Source: a virus
DNA: 61,951 nucleotides
IMG/VR virus record: IMGVR_UViG_3300017971_000301
Span: 1 to 61,951 of that record
Direction: 5' to 3' (one strand)
A program made the position numbers and the translations under genes. Each line of letters begins with the position of its first letter. The stretch's first letter is position 1. Below are positions 1 through 61,951 of the stretch, piece after piece. A model generated the notes under the pieces. It was not told where the DNA came from. It searched no databases and was given only the letters and a program-made list of their open reading frames with translations.

Positions 1-1416
1 ATTCTCGGACCGCCCGGCACTGGAAAGACCACCCGATTGCTCGAGATTCTGTCGCAGGAGATATCCGACGGGACTCCTGCCAATCAGATTGCTTTTGTGT
101 CGTTTACCAGAAAGGGTGCATACGAGGCCAGAGACAGAGTTGTGGATCAGTTCGATTACTCCCCACGGGAACTCCCTTTCTTCAAGACTCTACATAGTAT
201 TGCTTTCAAAGCGACTGGCGCTCAAACCGATCAGGTTCTCCAGAGAGACAATTACAAGGAGCTGGGGGAGATAACCGGATTTCCTTTCAAAGGATTTATT
301 CGCGAGGATGATCCATATAGCAGCGCTCTTGGGGATACACTAATGTTTGTAATTGGGTATGCCCGAAACACAAGGCAAACACTAGAGAAAACCTGGAAAC
401 AGATAGGGCGAGACTTGGATTGGATGAAGCTAAGATACATGGCCGAAACCTTGGATAAGTACAAGGACATAAACCATCTGATTGATTTCACTGATATGAT
501 CGAACGGTTTATCGATCAGGAGAAATCTGTGCCCGTTAAAGTGGCCATGATAGACGAGGCGCAGGATTTATCCAGATTACAATGGGAAATGGCTCAGATC
601 GCCTTTCAAGACGTAGATCGACTGTATATTGCCGGCGACGATGATCAGGCTATATATCAATGGTCTGGTGCGGATATTAAGCAGTTCCTTTCCATTCAAG
701 CTGACCGAGAAGTTCTGGATCAATCTCACAGGATACCTCGCTCGATATTTCCTGTGGGGAACAATATTGCCGATCGAATTAAAACCAGATACGACAAGAA
801 ATTTCGTCCTAAGAAACAAATGGGAATTGTGAATCAAATTCCTTATCTGGATCTGATCAAACTGAACTCAGATCAAACATGGCTTTTGTTAGCAAGAAAT
901 AGATATCTCCTCAGTGAATATGAACAATTGGTAGAACAACAGGGATTCGCCTATTCCACAAAGAAAGGTAGCAGTGTCAACGAGAACCATAGAACTGCCA
1001 TTTATGCCTACGAACGACTTCGCAGAGGAGGGGATATAACAGAAGACGATGAAAGAGTGTTGGGGAAGTTTATGCCCCGTCGATTGGTTCCTGATATTGA
1101 CGAGGACTCCCCTCCCTGGTTTGATGCTCTCCAAAGAATTCCCGTGAGTCGTCGGGTTTACTATCAGACCGTTTTGAAACAAGGCGGGAGGGGTGCTTTA
1201 CGGGTCGAACCAAATATTCACATTGATACAATTCATGGGGTGAAAGGAGGGGAAGCCGATAATGTAGTTCTAATGTCTGATATATCCTACAGAACGTGGG
1301 AGGGAATGGAGCACGATCCAGATCAGGAGCACCGAGTCTTCTATGTTGGAACGACCCGCGCCAAACAAAACCTGTTTCTTGTCCTTCCGCAGACCGATCT
1401 ATATTATCGGTTCTAA
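1..1416 (+). CDS. UvrD/Rep-type superfamily 1 DNA helicase, 5' end outside window
   Basis: The frame is already open at base 1 and the first residues contain the Walker A loop GPPGTGKTT (bases 7-33), so only a short N-terminus is missing. Downstream are motif II IDEAQD (near base 550), motif III with GDDDQAIYQW (near 635), motif V DTIHGVKGG (near 1225) and motif VI YVGTTRAKQ (near 1340), in the order expected for a UvrD/PcrA ATP-dependent 3'-5' helicase. At about 470 residues it is shorter than host UvrD and resembles the compact phage versions. It probably serves phage replication or recombination. It is followed 1 base later by a zinc-ribbon gene, so it heads a tightly packed early operon. 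The TTG at base 37 is not a credible start because it would remove the Walker A loop. Confidence 0.93.
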   Translation: MLGPPGTGKTTRLLEILSQEISDGTPANQIAFVSFTRKGAYEARDRVVDQFDYSPRELPFFKTLHSIAFKATGAQTDQVLQRDNYKELGEITGFPFKGFIREDDPYSSALGDTLMFVIGYARNTRQTLEKTWKQIGRDLDWMKLRYMAETLDKYKDINHLIDFTDMIERFIDQEKSVPVKVAMIDEAQDLSRLQWEMAQIAFQDVDRLYIAGDDDQAIYQWSGADIKQFLSIQADREVLDQSHRIPRSIFPVGNNIADRIKTRYDKKFRPKKQMGIVNQIPYLDLIKLNSDQTWLLLARNRYLLSEYEQLVEQQGFAYSTKKGSSVNENHRTAIYAYERLRRGGDITEDDERVLGKFMPRRLVPDIDEDSPPWFDALQRIPVSRRVYYQTVLKQGGRGALRVEPNIHIDTIHGVKGGEADNVVLMSDISYRTWEGMEHDPDQEHRVFYVGTTRAKQNLFLVLPQTDLYYRF

Positions 1417-1417
1417 T

Positions 1418-1621
1418 ATGACACAGAAAGGTAGAGTGAAAGGAAAAGATATCAAAACCAGTATTGTTAACTGTCCACGATGTAAGGGGAACCATAGCCC
1501 ACAACTATTCAAATTGCTAAAGAATCCATCAAAAGATTATACGCACTGGACAATGTGCCCAAAGACAAAGGAACCTATTCTTCTAATCCCAGAATTCCTG
1601 GAGGAACAAAATGAAGTGTAA
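1418..1621 (+). CDS. Small zinc-ribbon protein, 67 aa
   Basis: The start ATG lies 1 base after the helicase stop codon. The protein has one CPRCKGNH knuckle near residue 19 and a second cysteine near residue 52 (TMCPKTKEP), a pattern typical of small phage zinc-binding proteins. No enzyme domain is recognisable. Its 3' end overlaps the next small gene by 11 bases in another frame, consistent with translational coupling. Function unknown; DNA or RNA binding is only a guess from the zinc knuckle. Confidence 0.7.
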   Translation: MTQKGRVKGKDIKTSIVNCPRCKGNHSPQLFKLLKNPSKDYTHWTMCPKTKEPILLIPEFLEEQNEV

Positions 1622-1775
1622 ACAGTGTGGATCAAAGAACTTAATCATAGTGCCTTCAGGTCCGCATCAGAAATTAGTGTGTGCCGATTGTTTAGCTTAT
1701 CAAAAATTCCTGAGCAAACAGGATGCGAAAACCTTCAAACAGATCCAGGAGATAAAAAATGGTAACATTAAATAA
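1611..1775 (+). CDS. Tiny zinc-ribbon protein, 54 aa
   Basis: The ATG at 1611 is preceded by GGAGGAACAAA, a strong ribosome-binding site. The product has two cysteine pairs, CKQC at residues 3-6 and CADC about 20 residues later, which form a classic four-cysteine zinc ribbon. The rest is a short charged helix. It overlaps the genes on both sides (1418-1621 and 1759-2034), so the cluster is probably translated as a coupled string. Function unknown. Confidence 0.7.
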   Translation: MKCKQCGSKNLIIVPSGPHQKLVCADCLAYQKFLSKQDAKTFKQIQEIKNGNIK

Positions 1776-2034
1776 CACGAAGATAGAGGATTCCATTCAT
1801 GGGATGAATGCCCTGGACAACCTTATAGAAGAAATCGAAATAGCCATTAGCAAGGCACTCAATCAAACTATTCGTCAAATCGTTCTTCCAAAACAACTAA
1901 CCCTGGAGGGTGTGTCAATTCAGTTCATTGACACAACTACCATGGACATGAAAGGAAAGGCATATATAGTGGGCCCGGTTCAGGTTCACTGTGTCTATGT
2001 CCGCCCGGAAAGAAGACCTAATGGAACTAGTTGA
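1759..2034 (+). CDS. Hypothetical protein, 91 aa
   Basis: The ATG at 1759 overlaps the end of the zinc-ribbon gene and follows CAGGAGATAAAAA, a good ribosome-binding site. The N-terminal half looks helical (LDNLIEEIEIAISKAL). The C-terminal half is beta-rich, with no recognised motif. It is not a family I know; supported only by its ribosome-binding site, tight packing and lack of a competing frame. Confidence 0.6.
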   Translation: MVTLNNTKIEDSIHGMNALDNLIEEIEIAISKALNQTIRQIVLPKQLTLEGVSIQFIDTTTMDMKGKAYIVGPVQVHCVYVRPERRPNGTS

Positions 2035-2203
2035 CCCGATCTGCGACAATTGTGGAAAGCCCTGTGGCTGGCATATGGAAGACTTTGGGATCGGATCCTA
2101 TGAATATGGCAACGCGACAGGAGTCGATAAGAACGAGCATCCTGTATCTAATTGCTGTGGAGTTCCAATTTCTGAGGAGGAAAGTGATGCTAATTCAGGT
2201 TGA
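1997..2203 (+). CDS. Small cysteine-rich protein, about 68 aa
   Basis: Starts are possible at GTG 1991, ATG 1997 or ATG 2021. The last gives a protein beginning MELVDPICDNCGKPCGW. Cysteines in CDNCGKPC near the N-terminus and NCCG near residue 55 suggest a zinc site. It overlaps the previous gene and ends inside the next. Function unknown; the start is uncertain. Confidence 0.6.
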   Translation: MSARKEDLMELVDPICDNCGKPCGWHMEDFGIGSYEYGNATGVDKNEHPVSNCCGVPISEEESDANSG

Positions 2204-2453
2204 TTTCTACAAAGAAACCGGTAAATGGTATGCCGGGGGAAGAATGGAAGTTGACGCGAAAGCCTATGATACTCAGGGCGTCATGAGGAACATTAGGGAT
2301 GGCCAGAAGTTCCTGGTTCCTGGTGTATTCGATCCCCCAGTTGAATTCTATGTTGTGGTTTCTGATATCCCAGAATCAATGGCTGATCCGAACTATAGAA
2401 TGACCTATTCCCGGTTGTATACTCCAGATCAGATTGAAACCATGACCCAATAA
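2187..2453 (+). CDS. Hypothetical protein, 88 aa, last gene of the left operon
   Basis: ATG 2187 is chosen because GAGGAGGAA lies just upstream; the longer frame reaching back to 2031 reads through the preceding gene. The product (start MLIQVDFYKETGKWY) looks like a small beta-rich protein with no recognised motif. It is followed immediately by a stem-loop terminator, so this is where the rightward operon from the helicase ends. Confidence 0.6.
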   Translation: MLIQVDFYKETGKWYAGGRMEVDAKAYDTQGVMRNIRDGQKFLVPGVFDPPVEFYVVVSDIPESMADPNYRMTYSRLYTPDQIETMTQ

Positions 2454-2454
2454 A

Positions 2455-2485
2455 AAAGGCCGCCCTCTACTGAGAGCGGCCTTTC
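2455..2485. terminator. Bidirectional stem-loop terminator
   Basis: AAAGGCCGC and GCGGCCTTT pair around a CCTCT/AGAG inner stem, giving a GC-rich hairpin flanked by A-runs on one side and T-runs on the other. It sits between two convergent genes (2187-2453 plus, 2501-3118 minus) and can act for both. Confidence 0.8.
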
Positions 2486-2500
2486 CAGGGGGAACCGGGA

Positions 2501-3118
2501 TCAGTCTTTTTCTACCAAGCTGTAGGTCTTGGAAGCCCGATCGTATGAGACAACCAGAAGATCCTTGGTTCGGCTCGGGTTTCTGAGGATGGCGAGGGCG
2601 ACTGACAGGTTCTTCTTATCGAATCCGGTGTAAACTGTCAAATCATCCTGCGTCCACTCAGTCTTGGCTGAGAAAGCCAGCCTGATCTTGTCGGCCTTGT
2701 TAACCTTCTTCCCCTCGGGATCTTTAACGACCGCGGGAGCCGGAGCCGGAGTCGGAGCGGTATTGATCTTCTCCCAGACTGCGGTAACCAGATCAGCCTT
2801 GGTCATTTTTGACATGCTGCCGTCGGCCTTGGTCTGTTTCTTCATCTCTCTGAGCTGCGGGACTGTCATTGCCTGAAGTTCTTTCTTAGTCATTTTCCTG
2901 TTCTCCTTTCTAATAGGTGTCGGGTTATCCCCATATTCTTTGACTGTGTAGCTGAAGGATCCGAATGAAGGACCCTCGTTCATCGTCCGGTTTAATCTGG
3001 CGGCCTCAGTATCAGCCTCTTCCTTATTATCTGTTTCGTAAATCCCATCCTTGGTCTTTAGCCATGCCTCTCTGTATCCCATTGTGCCGTTGCTGGTTGC
3101 CCAAATTCTGTAAGTCAT
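2501..3118 (-). CDS. Putative DNA-binding protein, paralogue of the 8461-8940 domain, 205 aa
   Basis: The frame is open up to 3361, but the upstream part is low-complexity intergenic sequence. MTYRIWATSNG at 3118 is preceded by AAAGGGGAAAAC. A second strong site (AAAGGAGAACAGG) precedes an internal in-frame ATG at 2893 (MTKKELQAMT), so a shorter 130-residue form may also be made. The order is: an N-terminal module of about 75 residues, a short helical SAP/Rho-N-like segment (MTVPQLREMKKQ, then MTKADLVTAVWEKI), a proline/alanine linker, and a C-terminal winged-helix-like domain ending SYDRASKTYSLVEKD. The last two segments clearly match the end of the ORF at 7915-8940. It is the only leftward gene in this region and reads away from the repeat-rich intergenic DNA, so a regulatory role is plausible but unproven. 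Confidence 0.7.
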   Translation of the reverse strand: MTYRIWATSNGTMGYREAWLKTKDGIYETDNKEEADTEAARLNRTMNEGPSFGSFSYTVKEYGDNPTPIRKENRKMTKKELQAMTVPQLREMKKQTKADGSMSKMTKADLVTAVWEKINTAPTPAPAPAVVKDPEGKKVNKADKIRLAFSAKTEWTQDDLTVYTGFDKKNLSVALAILRNPSRTKDLLVVSYDRASKTYSLVEKD

Positions 3119-3163
3119 TCTGTTTTCCCCTTTGTATGTTTTGTTGTGTGCCATGCCTATTTC

Positions 3164-3184
3164 TAATGCGGTATCTGTGCCAAA
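3164..3184 (-). repeat. Left arm of 21-bp inverted repeat, promoter-like element reading left
   Basis: On the minus strand this reads TTGGCACAGATACCGCAT, flanked by one T before and TA after. It is identical to the copy at 3637-3657 in the opposite direction. Each copy points toward the adjacent gene. TGGCAC and GC are separated as in sigma-54 type -24/-12 promoters (GG-N10-GC), although the -12 box is CCGC rather than TTGC. Confidence 0.75.
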
Positions 3185-3248
3185 CATTAGAAACTGAGAA
3201 AAATATATTAGGAAGAGAAAAGTGTAATGATTATAGAGATTTATGTAG

Positions 3249-3266
3249 AGAGGGAAAAATCCCTCT
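3249..3266. other. Short hairpin in the intergenic region
   Basis: AGAGGGA and TCCCTCT pair around an AAAA loop. It lies in the 5' leader of the leftward gene 2501-3118. Role unknown. Confidence 0.5.
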
Positions 3267-3636
3267 ACGCGCGAGCAATAGAATAAGGGGGAAAACCGTC
3301 TCATTGTCGCAGACCGTCTCGAATAAAAACTCGATACGTCTCGAATGATATTTTGCAACAATTATAGAGATTTATAAAAACCCGAAACGATCGTCTTAAG
3401 TTTTGTATCGAGTAGAGAATTTGATTAATAACGATCAATTGTGATAAGCCCCCTTTTTATTAATGATTTCAACTAGTTATAGATGGATCGTTTTGTGATC
3501 AGATCGACCAATCCGTAATAAAACTTGGTTTTTTTCAGCTTCCTTTCTATTTTTGCCTGAAAAAAACTCGAACTTTTTTATAAACCCCGGTAAACATTAA
3601 GAATTTTCACTCTTCAAAAAATACAGAACTCTTCAC

Positions 3637-3657
3637 TTTGGCACAGATACCGCATTA
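3637..3657 (+). repeat. Right arm of 21-bp inverted repeat, promoter-like element reading right
   Basis: Perfect inverted copy of 3164-3184. If it is a -24/-12 promoter, transcription would begin near 3665, about 38 bases before the small gene at 3703. A 6-bp CCTATT lies just outside both arms (3156-3161 and 3658-3663), which might instead hint at a small mobile element. Confidence 0.75.
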
Positions 3658-3702
3658 CCTATTAGTATGACACGGAAAAAACAAAACACAGGGGGAAACA
3701 AG

Positions 3703-3828
3703 ATGAGTGGAACAGTAACCAAAAGACATTTCTTCCTGATTTGGAGGGAGTTCGGTCTGAAAACAGCCCTTCATGTTCTGGTATCCAGGGAATCGGTCGC
3801 TCTTCTGGTTCTAATGGGGGAAATATAA
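3703..3828 (+). CDS. Small protein, 41 aa, first gene of the rightward operon
   Basis: ATG 3703 follows CAGGGGGAAACAAG, a good ribosome-binding site. The product (start MSGTVTKRHFF) ends in a moderately hydrophobic stretch, LLVLMGEI. Its stop codon overlaps the ribosome-binding site of the next gene. No family recognised. Support is the ribosome-binding site and position directly downstream of the candidate promoter. Confidence 0.5.
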   Translation: MSGTVTKRHFFLIWREFGLKTALHVLVSRESVALLVLMGEI

Positions 3829-3838
3829 GGAGGTCCGT

Positions 3839-4705
3839 ATGTCTACCATTCATAATCCAGTCAATTTCAATCCGCAAGACTACCGGGTCGTGGGATACTT
3901 CGACAACCATCCCCCGATGTATTACTTTGGGATGGCCGAATCTGCCTATCAGGCTATGCTAAGAGATTGGGAATTGGGTTTGACCCAAGTTTATGGTCCT
4001 GACTTCAGATCTAAGATTCATTCCTGTGTTCACTGTGGGAACGGCACAGTTCGCTACATTTCTGCCTGTGAACATATCCCCTCAGGCGAGATCGTAACAT
4101 TCGGTAGTTCTTGCGTTCATAGACTGGATCTGCCGAACGCTGACGCCTTCAAGGCCAAGTATATCAGGGATCAGGCTGCTATAGAAAGGAAGAAAAAGGA
4201 AATAGCTGAGGCCATGGAAAAGGTCCTGAATGATAATCCAGATTTCAAGGCCGCTGTCGCCTGTTTCGATGAACATGCAGATACCGTCCATATGAGGAAC
4301 AGTTTCGCCAGAGACATCCTTCACAAGTTCAGGAAGTACGGGAACCTGTCCGATCGGCAGAGAGACTGCTTCACAGAGTCCATTTCCAGAGACCATGAAT
4401 ATCAAGCCCGCAAAGAGGCTGAGGCAAACGAGCCGAAAGGACCGGCTCCCACTGGTCGGCAGGAAGTCACAGGCACCGTCTTATCTATAAAGGAACAGGA
4501 TACCCCGTTTGGATTCACCCTGAAAATGCTGGTCAAGCTGGAGAACAATTCTAAAGTCTGGTGCACAGTCCCCTCGGCCGCCCTGGATGAACTTGATCGC
4601 AGAGACGAAATCACCTTCAAGGCAACTTTCACTCCCAGCGACGATGATCCCCATTTCGCTTTCGGTTCCAGACCCACACTAATCAGTATAAACGGAGAGA
4701 GGTAA
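3839..4705 (+). CDS. Zinc-finger/OB-like hypothetical phage protein, 288 aa
   Basis: ATG 3839 is preceded by AAGGAGG. Residues about 58-100 hold a treble-clef-like zinc site: CVHCGNGTVRYI, then ACEH and FGSSCVH. This arrangement is common in uncharacterised phage early proteins. A charged helical region follows (about 105-190), then a beta-rich C-terminal segment (TGTVLSIKEQDTPFG onward) that looks like an OB fold. Nucleic-acid binding is therefore likely. The exact function is unknown. Confidence 0.75.
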   Translation: MSTIHNPVNFNPQDYRVVGYFDNHPPMYYFGMAESAYQAMLRDWELGLTQVYGPDFRSKIHSCVHCGNGTVRYISACEHIPSGEIVTFGSSCVHRLDLPNADAFKAKYIRDQAAIERKKKEIAEAMEKVLNDNPDFKAAVACFDEHADTVHMRNSFARDILHKFRKYGNLSDRQRDCFTESISRDHEYQARKEAEANEPKGPAPTGRQEVTGTVLSIKEQDTPFGFTLKMLVKLENNSKVWCTVPSAALDELDRRDEITFKATFTPSDDDPHFAFGSRPTLISINGER

Positions 4706-4707
4706 AC

Positions 4708-4959
4708 ATGACAGAACATCAATTAGAAAGATTCCTAAAGTTGAGAATCCAGGAGAAAGAATCAGAACTAATTCGCACCAGAACCTTAGCCGCTGTCATT
4801 GGTCTGCATGTCTCTGATTCCGATTTCATCGAGGTTAGAACTCAGACCCGAGAAGATGAGGGGAATATCGACACGATTGACGATCGGATCTGGCTTGGGC
4901 TTTTGGTAAAACTGGAAGAAAAAGTTGGAGAAATATCAACAAAAGGGGTTTACAAATAA
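4708..4959 (+). CDS. Hypothetical protein, 83 aa
   Basis: ATG 4708 sits 2 bases after the previous stop, with GGAGAGG upstream, so the two are probably coupled. The product is a charged helical protein (MTEHQLERFLKLRIQEKE) with no known motif. A promoter for the next gene overlaps its last codons. Confidence 0.6.
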   Translation: MTEHQLERFLKLRIQEKESELIRTRTLAAVIGLHVSDSDFIEVRTQTREDEGNIDTIDDRIWLGLLVKLEEKVGEISTKGVYK

Positions 4960-4977
4960 CTTAATCAGTGATACAAT
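4949..4977 (+). promoter_or_regulatory. Sigma-70-type promoter TTTACA-N17-TACAAT
   Basis: TTTACA at 4949-4954 and TACAAT at 4972-4977 are separated by exactly 17 bases. It lies just upstream of the gene at 5007. The same box pair recurs at 5891, 7855 and 8365. Confidence 0.8.
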
Positions 4978-5006
4978 GAAGTTAAATAATCAACAAGGAG
5001 GAAACC

Positions 5007-5216
5007 ATGTCACTCATCATTTGCCCCACCTGTTACAAAATGAAGAACATGAACGACGAGTGGATCGATATGGATATCGATCCTGATGAAGTTAGCGATC
5101 AGGCAGAGTTCGAACGTTGCCCGGATCATCGACACGAAATTCGCATTGCAAGCGTCGAGCGTGCCGATAAATCCATGATCGGTGATGATCACACTGTTTG
5201 GTCGGAGATAATCTAA
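5007..5216 (+). CDS. Small zinc-binding protein, 69 aa
   Basis: Preceded by CAAGGAGGAAACC and a clear promoter. Cysteines in CPTC (residues 6-9) and CPDH (about residue 39) suggest one zinc site. The middle is acidic. Its stop is directly followed by the ATG of the metallopeptidase-like gene, so they are co-translated. Function unknown. Confidence 0.65.
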   Translation: MSLIICPTCYKMKNMNDEWIDMDIDPDEVSDQAEFERCPDHRHEIRIASVERADKSMIGDDHTVWSEII

Positions 5217-5561
5217 ATGGCGACAAAAACAGATATTCAATTACAAACCCAAATGCTGGCCGATAACCTTGCAACAATGTTTCTTCCGCAACCGGACGAC
5301 GATTGTTACATACTGATCAAGGGATCTGGGATAGCACAGTATGATCCCAAAACAAACATCGTCCAAATATCGATTGGGCGGGTTTGCATTGATACTATAT
5401 GCCATGAACTAGCTCATTGGATTCACTACCGATTGAATGGCGATTCTGATTGCGGCAATGGCAACGTATTAAGCAAAGCGCATTCAGAGTGGTCTCTAAC
5501 AATCCGCGAATATGCGGATTCAATCGGTTATACCAAATGGCTTCAAAATACACTAAGATAG
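5217..5561 (+). CDS. HExxH zinc metallopeptidase-like protein, 114 aa
   Basis: The central motif CHELAHWIHY contains HExxH with a preceding helix, the signature of minimal zinc metalloproteases such as SprT- or ImmA-like folds. The downstream EWSLTIREYADSIGY may supply the third ligand. The protein is very short, so it may be a single-domain peptidase or a degenerate copy. Its start abuts the previous stop. Substrate unknown; inactivating a host or phage protein early in infection is conceivable. Confidence 0.65.
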   Translation: MATKTDIQLQTQMLADNLATMFLPQPDDDCYILIKGSGIAQYDPKTNIVQISIGRVCIDTICHELAHWIHYRLNGDSDCGNGNVLSKAHSEWSLTIREYADSIGYTKWLQNTLR

Positions 5562-5572
5562 GAAAGGAGAAT

Positions 5573-5845
5573 ATGAAAAAAGAAAAACGAGACGGTCGCC
5601 AATTGGCAATGGATTTTTTCCTTGACCTTGGCTTCAGGCCCGATCGATACGGGAACCTGAAGAAGACCACGGGGAAAGGGAAAGTGTATCGGGTCAAGTT
5701 CAATCCTAACAAACTCAGATACGAGATTAAAATCGTCCATGGGTCTGGCGATAGTTCGTGGGTCCGCATCGCCAGTGGTTACTATAGCAAACTGTCTATC
5801 GATTCTAAGACCGGCAAACTGTTAGGTCTTAGTCGAAGATACTAA
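5573..5845 (+). CDS. Hypothetical basic protein, 90 aa
   Basis: ATG 5573 is chosen because GGAAAGGAGAAT precedes it; the longer frame to 5450 overlaps the metallopeptidase gene. The product is rich in Lys and Arg (MKKEKRDGRQL), with a beta-strand-rich middle. No family recognised. Confidence 0.6.
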   Translation: MKKEKRDGRQLAMDFFLDLGFRPDRYGNLKKTTGKGKVYRVKFNPNKLRYEIKIVHGSGDSSWVRIASGYYSKLSIDSKTGKLLGLSRRY

Positions 5846-5890
5846 AGAATATTAATCCGGAAAAATAACTCATCAGAATGAAAAAAGATG

Positions 5891-5919
5891 TTTACAAATC
5901 GATTCTCCTACGATACAAT
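5891..5919 (+). promoter_or_regulatory. Sigma-70-type promoter TTTACA-N17-TACAAT
   Basis: TTTACA 5891-5896 and TACAAT 5914-5919 with a 17-base spacer, located upstream of the DUF932 gene. Confidence 0.8.
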
Positions 5920-5951
5920 AGAATTATAACAATCAACAAGGGGGAAATACC

Positions 5952-6665
5952 ATGGAGAAAAGATCAGAAGAATCAGTCGTCAGAGCCGTTGCGGAACCTG
6001 AGTTCACGGAAACCTGGCACCCGGTTTCACACGCCCGCGTTCTTGACAGCCTTGAGGCTGCGACAGCGGAAGCCGGTCTGTCAATCACCGATCGAAGCTA
6101 CTCCCTAACAGATTCCGGTGGGAATATGTTTGGAACGTGGGGACTTCTGGATGGGGACACCGACAAGGAAATTGGTTGGCAATTGGGTTTCCGCAACTCT
6201 ATCACAGGGAAGTTCGCAGTCGGCCTTACGGCCGGAACAACTGTCTTCGTTTGTTCCAATATGATGTTCTCGGGGGAATTCCTGACTTTCCGTCGACACA
6301 CCAAGGGAATGGATGATGCGGAACTTCTTCGCTTATCCACTGAGGCGATCGGGATGCTCATCACTAAGATCGAGGGGGAAGTCAAGTGGCACGCGGGTCT
6401 TCGGGAAGTTCCTGTCGATCCTGTTGACTTCAAAGTTCTAACCTATGATGCCATGGCAAAAGGGGTATTCCCCTCGAGCAAGTTCTCCAGTTTCCTACAG
6501 TGCCACGATGAAGAACTGGAAATCGCCAATGGAACCCAAAACCTCTACACCTTCCACGGTGCCGCCACCCGCCTTATGAGAAACGAGAGTTTATTCCAGA
6601 TTGCCAACCGTTCTGTCGCCCTGAAGAACGTGGCTGATGATTACATGATGCGGGTCACCGCCTAA
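5952..6665 (+). CDS. DUF932 (phage/plasmid-like) protein, 237 aa
   Basis: The protein opens with a helical region containing HPVSHARVLDSLEAA and has the hallmark VFVCSNMMFSGEF near residue 100, with a GFRNS segment before it. This matches the DUF932/phage-plasmid protein family, whose members occur beside replication and recombination genes and whose biochemical role is unknown. Its own promoter and AAGGGGGAAATACC ribosome-binding site suggest strong early expression. It is slightly shorter than typical members. Confidence 0.75.
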   Translation: MEKRSEESVVRAVAEPEFTETWHPVSHARVLDSLEAATAEAGLSITDRSYSLTDSGGNMFGTWGLLDGDTDKEIGWQLGFRNSITGKFAVGLTAGTTVFVCSNMMFSGEFLTFRRHTKGMDDAELLRLSTEAIGMLITKIEGEVKWHAGLREVPVDPVDFKVLTYDAMAKGVFPSSKFSSFLQCHDEELEIANGTQNLYTFHGAATRLMRNESLFQIANRSVALKNVADDYMMRVTA

Positions 6666-6682
6666 CCTGGAACCTTCAAACG

Positions 6683-6704
6683 GGCCCTCCCTTCGGGGAG
6701 GGCC
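6683..6704 (+). other. Intercistronic UUCG-capped RNA hairpin
   Basis: GGCCCTCCC-TTCG-GGGAGGGCC is a perfect 9-bp stem with the very stable UUCG tetraloop. It is followed directly by AAGGAG, the ribosome-binding site of the gene at 6717, and has no T-run. It may be an mRNA stabiliser or attenuating structure rather than a terminator. Confidence 0.75.
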
Positions 6705-6716
6705 AAGGAGAACTCT

Positions 6717-7043
6717 ATGAGAGAAATAAGAGCTCGTTCCGTGACCCTGATAAAGGGTCTTCCTGTTCTGGATCAGCCCGAACTGATCCGAGTTCTGACA
6801 ATCAAGAAAAAGCATGTGGACGAAATGTCCTATTACAACAACCGGATGAATGGGGAGTTCTCGAAGATGGATAAGAAGTTCCTCGGCCGGTATGGACAAA
6901 CCATCATCTTCGCTGCGGTAGAGGAAGGGCGACTATATAAGATGGAGGTAATCGATTTCATTCGGGCGTGCAGAGAAGAGGAAATCCCGGCGGCAAAGGC
7001 AAACGAAATGGCTTATTCGTTGCCGGAATTGTTCACCACATAA
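6717..7043 (+). CDS. Hypothetical protein, 108 aa
   Basis: ATG 6717 follows AAGGAGAACTCT. Mostly helical, with a run of basic residues (LTIKKKHVDEM, FSKMDKKFLGRYG) and an acidic C-terminal half. No known domain. It lies between two similar UUCG hairpins, so its mRNA segment is individually bracketed by structure. Confidence 0.6.
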   Translation: MREIRARSVTLIKGLPVLDQPELIRVLTIKKKHVDEMSYYNNRMNGEFSKMDKKFLGRYGQTIIFAAVEEGRLYKMEVIDFIRACREEEIPAAKANEMAYSLPELFTT

Positions 7044-7052
7044 TCTGAAACC

Positions 7053-7080
7053 GGGGACGCTGTCTTCGGATGGCGTCCCC
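7053..7080 (+). other. Intercistronic UUCG-loop RNA hairpin
   Basis: GGGGACGC and GCGTCCCC pair, with an inner TC-TTCG-GA cap. Like the hairpin at 6683-6704 it is followed immediately by AAGGAGAACC and a start codon (7095). Confidence 0.7.
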
Positions 7081-7094
7081 AAGGAGAACCAACC

Positions 7095-7631
7095 ATGGAT
7101 TCTAAACTACAGCAAAAGTTAGAAAAGATATACAATCTGGCTACCAGGGGAATCGCCGGGGAACAGGAATCCGCTAGAAAAATGCTCGAGGATCTACTGA
7201 AGAAGAATGACTTAACCGTAGAGGATCTGATCCAAGAAATCGAGCAGGAACAGTGGTATGAATTCACCTATTACAACGAGGCTGAGGCTCAATTGTTGGT
7301 CAATATCTACGGCCGAGAACTGAACACAAACAAGATGAAGTTCACAAAGAAGAGAGACCGGAAACGCCGAATGAAGATTAAACTGACACCCTCCCAGCAC
7401 GCGCGAATCCTGAAAAGGTATAACCTCCTAAAGAAAGTGATGAAGGTGGAATTGGCCAGAATACTAGATGCCGCTCAAACCGCCTTTATGGATAAGAACA
7501 ATTTGCTGGGTGATCCTGATCCAGACAAACCAAACGAAGACCCTGGATTCGACCTAGAAGTATTTGCACGGTTGGCTCAGATAATGCCAAGTGTGGCTGA
7601 TCCAGATGTAAGGAGAATATCTCATGAATAG
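7095..7631 (+). CDS. DUF2786-like protein, 178 aa
   Basis: The N-terminal 45 residues (KLEKIYNLATRG, then ESARKMLEDLLKKN and LTVEDL) match the helical repeat of DUF2786 proteins, where aged or numbered elements precede a short LT-x-E/D signature. The middle is highly basic (TKKRDRKRRMKIKL) and may bind nucleic acid. The C-terminus is acidic and proline-rich. Its last codons overlap the next gene. Function unknown in the family. Confidence 0.6.
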   Translation: MDSKLQQKLEKIYNLATRGIAGEQESARKMLEDLLKKNDLTVEDLIQEIEQEQWYEFTYYNEAEAQLLVNIYGRELNTNKMKFTKKRDRKRRMKIKLTPSQHARILKRYNLLKKVMKVELARILDAAQTAFMDKNNLLGDPDPDKPNEDPGFDLEVFARLAQIMPSVADPDVRRISHE

Positions 7632-7893
7632 AATATCCATGGGTTACTTCAGCAATCGTCAACGATACACGAAGACCCATTTAGTTAGAAACGGGAAGCC
7701 CATTTGCAATAGCCAAATTGGACTTAATATGACTTACCAATTCTGTGCGACGAGTATCTGTCTAGACTTTGATCCTGAGTGTCTTGATCAATTAGAATGT
7801 GAATCCTGCAAGGCATTATTCAGGTTATGGCGAGCCGCTTATTCAACAAAACGATTTACAAACAGTCGAGAGTGTGGTACAATGGGCTTGTAA
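7624..7893 (+). CDS. Cysteine-motif protein, 89 aa
   Basis: ATG 7624 follows AAGGAGAATATCTC. Residues about 27-65 contain the pattern PIC-x(3)-IGLN-x-T-x-QFCATS, then spaced Cys residues and CESC. The same pattern recurs inside the next ORF (PICPESGINLTDQMCATR, from 8110). The two are therefore related zinc-binding modules. A promoter for the next gene overlaps its 3' end. Confidence 0.6.
   Translation: MNRISMGYFSNRQRYTKTHLVRNGKPICNSQIGLNMTYQFCATSICLDFDPECLDQLECESCKALFRLWRAAYSTKRFTNSRECGTMGL
7855..7883 (+). promoter_or_regulatory. Sigma-70-type promoter TTTACA-N17-TACAAT
   Basis: TTTACA 7855-7860 and TACAAT 7878-7883 with a 17-base spacer. It drives the multi-module ORF beginning at 7915. 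Confidence 0.8.
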
Positions 7894-7914
7894 CAATCGG
7901 TAAGGGAGAACAGA

Positions 7915-8940
7915 ATGTCGGAAAAACAGAAAAGAGATAAAAAAGGCAACTACATCTTTAGTCCTGTGAACCATAGGAAATGCACCGACTGTGGGTTCGA
8001 ATACTATAATTATCTAAATGGTTGCCCGATCTGCAAAGGAAAGAACGCCAAGCCCGCAGGACCACGGCTAAGTCCAATTAACAGAACACCTATTCAAAGA
8101 GAGGTAACAATGCCAATATGCCCTGAAAGCGGAATAAATCTTACGGATCAGATGTGCGCTACAAGACAAAAGGGAAAAAATCCATGCTGTCCTGATCCTG
8201 AGAACTGCAAAGTCAGATCCACAATGAAAGTCCCTGATGAATCGTTTATCTGTCCCTTCCATGGATACTATGTTTGTTCGTACGAGTGCAAGAAGAAGTT
8301 AACTAATGGAGAAAAACAATGTAAGTTATGCCTGAAAAATGAGGCGGATATCCGTAAAAAGGTGTTTACAAACGACAATGAGGACGATACAATATCAGAT
8401 GAGACAATAGAGGAACGGTACAAGGCCTTCCTCAAAACCCTAACCAAAAGGAGCAGTAAAATGAAGCACTATCTGATTGACACGAACGAGATGAAAATTA
8501 CTGAGGTAGTCGGTTCCCAGAAAGCCGCGAAGGAAAAGGTCGACGATATCGTCATGGCCGCTTCTTCCCCGGAAGATCTGAAGACCCTCGGGAAAAAGGA
8601 ACTAACGAAACTGGCGGAGAATCTGGAAATGACGAAGGCTTCCGTCTCCGGCAAGAAAGACGAGGCTGTGGTTCTGATCTGGGAAAAGATTGTGGAAACC
8701 TACGCGTCAAAGAAATCCTCAAACAGATCCGGAGGACCGACAAAGACCTCCCTGCTCAGGGAAGCTTTCGCCGAGAAGAAGACGTGGACTGTGGATGAAC
8801 TATGTGAAAAGACCGGGTATGATTCCAGGAATCTGCGGACCGCCCTGGCCATTATGAAGAACGAGACCCGAACCGCGGCCGATAAGCTATTGGTCACCGA
8901 CTACGACAAGGAGAAGAAATCCTACAGCCTTTCCAAGTAA
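7915..8940 (+). CDS. Multi-module zinc-binding plus winged-helix-like protein, 341 aa
   Basis: One uninterrupted frame carries three modules. Residues 1-65 hold a CTDC/CPIC zinc ribbon. Residues 66-180 start at an internal ATG (8110) with its own GAGAGG site and hold the PICPESGINLTDQMCATR cysteine motif plus CSYECKKK and CKLC. Residues 183-341 start at ATG 8461 with AAGGAGC upstream. The last module matches the C-terminal two thirds of the protein at 2501-3118, with SAP/Rho-N-like helices and a winged-helix-like end (YDKEKKSYSLSK). A full promoter lies inside the frame at 8365. It may therefore be one large protein, nested products or a recent fusion of small genes. Confidence 0.7.
   Translation: MSEKQKRDKKGNYIFSPVNHRKCTDCGFEYYNYLNGCPICKGKNAKPAGPRLSPINRTPIQREVTMPICPESGINLTDQMCATRQKGKNPCCPDPENCKVRSTMKVPDESFICPFHGYYVCSYECKKKLTNGEKQCKLCLKNEADIRKKVFTNDNEDDTISDETIEERYKAFLKTLTKRSSKMKHYLIDTNEMKITEVVGSQKAAKEKVDDIVMAASSPEDLKTLGKKELTKLAENLEMTKASVSGKKDEAVVLIWEKIVETYASKKSSNRSGGPTKTSLLREAFAEKKTWTVDELCEKTGYDSRNLRTALAIMKNETRTAADKLLVTDYDKEKKSYSLSK
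8365..8393 (+). promoter_or_regulatory. Internal sigma-70-type promoter TTTACA-N17-TACAAT
   Basis: TTTACA 8365-8370 and TACAAT 8388-8393, 17-base spacer, inside the 7915-8940 frame and 67 bases before the internal start at 8461. Confidence 0.75.
8461..8940 (+). CDS. Nested gene: paralogue of the 2501-3118 protein, 159 aa
   Basis: In-frame internal start (MKHYLIDTNEMKITEV) with AAGGAGCAGTAAA upstream and its own promoter at 8365. The product would hold only the helical segment (TLGKKELTKLAENLEM, then VVLIWEKI) and the C-terminal domain shared with the leftward gene 2501-3118. Whether it is expressed separately from the long ORF is inferred, not shown. Confidence 0.5.
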   Translation: MKHYLIDTNEMKITEVVGSQKAAKEKVDDIVMAASSPEDLKTLGKKELTKLAENLEMTKASVSGKKDEAVVLIWEKIVETYASKKSSNRSGGPTKTSLLREAFAEKKTWTVDELCEKTGYDSRNLRTALAIMKNETRTAADKLLVTDYDKEKKSYSLSK

Positions 8941-8980
8941 CACCGTGGCCATAAGGCCTTAGGAACAGGAGAGCGCGACT

Positions 8981-9553
8981 ATGGTTATTATCGTAGAAGG
9001 GCCCGATGGCTCCGGGAAAAGTTACCTGGTCGATCGAATGGTTGAATCAGGTAACTTTTTCCGTTATCCACCGACGCACCAAGGACCACCGAAAACACGA
9101 GAAGAACTGATTGATCGGCTTGAAACAACTCTAGCTGTTCATCAGAGTTCTGGACTCTCCCCACAAACACCTGTGTTCGACAGATTTGGTTTATTCTCTG
9201 AACAGATTTATGGATCAATTGTTCGCAAAAAAGAAGGCGGTTGCGTCTTAACAAATCAGGATATTCGTCGATTCGAAAACCGGGTAAGAGAAATGAATGC
9301 CCGTGTTATCTACTGTCGCCCTTCCTTAAGGACCCTGAAGTCTGTTCACCTGGAAGTTAAACCCCACAAGAATCACCAACACATATATCGAGTTATCCAG
9401 AACCAGCAAACCATAATCATAGAGTATGATATCCTGATGTTCAAATATGAACGAAAAGGATTTGAGATTATTCGATACAATCGGGATATTCATGACGTAA
9501 AAGGAGTAATCGAATATGTGCGGGCTTGCGTTTTGTCTGGGGAGGGACCATAG
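8981..9553 (+). CDS. P-loop deoxynucleoside monophosphate kinase, thymidylate-kinase-like, 190 aa
   Basis: Walker A GPDGSGKS at residues 7-14 and VFDRFGLFSEQIYG near residue 66 (the DR-x(5)-E segment that binds the nucleotide in Tmk-type kinases) identify a phage dNMP kinase. It would phosphorylate a dNMP to the dNDP. In this neighbourhood (dCTPase, predicted dCMP hydroxymethylase, dCMP deaminase) a 5-substituted dCMP is an attractive substrate, as for T4 gp1, but dTMP cannot be excluded. ATG 8981 follows AACAGGAGAGCGCGACT. Its end overlaps the next gene by 38 bases. Confidence 0.8.
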   Translation: MVIIVEGPDGSGKSYLVDRMVESGNFFRYPPTHQGPPKTREELIDRLETTLAVHQSSGLSPQTPVFDRFGLFSEQIYGSIVRKKEGGCVLTNQDIRRFENRVREMNARVIYCRPSLRTLKSVHLEVKPHKNHQHIYRVIQNQQTIIIEYDILMFKYERKGFEIIRYNRDIHDVKGVIEYVRACVLSGEGP

Positions 9554-10907
9554 AGAAAAAACAGAGCACATGATCAAAAACCTGTCCCATAGGGGATTGG
9601 CAGATCGAGTCGGTTTTTATAGTGGACACAATTACTCCCTTGGCCATATTCGTTTACCAATCCAGGGATTGGCTCAGGTCTTTGATCAACCTTATTCTAG
9701 ATTCACCCATAAGAACAAGATGGTGTATGTCGGGGAAGTCTTTAACTTTGATCAGTTTATCCACAACCAATCAGACGTCCCAATCGTATACAATATAGTT
9801 CACAATGGACTGATCCAGGCTTTCGATAAGTTAGATGGATTCTGGTCGATTGTTTATGTAAACGAGGATGAAAAAACTGCCTATGTTTACACCGATCATT
9901 TGGCAAAGAAGCCGCTGTATATTCTTCGGGAAGAGGAAACAGTAGCAATATGCTCTGAAATTATTCCATTGGTTCTAATCGCTGAGGAACTAAGATGGAA
10001 TCACCACGATATTTCTGTCACAGGGAAGTGGGGATATTCCCCATTGAACACAACTCCATTTGCAAACATCGACAAGATTCCTGCCAATACTAGATTCGTC
10101 CTGGATCTAGAATCACACACAACTATCGAAACTATTTCTCCTTACTTAAACTTCCCAAAGGATCCTAAATTATCGCTTTCGGGAGCCATGGAACAAGCCG
10201 TAAAGAATCGATTAGTTTCAGACATCCCAATTTCTCTTCTGTTATCGGGAGGATTAGACAGTACAATTGTGTATCAATTAGTTCGAAAATATACCTCGGA
10301 TATCACTATTTTTCATATTGATAACGATGAGTCAGAATACCTGAACTATCTAGATTTCAAAGGAGTTGATGTTCGACAGATCCAGTTCAATCCAGAAGGA
10401 AATACAAGCATTGTTGAGGCTTTATTGTCAAACCAGACTCCTGTTGACTTGGGTTCAATGGTTCAACAGTTTCTTCTGTCTAAAGAAATCAGTCGACATG
10501 GGCGAAATGTAGCTATCTCCGGCGACGGCGCTGATGAACTATTCGGCGGATACAGGAGAGCCAAACTGTATGATTCTCAACAATCAGATATCTGGGATGA
10601 ATTGGTTCACTATCATTTACCTCGATTGGATCGGCAAATGATGGTACACACTGTCGAACTGCGCTGTCCCTTCCTATCACCTGAGGTAATCAACTACGCT
10701 CTAACGGTTCCTTATGAACAAAGAACTAGCAAGCAGATCCTAAAAACCACCTTTGCCAATATCGTTCCTCGCCCAATCCTGGAACGAGAAAAGGTACCAC
10801 TGAAGATCAAACAGATCAGAACAGATCCACTTAATTGGCGACTGGATCTAATTGAAATCTTTATCAGAGAAATAGGAGGGATCTATGAACGTGGACGATA
10901 TCAGTGA
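9516..10907 (+). CDS. Asparagine synthase (glutamine-hydrolysing)-like amidotransferase, 463 aa
   Basis: The start is fixed by MCG, which places the Ntn-type glutaminase cysteine at position 2. The N-terminal domain has HRGLAD, GHIRL and GEVFNF where AsnB has HRGPD, ERL and NGEIYN, so several glutamine-site residues are altered. The C-terminal synthetase domain has an intact PP-loop SGGLDS (244-249) and GDGADELFGGY (336-346). It is about 90 residues shorter than bacterial AsnB. Family chemistry is ATP-dependent adenylation of a carboxylate and transfer of ammonia from glutamine. In a phage nucleotide-metabolism cluster the substrate may be a modified nucleotide rather than aspartate; this is inference. 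Confidence 0.85.
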   Translation: MCGLAFCLGRDHREKTEHMIKNLSHRGLADRVGFYSGHNYSLGHIRLPIQGLAQVFDQPYSRFTHKNKMVYVGEVFNFDQFIHNQSDVPIVYNIVHNGLIQAFDKLDGFWSIVYVNEDEKTAYVYTDHLAKKPLYILREEETVAICSEIIPLVLIAEELRWNHHDISVTGKWGYSPLNTTPFANIDKIPANTRFVLDLESHTTIETISPYLNFPKDPKLSLSGAMEQAVKNRLVSDIPISLLLSGGLDSTIVYQLVRKYTSDITIFHIDNDESEYLNYLDFKGVDVRQIQFNPEGNTSIVEALLSNQTPVDLGSMVQQFLLSKEISRHGRNVAISGDGADELFGGYRRAKLYDSQQSDIWDELVHYHLPRLDRQMMVHTVELRCPFLSPEVINYALTVPYEQRTSKQILKTTFANIVPRPILEREKVPLKIKQIRTDPLNWRLDLIEIFIREIGGIYERGRYQ

Positions 10908-11304
10908 TGAAGAAGTTCGGATCGAAGGGGACAAACTGGAGGCCATATTCGATCGTCAACGAGAACTGATGGAAAAGTATGACGAGATTGAAGAACAAAA
11001 CGAACTTCTTCAAACTGCCGATGTTCCCGTGGATCTGAATTCTCATCTAGGGCAAGCTCGATTAAAGGATTTCGCTTGGAGAATAACCGAGGAGTTGGGT
11101 GAGGCCATGAACTGTCTGAAGAACAAGCCCTGGAAAACGACTCAGATGTTGACAGACCAAACCCATTATCTGGAAGAACTGGCTGACGCTTTCCACTTCA
11201 TGATTGAACTGATGATCTTGTCGGGTCTGGATGCGGAATCACTAACGCAGATCTATTTGAAGAAGTCGCTGGTTAACAAGTTTCGGCAACGTTCGAAGTA
11301 CTAA
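10885..11304 (+). CDS. All-alpha NTP pyrophosphatase, dCTPase/dUTPase of the T4 gp56 type, 139 aa
   Basis: The first helix motif ITEELGEAMNC (residues 67-77) and the second EELADAFHFMIEL (97-109) give the ExxE and ExxD metal-binding pairs of the dimeric dUTPase/MazG superfamily. The stretch after it (SGLDAESLTQIYLKK, then KFRQR) resembles the C-terminus of T4 dCTPase/dUTPase. It would hydrolyse dCTP and dUTP to monophosphates, keeping unmodified dCTP low and feeding the dCMP-using enzymes downstream. ATG 10885 follows AGGAGGGATCT and overlaps the amidotransferase end. Confidence 0.8.
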   Translation: MNVDDISDEEVRIEGDKLEAIFDRQRELMEKYDEIEEQNELLQTADVPVDLNSHLGQARLKDFAWRITEELGEAMNCLKNKPWKTTQMLTDQTHYLEELADAFHFMIELMILSGLDAESLTQIYLKKSLVNKFRQRSKY

Positions 11305-11305
11305 T

Positions 11306-11650
11306 ATGAGAGTCTACAAGATTCGAATAAACGGGATAATCTACAATTGTTACAGCAAGAAAGAAATGCTGGTTCTTCTATTGTTGCTGATTGACGAAAA
11401 TTCCCCGGCCGAAGCCATTCGAATCAACATAAAACAGGCTTTTGAATTGGTTGGCAAACGAGATAAACGGTCCTGGAAGACTGTCGATAGGATAAAGACT
11501 AAGGACAAGCTTCTTGCATACTGCTATAATCTAATACTGAATGCAGAGGGATTTGGTCTTCTTTGGGGATTCTCAGTTATAGCACCGATCGGAAAAGGAG
11601 ACACATACTATAATCCAGAAGTAAGGAGCATGGTGAATCTACATGTCTAA
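11306..11650 (+). CDS. Hypothetical protein, 114 aa
   Basis: The ATG is 1 base after the previous stop. The product has a hydrophobic helix (KEMLVLLLLLIDEN) and a beta-rich C-terminus. It is not a membrane protein in any obvious way. No family recognised. It is embedded between the pyrophosphatase and the glycosylase-like gene in one operon. Confidence 0.6.
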   Translation: MRVYKIRINGIIYNCYSKKEMLVLLLLLIDENSPAEAIRINIKQAFELVGKRDKRSWKTVDRIKTKDKLLAYCYNLILNAEGFGLLWGFSVIAPIGKGDTYYNPEVRSMVNLHV

Positions 11651-12176
11651 TATGGAAGAAATTCGACACAAAGTTTCTATCTGTTCCAAATGCGGTCAAC
11701 AATACATAGGAAGATCTACTTGTGGAATAGGCTCGGAAAAAAAAGGAGTTGTTTTATTAATCGGGATGAATCCATGGGCTGTAAACGGGACTTTCAAAAA
11801 GGGTAGCGGGATAATTCTCCTTATGAATAAATTCGAAGAATGGGGATTCAAAGACTTCTTCTTCGATAACATTGTCAAGTGTGAAATGCCAGATGGCAAG
11901 CCGCCAAAGAAACGACATGTTCGAAACTGCAAACAATATCTGTATGATCAAATCACTGAACTGTCGCCGATGTATCAGATCATTTTCGGTAAGTTCGCAG
12001 CCAATGCTATGGGTTTCCAATATCTCCCGTGGGTTGAACCAGTAAGATACAAAATCATTACAGTTCCTCATTTTTCGTCCATTCTGTATGGATCCACAAA
12101 TAGGGAAAAAGAGGAATACTACAAACGGCTTCATACCGTTTTGTTCCATACTCCTAAACAAAAGGAAATGTTCTAA
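11643..12176 (+). CDS. Uracil-DNA glycosylase superfamily protein, Fe-S (family 4/5-like), 177 aa
   Basis: Four cysteines, C14, C17, C80 and C96, match the C-x2-C and C-x15-C spacing that holds the 4Fe-4S cluster in thermostable-type UDGs. Motif A reads GMNPW instead of GEAPG and the C-terminal loop reads PHFSSIL instead of an HPS motif. The fold is therefore clear but the base-recognition residues differ. It may excise uracil, act on a modified base or have lost catalysis. It overlaps the genes on both sides and belongs to the nucleotide/DNA-modification operon. Confidence 0.72.
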   Translation: MSNMEEIRHKVSICSKCGQQYIGRSTCGIGSEKKGVVLLIGMNPWAVNGTFKKGSGIILLMNKFEEWGFKDFFFDNIVKCEMPDGKPPKKRHVRNCKQYLYDQITELSPMYQIIFGKFAANAMGFQYLPWVEPVRYKIITVPHFSSILYGSTNREKEEYYKRLHTVLFHTPKQKEMF

Positions 12177-13390
12177 TGAAAGCAATGGGAATCACCTGTG
12201 GGATTGGATCAATGATGATTGGTGCTCGACAAGCTGGGTTTCAGATTCTCGGTAATATTGAATGGAGACCTTATTATCATGTATCAGACGAAGAGGGCCG
12301 AAACACATTCACTGAGAATTTCCAGAAAGCTTTCATGGTTCATAAACTGGAAGAACTGTCGCCGGTGGATCTAAAAAGAATCAGGGGAGTCGATTTAGCT
12401 ATGGGGCATCCAGAGTGTGGAAACTTTAGCAATCTTCGACCAAGCAAACGATTCAACGATCCAAGTGATATCCCATTGTTCTGTGACTTAGTATCCCAGA
12501 TCCACCCAAGATTCTTCGTACAAGATAACTTACCAAAGGCGCTAATTGGGTTTCCCATTGACAAATGGCATGAAGCTTTACCGGAGTACGACCTATTCCC
12601 TGAGTGGGTGTCAAATTATCATTATGGAAACTCCCAGAAGTTTCGGAAACGATTCTTCATGATTGGTGCTTTGAAGAAGGAAAAGTTCGTGTTTCATTCA
12701 GGAGAATTTAACCATGTGAAACATCTTCGGGATGTGATAAAGGGTCTGCCGCCCCGTCGAGATATTCGGGCTATCAACCATGTTCATGTAAAAGACACAG
12801 ATCAGCTCTACGGCTTCTATCCACACCATTGGCCTGAAACAGAAGGTGAGGAAAGAATCACCCTCGGTGTCTTCAAAAAGGTCATTAAGGATTACCCGCC
12901 GAAACTGAACTTTAGATATCGAAATCGGTTCGGGGAATGGAACCTGAAACCTGGATATTCAAAGATCATCCTGGATAACACATGCCCTGTTATGACTGGC
13001 GGTGGCTCAGCCCTGGACAATCATTATAGAGAAGACACGTTGAATCCCCTGACGCAGCGTGAACGTGCAAGAATACAAGGATGCCCGGATGATTTCATCT
13101 TCTATCCCCTAGATTATATGGAAAGAGGATTCAAGACATATTCTGCGGTTTACAAACAACTCGGCAAATTTATGCCAATCGAGTTTTGTCGGTATATTGC
13201 CGATCAGATCGCCGCTCATATTAAAGGAAAAAAATTCAAATCTATCACAAACGATCGTCTAATAAATCCAAACCAGTATATTGATGATGCTAAACGATGG
13301 TATTGTCAAAATGTTGGTTACAAACCAAAAGCCAGACGAGCCGAGATCTGTGAGGCTTGCTGGTTACCCTGTAAAGGAGAAAATTTATGA
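12176..13390 (+). CDS. DNA cytosine-C5 methyltransferase homologue, atypical, 404 aa
   Basis: Motif I is ITCGIGSMMIGARQAGF (SAM binding). Motif IV reads GHPECGNFS (residues 77-85), keeping the catalytic Cys81 but replacing PPCQ by PECG. Motif VI reads QDN (116-118), with Asp where the canonical ENV glutamate protonates the base. Motif VIII is QKFRKRFFMIGA (154-165). The target-recognition region and RERARIQGCPDDF close the fold. The C-terminal tail carries CEACWLPC, a possible zinc site. It would modify cytosine at C5 in DNA, but the altered motifs make specificity or chemistry uncertain. ATG 12176 overlaps the glycosylase stop; its own stop overlaps the ATG of the ThyA-fold gene. Confidence 0.8.
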   Translation: MKAMGITCGIGSMMIGARQAGFQILGNIEWRPYYHVSDEEGRNTFTENFQKAFMVHKLEELSPVDLKRIRGVDLAMGHPECGNFSNLRPSKRFNDPSDIPLFCDLVSQIHPRFFVQDNLPKALIGFPIDKWHEALPEYDLFPEWVSNYHYGNSQKFRKRFFMIGALKKEKFVFHSGEFNHVKHLRDVIKGLPPRRDIRAINHVHVKDTDQLYGFYPHHWPETEGEERITLGVFKKVIKDYPPKLNFRYRNRFGEWNLKPGYSKIILDNTCPVMTGGGSALDNHYREDTLNPLTQRERARIQGCPDDFIFYPLDYMERGFKTYSAVYKQLGKFMPIEFCRYIADQIAAHIKGKKFKSITNDRLINPNQYIDDAKRWYCQNVGYKPKARRAEICEACWLPCKGENL

Positions 13391-14094
13391 GAATATTCCA
13401 GAGTGCCATAGAAATGGCGGGGGAGGTCGCGCGGGATCTCTGGGAGATGGGGATTCGTTACCAATCTACAACAGTGCAAGACCAACAGGTAGCGAACAAT
13501 CCCAAGTTCCAAACGATCGAGCTTTTCGGCTACGGTTACACGTTAACATTGTACGAAGACGTGCAGCACTTGATTGATCACTTTGGTCTAAATGCAGACT
13601 GGGTGTTTAACGAAGAGGATGAACGTCTTCACAAGGGACTTCTTTTTCTTCCATTAAATCCAGGGCGCGCTTGGGAACTAAACAAAAAGTTCTGGACGCC
13701 ATTTCTTCGAGACGGTAAGTTTGCATATTCCTACGCGGAACGTTGGCAAGAACAGATTGACTATGTAATCAATGAGCTGAATATACGCCCGAACACCAGA
13801 CAAGCTATCATGACCATGTATGATCGACACCAGGACATGCTGAACTGGGGCGGTCGAGACCGAGTGCCCTGTAGTATATCCTATCAATTTATGATTCGGA
13901 ATGACATGCTTCATTTGATTTACAATCAGCGATCCTGCGACTTTGTCAAGTTTTTTGGATCTGATGTTTATCTTACCATTCAGCTTCTAAAGCATGTCGC
14001 CAAGAATGTTGGTGTGGTTCCAGGATATTTCACCCATTTCCTCGGGTCACTTCATGCTTTTGCCGGTGATTTGGAAAACAAGGGAATCTTCTAA
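13387..14094 (+). CDS. Thymidylate-synthase-fold enzyme with dCMP hydroxymethylase/methylase signature, 235 aa
   Basis: Residues 160-225 align without gaps to E. coli ThyA: catalytic VPC (Cys162), then QRSCD (181-185, phosphate-binding Arg and Ser), then His223. The position eight residues after QRSCD, Asn177 in ThyA, is Asp193 here. That Asn-to-Asp change is what distinguishes T4 dCMP hydroxymethylase, and in engineered ThyA it switches preference from dUMP to dCMP. The N-terminal half is divergent. A separate ThyX gene (57616-58314) can make dTMP, which frees this enzyme for another role. AAAGGAGAAAATTT precedes the ATG, which overlaps the methyltransferase stop. Confidence 0.78.
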   Translation: MRIFQSAIEMAGEVARDLWEMGIRYQSTTVQDQQVANNPKFQTIELFGYGYTLTLYEDVQHLIDHFGLNADWVFNEEDERLHKGLLFLPLNPGRAWELNKKFWTPFLRDGKFAYSYAERWQEQIDYVINELNIRPNTRQAIMTMYDRHQDMLNWGGRDRVPCSISYQFMIRNDMLHLIYNQRSCDFVKFFGSDVYLTIQLLKHVAKNVGVVPGYFTHFLGSLHAFAGDLENKGIF

Positions 14095-14285
14095 TGGAAG
14101 AAAAGGAAATCACTCAGGCTTATGAGAAGCTGTTCGATTGGATAAAAACAACAGGCCTCAATCCTCAGCAACGGATAGTTGTGTTGAAATCCTGCGCTAT
14201 GATTATGGAGAATATTGTCGCATCAGAGGCTCAAATGCAGATGCTGGGGAATATGGTCAAGAACCCATTGGGGATCGGAAAATGA
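14094..14285 (+). CDS. Hypothetical protein, 63 aa
   Basis: The start overlaps the stop of the ThyA-fold gene (TAATGG) and the end overlaps the deaminase ATG. An all-helical small protein (MEEKEITQAYEKLFDWIK), no known motif. It may be an accessory subunit of a neighbour; nothing in the sequence proves it. Confidence 0.6.
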   Translation: MEEKEITQAYEKLFDWIKTTGLNPQQRIVVLKSCAMIMENIVASEAQMQMLGNMVKNPLGIGK

Positions 14286-14788
14286 ATCGATTAGACAAAC
14301 ATGAATGCTTTATGGGAATTGCCCGACTGATCGCGGGTAGATCAGCTTGTCTTCATCAACAAGTAGGAGCTGTTTTGATCAACCAGAATAACCACATCTT
14401 AGCTGCGGCCTATAATGGCCCGTCGGTCGGTGTTCCTCATTGCACAAAAGAAACCTGTCTCCGGAAAAATATTGGAAGTGGACAGGAAATTGGAACATGC
14501 TATGCCGCCCATGCAGAGATGAATGCAGTTCTTCAATGTCGAGACCCATATTCAATTGTGGTTGCCTACGTTACCCTGGAGCCTTGCCTAATGTGCACTG
14601 CCATTTTACTTAACACATCCTGTAAAGTCATAATATACGATAAGAAATACGCGGGATCAGGAAAGGAAATATGGAAAAAGCAAAACAGATTATGGGTGCC
14701 TTTCAGTCAACTATGTTCAAACCCGAAAGTGATTGGAAATTACCTGAGAGCCTACCCCGACTCTCCGATGCCAAAGCTATCGGATTAG
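14282..14788 (+). CDS. dCMP deaminase, 168 aa
   Basis: Zinc-dependent cytidine/deoxycytidylate deaminase motifs HAEMNA (residues 77-82) and EPCLMC (100-105) are intact, with the proton-shuttling Glu79. It converts dCMP to dUMP for dTMP synthesis and would compete with or balance the predicted dCMP hydroxymethylase. The frame continues 118 bases into the DNA polymerase gene, an unusually long overlap, so the last 40 residues may be dispensable. Usual family length is about 150-190. Confidence 0.88.
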   Translation: MNRLDKHECFMGIARLIAGRSACLHQQVGAVLINQNNHILAAAYNGPSVGVPHCTKETCLRKNIGSGQEIGTCYAAHAEMNAVLQCRDPYSIVVAYVTLEPCLMCTAILLNTSCKVIIYDKKYAGSGKEIWKKQNRLWVPFSQLCSNPKVIGNYLRAYPDSPMPKLSD

Positions 14789-16587
14789 ACATAGAAACGA
14801 AAGACCCGGATCTAAAAAGCAAAGGACCCGGCGTCAGAAGAAATGATAGTCATATTCTCGGAATATCTGTCGCAATTCCTGAGGGGGATAGTTGGTATCT
14901 TCCCTTCGGTCATTTGAGTGGAAAACAGTTTTCAAAAGATGTTATTCTCAGATGGGCCCGTGATGAGCTGTGCCGGCCTAATCAGCCTAAGGTAGGTACC
15001 AACCTTCTATATGATCTAGATTGGCTATATGGAGCGTCTGTAGAAGTCTCAGGACCATTCTACGACATCCAGGTAGCAGAACCCCTTATCAATGAGAATC
15101 GACCTAAATACTCCCTGGATACCTTGGCGCAAATATATCTGGGAGTTCACAAGAATGAAGCCCTGATAAAAGAAGCAACAGTACAATGGAAAGGGGACGC
15201 ACAAGCCCATCTGTGGAAACTGCCGCCAGAACTTGTTGGGCCGTATGCTGAAGCTGACGCCTTGCAACCAATCCAGATATTCAGAAAACAATGGAAACTG
15301 CTCCAGAGGGATGATTTAGTCGATCTGTTCCAGTTAGAAACAGAACTAATTCCATTGTTACTAAGAATGAGACAGCGGGGAGTTCGAATTGATGTTCTGA
15401 AACTGGAACAGGTTATTGAACAAAAAGAGAAAGAACTAAAGCAAATAAAAGAAGAACTAAAGGGCGTGGATCCTTGGTCAAATCAATCCTTGGCTAAGCT
15501 ATTCGATAATGAGAAGATTCCATATGAACTAACCGCAGCCGGAAACCCCTCGTTTCAACAACAATGGCTTAATCGACAGCAACACCCCATAGCCAAGAAG
15601 ATCGTTCACTACAGAAAGACAGACAAGTTTATTGGAACATTCCTGAAAGGATCCATTCGGGATATGTTAATCAGGGACCGGATTCATTGCCAGTTCAACC
15701 AACTAAAATCCGACGACGGGGGAACCGTGACGGGTCGATTTAGTTCCTCAAATCCAAACCTGCAATTCATTCCAAATAGAGACAAGGAGTTGGGCCCTCT
15801 AGTTCGGTCCCTGTTTATTCCAGATGAAGAAGAAGATTGGGGGCGGGCTGACTATAGTCAAATCGAAATTAGAATTCTAGTTCATTATGCAATGGGACCG
15901 GGAGCAGAAGATATTCGAGTGGCCTACAGAAACGATCCTCGATTAGATTATCATGACTGGTGTGCCAAACGAGCAAACGTGGATCGAAAGAAAGCAAAGA
16001 CCATCAACTTCGGTTTGATCTATGGAATGGGTGCTTACAAACTGGCGGATCAACTGAATGTTCCTGTTGAGGATGCTAAAAGTTTTATAGAAATGTATTA
16101 CAAGCAACTTCTCTTTTTGAGGAAAACTTTAACAACGGCCACTGCTAAAGCATCCAGTAAGGGGTATGTCAAAACGATTTTGGGCCGCCGGCGTAGGTTC
16201 AATTTGTGGGAACCGAAAGACAGAGACCTTGTGGGATTAGTCAAAGCCAGAGAAGACAAAGAACGAGTCCTTCGAGAAGTAAAGGAGTATGGCAGCTTCG
16301 GTGTTCAACGATCAGGAACCTACAAAGCATTCAATGCAATCGATCAGGGAACAGCAGCCGATATAATGAAAAAGGCCATGGTAGACATCCAGAAGAGCGG
16401 GATATGTGACGTTCTCGGAGCACCTTTACTAACTATACACGATGAATTGGATTGGACTATACCGAGAACAAAAGAGAGCAAGGAGGCTTTCCAGGAATCA
16501 GTTCACCTAATGGAACAGACCATACCTCTAAAGATACCAGTTATTGTTGAATCTGATATAGGAAAGAATTGGAGCGAGGTGAAATGA
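14671..16587 (+). CDS. Family A DNA polymerase with 3'-5' exonuclease domain, 638 aa
   Basis: The exonuclease domain shows Exo I LDIETK (Asp40, Glu42), Exo II NLLYDLDWL and Exo III YAEADALQP. The polymerase domain has TGRFSSSNPNLQ, motif A ADYSQIEIR, motif B KTINFGLIYGMG and motif C IHDELDW. Phe is kept at the position that discriminates against dideoxynucleotides. No 5'-3' exonuclease domain is present, as usual for phage replicative PolA enzymes. ATG 14671 follows GGAAAGGAAAT and lies inside the deaminase frame. It is the replicative polymerase of this phage. Confidence 0.95.
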   Translation: MEKAKQIMGAFQSTMFKPESDWKLPESLPRLSDAKAIGLDIETKDPDLKSKGPGVRRNDSHILGISVAIPEGDSWYLPFGHLSGKQFSKDVILRWARDELCRPNQPKVGTNLLYDLDWLYGASVEVSGPFYDIQVAEPLINENRPKYSLDTLAQIYLGVHKNEALIKEATVQWKGDAQAHLWKLPPELVGPYAEADALQPIQIFRKQWKLLQRDDLVDLFQLETELIPLLLRMRQRGVRIDVLKLEQVIEQKEKELKQIKEELKGVDPWSNQSLAKLFDNEKIPYELTAAGNPSFQQQWLNRQQHPIAKKIVHYRKTDKFIGTFLKGSIRDMLIRDRIHCQFNQLKSDDGGTVTGRFSSSNPNLQFIPNRDKELGPLVRSLFIPDEEEDWGRADYSQIEIRILVHYAMGPGAEDIRVAYRNDPRLDYHDWCAKRANVDRKKAKTINFGLIYGMGAYKLADQLNVPVEDAKSFIEMYYKQLLFLRKTLTTATAKASSKGYVKTILGRRRRFNLWEPKDRDLVGLVKAREDKERVLREVKEYGSFGVQRSGTYKAFNAIDQGTAADIMKKAMVDIQKSGICDVLGAPLLTIHDELDWTIPRTKESKEAFQESVHLMEQTIPLKIPVIVESDIGKNWSEVK

Positions 16588-17015
16588 GCAGCGAATCAGG
16601 CTTATGGAAGACCCTTAGTAAAAGAATGAAAAAGGAATGGGTAGCCGATCGAATCGAATGTGTTTCTCTGGCCGGCGTTCCAGATGTTTACTTCACAACT
16701 AACAGTGGGATTATGGGATGGCTAGAATTGAAATACGCCCATGAATGGCCAAAGAGACAGAACACAGTTCTACGACTTAACCATTTCACCACTGAGCAAC
16801 GAAACTGGATTCGAAAACATGGGAAACAAGGTGCCCGAGTTTTTCTATTATTACAGGTTGATCGGGATTATCTTCTTTTCAGCCATTCCGAATGCAATGT
16901 GGTTGGAAAAACAAGCAAGAGAATCCTATTTAGGAATAGTATTGGTCATTGGTATAACTCCATGAATATTAATGATTTGTTACACATACTGGAGAACCAT
17001 TATGAGAATTTGTAG
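16584..17015 (+). CDS. VRR-NUC-type PD-(D/E)xK nuclease, 143 aa
   Basis: ATG 16584 overlaps the polymerase stop (ATGA) and follows GCGAGGTGAA; a TTG 15 bases upstream is less likely. GVPDVYF followed by GWLELKYA gives the conserved D and the E-x-K of the VRR-NUC nuclease fold, common next to phage polymerases and helicases. A role in processing branched DNA or Holliday junctions is the usual proposal for the family. Confidence 0.78.
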   Translation: MSSESGLWKTLSKRMKKEWVADRIECVSLAGVPDVYFTTNSGIMGWLELKYAHEWPKRQNTVLRLNHFTTEQRNWIRKHGKQGARVFLLLQVDRDYLLFSHSECNVVGKTSKRILFRNSIGHWYNSMNINDLLHILENHYENL

Positions 17016-17304
17016 CTTGTGCAACAAAGAGAGTCATTGTATTCAATTATCATCAGGAATCTGGATCTGTCCAACATGTAAAGTGATAAAGGATGCTGTG
17101 ACCCAATCCATATCTGATGATCAAGAACAACAGCATCCTCGATATCTATTATTTAGATGTAAACACTGTAACGATGAGCTGGTTTTCCCTGTAAACCCTG
17201 CTTGGGAATTCCAGTTCATTGGATTAGTCCAAGCCCGTCACAAGTGTGGACGAGTTCTAACTATTGGTTACTATCCTGGCATATGGACGCAGAAAAAAGG
17301 CTAA
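17002..17304 (+). CDS. Zinc-ribbon protein, 100 aa, last rightward gene before the late region
   Basis: Two zinc knuckles are seen: CSLC with CPTC in the first 35 residues, and CKHC with a later CGR near residues 53-85. ATG 17002 follows GGAGAACCATT; the longer frame to 16972 overlaps the nuclease. It ends 4 bases from the convergent holin gene. Function unknown. Confidence 0.65.
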   Translation: MRICSLCNKESHCIQLSSGIWICPTCKVIKDAVTQSISDDQEQQHPRYLLFRCKHCNDELVFPVNPAWEFQFIGLVQARHKCGRVLTIGYYPGIWTQKKG

Positions 17305-17322
17305 CGAACTATTTTGTTAGTT
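17303..17322. terminator. Weak bidirectional stem-loop between convergent operons
   Basis: AACGAAC and GTTAGTT pair with one mismatch around TATTTT, with an A-run on one side. It overlaps the stop codons of the two converging genes. A modest hairpin, so termination is only suggested. Confidence 0.35.
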
Positions 17323-17824
17323 TCGGCGGCGCCAGAGCCCTATCACCAAACCACCAGGTCGTCGCAGTAGATGCACAGAAAAATACTGTATAAACCATAT
17401 ATCGAACTAATTGGATAACCTGCTCAGGTTCTAGTATTTCATCTGGGTTTCTAACAAGTGATCTGAAAACGATCAAAGCTAAGATCCAGAGAGCAATAGT
17501 AAGAAAAGGCCTAAAACAGGCTTTGAAATCATTGACCCACATATGAACCGGCCCGATCGCAGTATCAGCCTTAATTGACTCCAGCATTCCTTCTTGCGAT
17601 CCCTGTAAGGTCACCAGTTCCCGTTCGTCCTCTGTTTCCTGAGCCCTGGATTCCATCTGTAGTTTATGTAGATTCTCCTCATGAGACCATTTCTTTTCTT
17701 CGAACTCCCGATCAGCCTTTTGTTGTTTGCCTTTGAAGAACCCACTGACTAAGCTGCCAAGGACTCCAAGGACTCCACCCGAACCGGCTGCGACCAAGCC
17801 TTCAAGAAGCGTTCCCCAATCCAT
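17309..17824 (-). CDS. Holin, 3-TM gene-transfer-agent-like type, 171 aa
   Basis: Start MDWGTLLEGLVAAGSGG is chosen because AAAGGAGCAAAGG precedes it. The glycine-rich N-terminal hydrophobic segment, a charged coiled-coil middle (about 35-85), then two membrane segments (FLTIALWILALIVF and VRYMVYTVFFCAS) match the 3-TM holin family with a long cytoplasmic loop. It overlaps the endolysin gene by 76 bases. It would form the membrane lesion that releases the endolysin. Confidence 0.7.
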   Translation of the reverse strand: MDWGTLLEGLVAAGSGGVLGVLGSLVSGFFKGKQQKADREFEEKKWSHEENLHKLQMESRAQETEDERELVTLQGSQEGMLESIKADTAIGPVHMWVNDFKACFRPFLTIALWILALIVFRSLVRNPDEILEPEQVIQLVRYMVYTVFFCASTATTWWFGDRALAPPKLTK

Positions 17825-18222
17825 AATACCTTTGCTCCTTTCGCATACCAAACTCTTCCGGGTCTGGTATCCACATGTAGAAAAGTTCTATAAAAACCAA
17901 ACGAACGAAACCCACCTTTTCTTGCTGCAAGTAACAGATCGAATCGATTATGAGACCCGATATGTATATCAAATGCAATTAGTTTATGTTCGGATCTTGG
18001 TGCACCCCCAATCAAATAATTGTGTAGCCAACACCTATGCCCACTATTCAGCTTTATAGGACGATTCAGAATATACCTTGTTCGCTGTAGACAATCCATT
18101 GCATATTCATTCAGATAGAATTCTCCACAATGAGGACAAGCTAAGTTTGGATCGCTTCTAAAATTGAAATTCGGCCAACGCCAAATCTTCTCAGGAACTT
18201 GACTATAGTGTTCAAATATCAT
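17749..18222 (-). CDS. M15-family peptidase endolysin, 157 aa
   Basis: Contains LACPHCGEFYLN, DCLQRTR, SGHRCWLHN, GGAPRSEHKLIAFDI and HVDTRPGR. The SxHxxxxAxD-type metal site and terminal HVD are those of peptidase M15_3 (D-Ala-D-Ala or L-Ala-D-Glu peptidases) used by many phages as endolysins. It cleaves peptide bonds in peptidoglycan. No signal peptide, so it depends on the overlapping holin. Confidence 0.85.
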   Translation of the reverse strand: MIFEHYSQVPEKIWRWPNFNFRSDPNLACPHCGEFYLNEYAMDCLQRTRYILNRPIKLNSGHRCWLHNYLIGGAPRSEHKLIAFDIHIGSHNRFDLLLAARKGGFRSFGFYRTFLHVDTRPGRVWYAKGAKVLWIGERFLKAWSQPVRVESLESLAA

Positions 18223-18557
18223 TTTTCTAATATGAACCTTTCCAGTTTATCGGACAACATTTTATAATAATCTAATGCCCGTTCTGTCTCCTTGGTTAAG
18301 TTCTCTTTCAAATTACCAATATCTCTCGTCTGTTCCGCAGCACATTTATCCAGTTTATGAACTATCTCGAGAATCGTGTCTAACTTCTCAGTGAACGTTA
18401 TTTGAACAGATTTGAGCTCCTCCTTTTTAGCATACATTGAGTTAGCGTTCCAAGCAAATCCAAGTAGACCAAGAATAAGTGTAGCAGCAACAGTAGTAGC
18501 AACTCCTTTTAACCAGGCGTATCGGTCCGATTTACGATTTCTTGGTAACGTAGACAT
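18219..18557 (-). CDS. Membrane-anchored coiled-coil protein, spanin- or holin-like, 112 aa
   Basis: ATG 18557 is preferred over 18563 because the AAAGG site is better spaced. A short basic N-terminus precedes one transmembrane helix (VAATLILGLLGFAW), followed by a long coiled coil with a single cysteine. Topology N-in with a periplasmic helical domain fits an i-spanin, and it sits in the lysis cluster. No partner outer-membrane spanin is evident, so this is tentative. Confidence 0.5.
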   Translation of the reverse strand: MSTLPRNRKSDRYAWLKGVATTVAATLILGLLGFAWNANSMYAKKEELKSVQITFTEKLDTILEIVHKLDKCAAEQTRDIGNLKENLTKETERALDYYKMLSDKLERFILEK

Positions 18558-18600
18558 ATCCATCCTTTTAAAGACATCCTTGTCGTTTGTTCAGACCATC

Positions 18601-19134
18601 CTAGTCTGTTTTGGGGTTCTTCTTCGGATTCTCGATTTCCCTAATCTCTTTTGCGGTTTGTCGCCAATCGAAAATCCATGCTGAACCAGAAAAGTCCGCT
18701 TCACTACAACCCTCAAAATCATCCATTGGCAATAATGGTTTAGTGACAACAATACCAGAATTCTGTTCAGTCAATTCCATCAATTCTTCATATGCCTCAG
18801 GATTGTTCTTTCGATTGATAACCTTCTGATATTGGACTTTTTCAGCATCATCAGGATCAGATGGAACTTCTCCCTCTCGATCAAACAGATCTTTCTTTGT
18901 TTCAGCATAAGCTTTAGCTTCAGGTGAATCAGACAAAAGCAATGTGACCTGAAAGATCTTGTGCTTGTTAGCTGCCGATGGAGATTTGGAATTTCGAATG
19001 TTTGAAATGGCCGTGGATGCGAAATAATTTTCTAACATCTGATTCGTAATCTCCACATCATTCGGATTTCCAGCAACCTTATTTCGAATTTCGATCTTTT
19101 CCTCTTCCTTTACTTCTGGTGTGTCTTCTGGCAT
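18601..19134 (-). CDS. Hypothetical acidic protein, 177 aa
   Basis: Good ribosome-binding site (TAAGGAGGCTAATC). Very acidic N-terminus (PEDTPEVKEEEKIEI), helical middle, no recognised domain. It lies between the lysis genes and a glycosyltransferase in the late operon. Unknown role. Confidence 0.6.
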   Translation of the reverse strand: MPEDTPEVKEEEKIEIRNKVAGNPNDVEITNQMLENYFASTAISNIRNSKSPSAANKHKIFQVTLLLSDSPEAKAYAETKKDLFDREGEVPSDPDDAEKVQYQKVINRKNNPEAYEELMELTEQNSGIVVTKPLLPMDDFEGCSEADFSGSAWIFDWRQTAKEIREIENPKKNPKTD

Positions 19135-19145
19135 GATTAGCCTCC

Positions 19146-19808
19146 TTAATAAAGTTTATACTTCATATGTTTGACTCGAATATCCGGGTCAACCCAAATA
19201 TCGAATCCTTTGTTTTGTATGTCAACACAGAAAGAAGCGTCTTCATAAGCGAACTCGGAAATGTTTGGCCCTAGATCCAGCGTTGCATGACGAAACCAGG
19301 GATATGGCAAGGATTCCATAACCCCTTCCTTCATCGCGCAAAATCCCAAACCTGTCCATGGCGCATTGATTAGTTTTTCGCGTCGAGACACCTCTGGAAT
19401 AGTCATATGTTTCAGAGTACCATATTTCTCAAAGTAGCTTATGTCCCATTCTTTTCCAACAGACGTTCGCTCCCGTGCCTCAAAAGCATACCACCCAGAG
19501 ATAATATCCAGATCATGCTTGAATAGGCGTGTAACCTGATTGGGAATATAGACTGAGTCTGAATCGATCCAGAGAATCCAATCATAGGATATTCTCCCTT
19601 GAAAAGGTTTCTGATCCCTTCCACGATTCGATCTGCCACCCAAGCACAAATTCCTGGCATAGGCTATGCTGTCATTGTTGTATTTTCGTCTGTCAATCCA
19701 TTCGTACTCATCATCATGTCGATAAAGATACCGAACCAATCGGGTGAAACAATCTGTTGGTATCCCGAGAAAATGATTACCAGGACGACAGATCATGATT
19801 CTCTTCAT
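19146..19808 (-). CDS. GT-A glycosyltransferase, 220 aa
   Basis: WILWIDSDSVYIPNQ carries the DxD-type metal/nucleotide-sugar motif near residue 80. AYARNLCLGG and the later PWTGLGFCAMKEG, then YEDASFCVDIQNKG, follow the order of small family-2-like enzymes that phages carry. It would transfer a sugar from a nucleotide donor; the acceptor (virion protein, LPS or DNA) is unknown. It sits immediately downstream of the tail-fibre gene pair. Confidence 0.75.
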   Translation of the reverse strand: MKRIMICRPGNHFLGIPTDCFTRLVRYLYRHDDEYEWIDRRKYNNDSIAYARNLCLGGRSNRGRDQKPFQGRISYDWILWIDSDSVYIPNQVTRLFKHDLDIISGWYAFEARERTSVGKEWDISYFEKYGTLKHMTIPEVSRREKLINAPWTGLGFCAMKEGVMESLPYPWFRHATLDLGPNISEFAYEDASFCVDIQNKGFDIWVDPDIRVKHMKYKLY

Positions 19809-20086
19809 TATGGTTGAACCGTAGCTTCTAGTGCATTCTCCAGAGTCAAGTCGTAGAGATCACAAGCAGCAATCCTTTCAAGTATTTCGTCGCGGCGTAA
19901 CTCCAGATCAGCCTTTCGCGCTGCAATCGTTTCCCGAGTTATTTCCTCCACAACCTCCTCTTGATTGCTTTGACCAACGTTTTTGGTGTAAATCTGATAA
20001 TATCTTCCACGATATTTCTCAACAACGACACCAGGGTTGCTTTCCTCCAACAATTCCTTGAATGTCAACTCATCCATCATCTTCAT
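19808..20086 (-). CDS. Hypothetical helical protein next to tail fibre, 92 aa
   Basis: AAAGGAGGCCTAAA precedes ATG 20086. The N-terminal half is beta-rich; the C-terminal half is a coiled coil (ARKADLELRRDEILERI). Position right after the fibre gene fits a fibre chaperone or accessory protein, but no family is recognised. Confidence 0.55.
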   Translation of the reverse strand: MKMMDELTFKELLEESNPGVVVEKYRGRYYQIYTKNVGQSNQEEVVEEITRETIAARKADLELRRDEILERIAACDLYDLTLENALEATVQP

Positions 20087-20099
20087 TTTAGGCCTCCTT

Positions 20100-23000
20100 T
20101 CAAGTTTGAACGGACTGCGTCATTAGATCTATTTGAGCCTGCAACGCAGCAATTCTCGCAAGAGCATCATTGTATCGATCCAATGAATCTACTTCATTGG
20201 TTTTTTCCTGCTCCAGTCTTTGAATTTCCACAAGCATTGGTGTAATCAGTCCTTTGTAGTTTATTCCAATTGGTTTCGGAATCAAATTGCTACCATCGTG
20301 GCTATAATCAAAGTAAATTATCTCGGGTCGAATCAGAGCAACTTCATCAGCGAATAAACCGATTTCTTTTTCGCCATTACTGTAATCTAGATATTCAATA
20401 GTTCCATCGGCATATTCCAGTTTGGCCCGACGTTCATATTCATAGGGCTTTAATTGGTGTATCCAGGAAACGGACCCAAGTAAAACCTCATTCATTTTTG
20501 ATTCTCGAAGAGATGAGTCATATCCAAGTTCTCCTGAGTTGTTGATCTGAAGATCCCGCATCGTTTCCCCGCCCATATCATGACTATAAACGGCTGGCAT
20601 GGTAACATAGCCTGTTGAATCCGCCACAGATATTCTATGATTACCAGAATTGTCTCGAACATGAAAATCATCGTCACTAAATTTTCCAAGCAACCAGGAT
20701 TTCGCATGTCCTTTAATTGCCAAATAAACCCATGGATTAGCGTCTGCATCTGGTCCTTGAATTCTAATGTTTGCAGCTACTCCAGACGAAACAGTCGTTT
20801 CCACAAGAAGCTGAGTAGAAAATGTTCCATCATCCCTAACTGTTAACATATCCGTAGGAGTTTCATCCCCAATTCCAACAGCGCCATTGTATAGAGTCAT
20901 TAATATCTTCGCAGCGCCATAATCATAAATCTTCAGTGGATTACTGGAAGCATCTCCATCCATAAAGATTTTCCAACGATTGTTTCCCCCTTCATTGAAG
21001 AACAATTGTCCATCATAGCCGGTCAATGAATCAATAATAAATGAAGTAGTCGATGCAGCCAATGGTCCCGCAATGGTAAAACTTTGTGTAGCACAAACTA
21101 TATTTTGTGAGCTGTCGATATCAACGGCGCTCGATCCAGCAGTATACAATTGCAAAGAATCATCTGAGTTTAATCTAAGGATAGGACTTCCAGCTCCATA
21201 GTAAGCTGAGATATAGGCTAGAACATCGTCAGAATCAGATCCAAAGTATATACTTCCCCAATTCGCATCAGGAGTATAAATCGATATTCCACCCGGTCCA
21301 TTAGCCTCAATGACTAATTCATCAGCATTTGCAGAAGGAGAGATCGTCCCCGCAGACCCAGAATAGATATGAAGTAAATCGACCGGATTATTTGTGCCAA
21401 TGCCAACAAAACCAGAACCATCGATTCGAACTGCCTCCGCCCCAGCTCCAGTGAGTAATGCAAGTTCAAATGTTGCCACATTTGTTCCAATGGACAATAA
21501 TCCTCCGTCATAACTATACTGGATTCTTGCACCATCGTTATCGGTCGGCGATCCAAAGAAAATACTAGCTGTGTAAGCATCTGGTGTTAGTATACTCATG
21601 CCACCGTCCTGATTTCTTTCAACAACAAAATCATCAGCATCGGCGTGAGCAGTAACAGTTCCGGCAGAACCATTCATTACATGAAGTTTTCCATCCGGTG
21701 TAGTTGTTCCAATTCCAACATTCATTCCAGAAATATTAAAACCATCAAACGTGTCAAAATACAATTTATCATCATCCAAATCCATATAAATTCGGCCAAC
21801 ACTCGTATCCCCACTATCCCAAAACTCAACAAACATTTCGTTGTGCAAGTCGGCCGCACTTGTTTGAAATATGATTTTTGGATCTTGTCCACCATAAATA
21901 TGCAAAATACCTTGTGGACTAGCTGTTCCAATCCCCATATTGCCGCCTAATTCAAAATAAGCTCTAATAACTCCCCCTTGACCAATTTGAATATCATCAC
22001 CGCGACAACCAATATAAGGCGGATCAGGTTCTCCTAAACTTGTATCTTTGAATTCTATAAGAGAATCTTCATCAGAAGACTCAACACGAACTGGTGAATT
22101 AGAAGAACTTGATTGGTATATGTGAAGTTTCTTTACCGGCGTTGCTGTTCCGATCCCTACATCGGCTTCCAAATTAATATCCTGATCGAATGATGCAATT
22201 GTACCATTCCATTGAAAAGTGGCGTTTCCCCCGGTCGTTCTGCCAAGGATTAACTGCACGTTCGAATCATCCAAATCAGAGTTTATAGTAAAAGTATCTG
22301 ATGTGGTTCCTGTAGTAACAGAAGTCCCTGTTATAGTTCCATCAACGGTAAGGTCTCCGCTAAAGTGTCCATCCCCATAAACATCAAATGTATACGCGGG
22401 TGTTGTACCAATTCCTACTTGCTGAGAAGAATCAATATATATCGCCAATGATGTTGCTGTAGTTATTGATATACTATTGTCAGAATTAAGATGAACCTGA
22501 GGACTACCGCTATCATAGTAAGCTGCAAGATACCCAATGTTATCGTCAGAAGCACACCCAAAATATATGTTTCCCCAATAAGCATCTGGTGTGTAAATGG
22601 ACATTCCTCCATGTCCACTTGCCTCTAAAATCAGCTCATCTGCTAATGCCGAAGGAGATATTGATCCCGCAGATCCAGATTGAACGTGAAGATTACCCAA
22701 AGGAGCTATTAATCCCCCCATACCAATAAGTCCTGTGGCAGCTTCAATGAAAAACCAATCTTTGCTCCCAGCGTCATAATCTCTGACTCTAAAGTCGGTA
22801 CTCCCATGCATTCCCCAAGACCACCCTTGACCTCCGCCTCGAAGAGATAAATGAACCCATGGTTGTGGGTCAGTTAAAGGACCTTCAATCAACATTGCCG
22901 CTGCATAAGTAGTGAAATGCGGTTGATATATATGAATCTGAAACTCTGATCCATCTAAATCCCAAACATGAAGACAGGAATCAGGCGCAGTGGTACCAAT

Positions 23001-25853
23001 CCCAATATAACCATCCACATAAAGATCACCAGCGAACCAGCCGTCTTTCCAACGCAAAGATGTAGTACCTAAGTCTAGTATGTTCGTAGTTCCAGGGTAA
23101 AATGCTGCCTCACTTCCATTAAGATATAAATCCACTGTTGAACCTATACCATCTGATGAGTACAAATAAGCCACATATTTCTCTGAAGAAACCGTTGCTC
23201 CAACCCAGCTCATTTTTGTATTACTATCTGTAGCGTACAAAGCGGCCCTGGAATATGCAAGAACCTCAAAGACTCCAAACTCATAGTTATCTGTACCTAT
23301 GTAATAATCATTAGTATTTTGACTTTCTGGAATGACATAAAAATCTCCAGCGGTTTTGTTGTACATTTCAATTCTATTTGTTCCGCTAAAGCACAATTTG
23401 GCAGGATTAGAATCGTCGCCAGTTAATAATATATCACCACCACCAAGGATATGTAAAGCCTGAGTTGCCCCGCTTGTAATCTTGATAGTTCCATCGCCCT
23501 CATCGTACACGAAACTAGAAGTGGCCCCACCGACTCTAAAATCCCCCGTACCATCAGCAAACATACCTGGATAAGTGGCATAATTAGCAATGGTCATTGA
23601 GTCCGCAGTGCCCAAGCCTATAGCTATTTTAGGCGTTGTGTCCAAATCACCAATAACCGCTTTAACTGCAGCATTACCTAAAGTAGCATGACCACCCCAG
23701 AAATCGATATCTGTTGCGTAGAATCCACCAATTTTGTTCATGGCGTTATGGTCAGTATGAAAAATCACCTTGTTGTCTGAGGAAAAAATCTTGATTCCAT
23801 GTTCATCAGATCCAGTTAAGTCTCCAATGATAATCCTATCTTGGCCACCCTCAACCAACTTAACAATAGGATCACTTGGATCAAGCAAAATATAGTTACC
23901 TGTCGCGCCAACTCGCAATCTTCCAGGTAACACGTTTGGAATTTCCCCGGATGAGGGAGGTCCATCCGGTCCAGCCGTAATGAATTTGTATTGAGTAGTT
24001 GTGTCGCCTGTATGATCTGCAAATTCAACCACAGGAAAGGCCATGTCGTCGTAATCATCCAAGGCTTCAGTAGTTGTATAGGCCTTAACCTTCATTGTCA
24101 AATCCAAATCAATATCAATGGATTCAACGAACATAGTGAACGTCCCATACTGCGTATCATCTACAGTAATGACATCATCTGGCATTATCTTCAAATGATT
24201 TGGAAACATACTAAATGTGGCAACACCATCTTTTAAGAAGATTCGCTGAATGGATAATGATCGTAAATTTTGAGCATGCTGAGTATCATCAATCAGATAA
24301 TAATGAGCCTGTGCATTTGAAGGATTAGAGTATGAAGCCTTGGCCGGAACCTGGATCGGATACAACTTATCAAACGGCTCTCCAGACTTCGGCAAATAAA
24401 CATAAGCACTATCTGTCTCTTTTATCTGAAGTGGTTGCCATTTGAAACTGTTCTCTTCGATTGAATCCTTATCCAGAGTCACTTGAGATGTTTTTGACAG
24501 GATTCGAAGAGCGATCTTTTCTCCAGTTTCAAAATATCCATGGCACATATTCAAAAGGTCTGCGATAACCTTCATTCGTTCCTGTTGAAAATACCAACCG
24601 CCATTCCAAACAAGTCCTGTGTTATTATCAGTATTCCACTCACTGAACACCAATTCAGCAGACCCAAAAGCGGTATCATCAATATCATCGGAATCAAACC
24701 CCATCCCTTCCGTTGAGTCGGTCATGACAAATCGAATAACAGAAGCAGGACCACCAATTGTGTATGCGTCTGAAGCATCCCAATCGTTATCTGTCCCTCC
24801 TTCCAGAGTGGCTGTTATCTGAGTAGCTGTGTTCGCTGTAATCCTTCCATAAGATTGATCGGTTCGATTTACAACGTAGGCTCCAACAAGCCCATTGACA
24901 GGCCAACTCGCAGTGGAATCATCTAACGTGGCAGATCCCCCAGCACCATCGTGTGTTCCTGTTTCAGATCCATTTATGAATTTGGTTCTATTCCTCCGGT
25001 AAAGAACCGGAATATCGAGGAAATGATCCCCCTGGAACCATAAGCCATTTGCATCAGGAACATCATCCGAATCAGAATCAGATATAATTGGTTGAAAAAC
25101 CCGATAGTTTACTCCGCCACTGGCCTTCGTAGCCTGATTGAAAGCAAATCCTGCACTTTCGAAATCATCGGAAACCCATGTCGACGATAAGGTTTGGTGT
25201 CTGGGTGAACGAACTTCTTCTATTTCATAGGTTTCCCCATCAGCAAGACCAAGCACATAATATCGAGCCATATCAGCAGACACATAAACAGACCGAAGGG
25301 GTATATAAGCATCCCCAATAATGACAGGCACACACATGTTGTCCATTATCGGAGTTGGTGCATCATCAGAAGGAAACAAATCTTTGATTTTCGGTGTGTT
25401 CGGCCACATTCCATCCAACTTATCAGAAACAAAATCGATACAGCTAAACACAATCGTCTCATACTGATCTCTCGGCGGTGCATTTACCTTATATTTTGCA
25501 GAAGCTAGTACTTCTTCCAAGGAACCAGCGCCAACAATCAATTCGACTAAAACAGTAGCTCCTTCATAATCAGATGCAGTGAGAGACCCATCGGAATTAT
25601 CCAACGTGAATTCCATTCGATCTGGCACATGAATATTGTATCCAGATTTCCCGCGCTTCAGTTTGAACCCTTTGAATTTCCCATCATCCAGAACCCTTTC
25701 TTCATAACTATCCCCATCATAGCTATAGTCCTTCAGAGAATAGTACTCTGTTGTCTCAGCCGAGTTGTTCTGAGTGATAGTAAACGCCCACGTTTGATCC
25801 ATATCAGTTGCCGCGGCAACGGCAATCTGATTCGCATCATAGAATCTAGCCAT
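20100..25853 (-). CDS. Giant tail-tip/tail-fibre protein with S74 intramolecular chaperone, 1917 aa
   Basis: The first about 640 residues look like a tail-tip or baseplate hub protein (globular, beta-rich, no repeats). A fibre follows, with recurrent VGIGTTTPDGKLHV-type units and SAGTxxPxADADELVIE, MSIYTPDAYWGxIYFG segments, typical of trimeric beta-structured fibres. The last about 150 residues hold the S74 signature SSLRESK (near residue 1780) and GLFADEV, the self-cleaving chaperone that trimerises and then releases itself. A terminal coiled coil ends the protein. Hub and fibre are thus one polypeptide here. It recognises the host receptor. Confidence 0.88.
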   Translation of the reverse strand: MARFYDANQIAVAAATDMDQTWAFTITQNNSAETTEYYSLKDYSYDGDSYEERVLDDGKFKGFKLKRGKSGYNIHVPDRMEFTLDNSDGSLTASDYEGATVLVELIVGAGSLEEVLASAKYKVNAPPRDQYETIVFSCIDFVSDKLDGMWPNTPKIKDLFPSDDAPTPIMDNMCVPVIIGDAYIPLRSVYVSADMARYYVLGLADGETYEIEEVRSPRHQTLSSTWVSDDFESAGFAFNQATKASGGVNYRVFQPIISDSDSDDVPDANGLWFQGDHFLDIPVLYRRNRTKFINGSETGTHDGAGGSATLDDSTASWPVNGLVGAYVVNRTDQSYGRITANTATQITATLEGGTDNDWDASDAYTIGGPASVIRFVMTDSTEGMGFDSDDIDDTAFGSAELVFSEWNTDNNTGLVWNGGWYFQQERMKVIADLLNMCHGYFETGEKIALRILSKTSQVTLDKDSIEENSFKWQPLQIKETDSAYVYLPKSGEPFDKLYPIQVPAKASYSNPSNAQAHYYLIDDTQHAQNLRSLSIQRIFLKDGVATFSMFPNHLKIMPDDVITVDDTQYGTFTMFVESIDIDLDLTMKVKAYTTTEALDDYDDMAFPVVEFADHTGDTTTQYKFITAGPDGPPSSGEIPNVLPGRLRVGATGNYILLDPSDPIVKLVEGGQDRIIIGDLTGSDEHGIKIFSSDNKVIFHTDHNAMNKIGGFYATDIDFWGGHATLGNAAVKAVIGDLDTTPKIAIGLGTADSMTIANYATYPGMFADGTGDFRVGGATSSFVYDEGDGTIKITSGATQALHILGGGDILLTGDDSNPAKLCFSGTNRIEMYNKTAGDFYVIPESQNTNDYYIGTDNYEFGVFEVLAYSRAALYATDSNTKMSWVGATVSSEKYVAYLYSSDGIGSTVDLYLNGSEAAFYPGTTNILDLGTTSLRWKDGWFAGDLYVDGYIGIGTTAPDSCLHVWDLDGSEFQIHIYQPHFTTYAAAMLIEGPLTDPQPWVHLSLRGGGQGWSWGMHGSTDFRVRDYDAGSKDWFFIEAATGLIGMGGLIAPLGNLHVQSGSAGSISPSALADELILEASGHGGMSIYTPDAYWGNIYFGCASDDNIGYLAAYYDSGSPQVHLNSDNSISITTATSLAIYIDSSQQVGIGTTPAYTFDVYGDGHFSGDLTVDGTITGTSVTTGTTSDTFTINSDLDDSNVQLILGRTTGGNATFQWNGTIASFDQDINLEADVGIGTATPVKKLHIYQSSSSNSPVRVESSDEDSLIEFKDTSLGEPDPPYIGCRGDDIQIGQGGVIRAYFELGGNMGIGTASPQGILHIYGGQDPKIIFQTSAADLHNEMFVEFWDSGDTSVGRIYMDLDDDKLYFDTFDGFNISGMNVGIGTTTPDGKLHVMNGSAGTVTAHADADDFVVERNQDGGMSILTPDAYTASIFFGSPTDNDGARIQYSYDGGLLSIGTNVATFELALLTGAGAEAVRIDGSGFVGIGTNNPVDLLHIYSGSAGTISPSANADELVIEANGPGGISIYTPDANWGSIYFGSDSDDVLAYISAYYGAGSPILRLNSDDSLQLYTAGSSAVDIDSSQNIVCATQSFTIAGPLAASTTSFIIDSLTGYDGQLFFNEGGNNRWKIFMDGDASSNPLKIYDYGAAKILMTLYNGAVGIGDETPTDMLTVRDDGTFSTQLLVETTVSSGVAANIRIQGPDADANPWVYLAIKGHAKSWLLGKFSDDDFHVRDNSGNHRISVADSTGYVTMPAVYSHDMGGETMRDLQINNSGELGYDSSLRESKMNEVLLGSVSWIHQLKPYEYERRAKLEYADGTIEYLDYSNGEKEIGLFADEVALIRPEIIYFDYSHDGSNLIPKPIGINYKGLITPMLVEIQRLEQEKTNEVDSLDRYNDALARIAALQAQIDLMTQSVQT

Positions 25854-25865
25854 TAGTATTCCTCA

Positions 25866-26288
25866 TCACGGATCATTTACCCTATCAACAACAACCAAGC
25901 GAAGTCTGGCAAATCCATGGTCGAAGTTTCTGATTAATCGTTCCATATCCTGCATATCGAACTTTACAATGTAAGTATGCTCGTCCGTCGGATGATCCCA
26001 ATAAAAAGATCTAGCTAACCCTTTCCCCTTAGCAGTGTCATAGTAGAAATCAATTATCGTACCGGCATCTGACTCTGTTATAGAGTTGAAGATCAAAACA
26101 ACATAAAATCTAGGTGTTGTGTTTCGGGTCGTTGTCAAATAACCATCGCCATCTGACTTGTGTCTCTTCTGTCCTGGAAAGCGGCCCGGCTCTCGTAACA
26201 CTTGCTGAGGAGAAACAGAAAAAGTTGTCGCAACATAATCCGCCGAAGCTGTTCCCGGCAAATAATCATACATCTCTTTTGCTGCCAT
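25866..26288 (-). CDS. Minor tail protein, 140 aa
   Basis: Lies between the tape measure and the tip/fibre gene, where lambda has gpM and gpL. SFYWDHPTDEHTYIVKF and an RLVVVDRVNDP end resemble small distal tail proteins that bridge the tape measure to the hub. Assignment rests on gene order and general resemblance. Confidence 0.6.
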   Translation of the reverse strand: MAAKEMYDYLPGTASADYVATTFSVSPQQVLREPGRFPGQKRHKSDGDGYLTTTRNTTPRFYVVLIFNSITESDAGTIIDFYYDTAKGKGLARSFYWDHPTDEHTYIVKFDMQDMERLIRNFDHGFARLRLVVVDRVNDP

Positions 26289-26298
26289 AACCTATCCT

Positions 26299-29200
26299 CT
26301 ATGGAATATAGCTCCCTGTTGAACCACCTGGGAAATATCCCGGATTAGTGATTGCTCGAATTCGTTCAATAATTTCTTCGTTTGTAAGGATGTTTTCCAT
26401 ATCAGCACTGGTCACTTCACCCGTGATAGTAACATTAACCTCACTGGTCGTTCCACCATCACCAAGGCCTTCCACAAAGGCTTCTGTCATACTGGTCAAT
26501 TGTTCTGTCGTTTGATCTATTGCTTCAGTCAAGTTCGTAAAGGATTCCGCCAACAAATCGCTTTTTTCAACAATAATGGTTTCACGAATTCCTTCCAGTG
26601 TTGTTTTAACATCATCCACCAATAAGGACATGTCCCCACCAAATGCCTGTTGAAATGCAATATAGTCTGGAAGAAATGTTGCAAACTGCGAAGCCGCAGC
26701 AGCTTGCTGTTCAAATGTTCCAGTAGTCAAAGTAGCAATGAATTCGTTAAAGGACATTTGCATAGCTGCTTGGCTTGTAACATCCCCTCCACTCATCACT
26801 GTCAAATCATGAATCATCTTATCGATGATTCCAATTGCAGAATCCGCTTGAGATAACTGATCATCGGTTAATCGTTTGATTTCCTCCTGAATGTTGGCTT
26901 GTTCAGAAAGAATCATTAGCGCATCCGTATAGAAAGACTCAGAGTTTTCATCCAATCGTTCAAGGGCAAATGTTAGATTTTCAAAGGTGGCTTTTAGTTC
27001 AGAAATCTCAGGTGGCTTTCCTGTCACTCGCTCTCGCAATGCTTCCAGAGGCGCCAATTGTTGTTCCAGCAACATTTGGGCTTGCAGTCTTTTGACCGGG
27101 AGTTCCAGAAATCTGTTCGATTCCTCGACAAGTCTATTGTGCCAATCCTTCAAATTACGTTTCAAGTTTTCCTGAAAGATATCAGGATACTCTTTCAATC
27201 CAAGTTCCAGGTTCAGTCGATTTAGTGTATCCTCAAGGAAGTTTGGCGGGATATCCTCAATATCAATAACACCCTCTTTGATAAGAAGATTCAAATTCGA
27301 GGATATAGCTTCCAGTGTTACTCCGATTGTGTCTTGCAATGTCTGATTAATTTGATCCTGCAATTGGGTTTGTTGCTGATCTTGAAACGACAAATATGTT
27401 TGAAAGCCAATAGTTGGGTCTGTTAAGATATCAAACTCTTTGCCGGGCGTAACTCCATAACCACCCCTAAAGGTAGCAGGATCATTGAACCTGTCCCCGA
27501 TCCATTCCCCCAGATTCGAAGCCAGATCATCCAAGCCGATCAAATCGCCAAGCGACATCAAAGCCGCGATCGGTTGCATACCTGGAATAGCCCACATGGC
27601 TGCGTTAACGCCCTGATAAACAGCTCGCCCATAATCCTCAGCCTGAAATGATTGATAAGCATTATATCCAGAGACACCAGCACCAAGCAAATTAAAACCC
27701 GTGACAGGGGATGGTGCACCTGGAGCCGGAGGACCAACAAAACCGGCCGCGGGACCTCCATACAAAGGAGCATTCAAAAGATCGGAAATCTTCCCTATTC
27801 CACCGGCGAGACCCAATTTATCCAAACCAACTCCGGCCGCGCCGCCACCTAATCCTAACGTCTCAAGTGCTTGCCCGAGAATCGGGACTCCGCCAAGTCC
27901 TCCTCCTACTCCTGGCATTCCTGGAATCTGGAACCCGAGAGCGCTAGCGGCTTGTTGGAACATAGGAATAAAGATCGGTTTTGCAATAGCCTGTGTGGCC
28001 ATTTCAGCAAGCATGCTGGTGAATATCCTGATGGAATCCCGTTTTAGATTCTCGAACGCATCCCCAGCATTTTCGAACAGATCCATGAAGAAGTTGTTGA
28101 ATATCCCGCCCACATCGTTCTGCCAATCTTCATATTGCTTCTTCATCTTTTCCAGAGCCTTGGCATTCTCATCGGGGATCATATTTAAAGTATCAACAGT
28201 CGCATTCCCTGCCTCCTCAACAGTCTTAATCGCTTTTTCCAACGCAGCCTTTTCTTCAATATTGGTTAATTCGTCCTTTATCGCTACAAGCAGTTTTTTG
28301 GCTTTTTGCAGGTTTGTCTCCTGAGAAGCCAGCGCCGTCAATGTGTCTTTCGCCTCCTCTTTTATCCCACTCCAGAAATATCGATTGTCTTTCAACTGTT
28401 TCGTTATTCCAGACATAGAGATTCGGGTTTTTGCAACGAAGTCATGAGATTTTCTGAATTGGTCTGCAAAAGTATCCAAACCCGCTGCTTCGAAATCCTT
28501 TCGTAAACCACCAAGAATCCTCTGGAATGTTCGTAACAGAGCATCGATTTTCTCCATAATCCAGACAAGGCTTTTATTGACAAATTCCGCAAACGAAGCG
28601 TAAGCGATTTTCAGGATTTGCCAAACTTCCTTTAGACCTAACCACGCATCAGAAACCGCAGCAATAGCAAGAACAGTGAATTCCAATGCCCCACCGATCT
28701 TCTCTCGAATTTCTCGACCAAGGTCCGCAGCAGCTCCAGACTTCTGTAATGCTTCCAACTTATTCTCTAACACAGTGAAAGTTGCATTCAAAATGTTGCC
28801 GAAATCTTCGATCAGCTTAATCATTCCACCTGTTGCGGCAGTACTATCATTGACCCGTTTTATGATATTATCGACAATATTTCCGAGGACAGTCCACGCT
28901 TGACCAACCGTCTTCGGCATTTTCGAATATTCCCGTTCTATAACATCCTTCTGAGAAAGGAGAGCACCAATAACCCTCTCCGCTGTTAATTCCCCCTCTG
29001 TTCCAAGTTCCCGAAGCTGCCCAATCGTTACCCCAAGACCATCTGCAATTGCCCTTGCCAATCTTGGCGTTTGTTCCAAAACAGAACGAAGTTCGTCCCC
29101 GCGCAATGTTCCAGATGCTAAGCCCTGTGACAATTGGATTAAGGCAGCATTTGCTTCCGTAGCCGCAGCTCCAGAAACAATTAGGGCTTGATTTATTGTT

Positions 29201-29610
29201 TTAGTCGTCTGAAGAAGATCCTTTTGGCTAACATCTAGATCCCGTGTTACTCGACCAACCCTGGCGTAAAGGTCCGCAGTTCCCTGATAAGCCATTCGCG
29301 TATCATTGGCTATCTTCAATAGTTCTTTCTGAACCGTTGCAAGTTCTTCGGCAGAGTTTGTCACCAGTTTCAAACGACCTTCCACAAGGGATAGGGCATC
29401 AGCAGTTTTCACAAATTGTCGAACAACCAGCGCACCACCAAGACCAACAAAGGCGCTTCGAAGACTGAAGACAGAACTAGTAACCCGTCGCAACGAAGCT
29501 TTGGTTCTTTGCTCATAGTCCTCGAAAGCCCGATTGGCCCGCCGGAACCCACTTCTCAATGGTCCGAGATCTGCGCCCAGCTTAGCAACCAATTCGCCCA
29601 AAACAGCCAT
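26299..29610 (-). CDS. Tail tape measure protein, 1103 aa
   Basis: The N-terminal 250 residues (LGADLGPLRSGFRRANRAF, then VRQFVKTADALSLVEGRLKL and the TGTADLYARVGR-like and TLRGDELRSVLEQTPRLA segments) match the lambda-type tape-measure domain. Long helices, a hydrophobic glycine-rich centre and a helical end follow. Its length predicts a non-contractile tail of moderate length. It is encoded directly after the frameshifted tail chaperones, overlapping their stop by 1 base. Confidence 0.93.
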   Translation of the reverse strand: MAVLGELVAKLGADLGPLRSGFRRANRAFEDYEQRTKASLRRVTSSVFSLRSAFVGLGGALVVRQFVKTADALSLVEGRLKLVTNSAEELATVQKELLKIANDTRMAYQGTADLYARVGRVTRDLDVSQKDLLQTTKTINQALIVSGAAATEANAALIQLSQGLASGTLRGDELRSVLEQTPRLARAIADGLGVTIGQLRELGTEGELTAERVIGALLSQKDVIEREYSKMPKTVGQAWTVLGNIVDNIIKRVNDSTAATGGMIKLIEDFGNILNATFTVLENKLEALQKSGAAADLGREIREKIGGALEFTVLAIAAVSDAWLGLKEVWQILKIAYASFAEFVNKSLVWIMEKIDALLRTFQRILGGLRKDFEAAGLDTFADQFRKSHDFVAKTRISMSGITKQLKDNRYFWSGIKEEAKDTLTALASQETNLQKAKKLLVAIKDELTNIEEKAALEKAIKTVEEAGNATVDTLNMIPDENAKALEKMKKQYEDWQNDVGGIFNNFFMDLFENAGDAFENLKRDSIRIFTSMLAEMATQAIAKPIFIPMFQQAASALGFQIPGMPGVGGGLGGVPILGQALETLGLGGGAAGVGLDKLGLAGGIGKISDLLNAPLYGGPAAGFVGPPAPGAPSPVTGFNLLGAGVSGYNAYQSFQAEDYGRAVYQGVNAAMWAIPGMQPIAALMSLGDLIGLDDLASNLGEWIGDRFNDPATFRGGYGVTPGKEFDILTDPTIGFQTYLSFQDQQQTQLQDQINQTLQDTIGVTLEAISSNLNLLIKEGVIDIEDIPPNFLEDTLNRLNLELGLKEYPDIFQENLKRNLKDWHNRLVEESNRFLELPVKRLQAQMLLEQQLAPLEALRERVTGKPPEISELKATFENLTFALERLDENSESFYTDALMILSEQANIQEEIKRLTDDQLSQADSAIGIIDKMIHDLTVMSGGDVTSQAAMQMSFNEFIATLTTGTFEQQAAAASQFATFLPDYIAFQQAFGGDMSLLVDDVKTTLEGIRETIIVEKSDLLAESFTNLTEAIDQTTEQLTSMTEAFVEGLGDGGTTSEVNVTITGEVTSADMENILTNEEIIERIRAITNPGYFPGGSTGSYIP

Positions 29611-30400
29611 TATTTTTTCTTCCTTAATCTATGAGGCGGTCGTTTGGTAATATCTACTTTCCCATGTCGTTGGTTAGCCACACGAGCAATTGACTTAAGA
29701 ACCTCTTTCATTTCTTCCACAGTTTGTTTCTTAGGTCCAGGATCATCCCACACGGGAAGAAAGTCTTTGGGTTTTGTTTGTTTGAACTGTCCCTTCTTTC
29801 CATAAACACTACCAGCTAAGTTTGTTATGACAGAGCAAAGCCTGGCCAACATGAACTCTATTCTTTCCTCTGGACTAATCGGGTTAATCTGATGAATAGC
29901 TTGCCATTCACTGATTTGTCGAGACGTCAGTTTTTCAAGCAGTTCATCAGGATGCGAATACCCTAGCTCTCGGCAAAGTCGGAAATAGAATTGGCGGTTT
30001 CCCCGCCTTCGGAGTTTTTTACTAACTTCTCCTTATCCTTCTCGCTGATTGCATTGATATCCTGAGCCTTGTTGACGATCCTTTCCAACCTTGTTGCGCC
30101 CATGTTCTCACTCAATGGCCCAAAGTCAGTAGGCTTGAACAAGAGTTTTCCCTCACTATCACAAACGGTAAAACAAGCCAGCTTGGCCCGAAAATCTTCC
30201 ATGGATCTTTCATAATCCGTGACTTTTCCATTATCGTCTGTGATTTCCCGCATCAGGGAACGTTCCCACCTGTCTCTAGCCCGACCGGTCATTTCCTTAA
30301 CAAAGGTATATGTCCCATCTTCGAACTCAACTTTCTCAATTGCCAAATCCTGCTTTGCTAACAAATCTTCTCTTGTCAATTCTTTCTGTTCTATGGTCAT
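29610..30400 (-). CDS. Tail assembly chaperone GT fusion, made by -1 frameshift, about 263 aa
   Basis: The second part of this gene is open in the -1 frame from inside the first ORF (29963-30400) to 29610 with no stop. After slippage at 30020-30014 the product continues LRRRGNRQFYFRLCRELGY and includes TSRQISEWQAIHQINP, the signature of phage tail assembly protein T. The short frame 29610-29852 alone begins at an internal methionine and lacks this domain. G alone and the GT fusion load the tape measure during tail assembly, as in lambda. Confidence 0.85.
29963..30400 (-). CDS. Tail assembly chaperone G-like protein, 145 aa
   Basis: The unshifted product, starting MTIEQKELTREDLLAKQ after TAGGAGGGTAATC. 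Acidic and helical, with EDFRAKLACFTVCD near residue 75, like other G-type tail chaperones located between the tail tube and the tape measure. Ends 51 bases past the frameshift site. Confidence 0.8.
   Translation of the reverse strand: MTIEQKELTREDLLAKQDLAIEKVEFEDGTYTFVKEMTGRARDRWERSLMREITDDNGKVTDYERSMEDFRAKLACFTVCDSEGKLLFKPTDFGPLSENMGATRLERIVNKAQDINAISEKDKEKLVKNSEGGETANSISDFAES
29993..30020 (-). promoter_or_regulatory. Programmed -1 ribosomal frameshift site
   Basis: Slippery heptamer A-AAA-AAC in the correct phase (30020-30014), a 6-base spacer, then a stem-loop GGCGG-GGAAA-CCGCC (30007-29993). All three elements are read directly from the minus strand. Confidence 0.9.
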
Positions 30401-30446
30401 GATTACCCTCCTAAAAGTGTAAATCCATGATTAGGATTCATTGTTA

Positions 30447-30950
30447 TTACGCACCGACGCTGGGTCCGCTTCCAGATTCCAGAGTCACTTCACCAGAGAC
30501 CTTGAGAGTTACATCAGCCGATATCTTGTCGTTAGTAGGAATGTTCAACGGCAATTCCGTAACCAACCCTTGAAACTCAAGAGTCGTGGTATCAGCATCA
30601 GGAAGAACGATCTCATAATCCTGTAAATCATCGTCTTCGAAATCGGTCTTCATGGTTTCATAGGTATCCCGAGTAAAGTTCATACTCAACGTAACACCAC
30701 CCGGGTCTCGTAATGCCCCGATGAATGTCATATACCCTCCGGAAGTATCCAAAGTAGTCGTGTCAATCGTGGTTCTTGACATTGTAGGACCGCTAATGGA
30801 CATGATCTCTGCGATCAATTCCCAACTAGCTGTTCCGGAGTCCCATCGCCGAAATTCTGTTCCCTGGCTACCTACCGCGCCACGCTGATTGAAAAGCAAT
30901 TTGGAACAGAAGACAACCAGGGAAACAAACCAAAGCTTAATTCGGTTCAT
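30447..30950 (-). CDS. Major tail tube protein, 167 aa
   Basis: GSQGTEFRRWDSGTASWEL, SISGPTMSRTTIDTTTLD and ISADVTLKVSGEV follow the conserved order of siphovirus tail tube proteins. An AAAGGAGGTGAGAGACGAAT site fixes the start at 30950, which gives an unexpected hydrophobic leader (MNRIKLWFVSLVVFCSKLL) of about 24 residues ahead of the usual N-terminus. The leader could be cleaved, or the true start could lie further in. Gene order (terminator, tube, chaperones, tape measure) supports the call. Confidence 0.85.
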   Translation of the reverse strand: MNRIKLWFVSLVVFCSKLLFNQRGAVGSQGTEFRRWDSGTASWELIAEIMSISGPTMSRTTIDTTTLDTSGGYMTFIGALRDPGGVTLSMNFTRDTYETMKTDFEDDDLQDYEIVLPDADTTTLEFQGLVTELPLNIPTNDKISADVTLKVSGEVTLESGSGPSVGA

Positions 30951-30959
30951 ATTCGTCTC

Positions 30960-31355
30960 TCACCTCCTTTGCATTGCGAAGTTAATAAAAAATCGTGGTC
31001 GATCATTGTTGTCCCAATCCAGCAAGGCAGGATCACCAGTTGAAACAATCGAGCTATATAAAGTTCCGTTCCATGTTTCCGGTCCTTTTCCATGGAGCAG
31101 ATCCCTTATACCATCAATAAGAGCCCATCCTGTGTCATAGTCCAGATTTCGAACTCGAATCTGAATGAACGGGCGTTGATACACACTATCATTATTCAAA
31201 GTCACATCATCCAAGCCACCTGGAGTATCAAACACTGTCACACAATTTGCCGGCGTAGTTGGTTCCTTCCCAACAAACAGGTTAGTAGCAAATATCAAAC
31301 CTAAAGAAGACTCATTCTCCAGCATATCTTTCACATCTATTGACGCAGGATTCAT
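30960..31355 (-). CDS. Tail terminator/completion protein, 131 aa
   Basis: Located just upstream of the tail tube gene. FDTPGGLDDVTLNNDS, RPFIQIRVRN and LIDGIRDLLHGKG match small tail-terminator proteins (minor capsid 3-like) that cap the tube end next to the head. Overlaps the previous gene by 4 bases. Confidence 0.7.
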   Translation of the reverse strand: MNPASIDVKDMLENESSLGLIFATNLFVGKEPTTPANCVTVFDTPGGLDDVTLNNDSVYQRPFIQIRVRNLDYDTGWALIDGIRDLLHGKGPETWNGTLYSSIVSTGDPALLDWDNNDRPRFFINFAMQRR

Positions 31356-31855
31356 TTGATTCTAGCCTCTTCCTTTATCACATTGAAAACTGCCTTTTGT
31401 TCCCTGTTCAACGCAGCTTGAAAGAATTTTGCTCCAGCCGCAGCCTTCATTGCCCCTTCTTTTGGTTGTTTGAAATTTGCTCCAACCATCTCATGAACAT
31501 ACGTGGCATAATACGCTGAAAACCCCATAATCAGTAACGGATCACGACTACTCATAGCATCTGCCTTATTCTTACTCACTACAGTTCCATGATCAGAAGA
31601 TACTTGTGCAACAGATGCTCCCGTTCCTTTGAACTGAGGGGATTGTCCCGTTGGCGTTTTTCCATCTGAAGTAACAGTAAACCAACTAGCTCGCAGGTTC
31701 CCCAGATCAATGGGAATGGACGGCGCATTATCTTCCATACTCCGCCGAATAATAATCGCGCCACGAATCAGACCTTTCATGGTCAAATTCTCGATCGTCT
31801 TCAGCTCCTTATTCAAGTTTCTGATTACGCGCCCAATTCCTTCAACGACTGCCAT
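31352..31855 (-). CDS. HK97 gp10-like neck/tail-component protein, 167 aa
   Basis: APSIPIDLGNLRASWF, GFSAYYATYVHE and a helical C-terminus are characteristic of the HK97 gp10 family, found between head-tail connectors and the tail tube. It helps join the tail to the head. Confidence 0.78.
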   Translation of the reverse strand: MAVVEGIGRVIRNLNKELKTIENLTMKGLIRGAIIIRRSMEDNAPSIPIDLGNLRASWFTVTSDGKTPTGQSPQFKGTGASVAQVSSDHGTVVSKNKADAMSSRDPLLIMGFSAYYATYVHEMVGANFKQPKEGAMKAAAGAKFFQAALNREQKAVFNVIKEEARIK

Positions 31856-32232
31856 TACAAATACGCCTTTCTAAAGTATCGCTGCACAGATCCAACCTGC
31901 ATTGTGGGAGTCTTATCGAATTTGCGAATCGTAAACGCATCCTCGATTGTTATGGGATCAGACTCCTCATCGGAATCCAAATCATCCAGAGTGCCCAGAT
32001 ATAACTTCCCCTGTTCATCAACATTCTGACTAACCTGAACCTGAGCATTGGAAACAATCTCATCCCCATTTTGATCAGTAATTACTTCTCGTTTCTCAAC
32101 CCATCGGCAGGATATTTCCACCGGCGCTGCATAAGTGAATCCACCAATTCCGTTCGATGTGGGTGTCCCCCAATAAACGGCAGTTTGATTTAGATTTCGA
32201 TCTGGAAACCGTGTCATATCCCACCTATTCAA
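31855..32232 (-). CDS. Head-tail stopper-like protein, 125 aa
   Basis: Beta-rich small protein (TAVYWGTPTSNGIGGFTY, then ISCRWVEKREV) in the position of the head-closure/stopper protein. The stop and start codons of neighbours overlap. Assignment by order and general resemblance. Confidence 0.6.
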   Translation of the reverse strand: MNRWDMTRFPDRNLNQTAVYWGTPTSNGIGGFTYAAPVEISCRWVEKREVITDQNGDEIVSNAQVQVSQNVDEQGKLYLGTLDDLDSDEESDPITIEDAFTIRKFDKTPTMQVGSVQRYFRKAYL

Positions 32233-32599
32233 AACTGGTTATTGCCTTGAATTTGACTCCTTTCTTTCCAACCTTCGCAGCCATTTTGCCGGTTGTGTCC
32301 AGAATCTTGACCTGTTGCCCGTAAAACGAAGCATCCAGGGACATTCCTGTTCTCCCCTGATACTTAATTCGCGCATCCTGTGCCGCTTCCTCTGTAGGCT
32401 TCTGGTCACGCGTAAGGGCAAGAAAATGGGCTGTCAACCATTTCTCTATTGACTCTTTTTGAGCCGCCGACAACGTGGTATCAGTCCCAAGGATCTCTGT
32501 CACAACCAGATTAGCATCGTCGATAAAGGCTTCAACGACTACATCAGTCAAATCAGTATCGAAGATAACTTTTACATCTGTCGCAGTTGTTCTAGCCAT
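32225..32599 (-). CDS. Head-tail connector (adaptor) protein, 124 aa
   Basis: Start MARTTATDVKVIF follows GGGAGGCATTTTC. TATDVKVIFDTDL, FIDDANLVVTEIL, KWLTAHFLALTRD and DASFYGQQV form the helical pattern of gp6-like adaptor proteins that bind the portal. The ORF can be read 18 codons further upstream, but that part overlaps another gene and has no ribosome-binding site. Confidence 0.75.
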   Translation of the reverse strand: MARTTATDVKVIFDTDLTDVVVEAFIDDANLVVTEILGTDTTLSAAQKESIEKWLTAHFLALTRDQKPTEEAAQDARIKYQGRTGMSLDASFYGQQVKILDTTGKMAAKVGKKGVKFKAITSFE

Positions 32600-32825
32600 G
32601 AAAATGCCTCCCAAACCGAACATCAACATTACCATACAAGCGTTCTTTGACAATGGCAGTTCGGTCTGCGTTTAGAACAAAATTTTCACAGATCCTCATA
32701 TGTTTCTCAACATACCCCTGTTCCTGATCTGCGATAATACAAGAATCGACAGGTTCCCCATTTAGAAATGGCTGACAATGACGAAGTAGTCGATGTGTTC
32801 TCATCTGATCGACTGTAGCTCTCAT
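32592..32825 (-). CDS. Small hypothetical protein, 77 aa
   Basis: ATG 32825 follows GAGGAAAAATCG. It has three cysteines and a histidine-rich end. It overlaps the sulfotransferase stop on one side and the connector start on the other. No family recognised. Confidence 0.55.
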   Translation of the reverse strand: MRATVDQMRTHRLLRHCQPFLNGEPVDSCIIADQEQGYVEKHMRICENFVLNADRTAIVKERLYGNVDVRFGRHFHG

Positions 32826-33520
32826 CGATTTTTCCTCGCTTTCCAAAGTTTCGGATCAATGAAGGACAGAACTTCGCTTTTCCACTCCAGCCCAAGCCAT
32901 TCAATTGTATCCATCATTTGTCGATAATCACCACTGACCATTCTTTCTGGCCAAACGATCTTCACGTTTAGTCCTTCTATTATCATTTCAACGAATCGTT
33001 TTTCATGTTGACGCACCCACCAAATCCAGCCATCTCGTTCATTGTCGACTCCAATGGCTTTCTGAACATGTGTCTTTTGGTAAGCCCGCATGAAACTGGT
33101 CTTGAAACAAGAAGAGACTATATCTCCTGTTCTTCGTCGAACGATAATCCACTTTGCATTAGGAAAAGCATGATTCCAGATCGGCCACATCAAACACATC
33201 TTTGCTCCCTTGTACATCCAGGGACCATTCTCATAGCCTTCCTTTTTTATAACAAATTCAATCCGCCTTTTCCAATTGTTCGGGATCGATAGTTTATCGA
33301 TATTTGGTAATGGAAACTGTCCTAATGGATCCATCCCGATCCCCCGAAGATAAGATTTCACAATAGAATTCCTGATTACAACATTCTCAAACATTCCCTT
33401 GGCGTTGTTTTTGTTTGGTCCAGACATATTTCCACCAAACGCGCCACAAAGATTGATAACACCAGCGACCATACTGGTTCCAGATCTAGCACAACCCGTG
33501 ATTAGGATTGGGTCTTTCAT
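32822..33520 (-). CDS. Sulfotransferase family protein, 232 aa (copy 1)
   Basis: The N-terminal P-loop ITGCARSGTSMVAGVI is the 5'-phosphosulfate-binding loop of PAPS-dependent sulfotransferases. KWIIVRRRTGDIVSS, about residue 125, corresponds to the 3'-phosphate-binding R and S segment. It would transfer sulfate from PAPS to a hydroxyl, probably on a sugar. It alternates with GT-A genes and is related in layout to the copy at 34895-35539. Confidence 0.8.
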   Translation of the reverse strand: MKDPILITGCARSGTSMVAGVINLCGAFGGNMSGPNKNNAKGMFENVVIRNSIVKSYLRGIGMDPLGQFPLPNIDKLSIPNNWKRRIEFVIKKEGYENGPWMYKGAKMCLMWPIWNHAFPNAKWIIVRRRTGDIVSSCFKTSFMRAYQKTHVQKAIGVDNERDGWIWWVRQHEKRFVEMIIEGLNVKIVWPERMVSGDYRQMMDTIEWLGLEWKSEVLSFIDPKLWKARKNR

Positions 33521-34248
33521 CTCCAGTACTCCTTTATCCAGCTATCTTTGATTTCGTGAGGACGAGGTTTCCCATGAAAGGAAACAATACTTGTAGTCTT
33601 CGGAATCCCGCCTCTCCTTTTCCGAATATGTCGTTTGTAACTTAGTATTTCTCCAGGTTTCCAACGATCAGCAAACCGTCCTGCTACATGCCTTACCCAA
33701 TATCGTTCCCTTCCCTGAGTAAACTTAACCACCGCAGAAACGTTGTTAATAAATGGTATCCAAAAAAGTCTTTCGGTTTCTGCATTAGCCCGAAAGCTCA
33801 TAATATCACCATCTAGTTTGTGTTCATGCCCCCGTTTGAATTTCGATCTGGCACAGAATAGTCCTGTATAAGACATCAGTCTTTCCAAAGAACCAACAAC
33901 AACAACATCAATATCTATACAAAGAACCTGCCCGGATAACCCTGCCTTCTTACTAAACATATAAATTCTCGGCAATACGCCCGCGTGCGCGGGAATATCA
34001 AAGGAACGAACTTCGATATCAGAATCAAGGTCCAATTTCTCGTTCGTGAAACAAACAAACTGAAAAGATCGATCAGCAAACCGCTTAACACCATGATACA
34101 AATTGTTAATATATTTGGCAGGAAGATCATCAGATATTTTTCCGATTCTCTTCAAGTGGTGTTCTTGAAGATTTACATGGCCCACCGGCGCTTTGTACCC
34201 GTCTTGTTGCCAGCGATCCCCCTGCCAATAAAAACAAATCACATACAT
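33517..34248 (-). CDS. GT-A glycosyltransferase, GT8-like, 243 aa
   Basis: VLCIDIDVVVVGSLERL carries the DxD motif, and VSFHGKPRPHEI near the C-terminus is typical of GT8-like phage and bacterial enzymes. FQFVCFTNEKLDLDSD near residue 63 matches the other two GTs of this cluster. Stop and start codons overlap with both neighbours, so the group is translationally coupled. Confidence 0.8.
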   Translation of the reverse strand: MYVICFYWQGDRWQQDGYKAPVGHVNLQEHHLKRIGKISDDLPAKYINNLYHGVKRFADRSFQFVCFTNEKLDLDSDIEVRSFDIPAHAGVLPRIYMFSKKAGLSGQVLCIDIDVVVVGSLERLMSYTGLFCARSKFKRGHEHKLDGDIMSFRANAETERLFWIPFINNVSAVVKFTQGRERYWVRHVAGRFADRWKPGEILSYKRHIRKRRGGIPKTTSIVSFHGKPRPHEIKDSWIKEYWR

Positions 34249-34898
34249 TAGCGCGCAATCCTTTCCAACCAGTCAACTTTCCTAAAGTTCATGGTTTTTG
34301 GTTGCCCTGTCACAATGATCGTTTCCTTTAAGTTTCTCCTTTGTTTCAATTGACCCATTTTCATCAGCCACTTGTTAGGAAAAGTAGGCTGTTTAGGAAT
34401 CCACTCCCCCATAAGATCCTGGTCACTTCGATATTTTAGCATATAGTATTCAGGATCTTTCAAGAATCTGTCATATATAAAAGAAGTAGATCCAGGATCA
34501 AACAACATAACTGCCGCTTGATATCTGGTCACAATTTTCCAACATTCCTCATTTTTTCTAACCCTATAAAACCGAGTATTGAACATAACCAAATTTCCTG
34601 GATAATCCAGAATTGGGCCGAGATTACTAACAACATGTGAATCCAGATCCAGGTAAAGTGTTCTCCCTTCAATCAGACTAGGTCGATGCAATTCAACTTT
34701 CGACCACCATCCTGGCCAATTGTGTTTCAGAGAAATAGTCTTCATCCCATCGAAACTGGTCGGGCAATTGGTTAGAACATAAAAGTCATAGGGTCGATCG
34801 ATCCATTTGTCGACTGTTCTCTTCAATCGATCTACATCACGTGGGGAGAAATCTCGCCCACGAAAATTGCCTTTCCAATATAAACAAATAATATTCAC
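34248..34898 (-). CDS. GT-A glycosyltransferase, 216 aa
   Basis: A GTG at 34898 overlapping the upstream TGA is the likely start (VNIICLYWKGNFRGRDF); the frame extends 14 codons further but inside the preceding gene. FYVLTNCPTS, HNWPGWWSKVELHRP and LYLDLDSHVV (DxD) align with the enzyme at 35536-36219 and, more distantly, 33517-34248. YRSDQDLMGEWIP is the conserved acidic pair near the end. Confidence 0.78.
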   Translation of the reverse strand: MNIICLYWKGNFRGRDFSPRDVDRLKRTVDKWIDRPYDFYVLTNCPTSFDGMKTISLKHNWPGWWSKVELHRPSLIEGRTLYLDLDSHVVSNLGPILDYPGNLVMFNTRFYRVRKNEECWKIVTRYQAAVMLFDPGSTSFIYDRFLKDPEYYMLKYRSDQDLMGEWIPKQPTFPNKWLMKMGQLKQRRNLKETIIVTGQPKTMNFRKVDWLERIAR

Positions 34899-35539
34899 TG
34901 CATTTTTCCAGGTTCTATCCACTGTTCGATTACATCCCAATTCGGGACAATTCCAACAAAGTCAAACAACTTTGCAATCTCTGATTCATTTCCTTTCGAT
35001 ATTTCTTTCACATCGACTGAAAGGCTATGTTTAACCTTTAGAAAAACTTGACGTTGCCGTTCTTTCAGAGCCTTGACAAACTGTTTCTTCATATGCTGGG
35101 GACGTCGTCTCATTCCTGGGTGTCTATTCATACTATCCAGAATTGCGAAATCTGGTCGCATTGTTAAAACCCAGCGAGCCTTAGGATAAACCGACTTCCA
35201 AAACGAATTGAAAGTTAGTGTCCAGGATGTTTTCACAAGCCATGGAATCTTATCAGGTACAAAGGATTCGATTTCACGTTTCAGGCTTGCATAGTTTGTT
35301 GTCAAATGCAGATCCGTAGGAAGCGGAATGCACCAATTCTTATATGATACCTTCCTTGCTTCCCGTTTCATTAAATCCTTGATATCCATGTTTTCAACAC
35401 CAAGATTAGAATTGCTTTCAGGAAAAAAAGTCGTTCTGGCTCTGCCAATCCAAACACCGTGATGAAATAGCAACCCGGCTGTCATGGTCGTTCCTGATCT
35501 GGGCGGTCCTGCAATAAATATCGGTTCCTGATCAATCAT
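34895..35539 (-). CDS. Sulfotransferase family protein, 214 aa (copy 2)
   Basis: IFIAGPPRSGTTMTAGLLF is the PAPS-binding P-loop. ARWVLTMRPDFAILDSMNR is the second conserved segment. Start ATG 35539 overlaps the upstream TGA. It has the same domain plan as copy 1 but only modest identity, so if duplicated it is an old duplication. Confidence 0.8.
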   Translation of the reverse strand: MIDQEPIFIAGPPRSGTTMTAGLLFHHGVWIGRARTTFFPESNSNLGVENMDIKDLMKREARKVSYKNWCIPLPTDLHLTTNYASLKREIESFVPDKIPWLVKTSWTLTFNSFWKSVYPKARWVLTMRPDFAILDSMNRHPGMRRRPQHMKKQFVKALKERQRQVFLKVKHSLSVDVKEISKGNESEIAKLFDFVGIVPNWDVIEQWIEPGKMQ

Positions 35540-36219
35540 CCCCACAGCTCTCTCAGTTCTGGGTATATTTGAATTGCCCTATCATTCTTAACAGGCATTG
35601 ATAACAAAATCTTCATGTCCTTTGGAAAAACAACTTTATCACCATCCAAACAATGAATCAGTTTACGAACCCATTTTTCTGGATATTTGTGAAGATATGG
35701 AAAGTTAGCAATGATGAAATCCTGATCACTACGGAACTTCTTCAAATGAAATCTTGTATTCTGCTGAAACTTTCGCCAAATGTCTCGAGTTGTTTCTGAC
35801 TTATAAAAACTCATTACAGAAGAGTTATATCCTCTCGGATTCAATTTCTTTTGTTTCCCGAACGCAGGACAAATCATCATCGAATATTCATCAGTGACAA
35901 AAGGCATAATATTGTCAACGAGAATCATATCCAAATCCAGATATAGAACCAAATTACTAACAGGAAGATCAGGTCGAAACAGTTCCATTTTGGCCCACCA
36001 ACCTTGCCACGGATACTGAAGAGGGATTCTTCTTATTCCAGAAATATCAAATTTATCGTTTGTTAAACAAACAAACTCATAATCAACATTCTCTGGTATA
36101 TTTCGTCGCACCATTTTGGCAAGTTTCTTAACCCACTTCTTGGTGTACGAAGTATGATTATATTTCCTGGCTCTAAAGGTTCCTTTCCAGAGCACAGATG
36201 CGACTGTTAACTTTTCCAT
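35536..36219 (-). CDS. GT-A glycosyltransferase, 227 aa
   Basis: ATG 36219 (MEKLTVASVLWKGTF) is used; the longer frame begins with TTG. YEFVCLTNDKFDISGI, YPWQGWWAKMELFRPDL and VLYLDLDMILVDN (DxD) closely parallel 34248-34898, including FRSDQDFIIANFP. The pair is probably a tandem duplication with the sulfotransferase in between. Confidence 0.8.
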   Translation of the reverse strand: MEKLTVASVLWKGTFRARKYNHTSYTKKWVKKLAKMVRRNIPENVDYEFVCLTNDKFDISGIRRIPLQYPWQGWWAKMELFRPDLPVSNLVLYLDLDMILVDNIMPFVTDEYSMMICPAFGKQKKLNPRGYNSSVMSFYKSETTRDIWRKFQQNTRFHLKKFRSDQDFIIANFPYLHKYPEKWVRKLIHCLDGDKVVFPKDMKILLSMPVKNDRAIQIYPELRELWG

Positions 36220-36740
36220 AGATACCAAAACCTATCCTGTTTCAACTGTATGTTTTCCCTACCAAAGACTTCATTCACAGCTCGAACAACACCAGGAAAC
36301 CTGCGAACGTGATAATCATGTCCACACATTAGTCCACCTGAACGAACTTTTGGAAACCAGATCTTGCAATCCTGCAAACAATGTTCATAACTATGATCAG
36401 CATCGATGAAGGCAAAATCAAGAGACCCCTCCTTTATCTTTTTTGCAGCATTGATACTAGATGAAGGAATAATTCGAACCTGCTTCCTAAACCGATGAAT
36501 TCTTTTTTGCCATAACGATTTTGCCCTTCCAGATGTGCAATAGTAATAATCATTTTTCGGCAAAATCGAAGGGCCCGGATAATACGCTACTTCGATCAAA
36601 ATTAACTCTGGATTCTTTTTTAGAAGCTCGAGAGCTGTCTTTCCGTTACCTGTTCCTACCTCCGCACCAATGAATAAGCCATGTTCAGCGATGAATTGAT
36701 TAAGAATGTCGAACCGTTTTGTCAATCGTCGCTTACTCAT
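36207..36740 (-). CDS. Class I SAM-dependent methyltransferase (family 24-like), 177 aa
   Basis: GAEVGTGNGKTALELL is the SAM-binding glycine loop. DFAFIDADHSYEHC and SGGLMCGHDYH are the signatures of Methyltransf_24, which often methylates sugars or small molecules in glycan clusters. It sits directly beside the GT genes and overlaps both neighbours. Confidence 0.82.
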   Translation of the reverse strand: MSKRRLTKRFDILNQFIAEHGLFIGAEVGTGNGKTALELLKKNPELILIEVAYYPGPSILPKNDYYYCTSGRAKSLWQKRIHRFRKQVRIIPSSSINAAKKIKEGSLDFAFIDADHSYEHCLQDCKIWFPKVRSGGLMCGHDYHVRRFPGVVRAVNEVFGRENIQLKQDRFWYLWKS

Positions 36741-37921
36741 TTCGATTTTCCCTTTTCCTTCCAGTATTTCAACTGCTCAGAACTCAGTCCATTAGGAACG
36801 AAGATAATATTCCGATTGTTCCATTTGCTCCAGTTGTAGGTTACAACCCTTCCAAACGTTTCTCGATTACGCCAAAAATAAGATCCTGGAAAAGGTATCG
36901 CATATCCAAAAAAAGGATTGTCGTCAGTCCCAATTTCTTGGGACAGTTCATATGTTGCTTTCAGGGATTCTTCAGTTTCCTCTATATTTCCAATCATCCA
37001 CAAACAGTGAAGGAGAATTTTGTCTCGATGTGGATATACCAGATTGTGAGTTCTAATATAATCCTCAATCGTTGTTTTCTTATTTATAGCCCTTAGGATC
37101 CTATTATCACCAGACTCAGCCCCAAGGGATAACTGGTTAACTCCGATCTCTAGGAACAAATCAAGAAGGGTTTCGTCAAGAGTATTTCCATGAATGAAAA
37201 CCCTGAAGTTTGTCTTCACATTCCTTTCTCGTAAACCCTTGTTAAAGTACACTAGCCAATCGTAGTTCATTCCAAAGATATCATCATAGATGAATATCTG
37301 CTTCCAACCGAAATAGTTCTCTAAATCAGATATATGCGCAGCAGCTTGATCTGGAGAAACCCGAATAACTTCTCTAGACTCAGAACAGAAATAACAATTA
37401 AACGGACACCCTCTTGAAAACAGAACAGCCGGTTGTTTCTTCTCTGGTCGTGCCATCATATACTTCGAAATAAACCATGGTTCTGGAATACAAATCTTAT
37501 CGAAATACTCTTGGGGAAGAAGAAGACCCTCTATTATCTGATCTTCAGCATATCCATCCAGAATACTATGAAGTGCATACTCTCCTTCACCAATAACAAT
37601 ATGATCTGCAATATCCAACAACCATTTTTCACTTTCCATTTCCAAAACATCCTTATGGAAATGGCGACCCCCCAAAACAATCTTTGTTCGTGGCCACAAG
37701 TCCCGAACCATTAAAAGAACTTCCTTTAGCCGATATCGATTGGCAGTGTTACAGGTAACTCCGACAACATCAGGTTTATTCTTAACAGTTCTAAGATTCT
37801 GAATGTTGCCATACAGATGAATAAAATCAACAACATGTCCCTTGTGCTTTAGGAAGTAATATATAGATTGCAACCCAATTGGATTTGTTGTTACGCCAAA
37901 TGCGATTAGCAAAGTTCTCAT
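36737..37921 (-). CDS. B12-binding-type radical SAM protein, 394 aa
   Basis: The N-terminal about 130 residues have a cobalamin-binding-like Rossmann domain (DVVGVTCNTANRYRL, then IVIGEGEYAL). The core has RGCPFNCYFCSES, the C-x3-C-x2-C iron-sulfur motif, then a TIM-barrel with IYDDIFGMN and LSLGAESGDNRILRAI. The family carries out methylations and other radical chemistry, often on sugars or lipids. The substrate here is unknown. Unusual in a phage late operon. Confidence 0.85.
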   Translation of the reverse strand: MRTLLIAFGVTTNPIGLQSIYYFLKHKGHVVDFIHLYGNIQNLRTVKNKPDVVGVTCNTANRYRLKEVLLMVRDLWPRTKIVLGGRHFHKDVLEMESEKWLLDIADHIVIGEGEYALHSILDGYAEDQIIEGLLLPQEYFDKICIPEPWFISKYMMARPEKKQPAVLFSRGCPFNCYFCSESREVIRVSPDQAAAHISDLENYFGWKQIFIYDDIFGMNYDWLVYFNKGLRERNVKTNFRVFIHGNTLDETLLDLFLEIGVNQLSLGAESGDNRILRAINKKTTIEDYIRTHNLVYPHRDKILLHCLWMIGNIEETEESLKATYELSQEIGTDDNPFFGYAIPFPGSYFWRNRETFGRVVTYNWSKWNNRNIIFVPNGLSSEQLKYWKEKGKSK

Positions 37922-38616
37922 AGTATATCCGATAAATTCGCTTTCTTCAAATCCTTGATTGCACTTTTAGGACTAAGGTTTAATATCTCAATTCCCCGTG
38001 TCTTAGCGTCCTTAGCAATTGCGGGAAACCCTATCAGGTGTCTTTGAAACGGCGGATTTCTTTTCTTCTCATATGGTTTCCCATGTGATCCATGCCAATG
38101 GCTAACCTTATTTTTATCCAATGACATATCGAATCCCAATAACAAAATCTGCCTAACACCTAAGTGAGCTGCTAAACTGATTGCAGCCGCCCCGCTGTTA
38201 TTATTCCAGGAAACCTTAGTTTGATTAAGACTGATCCCTTTCCTATGGTCATGATCTTTCTGAAGATACTTAATGCCTTCTGACTCTTCAGACTTTTTCT
38301 TCTTGAATCGATTACAACAAGTTGTCTTCAGTCCTGGCCACTTGGCCAAATTTCTTCGGTGCAACAAATACCAAGAACAGTCCCCAAAAAACAAAACATC
38401 AATCCAGGTTCCAATCTTATATACATTATTCACCCCAATCACATGTTCCCTGTGTATAGGGGACATATAATCAGAATAGGAAGACGGCGGTAGTTCGTGA
38501 ACCAGTACCTTTTGAATAATATTCTCAGGAACTTCGAACTGACGCGGAACAGACGGACCACCACCAATGATCCAACATCTTCCATCTTTCCACATAGGTG
38601 GAACGCGCCAAGCCAT
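37918..38616 (-). CDS. DUF115/MptE-like or sialyltransferase-like protein, 232 aa
   Basis: CWIIGGGPSVPRQFEVP, GVNNVYKIGTWIDVLFFGD and GAAAISLAAHLGVRQILLL with GFDMS are the conserved blocks of the 6-hydroxymethylpterin diphosphokinase MptE-like/DUF115 group, related to GT-A-like transferases such as motility accessory factors. Within a sugar cluster a glycosyltransferase-type role is more likely than pterin synthesis. Confidence 0.7.
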   Translation of the reverse strand: MAWRVPPMWKDGRCWIIGGGPSVPRQFEVPENIIQKVLVHELPPSSYSDYMSPIHREHVIGVNNVYKIGTWIDVLFFGDCSWYLLHRRNLAKWPGLKTTCCNRFKKKKSEESEGIKYLQKDHDHRKGISLNQTKVSWNNNSGAAAISLAAHLGVRQILLLGFDMSLDKNKVSHWHGSHGKPYEKKRNPPFQRHLIGFPAIAKDAKTRGIEILNLSPKSAIKDLKKANLSDIL

Positions 38617-39125
38617 TAACTATTTAGCCTGGAAACCAATTCTTCGGCTTCTCCGATACGAAGAGCCATTTCGTTCATCGACTTGCCAGTGACGGAATTC
38701 ACGACATCATACCAACCCTGCGATCGATCCTTTATCTTGTATTCAACCTCCGTGTTCTCATCGGCAAGCGTTTGTTCAATTGGTGAACCTTCCCCCTCCT
38801 CTTCTTCCGCTTCCCCTTCCCCTGGCTCAACGTTCAGTTCTGCCAAAGCCTCTTTCTGATCTTCGGTCAATTCATCAATTTTACGTTTCTTAACTTCAAA
38901 CTGCGAAGACGATTGCAGAAAAGGTTCTTTGGATTTCCTCAATTCCTCCTCGTTGACGGGGACAATAACATCTCGAAAGGCCTCGGGGATCTCATCAGGG
39001 TATGCCTTGAAAATCTCATTCTTTTTGATTCGTTTCTTTTGACCATCCCGTCTTCGCAAAACATGAGAACCACCACCAATCTTTCTCCAGCGAACTCGTT
39101 CTTCTTTTTTTTCTTCGTCATTCAT
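38616..39125 (-). CDS. Hypothetical acidic head-region protein, 169 aa
   Basis: Start MNDEEKKEERVRWRK is used (GGGGGAATAATCAA upstream). A basic N-terminus (LRRRDGQKKRIKKNE) is followed by a long acidic stretch (PGEGEAEEEEGEGSP) and a C-terminal helix-rich segment. It lies immediately downstream of the major capsid gene, where head-completion or structural genes are common. No family recognised. Confidence 0.6.
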   Translation of the reverse strand: MNDEEKKEERVRWRKIGGGSHVLRRRDGQKKRIKKNEIFKAYPDEIPEAFRDVIVPVNEEELRKSKEPFLQSSSQFEVKKRKIDELTEDQKEALAELNVEPGEGEAEEEEGEGSPIEQTLADENTEVEYKIKDRSQGWYDVVNSVTGKSMNEMALRIGEAEELVSRLNS

Positions 39126-39198
39126 TTGATTATTCCCCCAAAAACAGTGCATGATTAGCCCTGTGTGTTTACGACGAACTGGAATCGATCACTAAATA

Positions 39199-40284
39199 TT
39201 AACTATAGTGAACGACGCCGGAGTTCCCTTCTTGGTCTGATCGAACCTGAGGCACCTGAATCGTCATGACCTTATACTTCGTTACCAGGTTACCTTCCCG
39301 GGTCCATTGCACATTTTGCAAACCCATACCACGAACCAACCGAACCACATCACTGGTCATTTGCACCAGCAAGACGTTGTTAGCTGTCAAGGTATCAATA
39401 ACCTTGACTCCGTCAATTCCGGATATCTTCAGAATTCGTTCCCTGATTGTTGTCCCCGGAGTGGTCGAATCGTAATCCTCGTCCAGCACGGTTTCATATG
39501 CAGTCGGGATATACAACATATACGGCCCGTAGTGATAAGCATCGATAGCGTCCTGTTTCATACTCAACACATCCGCAATGATCCCGGCTCCAGTCGCGGC
39601 CGATGCATCCCAATTAGCAGTCAACGAACCTGTGTTCCGATCAGGATGATTCAAGTAGCTGTATATGGTTCCACTGGCATAAGCATACGTTGTGTTCGTA
39701 AACAGCATTTGCTCTCGCCGTTCCAGAACCTTACGCGCGGCCCGCTCAGCACTTGTAGTATCCAAGGGATTCCCGAGATTTCTAGACGCAGATAGTACCC
39801 TTGCGTTTATCTCGTAATCGACATGGATAATCGGCAACGGAAGATATACTGACTCGAATTTTGGACGATCCCCCTGACTTCTGGTGATACCGTCCATGGT
39901 CAAATCGGCTTCCATTGCATCAGACACATCGTGATACTCGAGAACAGTGCTACCCATACCATTCCCAAGATCATATGTCAGTCCTTTGTCGATTAGGTCC
40001 TGAACGCCAGTGATTCGCTGCTCGGAAATCATCAACAAAGCTTCGTCCAGCCGAATCCACTCATCTCGACGCAACACCGCATTCGTTTGAATCGGTGTAT
40101 TCACGTAATTGTCGACCTTCGTGGGATCGCCGCCTCTATACATGGAAATATAGGAGCGACCATCGTCTCCAATGAACGGTCGCATTCGATTAGGGTCAAT
40201 GCGTCCATTCTGAAGAATCATTCCGGCTAAAACACCTTGCGCGGATCCTCTACTTAGAAAGTCCATATTTACATTCAGTTCCAT
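39199..40284 (-). CDS. Major capsid protein, HK97-fold, encapsulin-like, 361 aa
   Basis: The segment QDLIDKGLTYDLGNGMGSTV followed by LEYHDVSDAMEADLTMDG resembles the P-domain strands of encapsulin/linocin-like HK97-fold shells, and the C-terminal VRLVRGMGLQNVQW closes the fold. Length and order (protease/scaffold, decoration, capsid) fit. A strong AAAGGAGGTGAGAC site precedes the ATG, as expected for a highly expressed gene. Confidence 0.88.
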   Translation of the reverse strand: MELNVNMDFLSRGSAQGVLAGMILQNGRIDPNRMRPFIGDDGRSYISMYRGGDPTKVDNYVNTPIQTNAVLRRDEWIRLDEALLMISEQRITGVQDLIDKGLTYDLGNGMGSTVLEYHDVSDAMEADLTMDGITRSQGDRPKFESVYLPLPIIHVDYEINARVLSASRNLGNPLDTTSAERAARKVLERREQMLFTNTTYAYASGTIYSYLNHPDRNTGSLTANWDASAATGAGIIADVLSMKQDAIDAYHYGPYMLYIPTAYETVLDEDYDSTTPGTTIRERILKISGIDGVKVIDTLTANNVLLVQMTSDVVRLVRGMGLQNVQWTREGNLVTKYKVMTIQVPQVRSDQEGNSGVVHYS

Positions 40285-40302
40285 TCTTGTCTCACCTCCT
40301 TT

Positions 40303-40806
40303 CTATACCGTCATAATCTCAATGCGCTTGTTATAGCCAAGTGTGCCACTAGATTCAGCCCCGGACGAATCCGACAGATCGACCGCCTCAAGAGCAATCC
40401 CGACAATCTGCTCAGGATATACTGTAATGGATCCGGGTTCCGCGGACTCAAAAGACTCGACATCCGCTACATGTTTCTTCAGATATCCATTACCGTTCGA
40501 TTCCAACGCATCGCCTATCGAAACATTTTCGCCATCGGCAAGAATGGCATAGACCTGTTCACCAGGCTGAGTGATCCAGCAAGCAACCTGATCATCGGCC
40601 GAGTAGTTATCGTCTATTCCATTGCCCTGGAGCTCATCTTCCAAGGCAAAGGCACGCGGTAGACAGTTCCCACCGGCGGTTGAATGGGCTTGTACCTTGC
40701 TGGCCGACGTATACTCCAGCAACATGCCGGGAGTGATAGTACCCGCCGCAACCCGCTCCATTTGAACATCAAGATACTTCACAATCTTAATGGTGTTTTT
40801 CGCCAT
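40303..40806 (-). CDS. Head decoration/stabilisation protein, 167 aa
   Basis: Beta-rich protein with ERVAAGTITPGMLLEY, AFALEDELQGNGIDD and WITQPGEQVYAILADGENV blocks, as in DUF2190-like capsid cement proteins. It sits between the scaffold and the capsid gene, the standard position. Confidence 0.75.
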   Translation of the reverse strand: MAKNTIKIVKYLDVQMERVAAGTITPGMLLEYTSASKVQAHSTAGGNCLPRAFALEDELQGNGIDDNYSADDQVACWITQPGEQVYAILADGENVSIGDALESNGNGYLKKHVADVESFESAEPGSITVYPEQIVGIALEAVDLSDSSGAESSGTLGYNKRIEIMTV

Positions 40807-41354
40807 TACTTATCACCTCCTTCCGATACCGCGAACGGGAGAAGAACACCGCCCGCACTCTTGTTGGCCAAAGGAACATTGTCGGTTCCTCGTCGACCTT
40901 CACTTTGCAAGGAATAATCGCCATTCGGAGTCAGCGCCTTGGCCAGTTTTTCCAAAGCCTCAACGTTGATATCCTTCAGATCTTCCTTCTTGTACACTTC
41001 ATTGGAGTTGGCCACGATCTGATCAATCAACTCTATCTTTCGATCCTGATGAAGTTTCATACCATACTTCATCTGCTCCCGCATCTCAGCAGGGAACAGC
41101 GCCATGGCCTTCTCGGGATCTGCCAATTGGTTAGCCAAAACCGCCTTCGCCTGTTCCTCAGTAACAACGAAATCGTTGCTACCATTATTATTTCCCGTAG
41201 GAATTTCCGGAGCCTTGATGGCAAGAATCTCGTCGATTCGTTCTTCCTTCAAGGTCAACAGATATTCCCGATCTGCCTCGTTGAACTGGAGATGATCTGT
41301 CTGAATGATCATTTCCACTTTCTCCGGGCAACACGGAGTCGTTTTGTCTGCCAT
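40806..41354 (-). CDS. Nested internal-start scaffold protein, 182 aa
   Basis: Within the fusion gene an in-frame ATG at 41354 (MADKTTPCCPEKVEMII) is preceded by AAAAAAGGAG, 11 bases upstream. The C-terminal 182 residues are helical and charged, as expected for a scaffold. Lambda C/Nu3 is the known precedent for this arrangement. Expression is inferred from the ribosome-binding site only. Confidence 0.45.
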   Translation of the reverse strand: MADKTTPCCPEKVEMIIQTDHLQFNEADREYLLTLKEERIDEILAIKAPEIPTGNNNGSNDFVVTEEQAKAVLANQLADPEKAMALFPAEMREQMKYGMKLHQDRKIELIDQIVANSNEVYKKEDLKDINVEALEKLAKALTPNGDYSLQSEGRRGTDNVPLANKSAGGVLLPFAVSEGGDK

Positions 41355-42800
41355 AGTCTTCAAATCTCCTTTTTTGTTTTGTACTGAAACGAATTCTACT
41401 TTACGTTGAACCTCAACCGGTTCCCCGGTGAATTCAACAGTCTCGTCGTTCATATCATAGGTTCGCTGGTAGAATGAACTGCCTCCACCATCATTCCGGC
41501 GAACTTCATAGATAAAACGATCCTCGAACACTTCGACAAGGAAATGAACTTTGACATTGTCGTCCATCCCATCAAGCTTTTCCTGGATCTTCTGAACAAT
41601 GTCACGATATCCTTGTTCATTGGTTATGGGCACAACTGAGTACCCACTGTCAATCAATGCCTTGAAAAGATTTCCGTACTCTTTCAAACTGGTCGGGATT
41701 TCCAGCTCAGCATCGAATTCACTATTTAATAGCCGATAAGCTCTTCGCCTAGCAGCCGCCCTAACCTCTGCCGAGACTCCTCGAACCTGTGCGCCTCGTC
41801 CCCCGATAACAGCTCGTAGTGCATTCTCGTTTAGATTATTTGTTCTGGGATTGACGACCGGAAACTTCAAATCCCCAAACGTATCAACACTACCACTGCC
41901 AATCAGATAATGAGATGCAACTTCCGAACGATCTGATGCGGAGATATTTGACCAATTTCCATCCACACCAAAATCTCCCAAAGTCGGCGCTGACCATGGA
42001 GTCGATTCGGTTCCCGAAAATCTCAGAGCATTTACGATGAATCCCTCATCCAAATCACCACCTCCTTTATTGACTCTTATCCCACAGCCATCCGCCCAAG
42101 AACAAGCGCCCTGTTCGCCGGGTAAAAGAGCCAAGTGATCAGGTCTATGATTTCTGGCAATGGCTAAATATTCCTCACCATTCCATTCTCCCGAAGTTGG
42201 TTCATCTTCGGTAAACACGCCAATACTAACATCCAAGGGTCTAGCCTGCCTTATGTACCCTAGAACCTCAGGAGAGAACTGGCGTACCCTATTCTCATCC
42301 AGCCAAGCTTCGGCTTTCAGTTTATTATCTTCAAATTTCGTGTTGAATACACGACCAACACGAAATCGTTCTATTGCGTGTGGTGTATTAGCCGACGAAG
42401 GACTGCCATTCACTTCTGGATGTGGAACTGTAACAGGAATTCCATTCCATGATCCAGGAAATCGGCCCAAATCTTCTGCCAAATGAAGAAGCGGCCCTGC
42501 GCTCCCGTTATGAACTCCCTCAACCATCATGACAACAGGAACAACAAGATGTTTCTTGCCTTCATGCATTTCTTCCCTGATCCGATAATTGTTGGCCGAG
42601 AACGAATAGTTTTCCATTGCCTCGTTTCTCCCCACAGTTCCATTTGCCTGTCTTATGGCTGACGTCTCACAGGAACTTTGTCGACCGCCCTCCCGCAAAC
42701 AACTCCTAAGAGCAGAGTTTGCAATATTGACCCACTGCCTTTTCTCTCCGGCGGAAAGCCCTTTTTTGAATCTATCAACATCAGCGACTGTCCACGGCAT
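40806..42800 (-). CDS. Prohead protease-like/scaffold fusion protein with ChaB-like N-terminus, 664 aa
   Basis: Residues 1-50 resemble a ChaB-type helical domain (MPWTVADVDRFKKGLS). Residues 60-260 match DUF2213 (VEGVHNGSAGPLLH, VTVPHPEVNGSPSSA, VGRVFNTKFEDNKL), a prohead-protease-like domain. A segment with VASHYLIGSG and RAAARRRAYRLLNSEF follows, then a helical, Glu/Lys-rich scaffold-like C-terminus. Protease and scaffold are thus a single polypeptide. It is placed directly before decoration and capsid genes. Confidence 0.78.
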   Translation of the reverse strand: MPWTVADVDRFKKGLSAGEKRQWVNIANSALRSCLREGGRQSSCETSAIRQANGTVGRNEAMENYSFSANNYRIREEMHEGKKHLVVPVVMMVEGVHNGSAGPLLHLAEDLGRFPGSWNGIPVTVPHPEVNGSPSSANTPHAIERFRVGRVFNTKFEDNKLKAEAWLDENRVRQFSPEVLGYIRQARPLDVSIGVFTEDEPTSGEWNGEEYLAIARNHRPDHLALLPGEQGACSWADGCGIRVNKGGGDLDEGFIVNALRFSGTESTPWSAPTLGDFGVDGNWSNISASDRSEVASHYLIGSGSVDTFGDLKFPVVNPRTNNLNENALRAVIGGRGAQVRGVSAEVRAAARRRAYRLLNSEFDAELEIPTSLKEYGNLFKALIDSGYSVVPITNEQGYRDIVQKIQEKLDGMDDNVKVHFLVEVFEDRFIYEVRRNDGGGSSFYQRTYDMNDETVEFTGEPVEVQRKVEFVSVQNKKGDLKTMADKTTPCCPEKVEMIIQTDHLQFNEADREYLLTLKEERIDEILAIKAPEIPTGNNNGSNDFVVTEEQAKAVLANQLADPEKAMALFPAEMREQMKYGMKLHQDRKIELIDQIVANSNEVYKKEDLKDINVEALEKLAKALTPNGDYSLQSEGRRGTDNVPLANKSAGGVLLPFAVSEGGDK

Positions 42801-43429
42801 TAGTCAATCCTCACTGTATTCCAGTCAAGCCCGCCCTTGTATATGAAAAAGGCACAAGCGCAATCGTTGCCCCAATCCTGCATCATTTCGAAATACGCAG
42901 AATATCTCTTTACAAATCGCACAGAAACTTTAGCGTTCTTCTTCTTTTGTTCAGTCGGCCGACCTCTCCACCAATGGTAATCTAAGAGTCCCCATATCGC
43001 TCCTGGAACAAAGGATGGGCCCAATTGACGAACAGCGTGTTCAAAGACCGGGTTTTGTTTTGGCGCATCAAATATGCAAATCTCAATCGGTATCCCTTTC
43101 CATCGTAGTGTTTTCGAAATGTTCCCTTTGTGAATAACAATCTCTATACCATTCATTGCATTCTCTAAAAAGAATGGAAGTAGATCCTGATCTTCCTTAA
43201 TTCGCACTCCCTGTTCCTTAGCCTTTCGAACCTGCTCCATGTTGGCTTTCCAGCGATCATAAGCATAGAACTTTCTATCATATCCCGCTATCTGCAAACC
43301 CCTTAATAATGGAACAGCCGTTGCCCCAAACCACGATCCTAATTCAATGGCCACTCCTTCATTTTTCCAAGCGCAACCAATCTGATAAAGATAATTGTGA
43401 ACAAACTCTGGTGTCATTGCAGGGATCAT
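42800..43429 (-). CDS. Class I methyltransferase-like protein, 209 aa
   Basis: AIELGSWFGATAVPLLRG is a SAM-site-like glycine loop, KFYAYDRWKANMEQ the acidic second strand, and PIEICIFDAPKQNPVFEHA the motif after strand 4, an arrangement seen in TylF/Methyltransf_24-like sugar or polyketide O-methyltransferases. It is coupled to GalE (4-base overlap), so it may act on the same glycan. Confidence 0.7.
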   Translation of the reverse strand: MIPAMTPEFVHNYLYQIGCAWKNEGVAIELGSWFGATAVPLLRGLQIAGYDRKFYAYDRWKANMEQVRKAKEQGVRIKEDQDLLPFFLENAMNGIEIVIHKGNISKTLRWKGIPIEICIFDAPKQNPVFEHAVRQLGPSFVPGAIWGLLDYHWWRGRPTEQKKKNAKVSVRFVKRYSAYFEMMQDWGNDCACAFFIYKGGLDWNTVRID

Positions 43430-44439
43430 AATGACACTTTCATCCTTTCTAAAATTCCCTCATAATCTGGAATCCTGGTTCCTTTCCAGATTATATGATC
43501 AAGGATGGCTTGTCTAATATCTCGAGTAGGTTCCCAATTGAACCATTTCCTTATCTTCGTAATATCAGCATAAGCCCCGGCAATATCCCCTTCTCGTACA
43601 TCCTCAACAATCATTCCAACAGGAATCGGAACAGTTTCATTGAACAAATCGATGATCTGGCGAACTGTATAACCCCTACCGATTCCAACATTAAAAGTTT
43701 CATATCCCCAAATCTGATGGTCAAATTCTTCCAGAATCTTCACATGTGCCTGAGCAACATCCCAAACATGGATAAAATCCCTAAGTGGGGTTCCATCCTC
43801 AGTGGCCCAATTGGTTCCATATAGTCGGATAGGACGACTCTTGAAATATCCATCAACCAGATTGTCTAGCAATCGGTCTTCTTTCTGATAAGGACCGCTA
43901 CGCATTTCAGGGTCAGCCCCAATTGGATTGAAATACCTGAGCGATACCCCTCGAAGATCATAGCTATGACAGAAATCCTCGAGCATGGTTTCAGCCACTC
44001 TTTTTGAATGGGCGTACGGGCTCATCGGTCTGGGAACCATCGATTCGTATACTTGTGGTTCTAGTCCCTGATATCCATAAACGGATCCAGAAGAACTATA
44101 GATAATCCGATCCGAGATTGTTCTGCAAAACTGAAAGAATCGGAGTGTATTGACAACATTGTTTTCATAATACATCAGCGGATTACTCACTGACTCGGCC
44201 ACGTTGCAAAAGGCCGCGCAGTGAATAACAGCATATATGTTCGGATGATCCTTTTTGATCTGGTGAATGATCTGTATATCGGCAATATTGCCTTCGTAAA
44301 AACGCTCGTCATTCACGAACTCTTCCAGACCCTTAACCAGGGAATCCAACACGATCGGGAAATACCCGGCGTCTTCCAGCGCGGAACAGATTGTGCTTCC
44401 GATGTAACCTGCTCCACCTGTTACTAGAATCTTCTTCAT
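43426..44439 (-). CDS. UDP-glucose 4-epimerase-like extended SDR enzyme, 337 aa
   Basis: The GGAGYIGS cofactor loop lies within the first 15 residues. SSSGSVYG and YAHSK (the YxxxK catalytic pair) follow, then RYFNPIGADPE, RPIRLYGT and RDFIHVWDVAQAH, the classical GalE order. It would interconvert UDP-hexoses such as UDP-Glc and UDP-Gal, providing donors for the glycosyltransferases. ATG 44439 overlaps the previous TGA. Length matches bacterial GalE. Confidence 0.9.
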   Translation of the reverse strand: MKKILVTGGAGYIGSTICSALEDAGYFPIVLDSLVKGLEEFVNDERFYEGNIADIQIIHQIKKDHPNIYAVIHCAAFCNVAESVSNPLMYYENNVVNTLRFFQFCRTISDRIIYSSSGSVYGYQGLEPQVYESMVPRPMSPYAHSKRVAETMLEDFCHSYDLRGVSLRYFNPIGADPEMRSGPYQKEDRLLDNLVDGYFKSRPIRLYGTNWATEDGTPLRDFIHVWDVAQAHVKILEEFDHQIWGYETFNVGIGRGYTVRQIIDLFNETVPIPVGMIVEDVREGDIAGAYADITKIRKWFNWEPTRDIRQAILDHIIWKGTRIPDYEGILERMKVSL

Positions 44440-44705
44440 TCCCAATTCACCCAAACGTCAGTATTGGCCCATAAGGTACTCAGAGCCAGATTCATATGTG
44501 TTGTACTATCAATCCCTCTGGCCGTTTCCTCGCGGAAATCATCAAGCTCCTGACTTTCAGGAATGCGAAATACACGAGGAGTCGTCAAGTGCTCCTCGAT
44601 ATCCTCAATAACATCTTCATCAGGAAAATCAATTGAAAGCGACTTTCCAGTAGGGTTATACGAAATGTGTCCCTTCAAATCCCCAAGCGAAATTCCTACC
44701 CTCAT
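44436..44705 (-). CDS. Hypothetical protein, 89 aa
   Basis: Small, acidic, coupled by 4-base overlaps to the minor head gene and to GalE. No known motif (MRVGISLGDLKGHISYN). Confidence 0.6.
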   Translation of the reverse strand: MRVGISLGDLKGHISYNPTGKSLSIDFPDEDVIEDIEEHLTTPRVFRIPESQELDDFREETARGIDSTTHMNLALSTLWANTDVWVNWE

Positions 44706-47197
44706 GTAAGTATCCCCTCTGAGAATTTCCGATCGAATCCAAACATATTTTCGAAATATGCAGACAACTCAGGATATCGCTGTCGTGCCTTTTCCCATTT
44801 GGAAGTTCGAGACGCCCATGCTTCTCGTCCCTCATCCAAAAGTTTGTTTAATTCTCGTTCTCTCAGTTCTATAAATCGTGCGAAATTCTCCTTCGGCGTT
44901 TTACTTCTGGCTTCGGCAATGTCCCTCTCCAGGTTTGTTATCTTCTTATCAAACCTCAATCTGTTATCCTGATACCTATAGTATCGCTGACCGTTCATGG
45001 CCCACCATTCGTCCCCAGCGCCAAGACCCGAGTAAATGCGACCTTCGTAATCATCGAGCCAATTGTCTTTCCAATATCGTCCATCCCCGTTTGCGTAAAC
45101 TCCTGTCTTCCCTGAACTGGTTGCTCGGAAAAGTCGACGAAAGTCTTGTCCCATATCCTCAGTCGTATAGACATTATCCATCCACAAGAATCCCGTGTTC
45201 TTATGACGATATCCCCCTGTATCTGTCATTCCAAAAATCATATCATCAAGAGCATGACTGAATTCGTGAGCAACAACTTCTGCTCTATCCATCGTATACA
45301 AATGAACTTCACTAGCGCTAGGCCTATAAAAAGCTCGCATACTTTTCGAATGAAACTTGACTTTGAGCCATCGATCAGCTAGTTTTTTCATCATATCGAA
45401 GGGTATCCAGCGAGTGCCATTGTATACCTTACGAATCTCAGTCTTTTTTGGTCTTTTACCCAACATCGTCTTTACAAGGTTTTCTCGTTCCGCTATATAA
45501 GCATCCTCAGACAAGGTGTTTACATAACGATAATAAGCCTGTTCCTCTGCCAATCGAGCTTTTTCTTTCAGCTTAAGGCCTTCTGTATCAAATCGATCTG
45601 CTAGTTCCACAGACTTTGCTTTCGCTGCATTCCATTCTGCAAGAGCTTTTTCCGTCGTCAAAACAGGTGTCGCCACTTTCTCAGCAATCTCTTCCCCCGC
45701 TTCCACAACTGCCCTGACTTGTCCAGGACGACCCAAACGAACTAAGGCCGCATCGATCTGATCCAGTGTCAATTCAACGATCTGATTATCCCCAACATCG
45801 AATCCTAGTCGCTTGTAGAAAGCAACCGCTTCATCTGAGGACTGAAACGCCAATCCTGTTTCTTTCTTTCTCGCGCGAGCAAGCGCCCGTCGCATCAGTT
45901 CCGCCCCAGATCCAGGAACGTTCCCCAGCGTACCCAAGTGTTCAATCACCAAAGTCTTACCGGCCTCATCAAACGTCATTGCTAACGCACCTTCGATGCT
46001 CCTATCGGCCTTAGTCAATAAAACCTTGTAATCTGTTCCCTGTTGCAGAATAGCTGCCTCCATTTCAGCAAAGCGAGCTGACGTCTGACGACCACCCGTT
46101 TGTGCGACCAAGTTATCCAAAACATTTTGAGCGGGCTTGAATCCCTTTCGAACTTGAGTAACATATAATCGCTCCAAGGGAGCAGCCACACTACCAAACT
46201 TCGGAATCTTTAACTTTGCAGGAGGTTCCGGTTCATCCTTTGTTGGATCTACTGGAAGCCAAGAACATCGACACTGAGGATGAACAGGAATAACTCCCCT
46301 CGCCTGTTCAATTGTGAATGTTCGACCGTCAATTGGAGCACAGAGTGGGCAAACCCGAGAATCCCCCGCAGTTCTAAATTCAACCTCTGGTGTTATTCCA
46401 ACGACGCCCCAATTTTCGAACTCCTGTAATTGAGCCTCAGCATGCGATCTAATAATCTCTGTTCTGGCTAAAATAACGGCCCTTCGCTCTGCCGGAATGA
46501 ATCGCCCTAAGGTATCTGTAAGACCAAGATCACCAACTGGTCCAGAAATCGTTCTAGTAAGATTTTTGGCTAATGCCCGCGGACCTAACCCATCTGCCAT
46601 TCCCTGCGAGAGAACCCGAGAGATCTGGGAATCCATTGCATCGGTGATTCCTTTCAGATCCCTAAAGGTTCGAGTAAACAAGAGACCAACCCGATCAGCG
46701 TGAAATGGCATATTGAAGACAGCATCGATTCCACCTGTTTCTTCAATCCCTGGCACATTATAACCGGTTCCAACCAATGATGTTCGAGCACTCCTAATCC
46801 CTCGTTGATAAGCCGATTGAATATACATATTCGTCCATGGTTGTTGAATCGCAGTTCCTAGCTGATCAAACCGAGTTACTTCAAGAACATTAGCCTTTAC
46901 CTGTTCATCCAACCAATCCATGAACTGATTTACCTTTTGTGCATCAGTTCCAAACGCAAAAGCTCTCCGCCCTGGGGTTTGCATTTGCTGAATGGTAACT
47001 AGAGCCAGCTCAGGATTACGTAAACCAAAAACATCCTCAATTATAATCGCCCGGCGAATTACACCCCGTAGCTCATTGAATCTCTTTTTTAGAGCCCTGG
47101 CAAAGGCATTCCGAAGAGTAAGAGTCCGCGTCGGATCCGTCCTAGCAGATCTCTGATAAATATGAAAATGTTTATGTAATAGTGCGTGTGTTGGCAT
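44702..47197 (-). CDS. Minor head protein fused to GNAT-like and HExxH metallopeptidase domains, 831 aa
   Basis: Residues 235-320 hold the SPP1 gp7/Mu F-type head morphogenesis signature: LARTEIIRSHAEAQ, TAGDSRVCPLCAPIDGRTF and PVHPQCRCSWLPV. Residues about 400-475 look like a GNAT acetyltransferase, with PGSGAELMRRALARAR as motif A and AVAFYKRLGF as motif B. A coiled coil links to a C-terminal domain with HEFSHALDD (His644, Glu645, His648), a zinc metallopeptidase motif. Minor head proteins enter the capsid, so the two extra domains may be packaged effectors; that step is inference. Confidence 0.85.
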   Translation of the reverse strand: MPTHALLHKHFHIYQRSARTDPTRTLTLRNAFARALKKRFNELRGVIRRAIIIEDVFGLRNPELALVTIQQMQTPGRRAFAFGTDAQKVNQFMDWLDEQVKANVLEVTRFDQLGTAIQQPWTNMYIQSAYQRGIRSARTSLVGTGYNVPGIEETGGIDAVFNMPFHADRVGLLFTRTFRDLKGITDAMDSQISRVLSQGMADGLGPRALAKNLTRTISGPVGDLGLTDTLGRFIPAERRAVILARTEIIRSHAEAQLQEFENWGVVGITPEVEFRTAGDSRVCPLCAPIDGRTFTIEQARGVIPVHPQCRCSWLPVDPTKDEPEPPAKLKIPKFGSVAAPLERLYVTQVRKGFKPAQNVLDNLVAQTGGRQTSARFAEMEAAILQQGTDYKVLLTKADRSIEGALAMTFDEAGKTLVIEHLGTLGNVPGSGAELMRRALARARKKETGLAFQSSDEAVAFYKRLGFDVGDNQIVELTLDQIDAALVRLGRPGQVRAVVEAGEEIAEKVATPVLTTEKALAEWNAAKAKSVELADRFDTEGLKLKEKARLAEEQAYYRYVNTLSEDAYIAERENLVKTMLGKRPKKTEIRKVYNGTRWIPFDMMKKLADRWLKVKFHSKSMRAFYRPSASEVHLYTMDRAEVVAHEFSHALDDMIFGMTDTGGYRHKNTGFLWMDNVYTTEDMGQDFRRLFRATSSGKTGVYANGDGRYWKDNWLDDYEGRIYSGLGAGDEWWAMNGQRYYRYQDNRLRFDKKITNLERDIAEARSKTPKENFARFIELRERELNKLLDEGREAWASRTSKWEKARQRYPELSAYFENMFGFDRKFSEGILT

Positions 47198-47237
47198 TAT
47201 TACTAATCTTCGTCAGAGTCGTCTATTCTTCGCCAAA

Positions 47238-47567
47238 CTATGGTCTTTTCAAGTCTGGCACGCTTGGATCTCCAGGAAGTTCTCTGACGAATTCGAAAGG
47301 GACAGTGTTAGATTCTCCCCAGACATTTCGTGCCTTAACGGTTACCTGATGCTGGCCATCTGCCACGCTTTCCAGATCCAATAAGACCGCGGCCTCTTCG
47401 CCATCAAAAATCGCAGTAGTATATGGCACGATCGTTTCCACACCATCCAGAACAACCACATATTCCTCGACATTTTCCTGAGGATCACAAACAAGAAACG
47501 GTGCCCCATATGCTATTGCCGGAACCAACCAAAACATAACGATAAAAATCACGATAATCTTTTTCAT
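47238..47567 (-). CDS. Secreted small beta-sandwich-like protein, 109 aa
   Basis: A clear signal peptide (MKKIIVIFIVMFWLVPAIA, then YGAP) suggests export. The mature part (GQHQVTVKARNVWGES, then NTVPFEFV) looks like one Ig/FnIII-type domain. It lies between portal and minor head genes, where a secreted protein is unexpected. It could be a superinfection-exclusion or virion-associated protein. A strong AGGAGGAAACC site precedes the ATG. Confidence 0.7.
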   Translation of the reverse strand: MKKIIVIFIVMFWLVPAIAYGAPFLVCDPQENVEEYVVVLDGVETIVPYTTAIFDGEEAAVLLDLESVADGQHQVTVKARNVWGESNTVPFEFVRELPGDPSVPDLKRP

Positions 47568-47576
47568 GGTTTCCTC

Positions 47577-49001
47577 CTATTCGTCTTCTAAGTCTCCTAA
47601 ATTCTCTTCCTCAAAATCCGCGTCTTCTTCTGCTTGTGCAGCCTCCATTTCTTCGGTAATGGCCGCAATCTGATCTTCAGACAAACCTAAGAAATAATGC
47701 AAAAAAGCGTTGGGAGGCACAACTGACTGAGCCAAAGGATCCTTGGAATAGTTTGATAATGACTCAGATCGGGTCTTCCCGACTTCAGCTCTTTCCTTAT
47801 CCGATTCCGACCATAGATCAGACCACTCAATAACGTAATCGCCTTCCTCTTCCTTCAATGACGAAAGCACCCCAAATTCCAAACAGCGATTAATTGTTTC
47901 CCGAATAATCTCTGGTTCTGCAAAGCTGGTTCTTCGTTCCTGTAACTTTTCAAACCACGCATCCCGATCGGAAGTGCTAGCCAACTCCCCACGTTCTGAT
48001 CCCGTAAGAATCCTTTTCGGTATCCCATAAGCAGCGGACAACATTTCGATCTGAACATCGACATGTCCTTTCGGATCAGAAATCTGCATCGCCAGTTCTT
48101 TTATGTCCACACCGGCAACAGTGAGAATTCGACGCAGATTATTTTCGTACTCATCCATTTGATCCTGAAGAGTATCGTCCGTCTCATCGGTAACCTCGTA
48201 ATCCTCATCAACCTTTGCCTGATATCCTGGTCGTGCGCCCCGCCAGAACATCTCGGCAGATCCACCAACAAGCTTCTCTAAATCGAACAATCGGTTTAAT
48301 CCCACTTCTAACTGAGGAGTCCCAATAACTTCAGATTCCATTTTATCCTGAGCAATATGAATAATCCTAGTCCAGTGAACCTCCACGGTTTGAGTTCGTG
48401 TTGTAGATCCAGTCTGATCAAGTTCGGCGACGCTTAAAACAGTGATCTCATAAATACGAGGTAAGCTGTATCTAGGATTTGTCGTGTCGTTTTCCCAAGT
48501 CTTCACCTTTGCATTTGACTCACTAAGGGGTTTCACATACAAAAGCTTTCTGTCGTCCCCACGTTCAACTGGTTTTTTGAAATCAGTGGAATTCTTTACA
48601 TCATCAAAACCCAGAAACAAAACACCATATTTACCAAGAGATGTTAGCTTATCAACCCGTTTGAACATGGTCGTTAGCTTCAGATCAATTTCAAGCTCTT
48701 TCCAATCCTTCTCGAATTCCGTTGGCTCGTCCTTCTCTTTTTCTGGCTCAATTACCAGAAAACCACCCCTCCAGGTTCCATCAATAGGTCGATTAACCAG
48801 AGCCTTTGCTATATCCTGCCGAGTATATCGAGACGAGTAATCATTATAGTCGGGATTATCCTTATATCCCAAGGCCTGATAAACGTCCCTATCGCCACCA
48901 TATTGTTGCCCAAGCTTGGAGGCCAATTGAGCACGAGAAAGGATCGTACTCATTATCTTAACAAGCTCTGGACTCATCTTTACATTTTCTTCAACAGCCA
49001 T
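47577..49001 (-). CDS. Portal protein, DUF1073 type, 474 aa
   Basis: RYTRQDIAKALVNRPIDGTW, GLNRLFDLEKLVGGSAEMFW and YGIPKRILTGSERGELAS with DRDAWFEKLQERR match the DUF1073 portal family. An acidic C-terminus follows. It forms the dodecameric channel at the head vertex. It overlaps the KdsB gene by 22 bases. Confidence 0.88.
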   Translation of the reverse strand: MAVEENVKMSPELVKIMSTILSRAQLASKLGQQYGGDRDVYQALGYKDNPDYNDYSSRYTRQDIAKALVNRPIDGTWRGGFLVIEPEKEKDEPTEFEKDWKELEIDLKLTTMFKRVDKLTSLGKYGVLFLGFDDVKNSTDFKKPVERGDDRKLLYVKPLSESNAKVKTWENDTTNPRYSLPRIYEITVLSVAELDQTGSTTRTQTVEVHWTRIIHIAQDKMESEVIGTPQLEVGLNRLFDLEKLVGGSAEMFWRGARPGYQAKVDEDYEVTDETDDTLQDQMDEYENNLRRILTVAGVDIKELAMQISDPKGHVDVQIEMLSAAYGIPKRILTGSERGELASTSDRDAWFEKLQERRTSFAEPEIIRETINRCLEFGVLSSLKEEEGDYVIEWSDLWSESDKERAEVGKTRSESLSNYSKDPLAQSVVPPNAFLHYFLGLSEDQIAAITEEMEAAQAEEDADFEEENLGDLEDE

Positions 49002-49678
49002 GCCAGATCCTCTTTCGTATTAACCTCAGGACCACATTCCGTTGTAGTCAACATCACCCCAATCGGAAAATGATAATATATGGCCCGCAATTGTTCTAGC
49101 TTTTCCTTTTTTTCCAACTCGGGCTGAATAACTGAATAAAACGACCTAAGAGCACGATACCGAAAGCCATACATGCCAATATGATAAATCGGCCTTTCCA
49201 CAGTTTCAAATGGTTGTCGACTAAACAGAATTGCCCTCTGATCTGATCCCAGAAGAATGTGAACCATCCCCAACATCACTTTATGAGTGATTAACCCTAG
49301 TGTTGTTATAGGAAAGTAATCATTAATTATGGTGAATTTAATCAAATCACTACATAGTCGCGGTGGAACAAAGGGCATATCACCCTGTAAGTTAATCACA
49401 ATATCATCATCATCCAAACCAAGCTTTGCGGCAGCCGCCGCGCAACGATCAGATCCAGATAAACAGGAATCATCCGTCATGATAACCGATCCCATTCCTT
49501 CAACAACGTCTGCAATTCGGTGATCATCTGTCGCAACATACAACTCATCGAAACAAGGAACCTGTAGAGCCTGTTCTAAGACCCTCTGTATCATTGGCTT
49601 GCCATGTATATCCACTAATGGCTTTCCGGGCAATCTTTGACTGTTATAACGCGCAGGAATAATGATTATGATTCTCAT
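48980..49678 (-). CDS. kdsB: CMP-KDO synthetase (3-deoxy-manno-octulosonate cytidylyltransferase), 232 aa
   Basis: IIPARYNSQRLPGKPLVDI with GKPMIQRV, then YVATDDHRIADVV, SGSDRCA and NLQGDMPFV are the KdsB blocks. The enzyme makes CMP-KDO from CTP and KDO, the activated sugar of Gram-negative LPS inner core. Slightly shorter than the host enzyme (about 250). The gene is wedged between terminase and portal with overlaps at both ends, so it is co-expressed with packaging genes. Confidence 0.88.
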   Translation of the reverse strand: MRIIIIIPARYNSQRLPGKPLVDIHGKPMIQRVLEQALQVPCFDELYVATDDHRIADVVEGMGSVIMTDDSCLSGSDRCAAAAAKLGLDDDDIVINLQGDMPFVPPRLCSDLIKFTIINDYFPITTLGLITHKVMLGMVHILLGSDQRAILFSRQPFETVERPIYHIGMYGFRYRALRSFYSVIQPELEKKEKLEQLRAIYYHFPIGVMLTTTECGPEVNTKEDLAWLLKKM

Positions 49679-51234
49679 CTACGTTTTCCAACACCCCGTG
49701 CGGTTTTCTTCTTAACGATTTTCGCAAAGCCACCTGATCCAGCATCCACTTGATCAGAATATGTGCCAAACGGGAAGAACCTATGTTCCTCGATAAAATC
49801 ATGATTCCAATCGCCCCTTAATAACAGCACATTCCCATTATTGACTTGAACTGAATACGGATCAGCCCTATATTCCTTACTTCCTTGCCCACTAACTACA
49901 TCTTTATGAGCACTGAACCCCGCAAGATTTCTAATAGTGCCTTCAGCCGATTCCTTTCCCCCACTTCCAGGTTCCTGTTCAACCCAGATTGCACATTTGC
50001 GACCATCAGCTTCGGCTCTTGATTTAATTATATCCTCTCGATTCTCAGAGGACCACTGGCCACGCTTTACATCTGAAATCAAGAATTTCTTGTTATTTAG
50101 TGCATGCCATTTCACCCCTGCCGTATATTTGCCGCCACCCTGTGTTCCTGCTTTATCCCAATAGCGCAAAGTCTTCAGAATAGCAGCATCAGAAGGCATT
50201 TGATCGATGATTTCGAATCGATCCACTTTGAACATTCCACCACCAGGAGGCGTGGGTTTCTGTCCTATCTGACCGGCATAACCATATTGACCTAGATCAT
50301 CCTCCATCTCTCTCAATACCTCTCGACCCATTCGAACAGGATCGAGCATCCCATCCTTATAGTACTTAACCAATTCTGGAGGATTGATCTGTTCTCCATA
50401 ATTCCAAGATTCCCCTGGAAGACAGATATGTTTGATCTTATCTTTCTTCGAAGCTATCATATGGCCAGCCGGATCGTTCTGATGAAGCCGTTGCATAATC
50501 AAAACCGTGGGAACAATCGTTTTATCAACCTTTCTGGTCGACAACGTTTGGCCCATAAACCTGTTCGCTTTTTCCAGCTCAACCTCACTAACTGCCTTCT
50601 CGGGATTCAACGGATCATCAACAATCAGAATATGTCCATGGAAACCTGTTAATGATCCACCAACCGAAGTGGAGAATCGATTTCCACCCCGTTTTACTTC
50701 CTTGACTGTTCCATCGTCATTAAAAATGGTCTCTTGAATTGTGAAGTTACCCTTTTGATCCTTGTCAGCCTTTATCTGGAGTTCAGGAAAGACCCGTTGA
50801 AACTTATCAGATCTAACCAGTTCCCTTGAATATTCAGCATGTTCTAGAGAAAGAGGGCCCGAATAACTGGTTGCTATAAATTTCATCCACGGCCAACGAA
50901 TCCAACACCAAACAGGAAACATGATCGTGCATGTAATTGACTTAGTTGTTCCAGGAGGAACGTTGATGATCAAATCATATTCTTTAGGTAGGCCAAAAGC
51001 CACCCGTTCAGCGACTTTTGTTAATTCTTTGCAGATATACTCAATATGCCAATTCCACTTTGGTTCTTCCGCCGACACCTCGTACCAAAACCTCTGCATG
51101 AAATCATAAAAGGACCTACGACAGATTTCCGCAGTGATAGCGTCCGGATAATAGAGGGCACGGATCATCAACTCCTGCTTACTCATCAAATCAAAATTAT
51201 CCGGTTTGATCGCTATTGCTTCCGCTGTTCCCAT
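49675..51234 (-). CDS. Terminase large subunit, 519 aa
   Basis: Walker A NVPPGTTKS (residues 91-99) and Walker B ILIVDDP (about 202-208) define the packaging ATPase; the C-terminal half (LRYWDKAGTQGGGKYT with WVEQEPGSGGK) holds the RNase H-like nuclease. It pumps DNA into the prohead and cuts concatemers. It overlaps the TerS gene by 38 bases and KdsB by 4. Confidence 0.93.
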   Translation of the reverse strand: MGTAEAIAIKPDNFDLMSKQELMIRALYYPDAITAEICRRSFYDFMQRFWYEVSAEEPKWNWHIEYICKELTKVAERVAFGLPKEYDLIINVPPGTTKSITCTIMFPVWCWIRWPWMKFIATSYSGPLSLEHAEYSRELVRSDKFQRVFPELQIKADKDQKGNFTIQETIFNDDGTVKEVKRGGNRFSTSVGGSLTGFHGHILIVDDPLNPEKAVSEVELEKANRFMGQTLSTRKVDKTIVPTVLIMQRLHQNDPAGHMIASKKDKIKHICLPGESWNYGEQINPPELVKYYKDGMLDPVRMGREVLREMEDDLGQYGYAGQIGQKPTPPGGGMFKVDRFEIIDQMPSDAAILKTLRYWDKAGTQGGGKYTAGVKWHALNNKKFLISDVKRGQWSSENREDIIKSRAEADGRKCAIWVEQEPGSGGKESAEGTIRNLAGFSAHKDVVSGQGSKEYRADPYSVQVNNGNVLLLRGDWNHDFIEEHRFFPFGTYSDQVDAGSGGFAKIVKKKTARGVGKRR

Positions 51235-51724
51235 TACTCGCTTTCACCGCAAGGTGTTCTAACATAACAAGATCTTGTCTCGATAATCTAGAGAAATCAA
51301 GAGTAAAATCGGGAATCAGTCTCTCCCCACCTTTGCCTGTCACCTCAGTTCGATTAGGTACTTTCCCTTCGAGCCGATCCAGTAGAACAGAAGCCGCAGC
51401 CGGATTAGGAGCATACTTCTTAACAATATTCGTTAAGATAACATCCCCTTGATGTTGAGACACGTGAACTGCGTCGTGTTCATATCCTATTGCCGCCTGT
51501 TCCATCGCATCATAGACCCTAAGTCTGGATCTGGTCATTCGTCGCTTTCTAATCTCGAATGCCTCAGCCTCGATGTCAGTGAATTCATCTGGAGTGAAGT
51601 GTCGATATAATCCTCTCCTTTGAATCCCGCAGACCTCAGCAAATTGAGATCTATTAACGAACTCATTCTCAGGATTTGACAAGAAACTAATCAACTTTGC
51701 TTTGTGTTTTTCTTTAGCTGTCAT
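51197..51724 (-). CDS. Terminase small subunit-like protein, 175 aa
   Basis: The N-terminal HTH-like part (NRSQFAEVCGIQRRGLYRHF) would bind the packaging site. The following helical segment (VYDAMEQAAIGYEHDAV, ILTNIVKKYAPNPAAASVLL) is typical of small terminases, and its position just before TerL confirms it. No good ribosome-binding site precedes ATG 51724. This is the first gene of the leftward late operon. Confidence 0.8.
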   Translation of the reverse strand: MTAKEKHKAKLISFLSNPENEFVNRSQFAEVCGIQRRGLYRHFTPDEFTDIEAEAFEIRKRRMTRSRLRVYDAMEQAAIGYEHDAVHVSQHQGDVILTNIVKKYAPNPAAASVLLDRLEGKVPNRTEVTGKGGERLIPDFTLDFSRLSRQDLVMLEHLAVKASNGNSGSNSDQTG

Positions 51725-51829
51725 TTAGATCTATGAGTCTAAACTGTGACTTCGTTAATTGGTTAACCTTTTCAAATTCAAGAAAAAATCATCTAATCAA
51801 AAAAGCCTCATTCGCAATCTTCAAACGCA

Positions 51830-51890
51830 GTTGTGGGAGGGAAACAGACTAATCTTACAACAACATAAAGATTCGATTCCCTCCCACAAC
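51830..51890. other. Long two-part hairpin upstream of terS
   Basis: A perfect 14-bp stem, GTTGTGGGAGGGAA with TTCCCTCCCACAAC, encloses an inner AATCTT/AAGATT stem. It starts about 105 bases before TerS. Candidates are an antitermination/leader RNA or the packaging-recognition site. It is not a tRNA. Confidence 0.7.
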
Positions 51891-52139
51891 AAATAATTAA
51901 CCGCCTACGTATGATAGTTTCTAATCAATAAATCCGCAGCCCTCTTTCTCCGGTGAACCCGGTGTCCAGGGCGCATTTTAATCACATCCCTTCTAATCCG
52001 AGGTCTACGTTTCTCGATAACAAACGAAACATTTTGACGAAGTTACAAATCCTTGAACTGAGTAGGATTCCGGTCTACATAATCAATGTCTATTCCTGTG
52101 CTATAACACAGAGGACTCATAACCCGCCTTTCAGTTATT

Positions 52140-52168
52140 ATGATATCACACACAGAACTAATTGTAAA
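52140..52168 (-). promoter_or_regulatory. Leftward promoter TTTACA-N17-TATCAT
   Basis: Minus-strand TTTACA at 52168-52163 and TATCAT at 52145-52140 with a 17-base spacer. The -35 box is the same as in all rightward promoters of this phage. It is the best candidate to drive the late operon. Confidence 0.6.
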
Positions 52169-52299
52169 CCTTTTTCCGAGGAAATAGTTGGTGCAATCCC
52201 CTCAACATCTGCGAAATAACAACGAAGTTAAGTCCCTATAAATACGCGTAGAATCTAGAAATAGGAACCAAGTTCTCAATTCTGAAACCCAATTGATCT

Positions 52300-52627
52300 C
52301 GATGTTACACTATGTAACACAACTAAACTACTGTAATCATTACAAATAATTCATTAGTGTTACAGTATAGAGAATTGCAAGTGTAACACCCAAGTACTTG
52401 TAATCATTACAAATAACTTTCGTAGATACCTAATGTTACACCGTTACACCTGTTTTCCAGATCAGAAAAAACATTTTTCCGTCTCGCGCGCACGAATATG
52501 GTGTAACGGTGTAACATTCCTCCGTAACCATTTGAATTTATTTTATATTTTGGTGTTACCGCAGTGTTACAGTTTCGATGGGGTAGTGTAACAATGTAAT
52601 AATATCAGTAGGTTGGATGTTACACCC
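52300..52627. repeat. Array of TGTAAC/GTTACA repeats in both orientations (iteron/operator cluster)
   Basis: About a dozen copies of the octamer TGTAACAC or its complement GTGTTACA, some degenerate, lie within 330 bases. Embedded are TGTAATCATTACA twice (52332-52344 and 52400-52412, both followed by AATAA), and a perfect 19-bp inverted repeat AATGTTACACCGTTACACC at 52432-52450 with its complement at 52500-52518. It looks like a multimeric protein-binding region: operator cluster, replication iterons or partition site. Confidence 0.8.
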
Positions 52628-52660
52628 AATCGGCCATGGCTGCCCGACCATGACCGATTG
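52627..52660. other. Hairpin CAATCGG...CCGATTG next to the repeat array
   Basis: CAATCGGCCATGG pairs with CCATGACCGATTG with a single mismatch around an 8-base loop. It lies 20 bases before the start of the small Cys-rich gene, without a T-run. Confidence 0.6.
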
Positions 52661-52679
52661 AGGTTTATAGGAGGAAAAT

Positions 52680-52796
52680 ATGAAATGCGATGATCCCATA
52701 TTCTGTATATACCACATGAAATCATCCTGCGTATACCTTTATTTTCCCTGCAAGAATTATTTTTTCACAAAAATATTATTTTATGGTTTACATTAG
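52680..52796 (+). CDS. Small cysteine-rich protein, 38 aa
   Basis: ATG 52680 follows ATAGGAGGAAAAT, a very strong ribosome-binding site. The product starts MKCDDPIFCIYHMKSSC and has four cysteines plus a histidine within 27 residues, suggesting zinc binding. Its last codons overlap the -35 box of the next promoter. It is too short to assign. Confidence 0.5.
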   Translation: MKCDDPIFCIYHMKSSCVYLYFPCKNYFFTKILFYGLH

Positions 52797-52815
52797 GATT
52801 ATCCTGTGGTATACT
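52787..52815 (+). promoter_or_regulatory. Rightward promoter TTTACA-N17-TATACT
   Basis: TTTACA 52787-52792 and TATACT 52810-52815, 17-base spacer, just upstream of the HTH gene and the right-hand replication operon. Confidence 0.8.
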
Positions 52816-52844
52816 CAGGAGAACAACCAAGGAAAGGAGAGCAT

Positions 52845-53093
52845 ATGGAGAATATTGCTGATAGTTGGTTTACTACTGATCAAGCCGCCGAACACCTTAA
52901 TATCACTCGCCCGCGCGTGAACCAATTGATACGCGAGGGCAAGTTACCGGCAGAAAGGATTGGCAGGGATTACTTCATCAGGAAAGAGGTTGTCCAAACC
53001 CATACTCTTTCTAGGCCGACTGGCCGACCCAAGAAGAGTCTGGAACCTGTCTTACCGAAACCAGAGGAACTTCGAAAGGATCCGCCAATATAG
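52845..53093 (+). CDS. MerR/excisionase-like HTH DNA-binding protein, 82 aa
   Basis: ATG 52845 follows GGAAAGGAGAGCAT. WFTTDQAAEHLNITRPRVNQ, LIREGKLPAERIGRDYFI is the winged-helix HTH_17 fold of excisionase/AlpA-type regulators. A proline-rich tail follows (SRPTGRPKKSLEPVLPKP). It is the first gene right of the repeat array, so it may be the array-binding regulator; that link is inferred. Confidence 0.8.
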   Translation: MENIADSWFTTDQAAEHLNITRPRVNQLIREGKLPAERIGRDYFIRKEVVQTHTLSRPTGRPKKSLEPVLPKPEELRKDPPI

Positions 53094-53094
53094 G

Positions 53095-53313
53095 ATGCCG
53101 GCTAATCCTGACAAAATAGCCAGGATGTCTCACAAGGATGTGATGAAGGCTGCTACAAAGGAATTAGTCATGGAAGACTACAACGCAGCCATAGAAGCGG
53201 TTAAACAAAAACTGCGGCAGATCAGGGGAACCAAGAGAAAGAAGAAACGGCTAAAGTTAGAAGCTCAGTTACAGGAACTATTAACCACACCAATAGAAGG
53301 AGCCAGCCAATGA
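53095..53313 (+). CDS. Small coiled-coil protein, 72 aa (paralogue pair, copy 1)
   Basis: ATG 53095 is used; the longer frame runs inside the HTH gene. HKDVMKAATKELVMEDYNAA with AVKQKLRQIRGTKRKK forms one long basic helix. Its end (TPIEGASQ) and internal pattern match the next gene (KPVEGASDGI). No function assigned. Confidence 0.65.
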   Translation: MPANPDKIARMSHKDVMKAATKELVMEDYNAAIEAVKQKLRQIRGTKRKKKRLKLEAQLQELLTTPIEGASQ

Positions 53314-53498
53314 ATTACAATGATCTAGTAAAAGACGCCGAAGAGGCCTTGGCAGCGGAAGACCGGGAAGTCGCCATTGCTCAGGTAAAGGAAAGAATCA
53401 GGGAAATCAGAGTGGCCAGAAAAACCCTTAGCCGTCTCGAGCGGGAAATGGAAGAATTCCTTTCGAAACCGGTCGAGGGAGCCAGCGACGGCATATAG
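53310..53498 (+). CDS. Small coiled-coil protein, 62 aa (paralogue pair, copy 2)
   Basis: Overlaps copy 1 by 4 bases. NDLVKDAEEALAAEDREVA with QVKERIREIRVARKTL aligns along the full length with copy 1. A recent-looking tandem duplication whose copies differ in charge. Function unknown. Confidence 0.65.
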   Translation: MNYNDLVKDAEEALAAEDREVAIAQVKERIREIRVARKTLSRLEREMEEFLSKPVEGASDGI

Positions 53499-53507
53499 GA
53501 GAGTTAG

Positions 53508-53843
53508 ATGAATTTGGATCTTATGGAGCCCACCATTATCTCTGATGGAGAAACCATGACTCTGAGGTTGCCGGATGGAGCCACCTTTTCCTTCAAATTC
53601 ATCTTGCAACAAATGGATCTGAGGTCTTCTCCGGAAATACCCATAATGATGGATGATCCGAGTGGTTGGAAATCCACAGTTCTTGCTCCTCACCGATCAG
53701 CGGCCCTGTCAATTGAGATAGTCCCTACTGGACCGATTCTATATTCAGAGGGTGATGAAGATCCCACACCGATCGATCAGTTTGAAGGTGTTTCGGTTCT
53801 GGATCTGTTCAAAGCAATCAATCGAAAACTGGATAAAAGATGA
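53508..53843 (+). CDS. Hypothetical protein, 111 aa
   Basis: ATG 53508 follows AGGAGAGTTAG. A beta-rich N-terminus (TMTLRLPDGATFSFKF) is followed by an acidic helical C-terminus. Ends with a 4-base overlap with the helicase gene. No family recognised. Confidence 0.6.
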   Translation: MNLDLMEPTIISDGETMTLRLPDGATFSFKFILQQMDLRSSPEIPIMMDDPSGWKSTVLAPHRSAALSIEIVPTGPILYSEGDEDPTPIDQFEGVSVLDLFKAINRKLDKR

Positions 53844-55564
53844 AATACGAATTCAAGACTGAGCCCTATACCTTTCAACGTGAAGCCCTGAGACGAGGAT
53901 GGAACAAACCATTCTTCGGATATCTGATGGACCGGGGAACCGGGAAAACCAAAGTCACAATCGACAATGCCGGTATCCTCTTCACCCAAGACGCTGCCAT
54001 TCAGGGAATGTTGATAATTGCTCCAAACGAAGTTCATAATCGCTGGGTTACTGAACAAATCCCATTGCATTTGCCTGATTATATAAAAAGGAATGCCCAT
54101 GTCTGGGATAACAACAAAGCCAAGACCAAAAAGGGTAAGGCAGCATTGGAAACCCTGTTCGAACCATTCAATCCTGAGGATCCTATCTTACAGATCCTCT
54201 CAATGAATGTAGAAGCCTTCCAGACAGGCAATGCCAAAAACTTGGCTTATAACTTCTGCCGAGCACACCATGTCTTCTTAGTTGTGGATGAATCCACCAG
54301 AATCAAAACACCCAGCACGAAGAGAACTAAAGCTATTTTGAAGTTGACCAACATGGTTCCATATCGCCGAATTCTAACCGGGAATGATGTGACCCGGTCT
54401 CCGTTCGATGTGTTTTCTCAGTATCAGTTTCTTCATCACGACTTCTGGGGGAGTAAAAACTATTATTGGTTTCAGCAACGATATGCAGAATACGAGAAAC
54501 AGTACGCTTCAGTAAAGAAAACCAAGAACAGAATCAAGTGTCCCGAATGCAATAAGATTATTAATCTGGCGGTTGGTAGGTATTATAACAAAGCCCGAGC
54601 AATTTGGCAACATTTTTACAAGTGTCCTGAATGCCAGATTCAACTCACCTGGACACCGATCAAAAATCGAAAGGCCGGCCGAATGCACTATTTTTTACAC
54701 TTGGTTGGTAGTGATCGAAAGAGGGAGGTTTCAGATATAGCATTCATTCGAGAGCTTCGAGAAATCAACGAGAATCAAGGATTGCGGGAATACCCAAAGC
54801 TTCTATATTACAAGAATCTGGAAGAACTAAGAGCGAAGATTGCTCCCCACGTGTTTCGAATCCTGAAGAAAGATTGTATGGACTTGCCGGAGAAAATCTA
54901 TGCTCCTATTTATTGCGAAATGAATCAGGAACAAAGAACAGCCTACGAGGAGCTGAGGGATAACTTGTACACAGAGTATGAAGGGGAAGAATTGACAGTC
55001 GCCAATAAGATATCTCTAATGGTTAGGTTCCGGCAGATAGTGGGTGGTTTCTTTCCCGATACAGATCCCCCAAAACTTCTCGGAAACTCAAACCCCAAAA
55101 TGGATCGTCTGTTGTACGATCTGGAAGACATAGACGAGGAGGCCATTATTATTTGGTCTGTATTCACGGCCGAACTAAAATTCATCAGTAAAACTTTAAG
55201 GAAGAAATATCCCGATGAAACAACAGCCTTGTATTACGGAAATACTAAAAAGTCTGATCGTAAACAGATCATCGATGCTTTCCAGAAAGGACAGATTCGT
55301 TTTCTTGTTGCGAATCCTGCCACGGCTGGTACTGGACTTAATCTACAACGGTCTACTTTGCACTATTATTTTTCTGACTCCTTCCGACTCGAAGATAGAT
55401 GGCAATCAGAAGATCGATCACATCGTCGAGGCCAAGTTAACCATGTTGTTTATAAGGACATTATTATCAAAGGAACCATTGACGATACGATCAGGAAGTC
55501 TCGAGAAACAAAAACAGAAATAGCGGACTTCTTCAGGGAATACAAGATTGAGGATTTGGTATAA
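53840..55564 (+). CDS. Snf2/Swi2-type superfamily 2 helicase with inserted zinc ribbon, 574 aa
   Basis: Motif I LMDRGTGKTKV near residue 30, motif II VVDEST near 155, motif III ILTGND, and motif VI EDRSHRRGQ near 530 place it in the Snf2-like/DEAH group common in phage replication modules. Two CPEC knuckles around residues 235 and 267 form a zinc ribbon inserted between the RecA lobes. It probably remodels or unwinds DNA during replication or recombination. Confidence 0.9.
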   Translation: MKYEFKTEPYTFQREALRRGWNKPFFGYLMDRGTGKTKVTIDNAGILFTQDAAIQGMLIIAPNEVHNRWVTEQIPLHLPDYIKRNAHVWDNNKAKTKKGKAALETLFEPFNPEDPILQILSMNVEAFQTGNAKNLAYNFCRAHHVFLVVDESTRIKTPSTKRTKAILKLTNMVPYRRILTGNDVTRSPFDVFSQYQFLHHDFWGSKNYYWFQQRYAEYEKQYASVKKTKNRIKCPECNKIINLAVGRYYNKARAIWQHFYKCPECQIQLTWTPIKNRKAGRMHYFLHLVGSDRKREVSDIAFIRELREINENQGLREYPKLLYYKNLEELRAKIAPHVFRILKKDCMDLPEKIYAPIYCEMNQEQRTAYEELRDNLYTEYEGEELTVANKISLMVRFRQIVGGFFPDTDPPKLLGNSNPKMDRLLYDLEDIDEEAIIIWSVFTAELKFISKTLRKKYPDETTALYYGNTKKSDRKQIIDAFQKGQIRFLVANPATAGTGLNLQRSTLHYYFSDSFRLEDRWQSEDRSHRRGQVNHVVYKDIIIKGTIDDTIRKSRETKTEIADFFREYKIEDLV

Positions 55565-55765
55565 GTGGATTATTCTGATTGTTCTGTTTGTGTGTTTGAC
55601 CAAGCAGAGGAACAACTCAAACTCACCAAGAACATATGGAAGGAGGAATTAATCAAAACAGATCCAAACAACGAATACCTCGCCATGGCCATTACTATCG
55701 ACGAAGGCAAAAGAGCAGTTATAATCAAACGCTACAAACTCTTCAACAAAAGGAGATCACTTTGA
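55565..55765 (+). CDS. Small chimeric hypothetical protein, 66 aa
   Basis: GTG 55565 directly follows the helicase stop, with GAGGATTTGG upstream. The first about 16 codons have ordinary T-rich phage composition; after that the coding strand turns C-rich and T-poor (from about 55612), as in the next two frames. It may be a fusion of a resident start with imported sequence. No known motif. Confidence 0.5.
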   Translation: MDYSDCSVCVFDQAEEQLKLTKNIWKEELIKTDPNNEYLAMAITIDEGKRAVIIKRYKLFNKRRSL

Positions 55766-55911
55766 AACCAGAACAATTCCTCAAACTCATCAAAGTCTTG
55801 TGGACAATCTTATATCCAACCATCGAGAAACACGTCACCGACAGCAAAAACCCTTATGACAACCTCATACTAGACATCCTCGACAAAATCATCATGAAGG
55901 GCAACATCTAA
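55762..55911 (+). CDS. Small helical protein, 49 aa, TTG start, possible microvirus origin
   Basis: TTG 55762 overlaps the previous TGA and follows AAAAGGAGATCACT, so the ribosome-binding site decides the unusual start. The product (start LKPEQFLKLIKVLWTIL) is amphipathic or weakly hydrophobic, then NPYDNLILDILDKIIMKG. It shares the C-rich composition of the microvirus-like fragment that follows and ends one base before it, suggesting a common source. Function unknown. Confidence 0.5.
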   Translation: MKPEQFLKLIKVLWTILYPTIEKHVTDSKNPYDNLILDILDKIIMKGNI

Positions 55912-56075
55912 TGAAAACCAACAAATTCAGTCTATCCCACTACAAACTACTCATCGGCAACATGGGCAGGCTCATCCCGATCGCCTGCATCGAAGTACTC
56001 CCAGGCGACATCTTTCAACACCGAACCAACATTACGATCAGAATAGATTGCGATTGGAAATTACCATGGAAATAA
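55911..56075 (+). pseudogene. Truncated N-terminus of a Microviridae major capsid protein (VP1), 54 codons
   Basis: The residues FSLSHYKLLIGNMGRLIPIA followed by CIEVLPGDIFQHRTNITIRI reproduce the hallmark opening of ssDNA microvirus (gokushovirus-type) VP1: F-x-LSH-x-K, MG-x-LIPI, EVLPGD-x-F-x-H-x-T, then an R. A full VP1 is about 500-600 residues; here the match ends after about 45 residues and a stop follows, so it is a fragment. The surrounding 430 bases are C-rich on this strand, unlike the neighbours. No capsid role is possible in this form. Origin by recombination with a microvirus is inferred. Confidence 0.8.
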
Positions 56076-56320
56076 TCAAACTAGAACTGATCATATTAAT
56101 TATGGTCTGGATATTGATTGGAGTTTATCTAGTATGGTATTTCCATTATATTTTACTTAGAAAGGAGACAAGTAATGAACGGCAGAAAAACGAAACAGCT
56201 CAGACATCAGATGAACATATCGCATCCTATACATGCACCTTGGCAATGGCGATTGAAGAAGAAACAAGCGACGAAGGAAAACAAACCATCGACAGTTCCT
56301 CAGACTGCGGCCAGAATTAG
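56066..56320 (+). CDS. Small single-pass membrane protein, 84 aa
   Basis: A very hydrophobic N-terminus (LELIILIMVWILIGVYLVW) is followed by a charged tail. ATG 56066 lacks a strong ribosome-binding site and its 3' half overlaps the next gene in another frame. Possible membrane protein; the support is moderate. Confidence 0.4.
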   Translation: MEIIKLELIILIMVWILIGVYLVWYFHYILLRKETSNERQKNETAQTSDEHIASYTCTLAMAIEEETSDEGKQTIDSSSDCGQN

Positions 56321-56960
56321 CAAGAAAAGGCATTCATGGGAGAGTCGACAAGATTTCAAAAAGCGACGAACAGTTTCGAACGATCGCCGACGAACCAGAG
56401 AAAAGGCTATTAGAATATTCGGGACTTTGATCGCTGCTATATTTTTGTTCATACTTGCAGGATGCGCCGGTTGGTCTATCAACGGGATTACCCTCCAGGA
56501 AATAGATGAAAGTTCTACTTCCAACCGACTGGTTATGCTTGCTGGAGTGGCCACTTCTTTCGGGACCCATTTCGCAGGTCACGCAGTCTATTATGAATTG
56601 AATAATATTGACTGGCGATTGGAAGGATTCTCTGAAATGATCCTGAACGAGGGTGAACTATCAGAATCTCAAAGAGAAAACTGCGGGCGGGCCGGCTTCA
56701 TATCCCAATTGGCAATTGGGGTTCTCCTAAAGACATTTGCAAAAGATAACCCGTTTACTACTGGATATCTAGTGGGAACTACGATTGAGATCTGGGGATA
56801 TCCCCTTACTGTGCGAACTGAGGGCGCCATAGATTGGATGAACAGTGAGAGTGAATGGGTAATATACAGCACTATTGCTGGTTTCTTACTAATCGACAAG
56901 GAGGCAAACGATGCCACTTGGTGCCCGCTAGAGGATGCAGACGATGGCGAAGATACTTAA
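56175..56960 (+). CDS. Membrane-anchored hypothetical protein, 261 aa
   Basis: ATG 56175 follows AAAGGAGACAAGTA. A very basic first 75 residues precede a single membrane helix ending in a lipobox-like LAGC (near residue 97). The remainder has a histidine-containing helix (FGTHFAGHAVYY) and further hydrophobic segments. The final residues (ATWCPLEDADD) duplicate the WCPLEDA ending of the adjacent gene product, suggesting that a piece of that gene was fused on. Function unknown. Confidence 0.6.
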   Translation: MNGRKTKQLRHQMNISHPIHAPWQWRLKKKQATKENKPSTVPQTAARISKKRHSWESRQDFKKRRTVSNDRRRTREKAIRIFGTLIAAIFLFILAGCAGWSINGITLQEIDESSTSNRLVMLAGVATSFGTHFAGHAVYYELNNIDWRLEGFSEMILNEGELSESQRENCGRAGFISQLAIGVLLKTFAKDNPFTTGYLVGTTIEIWGYPLTVRTEGAIDWMNSESEWVIYSTIAGFLLIDKEANDATWCPLEDADDGEDT

Positions 56961-57204
56961 AATTGACCGATGTGTTGATTGTTCGTACTATTTCTCTGGC
57001 AAGGCTAATATCGATAATGTTTGGATTACCCTTACACGATTATGGCAATGCCACCATCCCGCCATCGGCAATAGAGACACCGTCGAACCGCATAGGATGA
57101 TACAAGAATGGTGTCCGCTAGAGGATGCCCCGGAGGAAATGGAAGAAGAGAAACAGAACCCTACGAAAATTCGAGATAAAAATGAAATCAACAATCCTTT
57201 GTGA
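56944..57204 (+). CDS. Small cysteine-rich phage protein with WCPLEDA motif, 86 aa
   Basis: ATG 56944 follows AGAGGATGCAGACG. RCVDCSYYF, LWQCHHPA and EWCPLEDAPEE give the C-x2-C...C...C arrangement seen in numerous small uncharacterised phage proteins, probably a zinc site. It overlaps both neighbours. Confidence 0.6.
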   Translation: MAKILKIDRCVDCSYYFSGKANIDNVWITLTRLWQCHHPAIGNRDTVEPHRMIQEWCPLEDAPEEMEEEKQNPTKIRDKNEINNPL

Positions 57205-57565
57205 AGCCGGCGAAGACCTTGAAAAAAGGGATGGTATTATGGAAGAGGTTGTACAATCGCATATGTTCAGTAAGGTAGTTCGTTGTAGGGAGAAAAGGGC
57301 CGAGGGAAGAAAACCTCGATCGGGTCGATTTTATGGTTTAGTTCGAATTGGGGATCTGGATTGGGCTATTGTCAAATGGAACAAAGACCAAGCTCCTTCT
57401 CTCCAGGTTTCCGATCAAATCAGAATCGAGGTTCAGCGCTGGGAAGACCCGCCGATCGTTATTCCCGAGAATACAGACCGGTTCGCCAGTGTAGAAGATG
57501 TAGACCTAACCATGGGGGATGTTCAGGAAGAATTTGTGCCGGGCGTTCCTTGTGAATCGGCTTAA
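57182..57565 (+). CDS. Hypothetical protein, 127 aa
   Basis: ATG 57182 (MKSTILCEAGEDLEK) is used; the frame opens earlier but inside the previous gene, and an internal ATG at 57239 with AAGGG is another candidate. The middle is beta-rich (GRFYGLVRIGDLDWAIVKW), like a small OB or SH3 fold. No family recognised. Confidence 0.55.
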   Translation: MKSTILCEAGEDLEKRDGIMEEVVQSHMFSKVVRCREKRAEGRKPRSGRFYGLVRIGDLDWAIVKWNKDQAPSLQVSDQIRIEVQRWEDPPIVIPENTDRFASVEDVDLTMGDVQEEFVPGVPCESA

Positions 57566-57615
57566 GGGGGAACCATTTATATTGGTAGAAATTAGCTTAG
57601 ATTAAGGAGGGAATT

Positions 57616-58314
57616 ATGAGAATCGTACATCCTGATTTTGAAATCCTTGCGATTTATGGAGGTCCCAAAACAATTGAGGCTGCGGGAAGAACCTGCTATA
57701 AATCTGAGGACAAAATCACCAGCGACTCTGCCAAGAAATTCGTTGCGATGATCAGGGATCGGGGACACCACTCAGTTCTCGAACATTCTTTGTTGTCTGT
57801 TAAGATCATATGCGACCGAGGAGTTACCCATGAAATTGTTAGACATAGATTGGCTGCGTATTCTCAGGAATCGACCCGATATGTCAACTATAAAGGAGGC
57901 TGCACATTTGTTGCACCGCCCTGGACTGGGTTTCTACAAGGAGAATATCGATTAGAATCAGGACTAACTTATCGACGAGAAGAAGGTGCTAAAATACATA
58001 TGGACATAAGAGATAGTCCGGCTGATGTTTGGCTATGGCATATGTTTGTCTGCGAGAACAATTACAAATTACTGATCGAACAGGGGTGGTCTCCTCAGGA
58101 AGCAAGGTCGGTTCTTCCAAATTCCACCAAAACAGAAATTGTTGTAACAGCGAACTTCAGGGAATGGCGACATATATTCACTCTGCGTTGTAGTTCTGAC
58201 GCTCATCCCCAAATGCGAGAGGTTATGTATCCCATCCTCACTGAGGTACAACGAAAAGTACCCGTGATCTTCGACGATTTGATCTGGTTTCGTGAAAAAA
58301 GGTTTACAGGATAA
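57616..58314 (+). CDS. thyX: Flavin-dependent thymidylate synthase ThyX, 232 aa
   Basis: The ThyX motif RHRLAAYSQESTR at residues 76-88 matches RHR-x7-S-x-R exactly. HHSVLEHSLLS upstream and LPNSTKTEIVVTANFREW downstream are the other conserved blocks. It makes dTMP from dUMP with methylene-THF, FAD and NADPH. A strong AAGGAGGGAATT precedes the start. Its presence alongside the ThyA-fold gene (13387-14094) means the latter need not make dTMP. Confidence 0.93.
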   Translation: MRIVHPDFEILAIYGGPKTIEAAGRTCYKSEDKITSDSAKKFVAMIRDRGHHSVLEHSLLSVKIICDRGVTHEIVRHRLAAYSQESTRYVNYKGGCTFVAPPWTGFLQGEYRLESGLTYRREEGAKIHMDIRDSPADVWLWHMFVCENNYKLLIEQGWSPQEARSVLPNSTKTEIVVTANFREWRHIFTLRCSSDAHPQMREVMYPILTEVQRKVPVIFDDLIWFREKRFTG

Positions 58315-58331
58315 TCTTTTTGTGATATACT
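58303..58331 (+). promoter_or_regulatory. Rightward promoter TTTACA-N17-TATACT
   Basis: TTTACA 58303-58308 and TATACT 58326-58331, 17-base spacer; it overlaps the end of thyX and serves the genes for the SSB-like protein and primase. Confidence 0.8.
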
Positions 58332-58359
58332 AAAATGATGCTGAAAAAGGAGACCGCCA

Positions 58360-58992
58360 GTGCCAAAGAAAAAGAAACCTACCGAAGATATTTTTGCCGA
58401 GATGGAAGACGAGCAGAAGAAGTCTGTTACCGAGGCCGATCTAGCCACACTTTCTGATCTGGCAAAACAACAAAAAACCCTGGAAGAAGAGGCTGATGAA
58501 TCCCAAGCAAGAAAGATCTATGATATGTTGGTCAAGCGGGGGATATCTTTAGCGACAATCGATCAAGCCCGCTCCTTACTGAATACTGATTACCAGAACA
58601 TTCGGAATAACCAGTTGCCAGAGAAGATGGAAGAACTGGGATTCGCCAGTTTCGAATTGAAAGACGGTGGATCGATCCGTGTAAAAGAAGGAATCTCTGT
58701 TAGCGTTTTGGACAAACCCAAACTGATCAACACAATAATTCAACGGGGATATCAGGACGCAGTGAAGAACCAGGTCGTTGTGAAATTCCCAATGGAAGGC
58801 AGAAAGTCAGCCCGGAACTTTGTTAAATATGTAACCAGATACTATAAGGACAGGGATAAATGTGAAATGGTTGAATCTGAAGATATCCATTCCGCAACCC
58901 TGAAGAAATTGATGAAGACATTCAAGGAAGAGGGTAAAAGTTACCCTGATTCTGTGAGTGTGTTCGAATACAAGTTCACCAAAATCACATAA
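58360..58992 (+). CDS. Hypothetical replication-region protein, 210 aa
   Basis: GTG start at 58360 with AAAAAGGAGACCGCCA upstream. Charged N-terminal helix, then a mixed alpha/beta domain (DGGSIRVKEGISVSVLDKPK). No family recognised, but it sits between its own promoter and the SSB-like gene, so a role in DNA replication is likely. Confidence 0.65.
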   Translation: MPKKKKPTEDIFAEMEDEQKKSVTEADLATLSDLAKQQKTLEEEADESQARKIYDMLVKRGISLATIDQARSLLNTDYQNIRNNQLPEKMEELGFASFELKDGGSIRVKEGISVSVLDKPKLINTIIQRGYQDAVKNQVVVKFPMEGRKSARNFVKYVTRYYKDRDKCEMVESEDIHSATLKKLMKTFKEEGKSYPDSVSVFEYKFTKIT

Positions 58993-59004
58993 GGAGGGAA
59001 ACTA

Positions 59005-59808
59005 ATGACAAAAAAAGCAACATCTGGCAAGAGCGTAGTAAAATCAAACAAAGATGAAATTGCTCTGTTGGAACAGATGAACGGGTATGGTCAAACGGGT
59101 TTCGAGGATACGTCCAGTGACTCGTTTGCTATTCCGTTCATTCGAATACTTCAGGCAAACTCGCCGCAACTCCTGGAAGACGATGATTCTTACATCGAGA
59201 AAGCAAAGCCGGGGATGTTCTTCAATACCCTCACAGGGGATCTATATGGAAAGACCCTGAGTGTGATCAACATTCACTTTACAAGAGATTTCATCGAATG
59301 GCGACCGAACCGCGGCGGATTCGTTATGTCCCACGGCGATGATGAATCGATTAGGCGGCGGGTTGTTGAGGTCGAAGACAACGGGAATCAGGTTCTTGAC
59401 AATGGCAATATTCTTCAGGAATCCCGTAACCATTTTCTTTTACTTCCCGATCACATGGAAGATGGGCCCATGATATTCGCCCTTACGAGCACCGGAATTC
59501 GTCACTCAAAACGTTGGATGTCGATGATGAGACGAATCAAGAATCCTCAGGGAAAAGTCAATAACCCAATCTTCATGGGAGTCTGGGAAATAACGACTGC
59601 CCTGAACGAGAATGAGGAGGGTAAGTGGTATCAGATCGGAACAAGATCCGCTGGCAAATACGAATTTGATAGAATCATCAATGCAGAAGAATTCGAGGTC
59701 GTAAAAATGGCTCGGGATCTGATTCTATCCGGCCGTGCCAAGGTCGATTATGAATCAGGAATGGAGGGAGGAAAAGCCGAAGGTAGCGAAGACGACGTCC
59801 CGTTCTAA
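59005..59808 (+). CDS. ssDNA-binding-like protein with acidic Phe-tipped tail, 267 aa
   Basis: Preceded by AAGGAGGGAAACTA. A beta-rich core (IPFIRILQANSPQLLED, MFFNTLTGDLYGKTLSV) is followed by an acidic tail ending EDDVPF, the hallmark SSB-type tip that recruits replication partners. It is placed between replication genes and the primase. It is not classical SSB by sequence; a phage analogue is inferred. Confidence 0.7.
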   Translation: MTKKATSGKSVVKSNKDEIALLEQMNGYGQTGFEDTSSDSFAIPFIRILQANSPQLLEDDDSYIEKAKPGMFFNTLTGDLYGKTLSVINIHFTRDFIEWRPNRGGFVMSHGDDESIRRRVVEVEDNGNQVLDNGNILQESRNHFLLLPDHMEDGPMIFALTSTGIRHSKRWMSMMRRIKNPQGKVNNPIFMGVWEITTALNENEEGKWYQIGTRSAGKYEFDRIINAEEFEVVKMARDLILSGRAKVDYESGMEGGKAEGSEDDVPF

Positions 59809-59852
59809 TGCTGAATCTGATTTGATCTTCAATTAAATTGAGCGGGATTGTT

Positions 59853-61337
59853 ATGAAGTTTTCTTCGCTATTCAAAGGCAGGGATGACGCCTATGGTGTT
59901 TACCTGATTGAGAAAGGGTCGAAGAAGAAGGTTCAGGGACGAGCCTTTACAAAAACCGAGCCCTTGACCGAACAGCATTATAAGGATCACTTATCAGGGA
60001 AAACAGGTCTAGGCGTCATCCCTATCATGTCTGATAATACATGTTTGTGGGGAGCAATAGATGTAGACGATTACAAAGCTCCCCTGGAAACTCTCAGTAA
60101 ACAAGTGGAGGGGATGGAACTTCCGCTTGTTTTGTGTCGCAGCAAATCCGGAGGAGCACACCTTTATTTGTTCCTGAAAAACCCAATTCCCGCTGTTTTA
60201 CTTAGAGATAAACTGTTTGAGTTTGCCGCGGCAATTGGGTATCCCAATTCTGAATTGTTCCCGAAACAGGTTGAGTTTGAATCAGATGATGAAGTTGGCA
60301 ATTGGATTAATCTGCCATACTTCGATGAGGAACGAACAACTCGTTATGCTTTGAAAGATGGAAAACCTTTAGATCTAAAACAGTTTTTGAAGTATGCCGG
60401 GCAAAAGGTAGTCACTGAAGAAGATTTGAAGAACTTTGAATTAAAGCTGGTTGATGGATTAGAAGATGCTCCTCCGTGTTTACAATACTTGGCAACGATT
60501 GGGATTACGGCAGGGCAAAAGGATTCTTGCCTATTCAATTTCGCTGTATATTGCAAGCTGAAGGACAAAGATAATTGGGAAAAGAATCTTGAAACAATCA
60601 ACCAGACTTATGTTAAGCCGCCGGCGAGGGCTGAGACAATATTAAAGGTTGTCAAGCCACACAGGAAGAAATCTTATTTCTATACGTGTGAACAGTCCCC
60701 GCTTAAGGATTATTGTAATCGAGAGTTGTGTTTAGCACGTCTATTTGGGATTGGTCAATCTGACAAAGAACCAAAGATAAAGTTAGGGCTCCTACGGAAA
60801 GTGGAAACCGAACCGCCGGTTTGGTATTTGGAAGTTGAAGGAACTGAATTGGAATTCCAGACAAAGGATTTGCTGGATCAGTTTAGATTTCGAAGGATTT
60901 GTTTTGAACGGATTCACCTTATTCCACCGACCCTGAAACCGGTCACATGGGATCGAATGCTTCAAGAACGATTAGATAAAGTGGAACGAATCGAGGCTCC
61001 AGAGGATGCTGGTCCTGAGGGACAGTTTAGGTTTCATTTGCAAAATTTTTGTACGATTGGGGTATCTGATGAAAAGGACGGATTACTTCGTGGACGACCC
61101 TGGACTGATGAAGAGAACAACTTAACTCATTTCGTTTCTGGTGATTTAATTAGATATTTGAACAGTAAGAAATTTTATCAATTTCCTGTTCACGAGGTCT
61201 ATGCTAACATCAGAAAACTAGAAGGTAAGAATAAAGTCCTGCGGATTAAAGGGAAAACGATTCGAGTCTGGTCGGTCCCGATATTCGAAAAACAAACCGA
61301 GGAGTTTGACTTGCCAGATATGGAGGACCCATTCTAA
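59853..61337 (+). CDS. Archaeo-eukaryotic-type primase (TOTE-like), 494 aa
   Basis: WGAIDVDDYKAPLETL with CRSKSGGAHLYLFL and NWINLPYFD are the catalytic and nucleotide-binding blocks of AEP-superfamily primases found in phages and mobile elements. A cysteine segment, YTCEQSPLKDYCNRELC, may bind zinc. The C-terminus MEDPF again resembles an SSB tip. ATG 59853 is used; a TTG 15 bases earlier has a weaker context. It makes primers for the PolA enzyme. Confidence 0.8.
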   Translation: MKFSSLFKGRDDAYGVYLIEKGSKKKVQGRAFTKTEPLTEQHYKDHLSGKTGLGVIPIMSDNTCLWGAIDVDDYKAPLETLSKQVEGMELPLVLCRSKSGGAHLYLFLKNPIPAVLLRDKLFEFAAAIGYPNSELFPKQVEFESDDEVGNWINLPYFDEERTTRYALKDGKPLDLKQFLKYAGQKVVTEEDLKNFELKLVDGLEDAPPCLQYLATIGITAGQKDSCLFNFAVYCKLKDKDNWEKNLETINQTYVKPPARAETILKVVKPHRKKSYFYTCEQSPLKDYCNRELCLARLFGIGQSDKEPKIKLGLLRKVETEPPVWYLEVEGTELEFQTKDLLDQFRFRRICFERIHLIPPTLKPVTWDRMLQERLDKVERIEAPEDAGPEGQFRFHLQNFCTIGVSDEKDGLLRGRPWTDEENNLTHFVSGDLIRYLNSKKFYQFPVHEVYANIRKLEGKNKVLRIKGKTIRVWSVPIFEKQTEEFDLPDMEDPF

Positions 61338-61783
61338 TGGAATATGTCGTTGGATTTGCGTTCAGTAAGAATCGAAAGAATGTTCTTTTGATATGTAAGA
61401 ATCGTCCTGAATGGCAGAAGGGTTGCTTGAATGGGATTGGTGGAAAAGTCGAAGACGACCCAACTTTTCTTGCAGCAATGAACCGGGAGTGTTTGGAAGA
61501 AACAGGATTAATTCTGAATTGGCAACAAAAGGGAATAATGAAAGGTCGGAATGATGATGGAAAACATTTTGTCTGTCATATCTTCTATGCCTATTCAGAT
61601 GATATTTACAAATATCAACAAAAGGAAGACGAAGAATTAGAAATATGGTCGGTTCATGATTTTCTTGAATCAGTTGCTCAACGTGTAACTAATTTGAACT
61701 GGCTTATTCCCTTTGGGATACACGAAGAGAACCGGGTATTCATGGAACTGGATTATGGGCTCTCGAATCGTTACTACGAATGA
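61337..61783 (+). CDS. NUDIX hydrolase, 148 aa
   Basis: GIGGKVEDDPTFLAAMNREC with LEETGL is a Nudix box, with the REUxEExGU core intact but Pro in the place of the first conserved Glu. It hydrolyses nucleoside diphosphate derivatives such as oxidised or modified dNTPs. The start overlaps the primase stop by 1 base. In a phage with modified nucleotides it could clean or trim the dNTP pool. Confidence 0.8.
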   Translation: MEYVVGFAFSKNRKNVLLICKNRPEWQKGCLNGIGGKVEDDPTFLAAMNRECLEETGLILNWQQKGIMKGRNDDGKHFVCHIFYAYSDDIYKYQQKEDEELEIWSVHDFLESVAQRVTNLNWLIPFGIHEENRVFMELDYGLSNRYYE

Positions 61784-61951
61784 TTGTCCCGTCAACTGTC
61801 CCCATCTGTATATAGCAAACGGGGCTAACTATTCGGGCTGTGAACTAACCATCCGACCCATGGGAGTTCTAATTGAGGAAATAGGAGGGATAGTAAAAAT
61901 GAACGATTACGATCCATTTCACAGTGGCAACCAGGAATGGGTAGAACTGGA
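61755..61951 (+). CDS. Small cysteine-containing protein, 3' end outside window
   Basis: The frame from ATG 61755 runs to the window edge with TTNDCPVNCPHLYI and SGCELTI. A second ATG at 61899 has a stronger AGGAGGGATAGTAAAA site, so translation may begin there. Its first part overlaps the NUDIX gene. Too incomplete to identify. Confidence 0.45.
   Translation, partial: MGSRIVTTNDCPVNCPHLYIANGANYSGCELTIRPMGVLIEEIGGIVKMNDYDPFHSGNQEWVEL

What the first reader, a model, noticed from the sequence alone, without database searches (positions are those of the whole stretch)
55911..56075. Microviridae capsid-protein fragment embedded in a tailed dsDNA phage
The 54-codon frame carries the opening of the ssDNA microvirus major capsid protein VP1 (F-x-LSH-x-K, MG-x-LIPI, EVLPGD-x-F-x-H-x-T). 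The match breaks off near codon 45 and a stop follows. This implies recombination between a Microviridae genome and a tailed phage, two unrelated virus realms. Exchange of this kind is rarely documented.
Basis: partly seen in the sequence, partly recalled or inferred. Interest (0 to 1): 0.9.

Follow-up and report, generated by a model that had tools for sequence, protein, structure and literature searches.

The report
Microvirus gene fragments inside tailed phage
A tailed bacterial virus with a double-stranded DNA genome carries, just behind its helicase gene, about 440 bases that come from an unrelated small single-stranded DNA virus (the end of its replication gene, a small gene, and the start of its capsid gene), a kind of DNA exchange between two virus realms that is very rarely seen.

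Summary
ORF 55911-56075 encodes the first 45 residues of a microvirus major capsid protein (VP1): 55-62% identity and E down to 2e-12 by tblastn, PHROG major head protein E=4e-11, Pfam Phage_F E=6e-6. It then stops. The piece is larger than reported. The ORF upstream (55565-55765) ends in the C-terminus of the microvirus replication protein (VP4/Rep), which in microviruses lies directly before VP1. A 49-aa ORF sits between the two. All three ORFs, in different frames, share a codon signature (A/C at third positions 81%) absent from the phage's own genes (at most 61% in any 147-codon stretch). A composition segmentation gives 55599-56031; homology gives about 55601-56045. The rest of the window is a clear tailed phage, and gene order on both sides matches a relative, so the piece sits in an accessory slot behind a helicase. 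Most likely it is a recent illegitimate-recombination insert from co-infection, now a passenger. A decoy function against microviruses and an assembly chimera are not excluded: there is one contig, no reads, and no relative carries it. I found no report of such exchange into a tailed phage; microvirus fragments in Chlamydia chromosomes are the nearest precedent.

The parts
53840..55564 (+). Tailed-phage DNA helicase, the gene directly before the insert (its TAA is followed at once by the GTG of the next ORF)
   Evidence: PHROG 62 DNA helicase E=6e-96; full-length homologue with same neighbours in L007
55571..55591 (+). Left arm of an imperfect inverted repeat (17/21) at the left edge of the insert
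   Evidence: the repeat finder; p about 0.002 against same-spaced intervals of the window, post hoc
55565..55765 (+). 66-aa ORF; residues 13-66 (about 55601-55765) match the C-terminal end of microvirus replication initiator VP4/Rep
   Evidence: Rep C-term HMM from 54 microviruses: 18.0 bits, E=1.5e-4, only significant hit of 727 window ORFs; 0 of 20,000 shuffles and 0 of 4,277 tailed-phage small ORFs reach it
55762..55911 (+). 49-aa ORF (TTG start overlapping the Rep stop, stop overlapping the VP1 start); no detectable relative, same foreign codon bias
   Evidence: No hit in phages, IMG/VR, Pfam or PHROGs; third-position C 0.54, T 0.06
55911..56045 (+). First 45 codons of microvirus VP1 (major capsid protein)
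56046..56075 (+). Non-homologous tail DCDWKLPWK and stop that truncate the VP1 frame
   Evidence: no VP1 continuation downstream
56025..56045 (+). Right arm of the inverted repeat, ending exactly at the last VP1-homologous codon
55599..56031 (.). Composition island (A+C rich) that delimits the foreign segment independently of homology
   Evidence: maximum-scoring A+C segment; the only 445-bp stretch of the window at A+C 0.67

Best explanation
A piece of about 440 bp of a microvirus genome (end of VP4/Rep, a small ORF, start of VP1) was inserted by illegitimate recombination into a siphovirus-like tailed phage, between its helicase gene and the next accessory genes. Shown: homology, gene order, foreign composition, tailed-phage context. 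Inferred: the two viruses shared a host cell, and microvirus replicative-form or single-stranded DNA was captured while the tailed phage replicated. The event is fairly recent, since the donor's codon bias is intact. The pieces are partial (54 of about 300-350 Rep residues, 45 of about 490 VP1 residues), so neither can act as a replication protein or capsid. They are probably read through with the helicase transcript and tolerated as passengers in an accessory-gene slot.
For: VP1 start: 55-62% identity, E to 2e-12, PHROG E=4e-11, DNA 75% identical over 99 nt. Rep end: HMM hit unique in the window and above all controls, aligned to the C-terminal end of both. In most of 85 microviruses Rep ends within a few bases of the VP1 ATG, so order and spacing fit apart from the extra 49-aa ORF. 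The three ORFs share A/C-ending codons at 81%, against 61% for the most extreme 147-codon stretch of phage genes; some related microviruses reach 0.69-0.72. Segment borders from composition (55599-56031) and homology (55601-56045) agree. Tailed-phage terminase, portal, tape measure. Helicase, gp34-like, primase and second-helicase genes keep their order in L007, with 934 bp instead of 3,441 bp in the slot. Rep and VP1 pieces are cut at both ends with no continuation outside.
Against: Single metagenomic contig; no reads to check the junctions. No close relative with or without the insert. IMG/VR holds a contig that joins two microviruses (L020), so chimeric assembly with microvirus DNA may occur. 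The Rep C-terminus is a weak match on its own, and the 49-aa ORF has no microvirus homologue. P0001 deviates at VP1 positions that are invariant in 84 relatives (R3, T/S15), which a very recent transfer of a functional VP1 would not predict unless the donor is divergent.
Confidence: 0.66

Rival explanations
1. The microvirus pieces are kept because they help the tailed phage. The VP1 N-terminal arm (and perhaps the Rep tail) acts as a decoy or dominant-negative peptide that disturbs capsid assembly or replication of co-infecting microviruses.
For: All three frames are open and tightly coupled to the helicase gene (GTG after TAA, TTGA and TAATG overlaps). Core motifs SLSHYK, LIPI and EVLPGD are retained. 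The segment sits in an accessory slot among small ORFs.
Against: No relatives to show selection. AlphaFold of the 54 aa alone gives no fold (pLDDT 46, single sequence). The score is at the low end of 84 VP1 starts, with changes at invariant positions. Open frames are also expected after a recent transfer.
Confidence: 0.14
2. Assembly or amplification chimera: microvirus DNA abundant in the same sample was joined into the tailed-phage contig.
For: Only one contig; microviruses are over-amplified by whole-genome amplification (general knowledge). A two-microvirus contig exists in the same collection (L020), and a MAG contig joins microvirus genes to another element (L093). An inverted repeat at the borders could also be a template-switch scar.
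Against: A short internal insert needs two independent misjoins inside one phage whose flanking gene order is confirmed by a relative. No identical or near-identical microvirus is in the searched collections (best 66% aa). VP1 deviates from invariant positions.
Confidence: 0.18
3. Chance resemblance of an ordinary small phage ORF to VP1.
For: Short ORF (54 aa).
Against: E=2e-12 in 2.3 Gb of phage DNA, two independent profile libraries, a second microvirus gene end next to it, foreign codon usage; 0 of 50 tailed relatives give any Phage_F hit.
Confidence: 0.01

Closest known systems
VP4-VP1 junction of environmental microviruses (Microviridae with Rep directly before VP1, e.g. Apis mellifera associated microviruses and IMG/VR L012-L091)
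   Same: Order Rep end then VP1 start with overlapping stop/start codons; VP1 residues 1-45; DNA up to 75% identical over 99 nt
   Different: Here only the ends of both genes remain, a 49-aa ORF lies between them, and the piece is embedded in a 62-kb tailed-phage genome
Gokushovirus gene fragments in Chlamydia chromosomes (cited in Krupovic and Forterre 2011, PMC3091885)
   Same: Partial microvirus genes captured in a larger, unrelated genome
   Different: Recipient there is a bacterial chromosome, not a dsDNA tailed virus
Microvirus proviruses of Bacteroidetes (BMV, PMC3091885)
   Same: Microvirus DNA inside another genome
   Different: Those are complete proviruses, with dif-like sites, in chromosomes; this is a sub-genomic fragment in a phage
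Recombination between microviruses, and peptidase/methyltransferase genes shared with dsDNA phages (Kirchberger et al. 2022, PMC9239249)
   Same: Exchange involving microvirus genomes
   Different: That paper finds exchange rare and gene uptake limited to accessory genes entering microviruses; here core-gene pieces leave a microvirus for a tailed phage

Membership tests
Microviridae major capsid protein VP1 (PF02305 Phage_F) | Sequence match to the family profile | tested here: met
   Pfam 25.8 bits against cut-off 25; PHROG 514 E=4.3e-11. The six-frame search gave 22.1 bits, just under the cut-off
Microviridae major capsid protein VP1 (PF02305 Phage_F) | Complete jelly-roll capsid protein of about 480-500 aa | tested here: not met
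   Homology covers 45 residues, then a stop; nothing further downstream. It is a fragment, not a capsid protein
Microvirus replication initiator VP4/Rep | C-terminal region resembling Rep, ending next to VP1 | tested here: met
   HMM E=1.5e-4, aligned to the profile's C-terminal end; none of 4,277 control ORFs reaches it
Microvirus replication initiator VP4/Rep | HUH endonuclease domain | tested here: not met
   Sequence upstream of 55601 is the phage helicase; no Rep match there
Integrated microvirus provirus | Complete microvirus gene set (VP1, VP2, VP4) | tested here: not met
   No other microvirus-like ORF in the window
Tailed dsDNA phage (Caudoviricetes), the recipient | Terminase large subunit, portal, tape measure | tested here: met
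   PHROG 38 E=3e-81, PHROG 146 E=5e-62, PHROG 339 E=2e-80

The most novel reading that the evidence does not exclude
A tailed phage has captured the Rep end and VP1 start of a microvirus and expresses them from its helicase operon as an interference peptide against competing ssDNA microviruses: a virus-derived defence taken across realms.
Probability: 0.1. Interest if true: 0.85.

Novelty: new variant of a known kind. Interest (0 to 1): 0.6.

Why it matters
Microviruses are described as rarely, if ever, exchanging genes with other families or hosts (PMC9239249), and the two parties belong to different realms (Monodnaviria and Duplodnaviria). A real insert shows that core microvirus genes can enter a tailed phage, indicates that an uncultured microvirus and an uncultured tailed phage met in one cell (a host link without culture), and offers a test of whether captured capsid fragments interfere with competitors.

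Tried and rejected
(1) Chance: rejected. (2) More microvirus genes elsewhere in the window: none beyond noise. (3) Homologue of the 49-aa ORF in microviruses or phages: none; only L067 has a small ORF at that place, unrelated. The apparent Rep-VP1 gaps in L014, L058 and L080 come from terminal repeats of the records and my circular joining. (4) Other tailed phages with a VP1 fragment: none in 50 tailed-phage relatives; two alignment scans of IMG/VR returned almost only microvirus-sized contigs among the best 80. L020 (11.3 kb) is two microviruses in one contig. (5) Plasmids: none. Bacterial genomes: two, a bare microvirus contig (L092) and a mixed contig (L093). (6) Agreement between VP1 and Rep similarity across microviruses, to name a donor lineage: no correlation; donor not identified. 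(7) Inverted repeat as transposon ends: suggestive only (p about 0.002, chosen after seeing it; GAT on both outer sides); no transposase sought in detail. (8) Structure of the 54 aa alone: no confident fold, uninformative.

Full report
What is there. The window is an IMG/VR virus record of 61,951 bases with terminase, portal, head morphogenesis, tape-measure and tail-fibre genes on one side and helicases, ThyX, Pam3 gp33/gp34-like proteins and a primase on the other: a tailed phage. ORF 55911-56075 encodes 54 aa. Its first 45 residues are the start of a microvirus VP1: Pfam Phage_F E=5.7e-6, PHROG major head protein E=4.3e-11, tblastn 55-62% identity with E to 2e-12, DNA up to 75% identical over 99 nt. 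After codon 45 the homology ends, nine unrelated codons and a stop follow, and VP1 does not resume downstream.

The segment is larger than reported. I fetched about 80 related microviruses from IMG/VR and several annotated ones. In most, the Rep (VP4) stop codon overlaps or lies within a few bases of the VP1 ATG. The ORF upstream in the window, 55565-55765, ends ...AVIIKRYKLFNKRRSL*, like many Rep C-termini (for example ...RRVQERKQKIFNRRSSL* in L052). An HMM of 54 Rep C-termini finds this ORF as the only significant hit among 727 window ORFs (E=1.5e-4, 18.0 bits), aligned to the C-terminal end of both. None of 20,000 shuffles (best 12.7) and none of 4,277 small ORFs from tailed phages (best 9.4) reaches that score. 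I picked this ORF by eye before testing it, which weakens the figure somewhat, but the controls leave a wide margin. Between the Rep end and the VP1 start lies a 49-aa ORF (55762-55911) whose start overlaps the Rep stop (TTGA) and whose stop overlaps the VP1 start (TAATG). No relative of it was found.

One foreign block. The three ORFs are in different frames, yet all use A- or C-ending codons (A+C at third positions 0.81 overall, T 0.07). The most extreme 147-codon stretch of the phage's larger ORFs reaches 0.61; related microviruses L027, L047 and L062 reach 0.69-0.72. A maximum-scoring segmentation on A+C alone gives 55599-56031, matching the homology borders (about 55601 and 56045). At A+C 0.67 it is the most extreme 445-bp stretch of the window.

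The site. In the relative L007 the helicase, a gp34-like gene, the primase and a second helicase stand in the same order and direction; the interval behind the helicase is 934 bp and holds small genes, against 3,441 bp here. Both flanks therefore belong to one phage type, and the insert lies in an accessory slot directly behind the helicase stop. An imperfect inverted repeat (17/21) has its arms at 55571-55591 and 56025-56045, the edges of the block. Only about 0.2% of equally spaced interval pairs in the window do as well. As this was noticed after the fact, I treat it as a possible scar of the joining event, not as proof.

Mechanism. Best supported is illegitimate recombination in a co-infected cell, leaving a sub-genomic microvirus piece that is now a passenger. 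The intact codon bias argues for a fairly recent event; the departures from VP1 positions invariant in 84 relatives (R3, T/S15) argue for a divergent donor or some relaxation. A decoy function is possible: frames are open, coupled to the helicase and keep the core motifs. It has no comparative support, and the peptide alone gives no confident fold. An assembly chimera cannot be excluded without reads. Two independent misjoins would be needed inside a syntenic phage and no near-identical microvirus was found, but mixed contigs do exist in these collections (L020; L093).

Against the literature. Kirchberger et al. 2022 (PMC9239249) conclude that microviruses rarely, if ever, exchange genes across families or with hosts, and that gene uptake is limited to peptidases and methyltransferases. 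Krupovic and Forterre 2011 (PMC3091885) cite gokushovirus gene fragments in Chlamydia genomes. My searches of the open-access library found no report of microvirus core-gene pieces in a tailed phage; that is absence in one library, not proof of novelty. I rate it a new variant of a known kind: captured virus gene fragments, here across two realms.

Noticed in passing
L093 170-8286 (GTDB MAG contig JAPPOO010000004.1, 17,225 bp): Microvirus genes (full VP1, a further ORF, DNA pilot protein) sit on one contig with opposite-strand genes of another element (SLT transglycosylase, DUF736, tail-fibre-like proteins). Chimera or a real composite; a second candidate for microvirus DNA joined to other phage-like DNA.
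   Followed up: partly
L020 598-8254 (IMGVR_UViG_3300020043_007355, 11,306 bp): One contig carries two different microviruses in tandem (two pilot-Rep-VP1 sets with different VP1 proteins): assembly chimera or a natural cointegrate.
   Followed up: partly
window 59838-61783 and 37-1416: Primase at the right end and a helicase at the left end are adjacent in relatives L007-L010, so the window is probably a near-complete, circularly permuted phage genome cut at an arbitrary point, although no terminal repeat was found.
   Followed up: partly
window 55765-57600: A run of small ORFs without family hits, including a 261-aa membrane-type ORF (56175-56960), fills the slot between helicase and ThyX: an accessory-gene hotspot.
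   Followed up: partly
window 55571-55600: Read in reverse complement, the left arm encodes TNRTIRI against TNITIRI at the VP1 end, and this stretch is T+G rich as an inverted copy of the insert would be; possible fold-back scar.
   Followed up: partly
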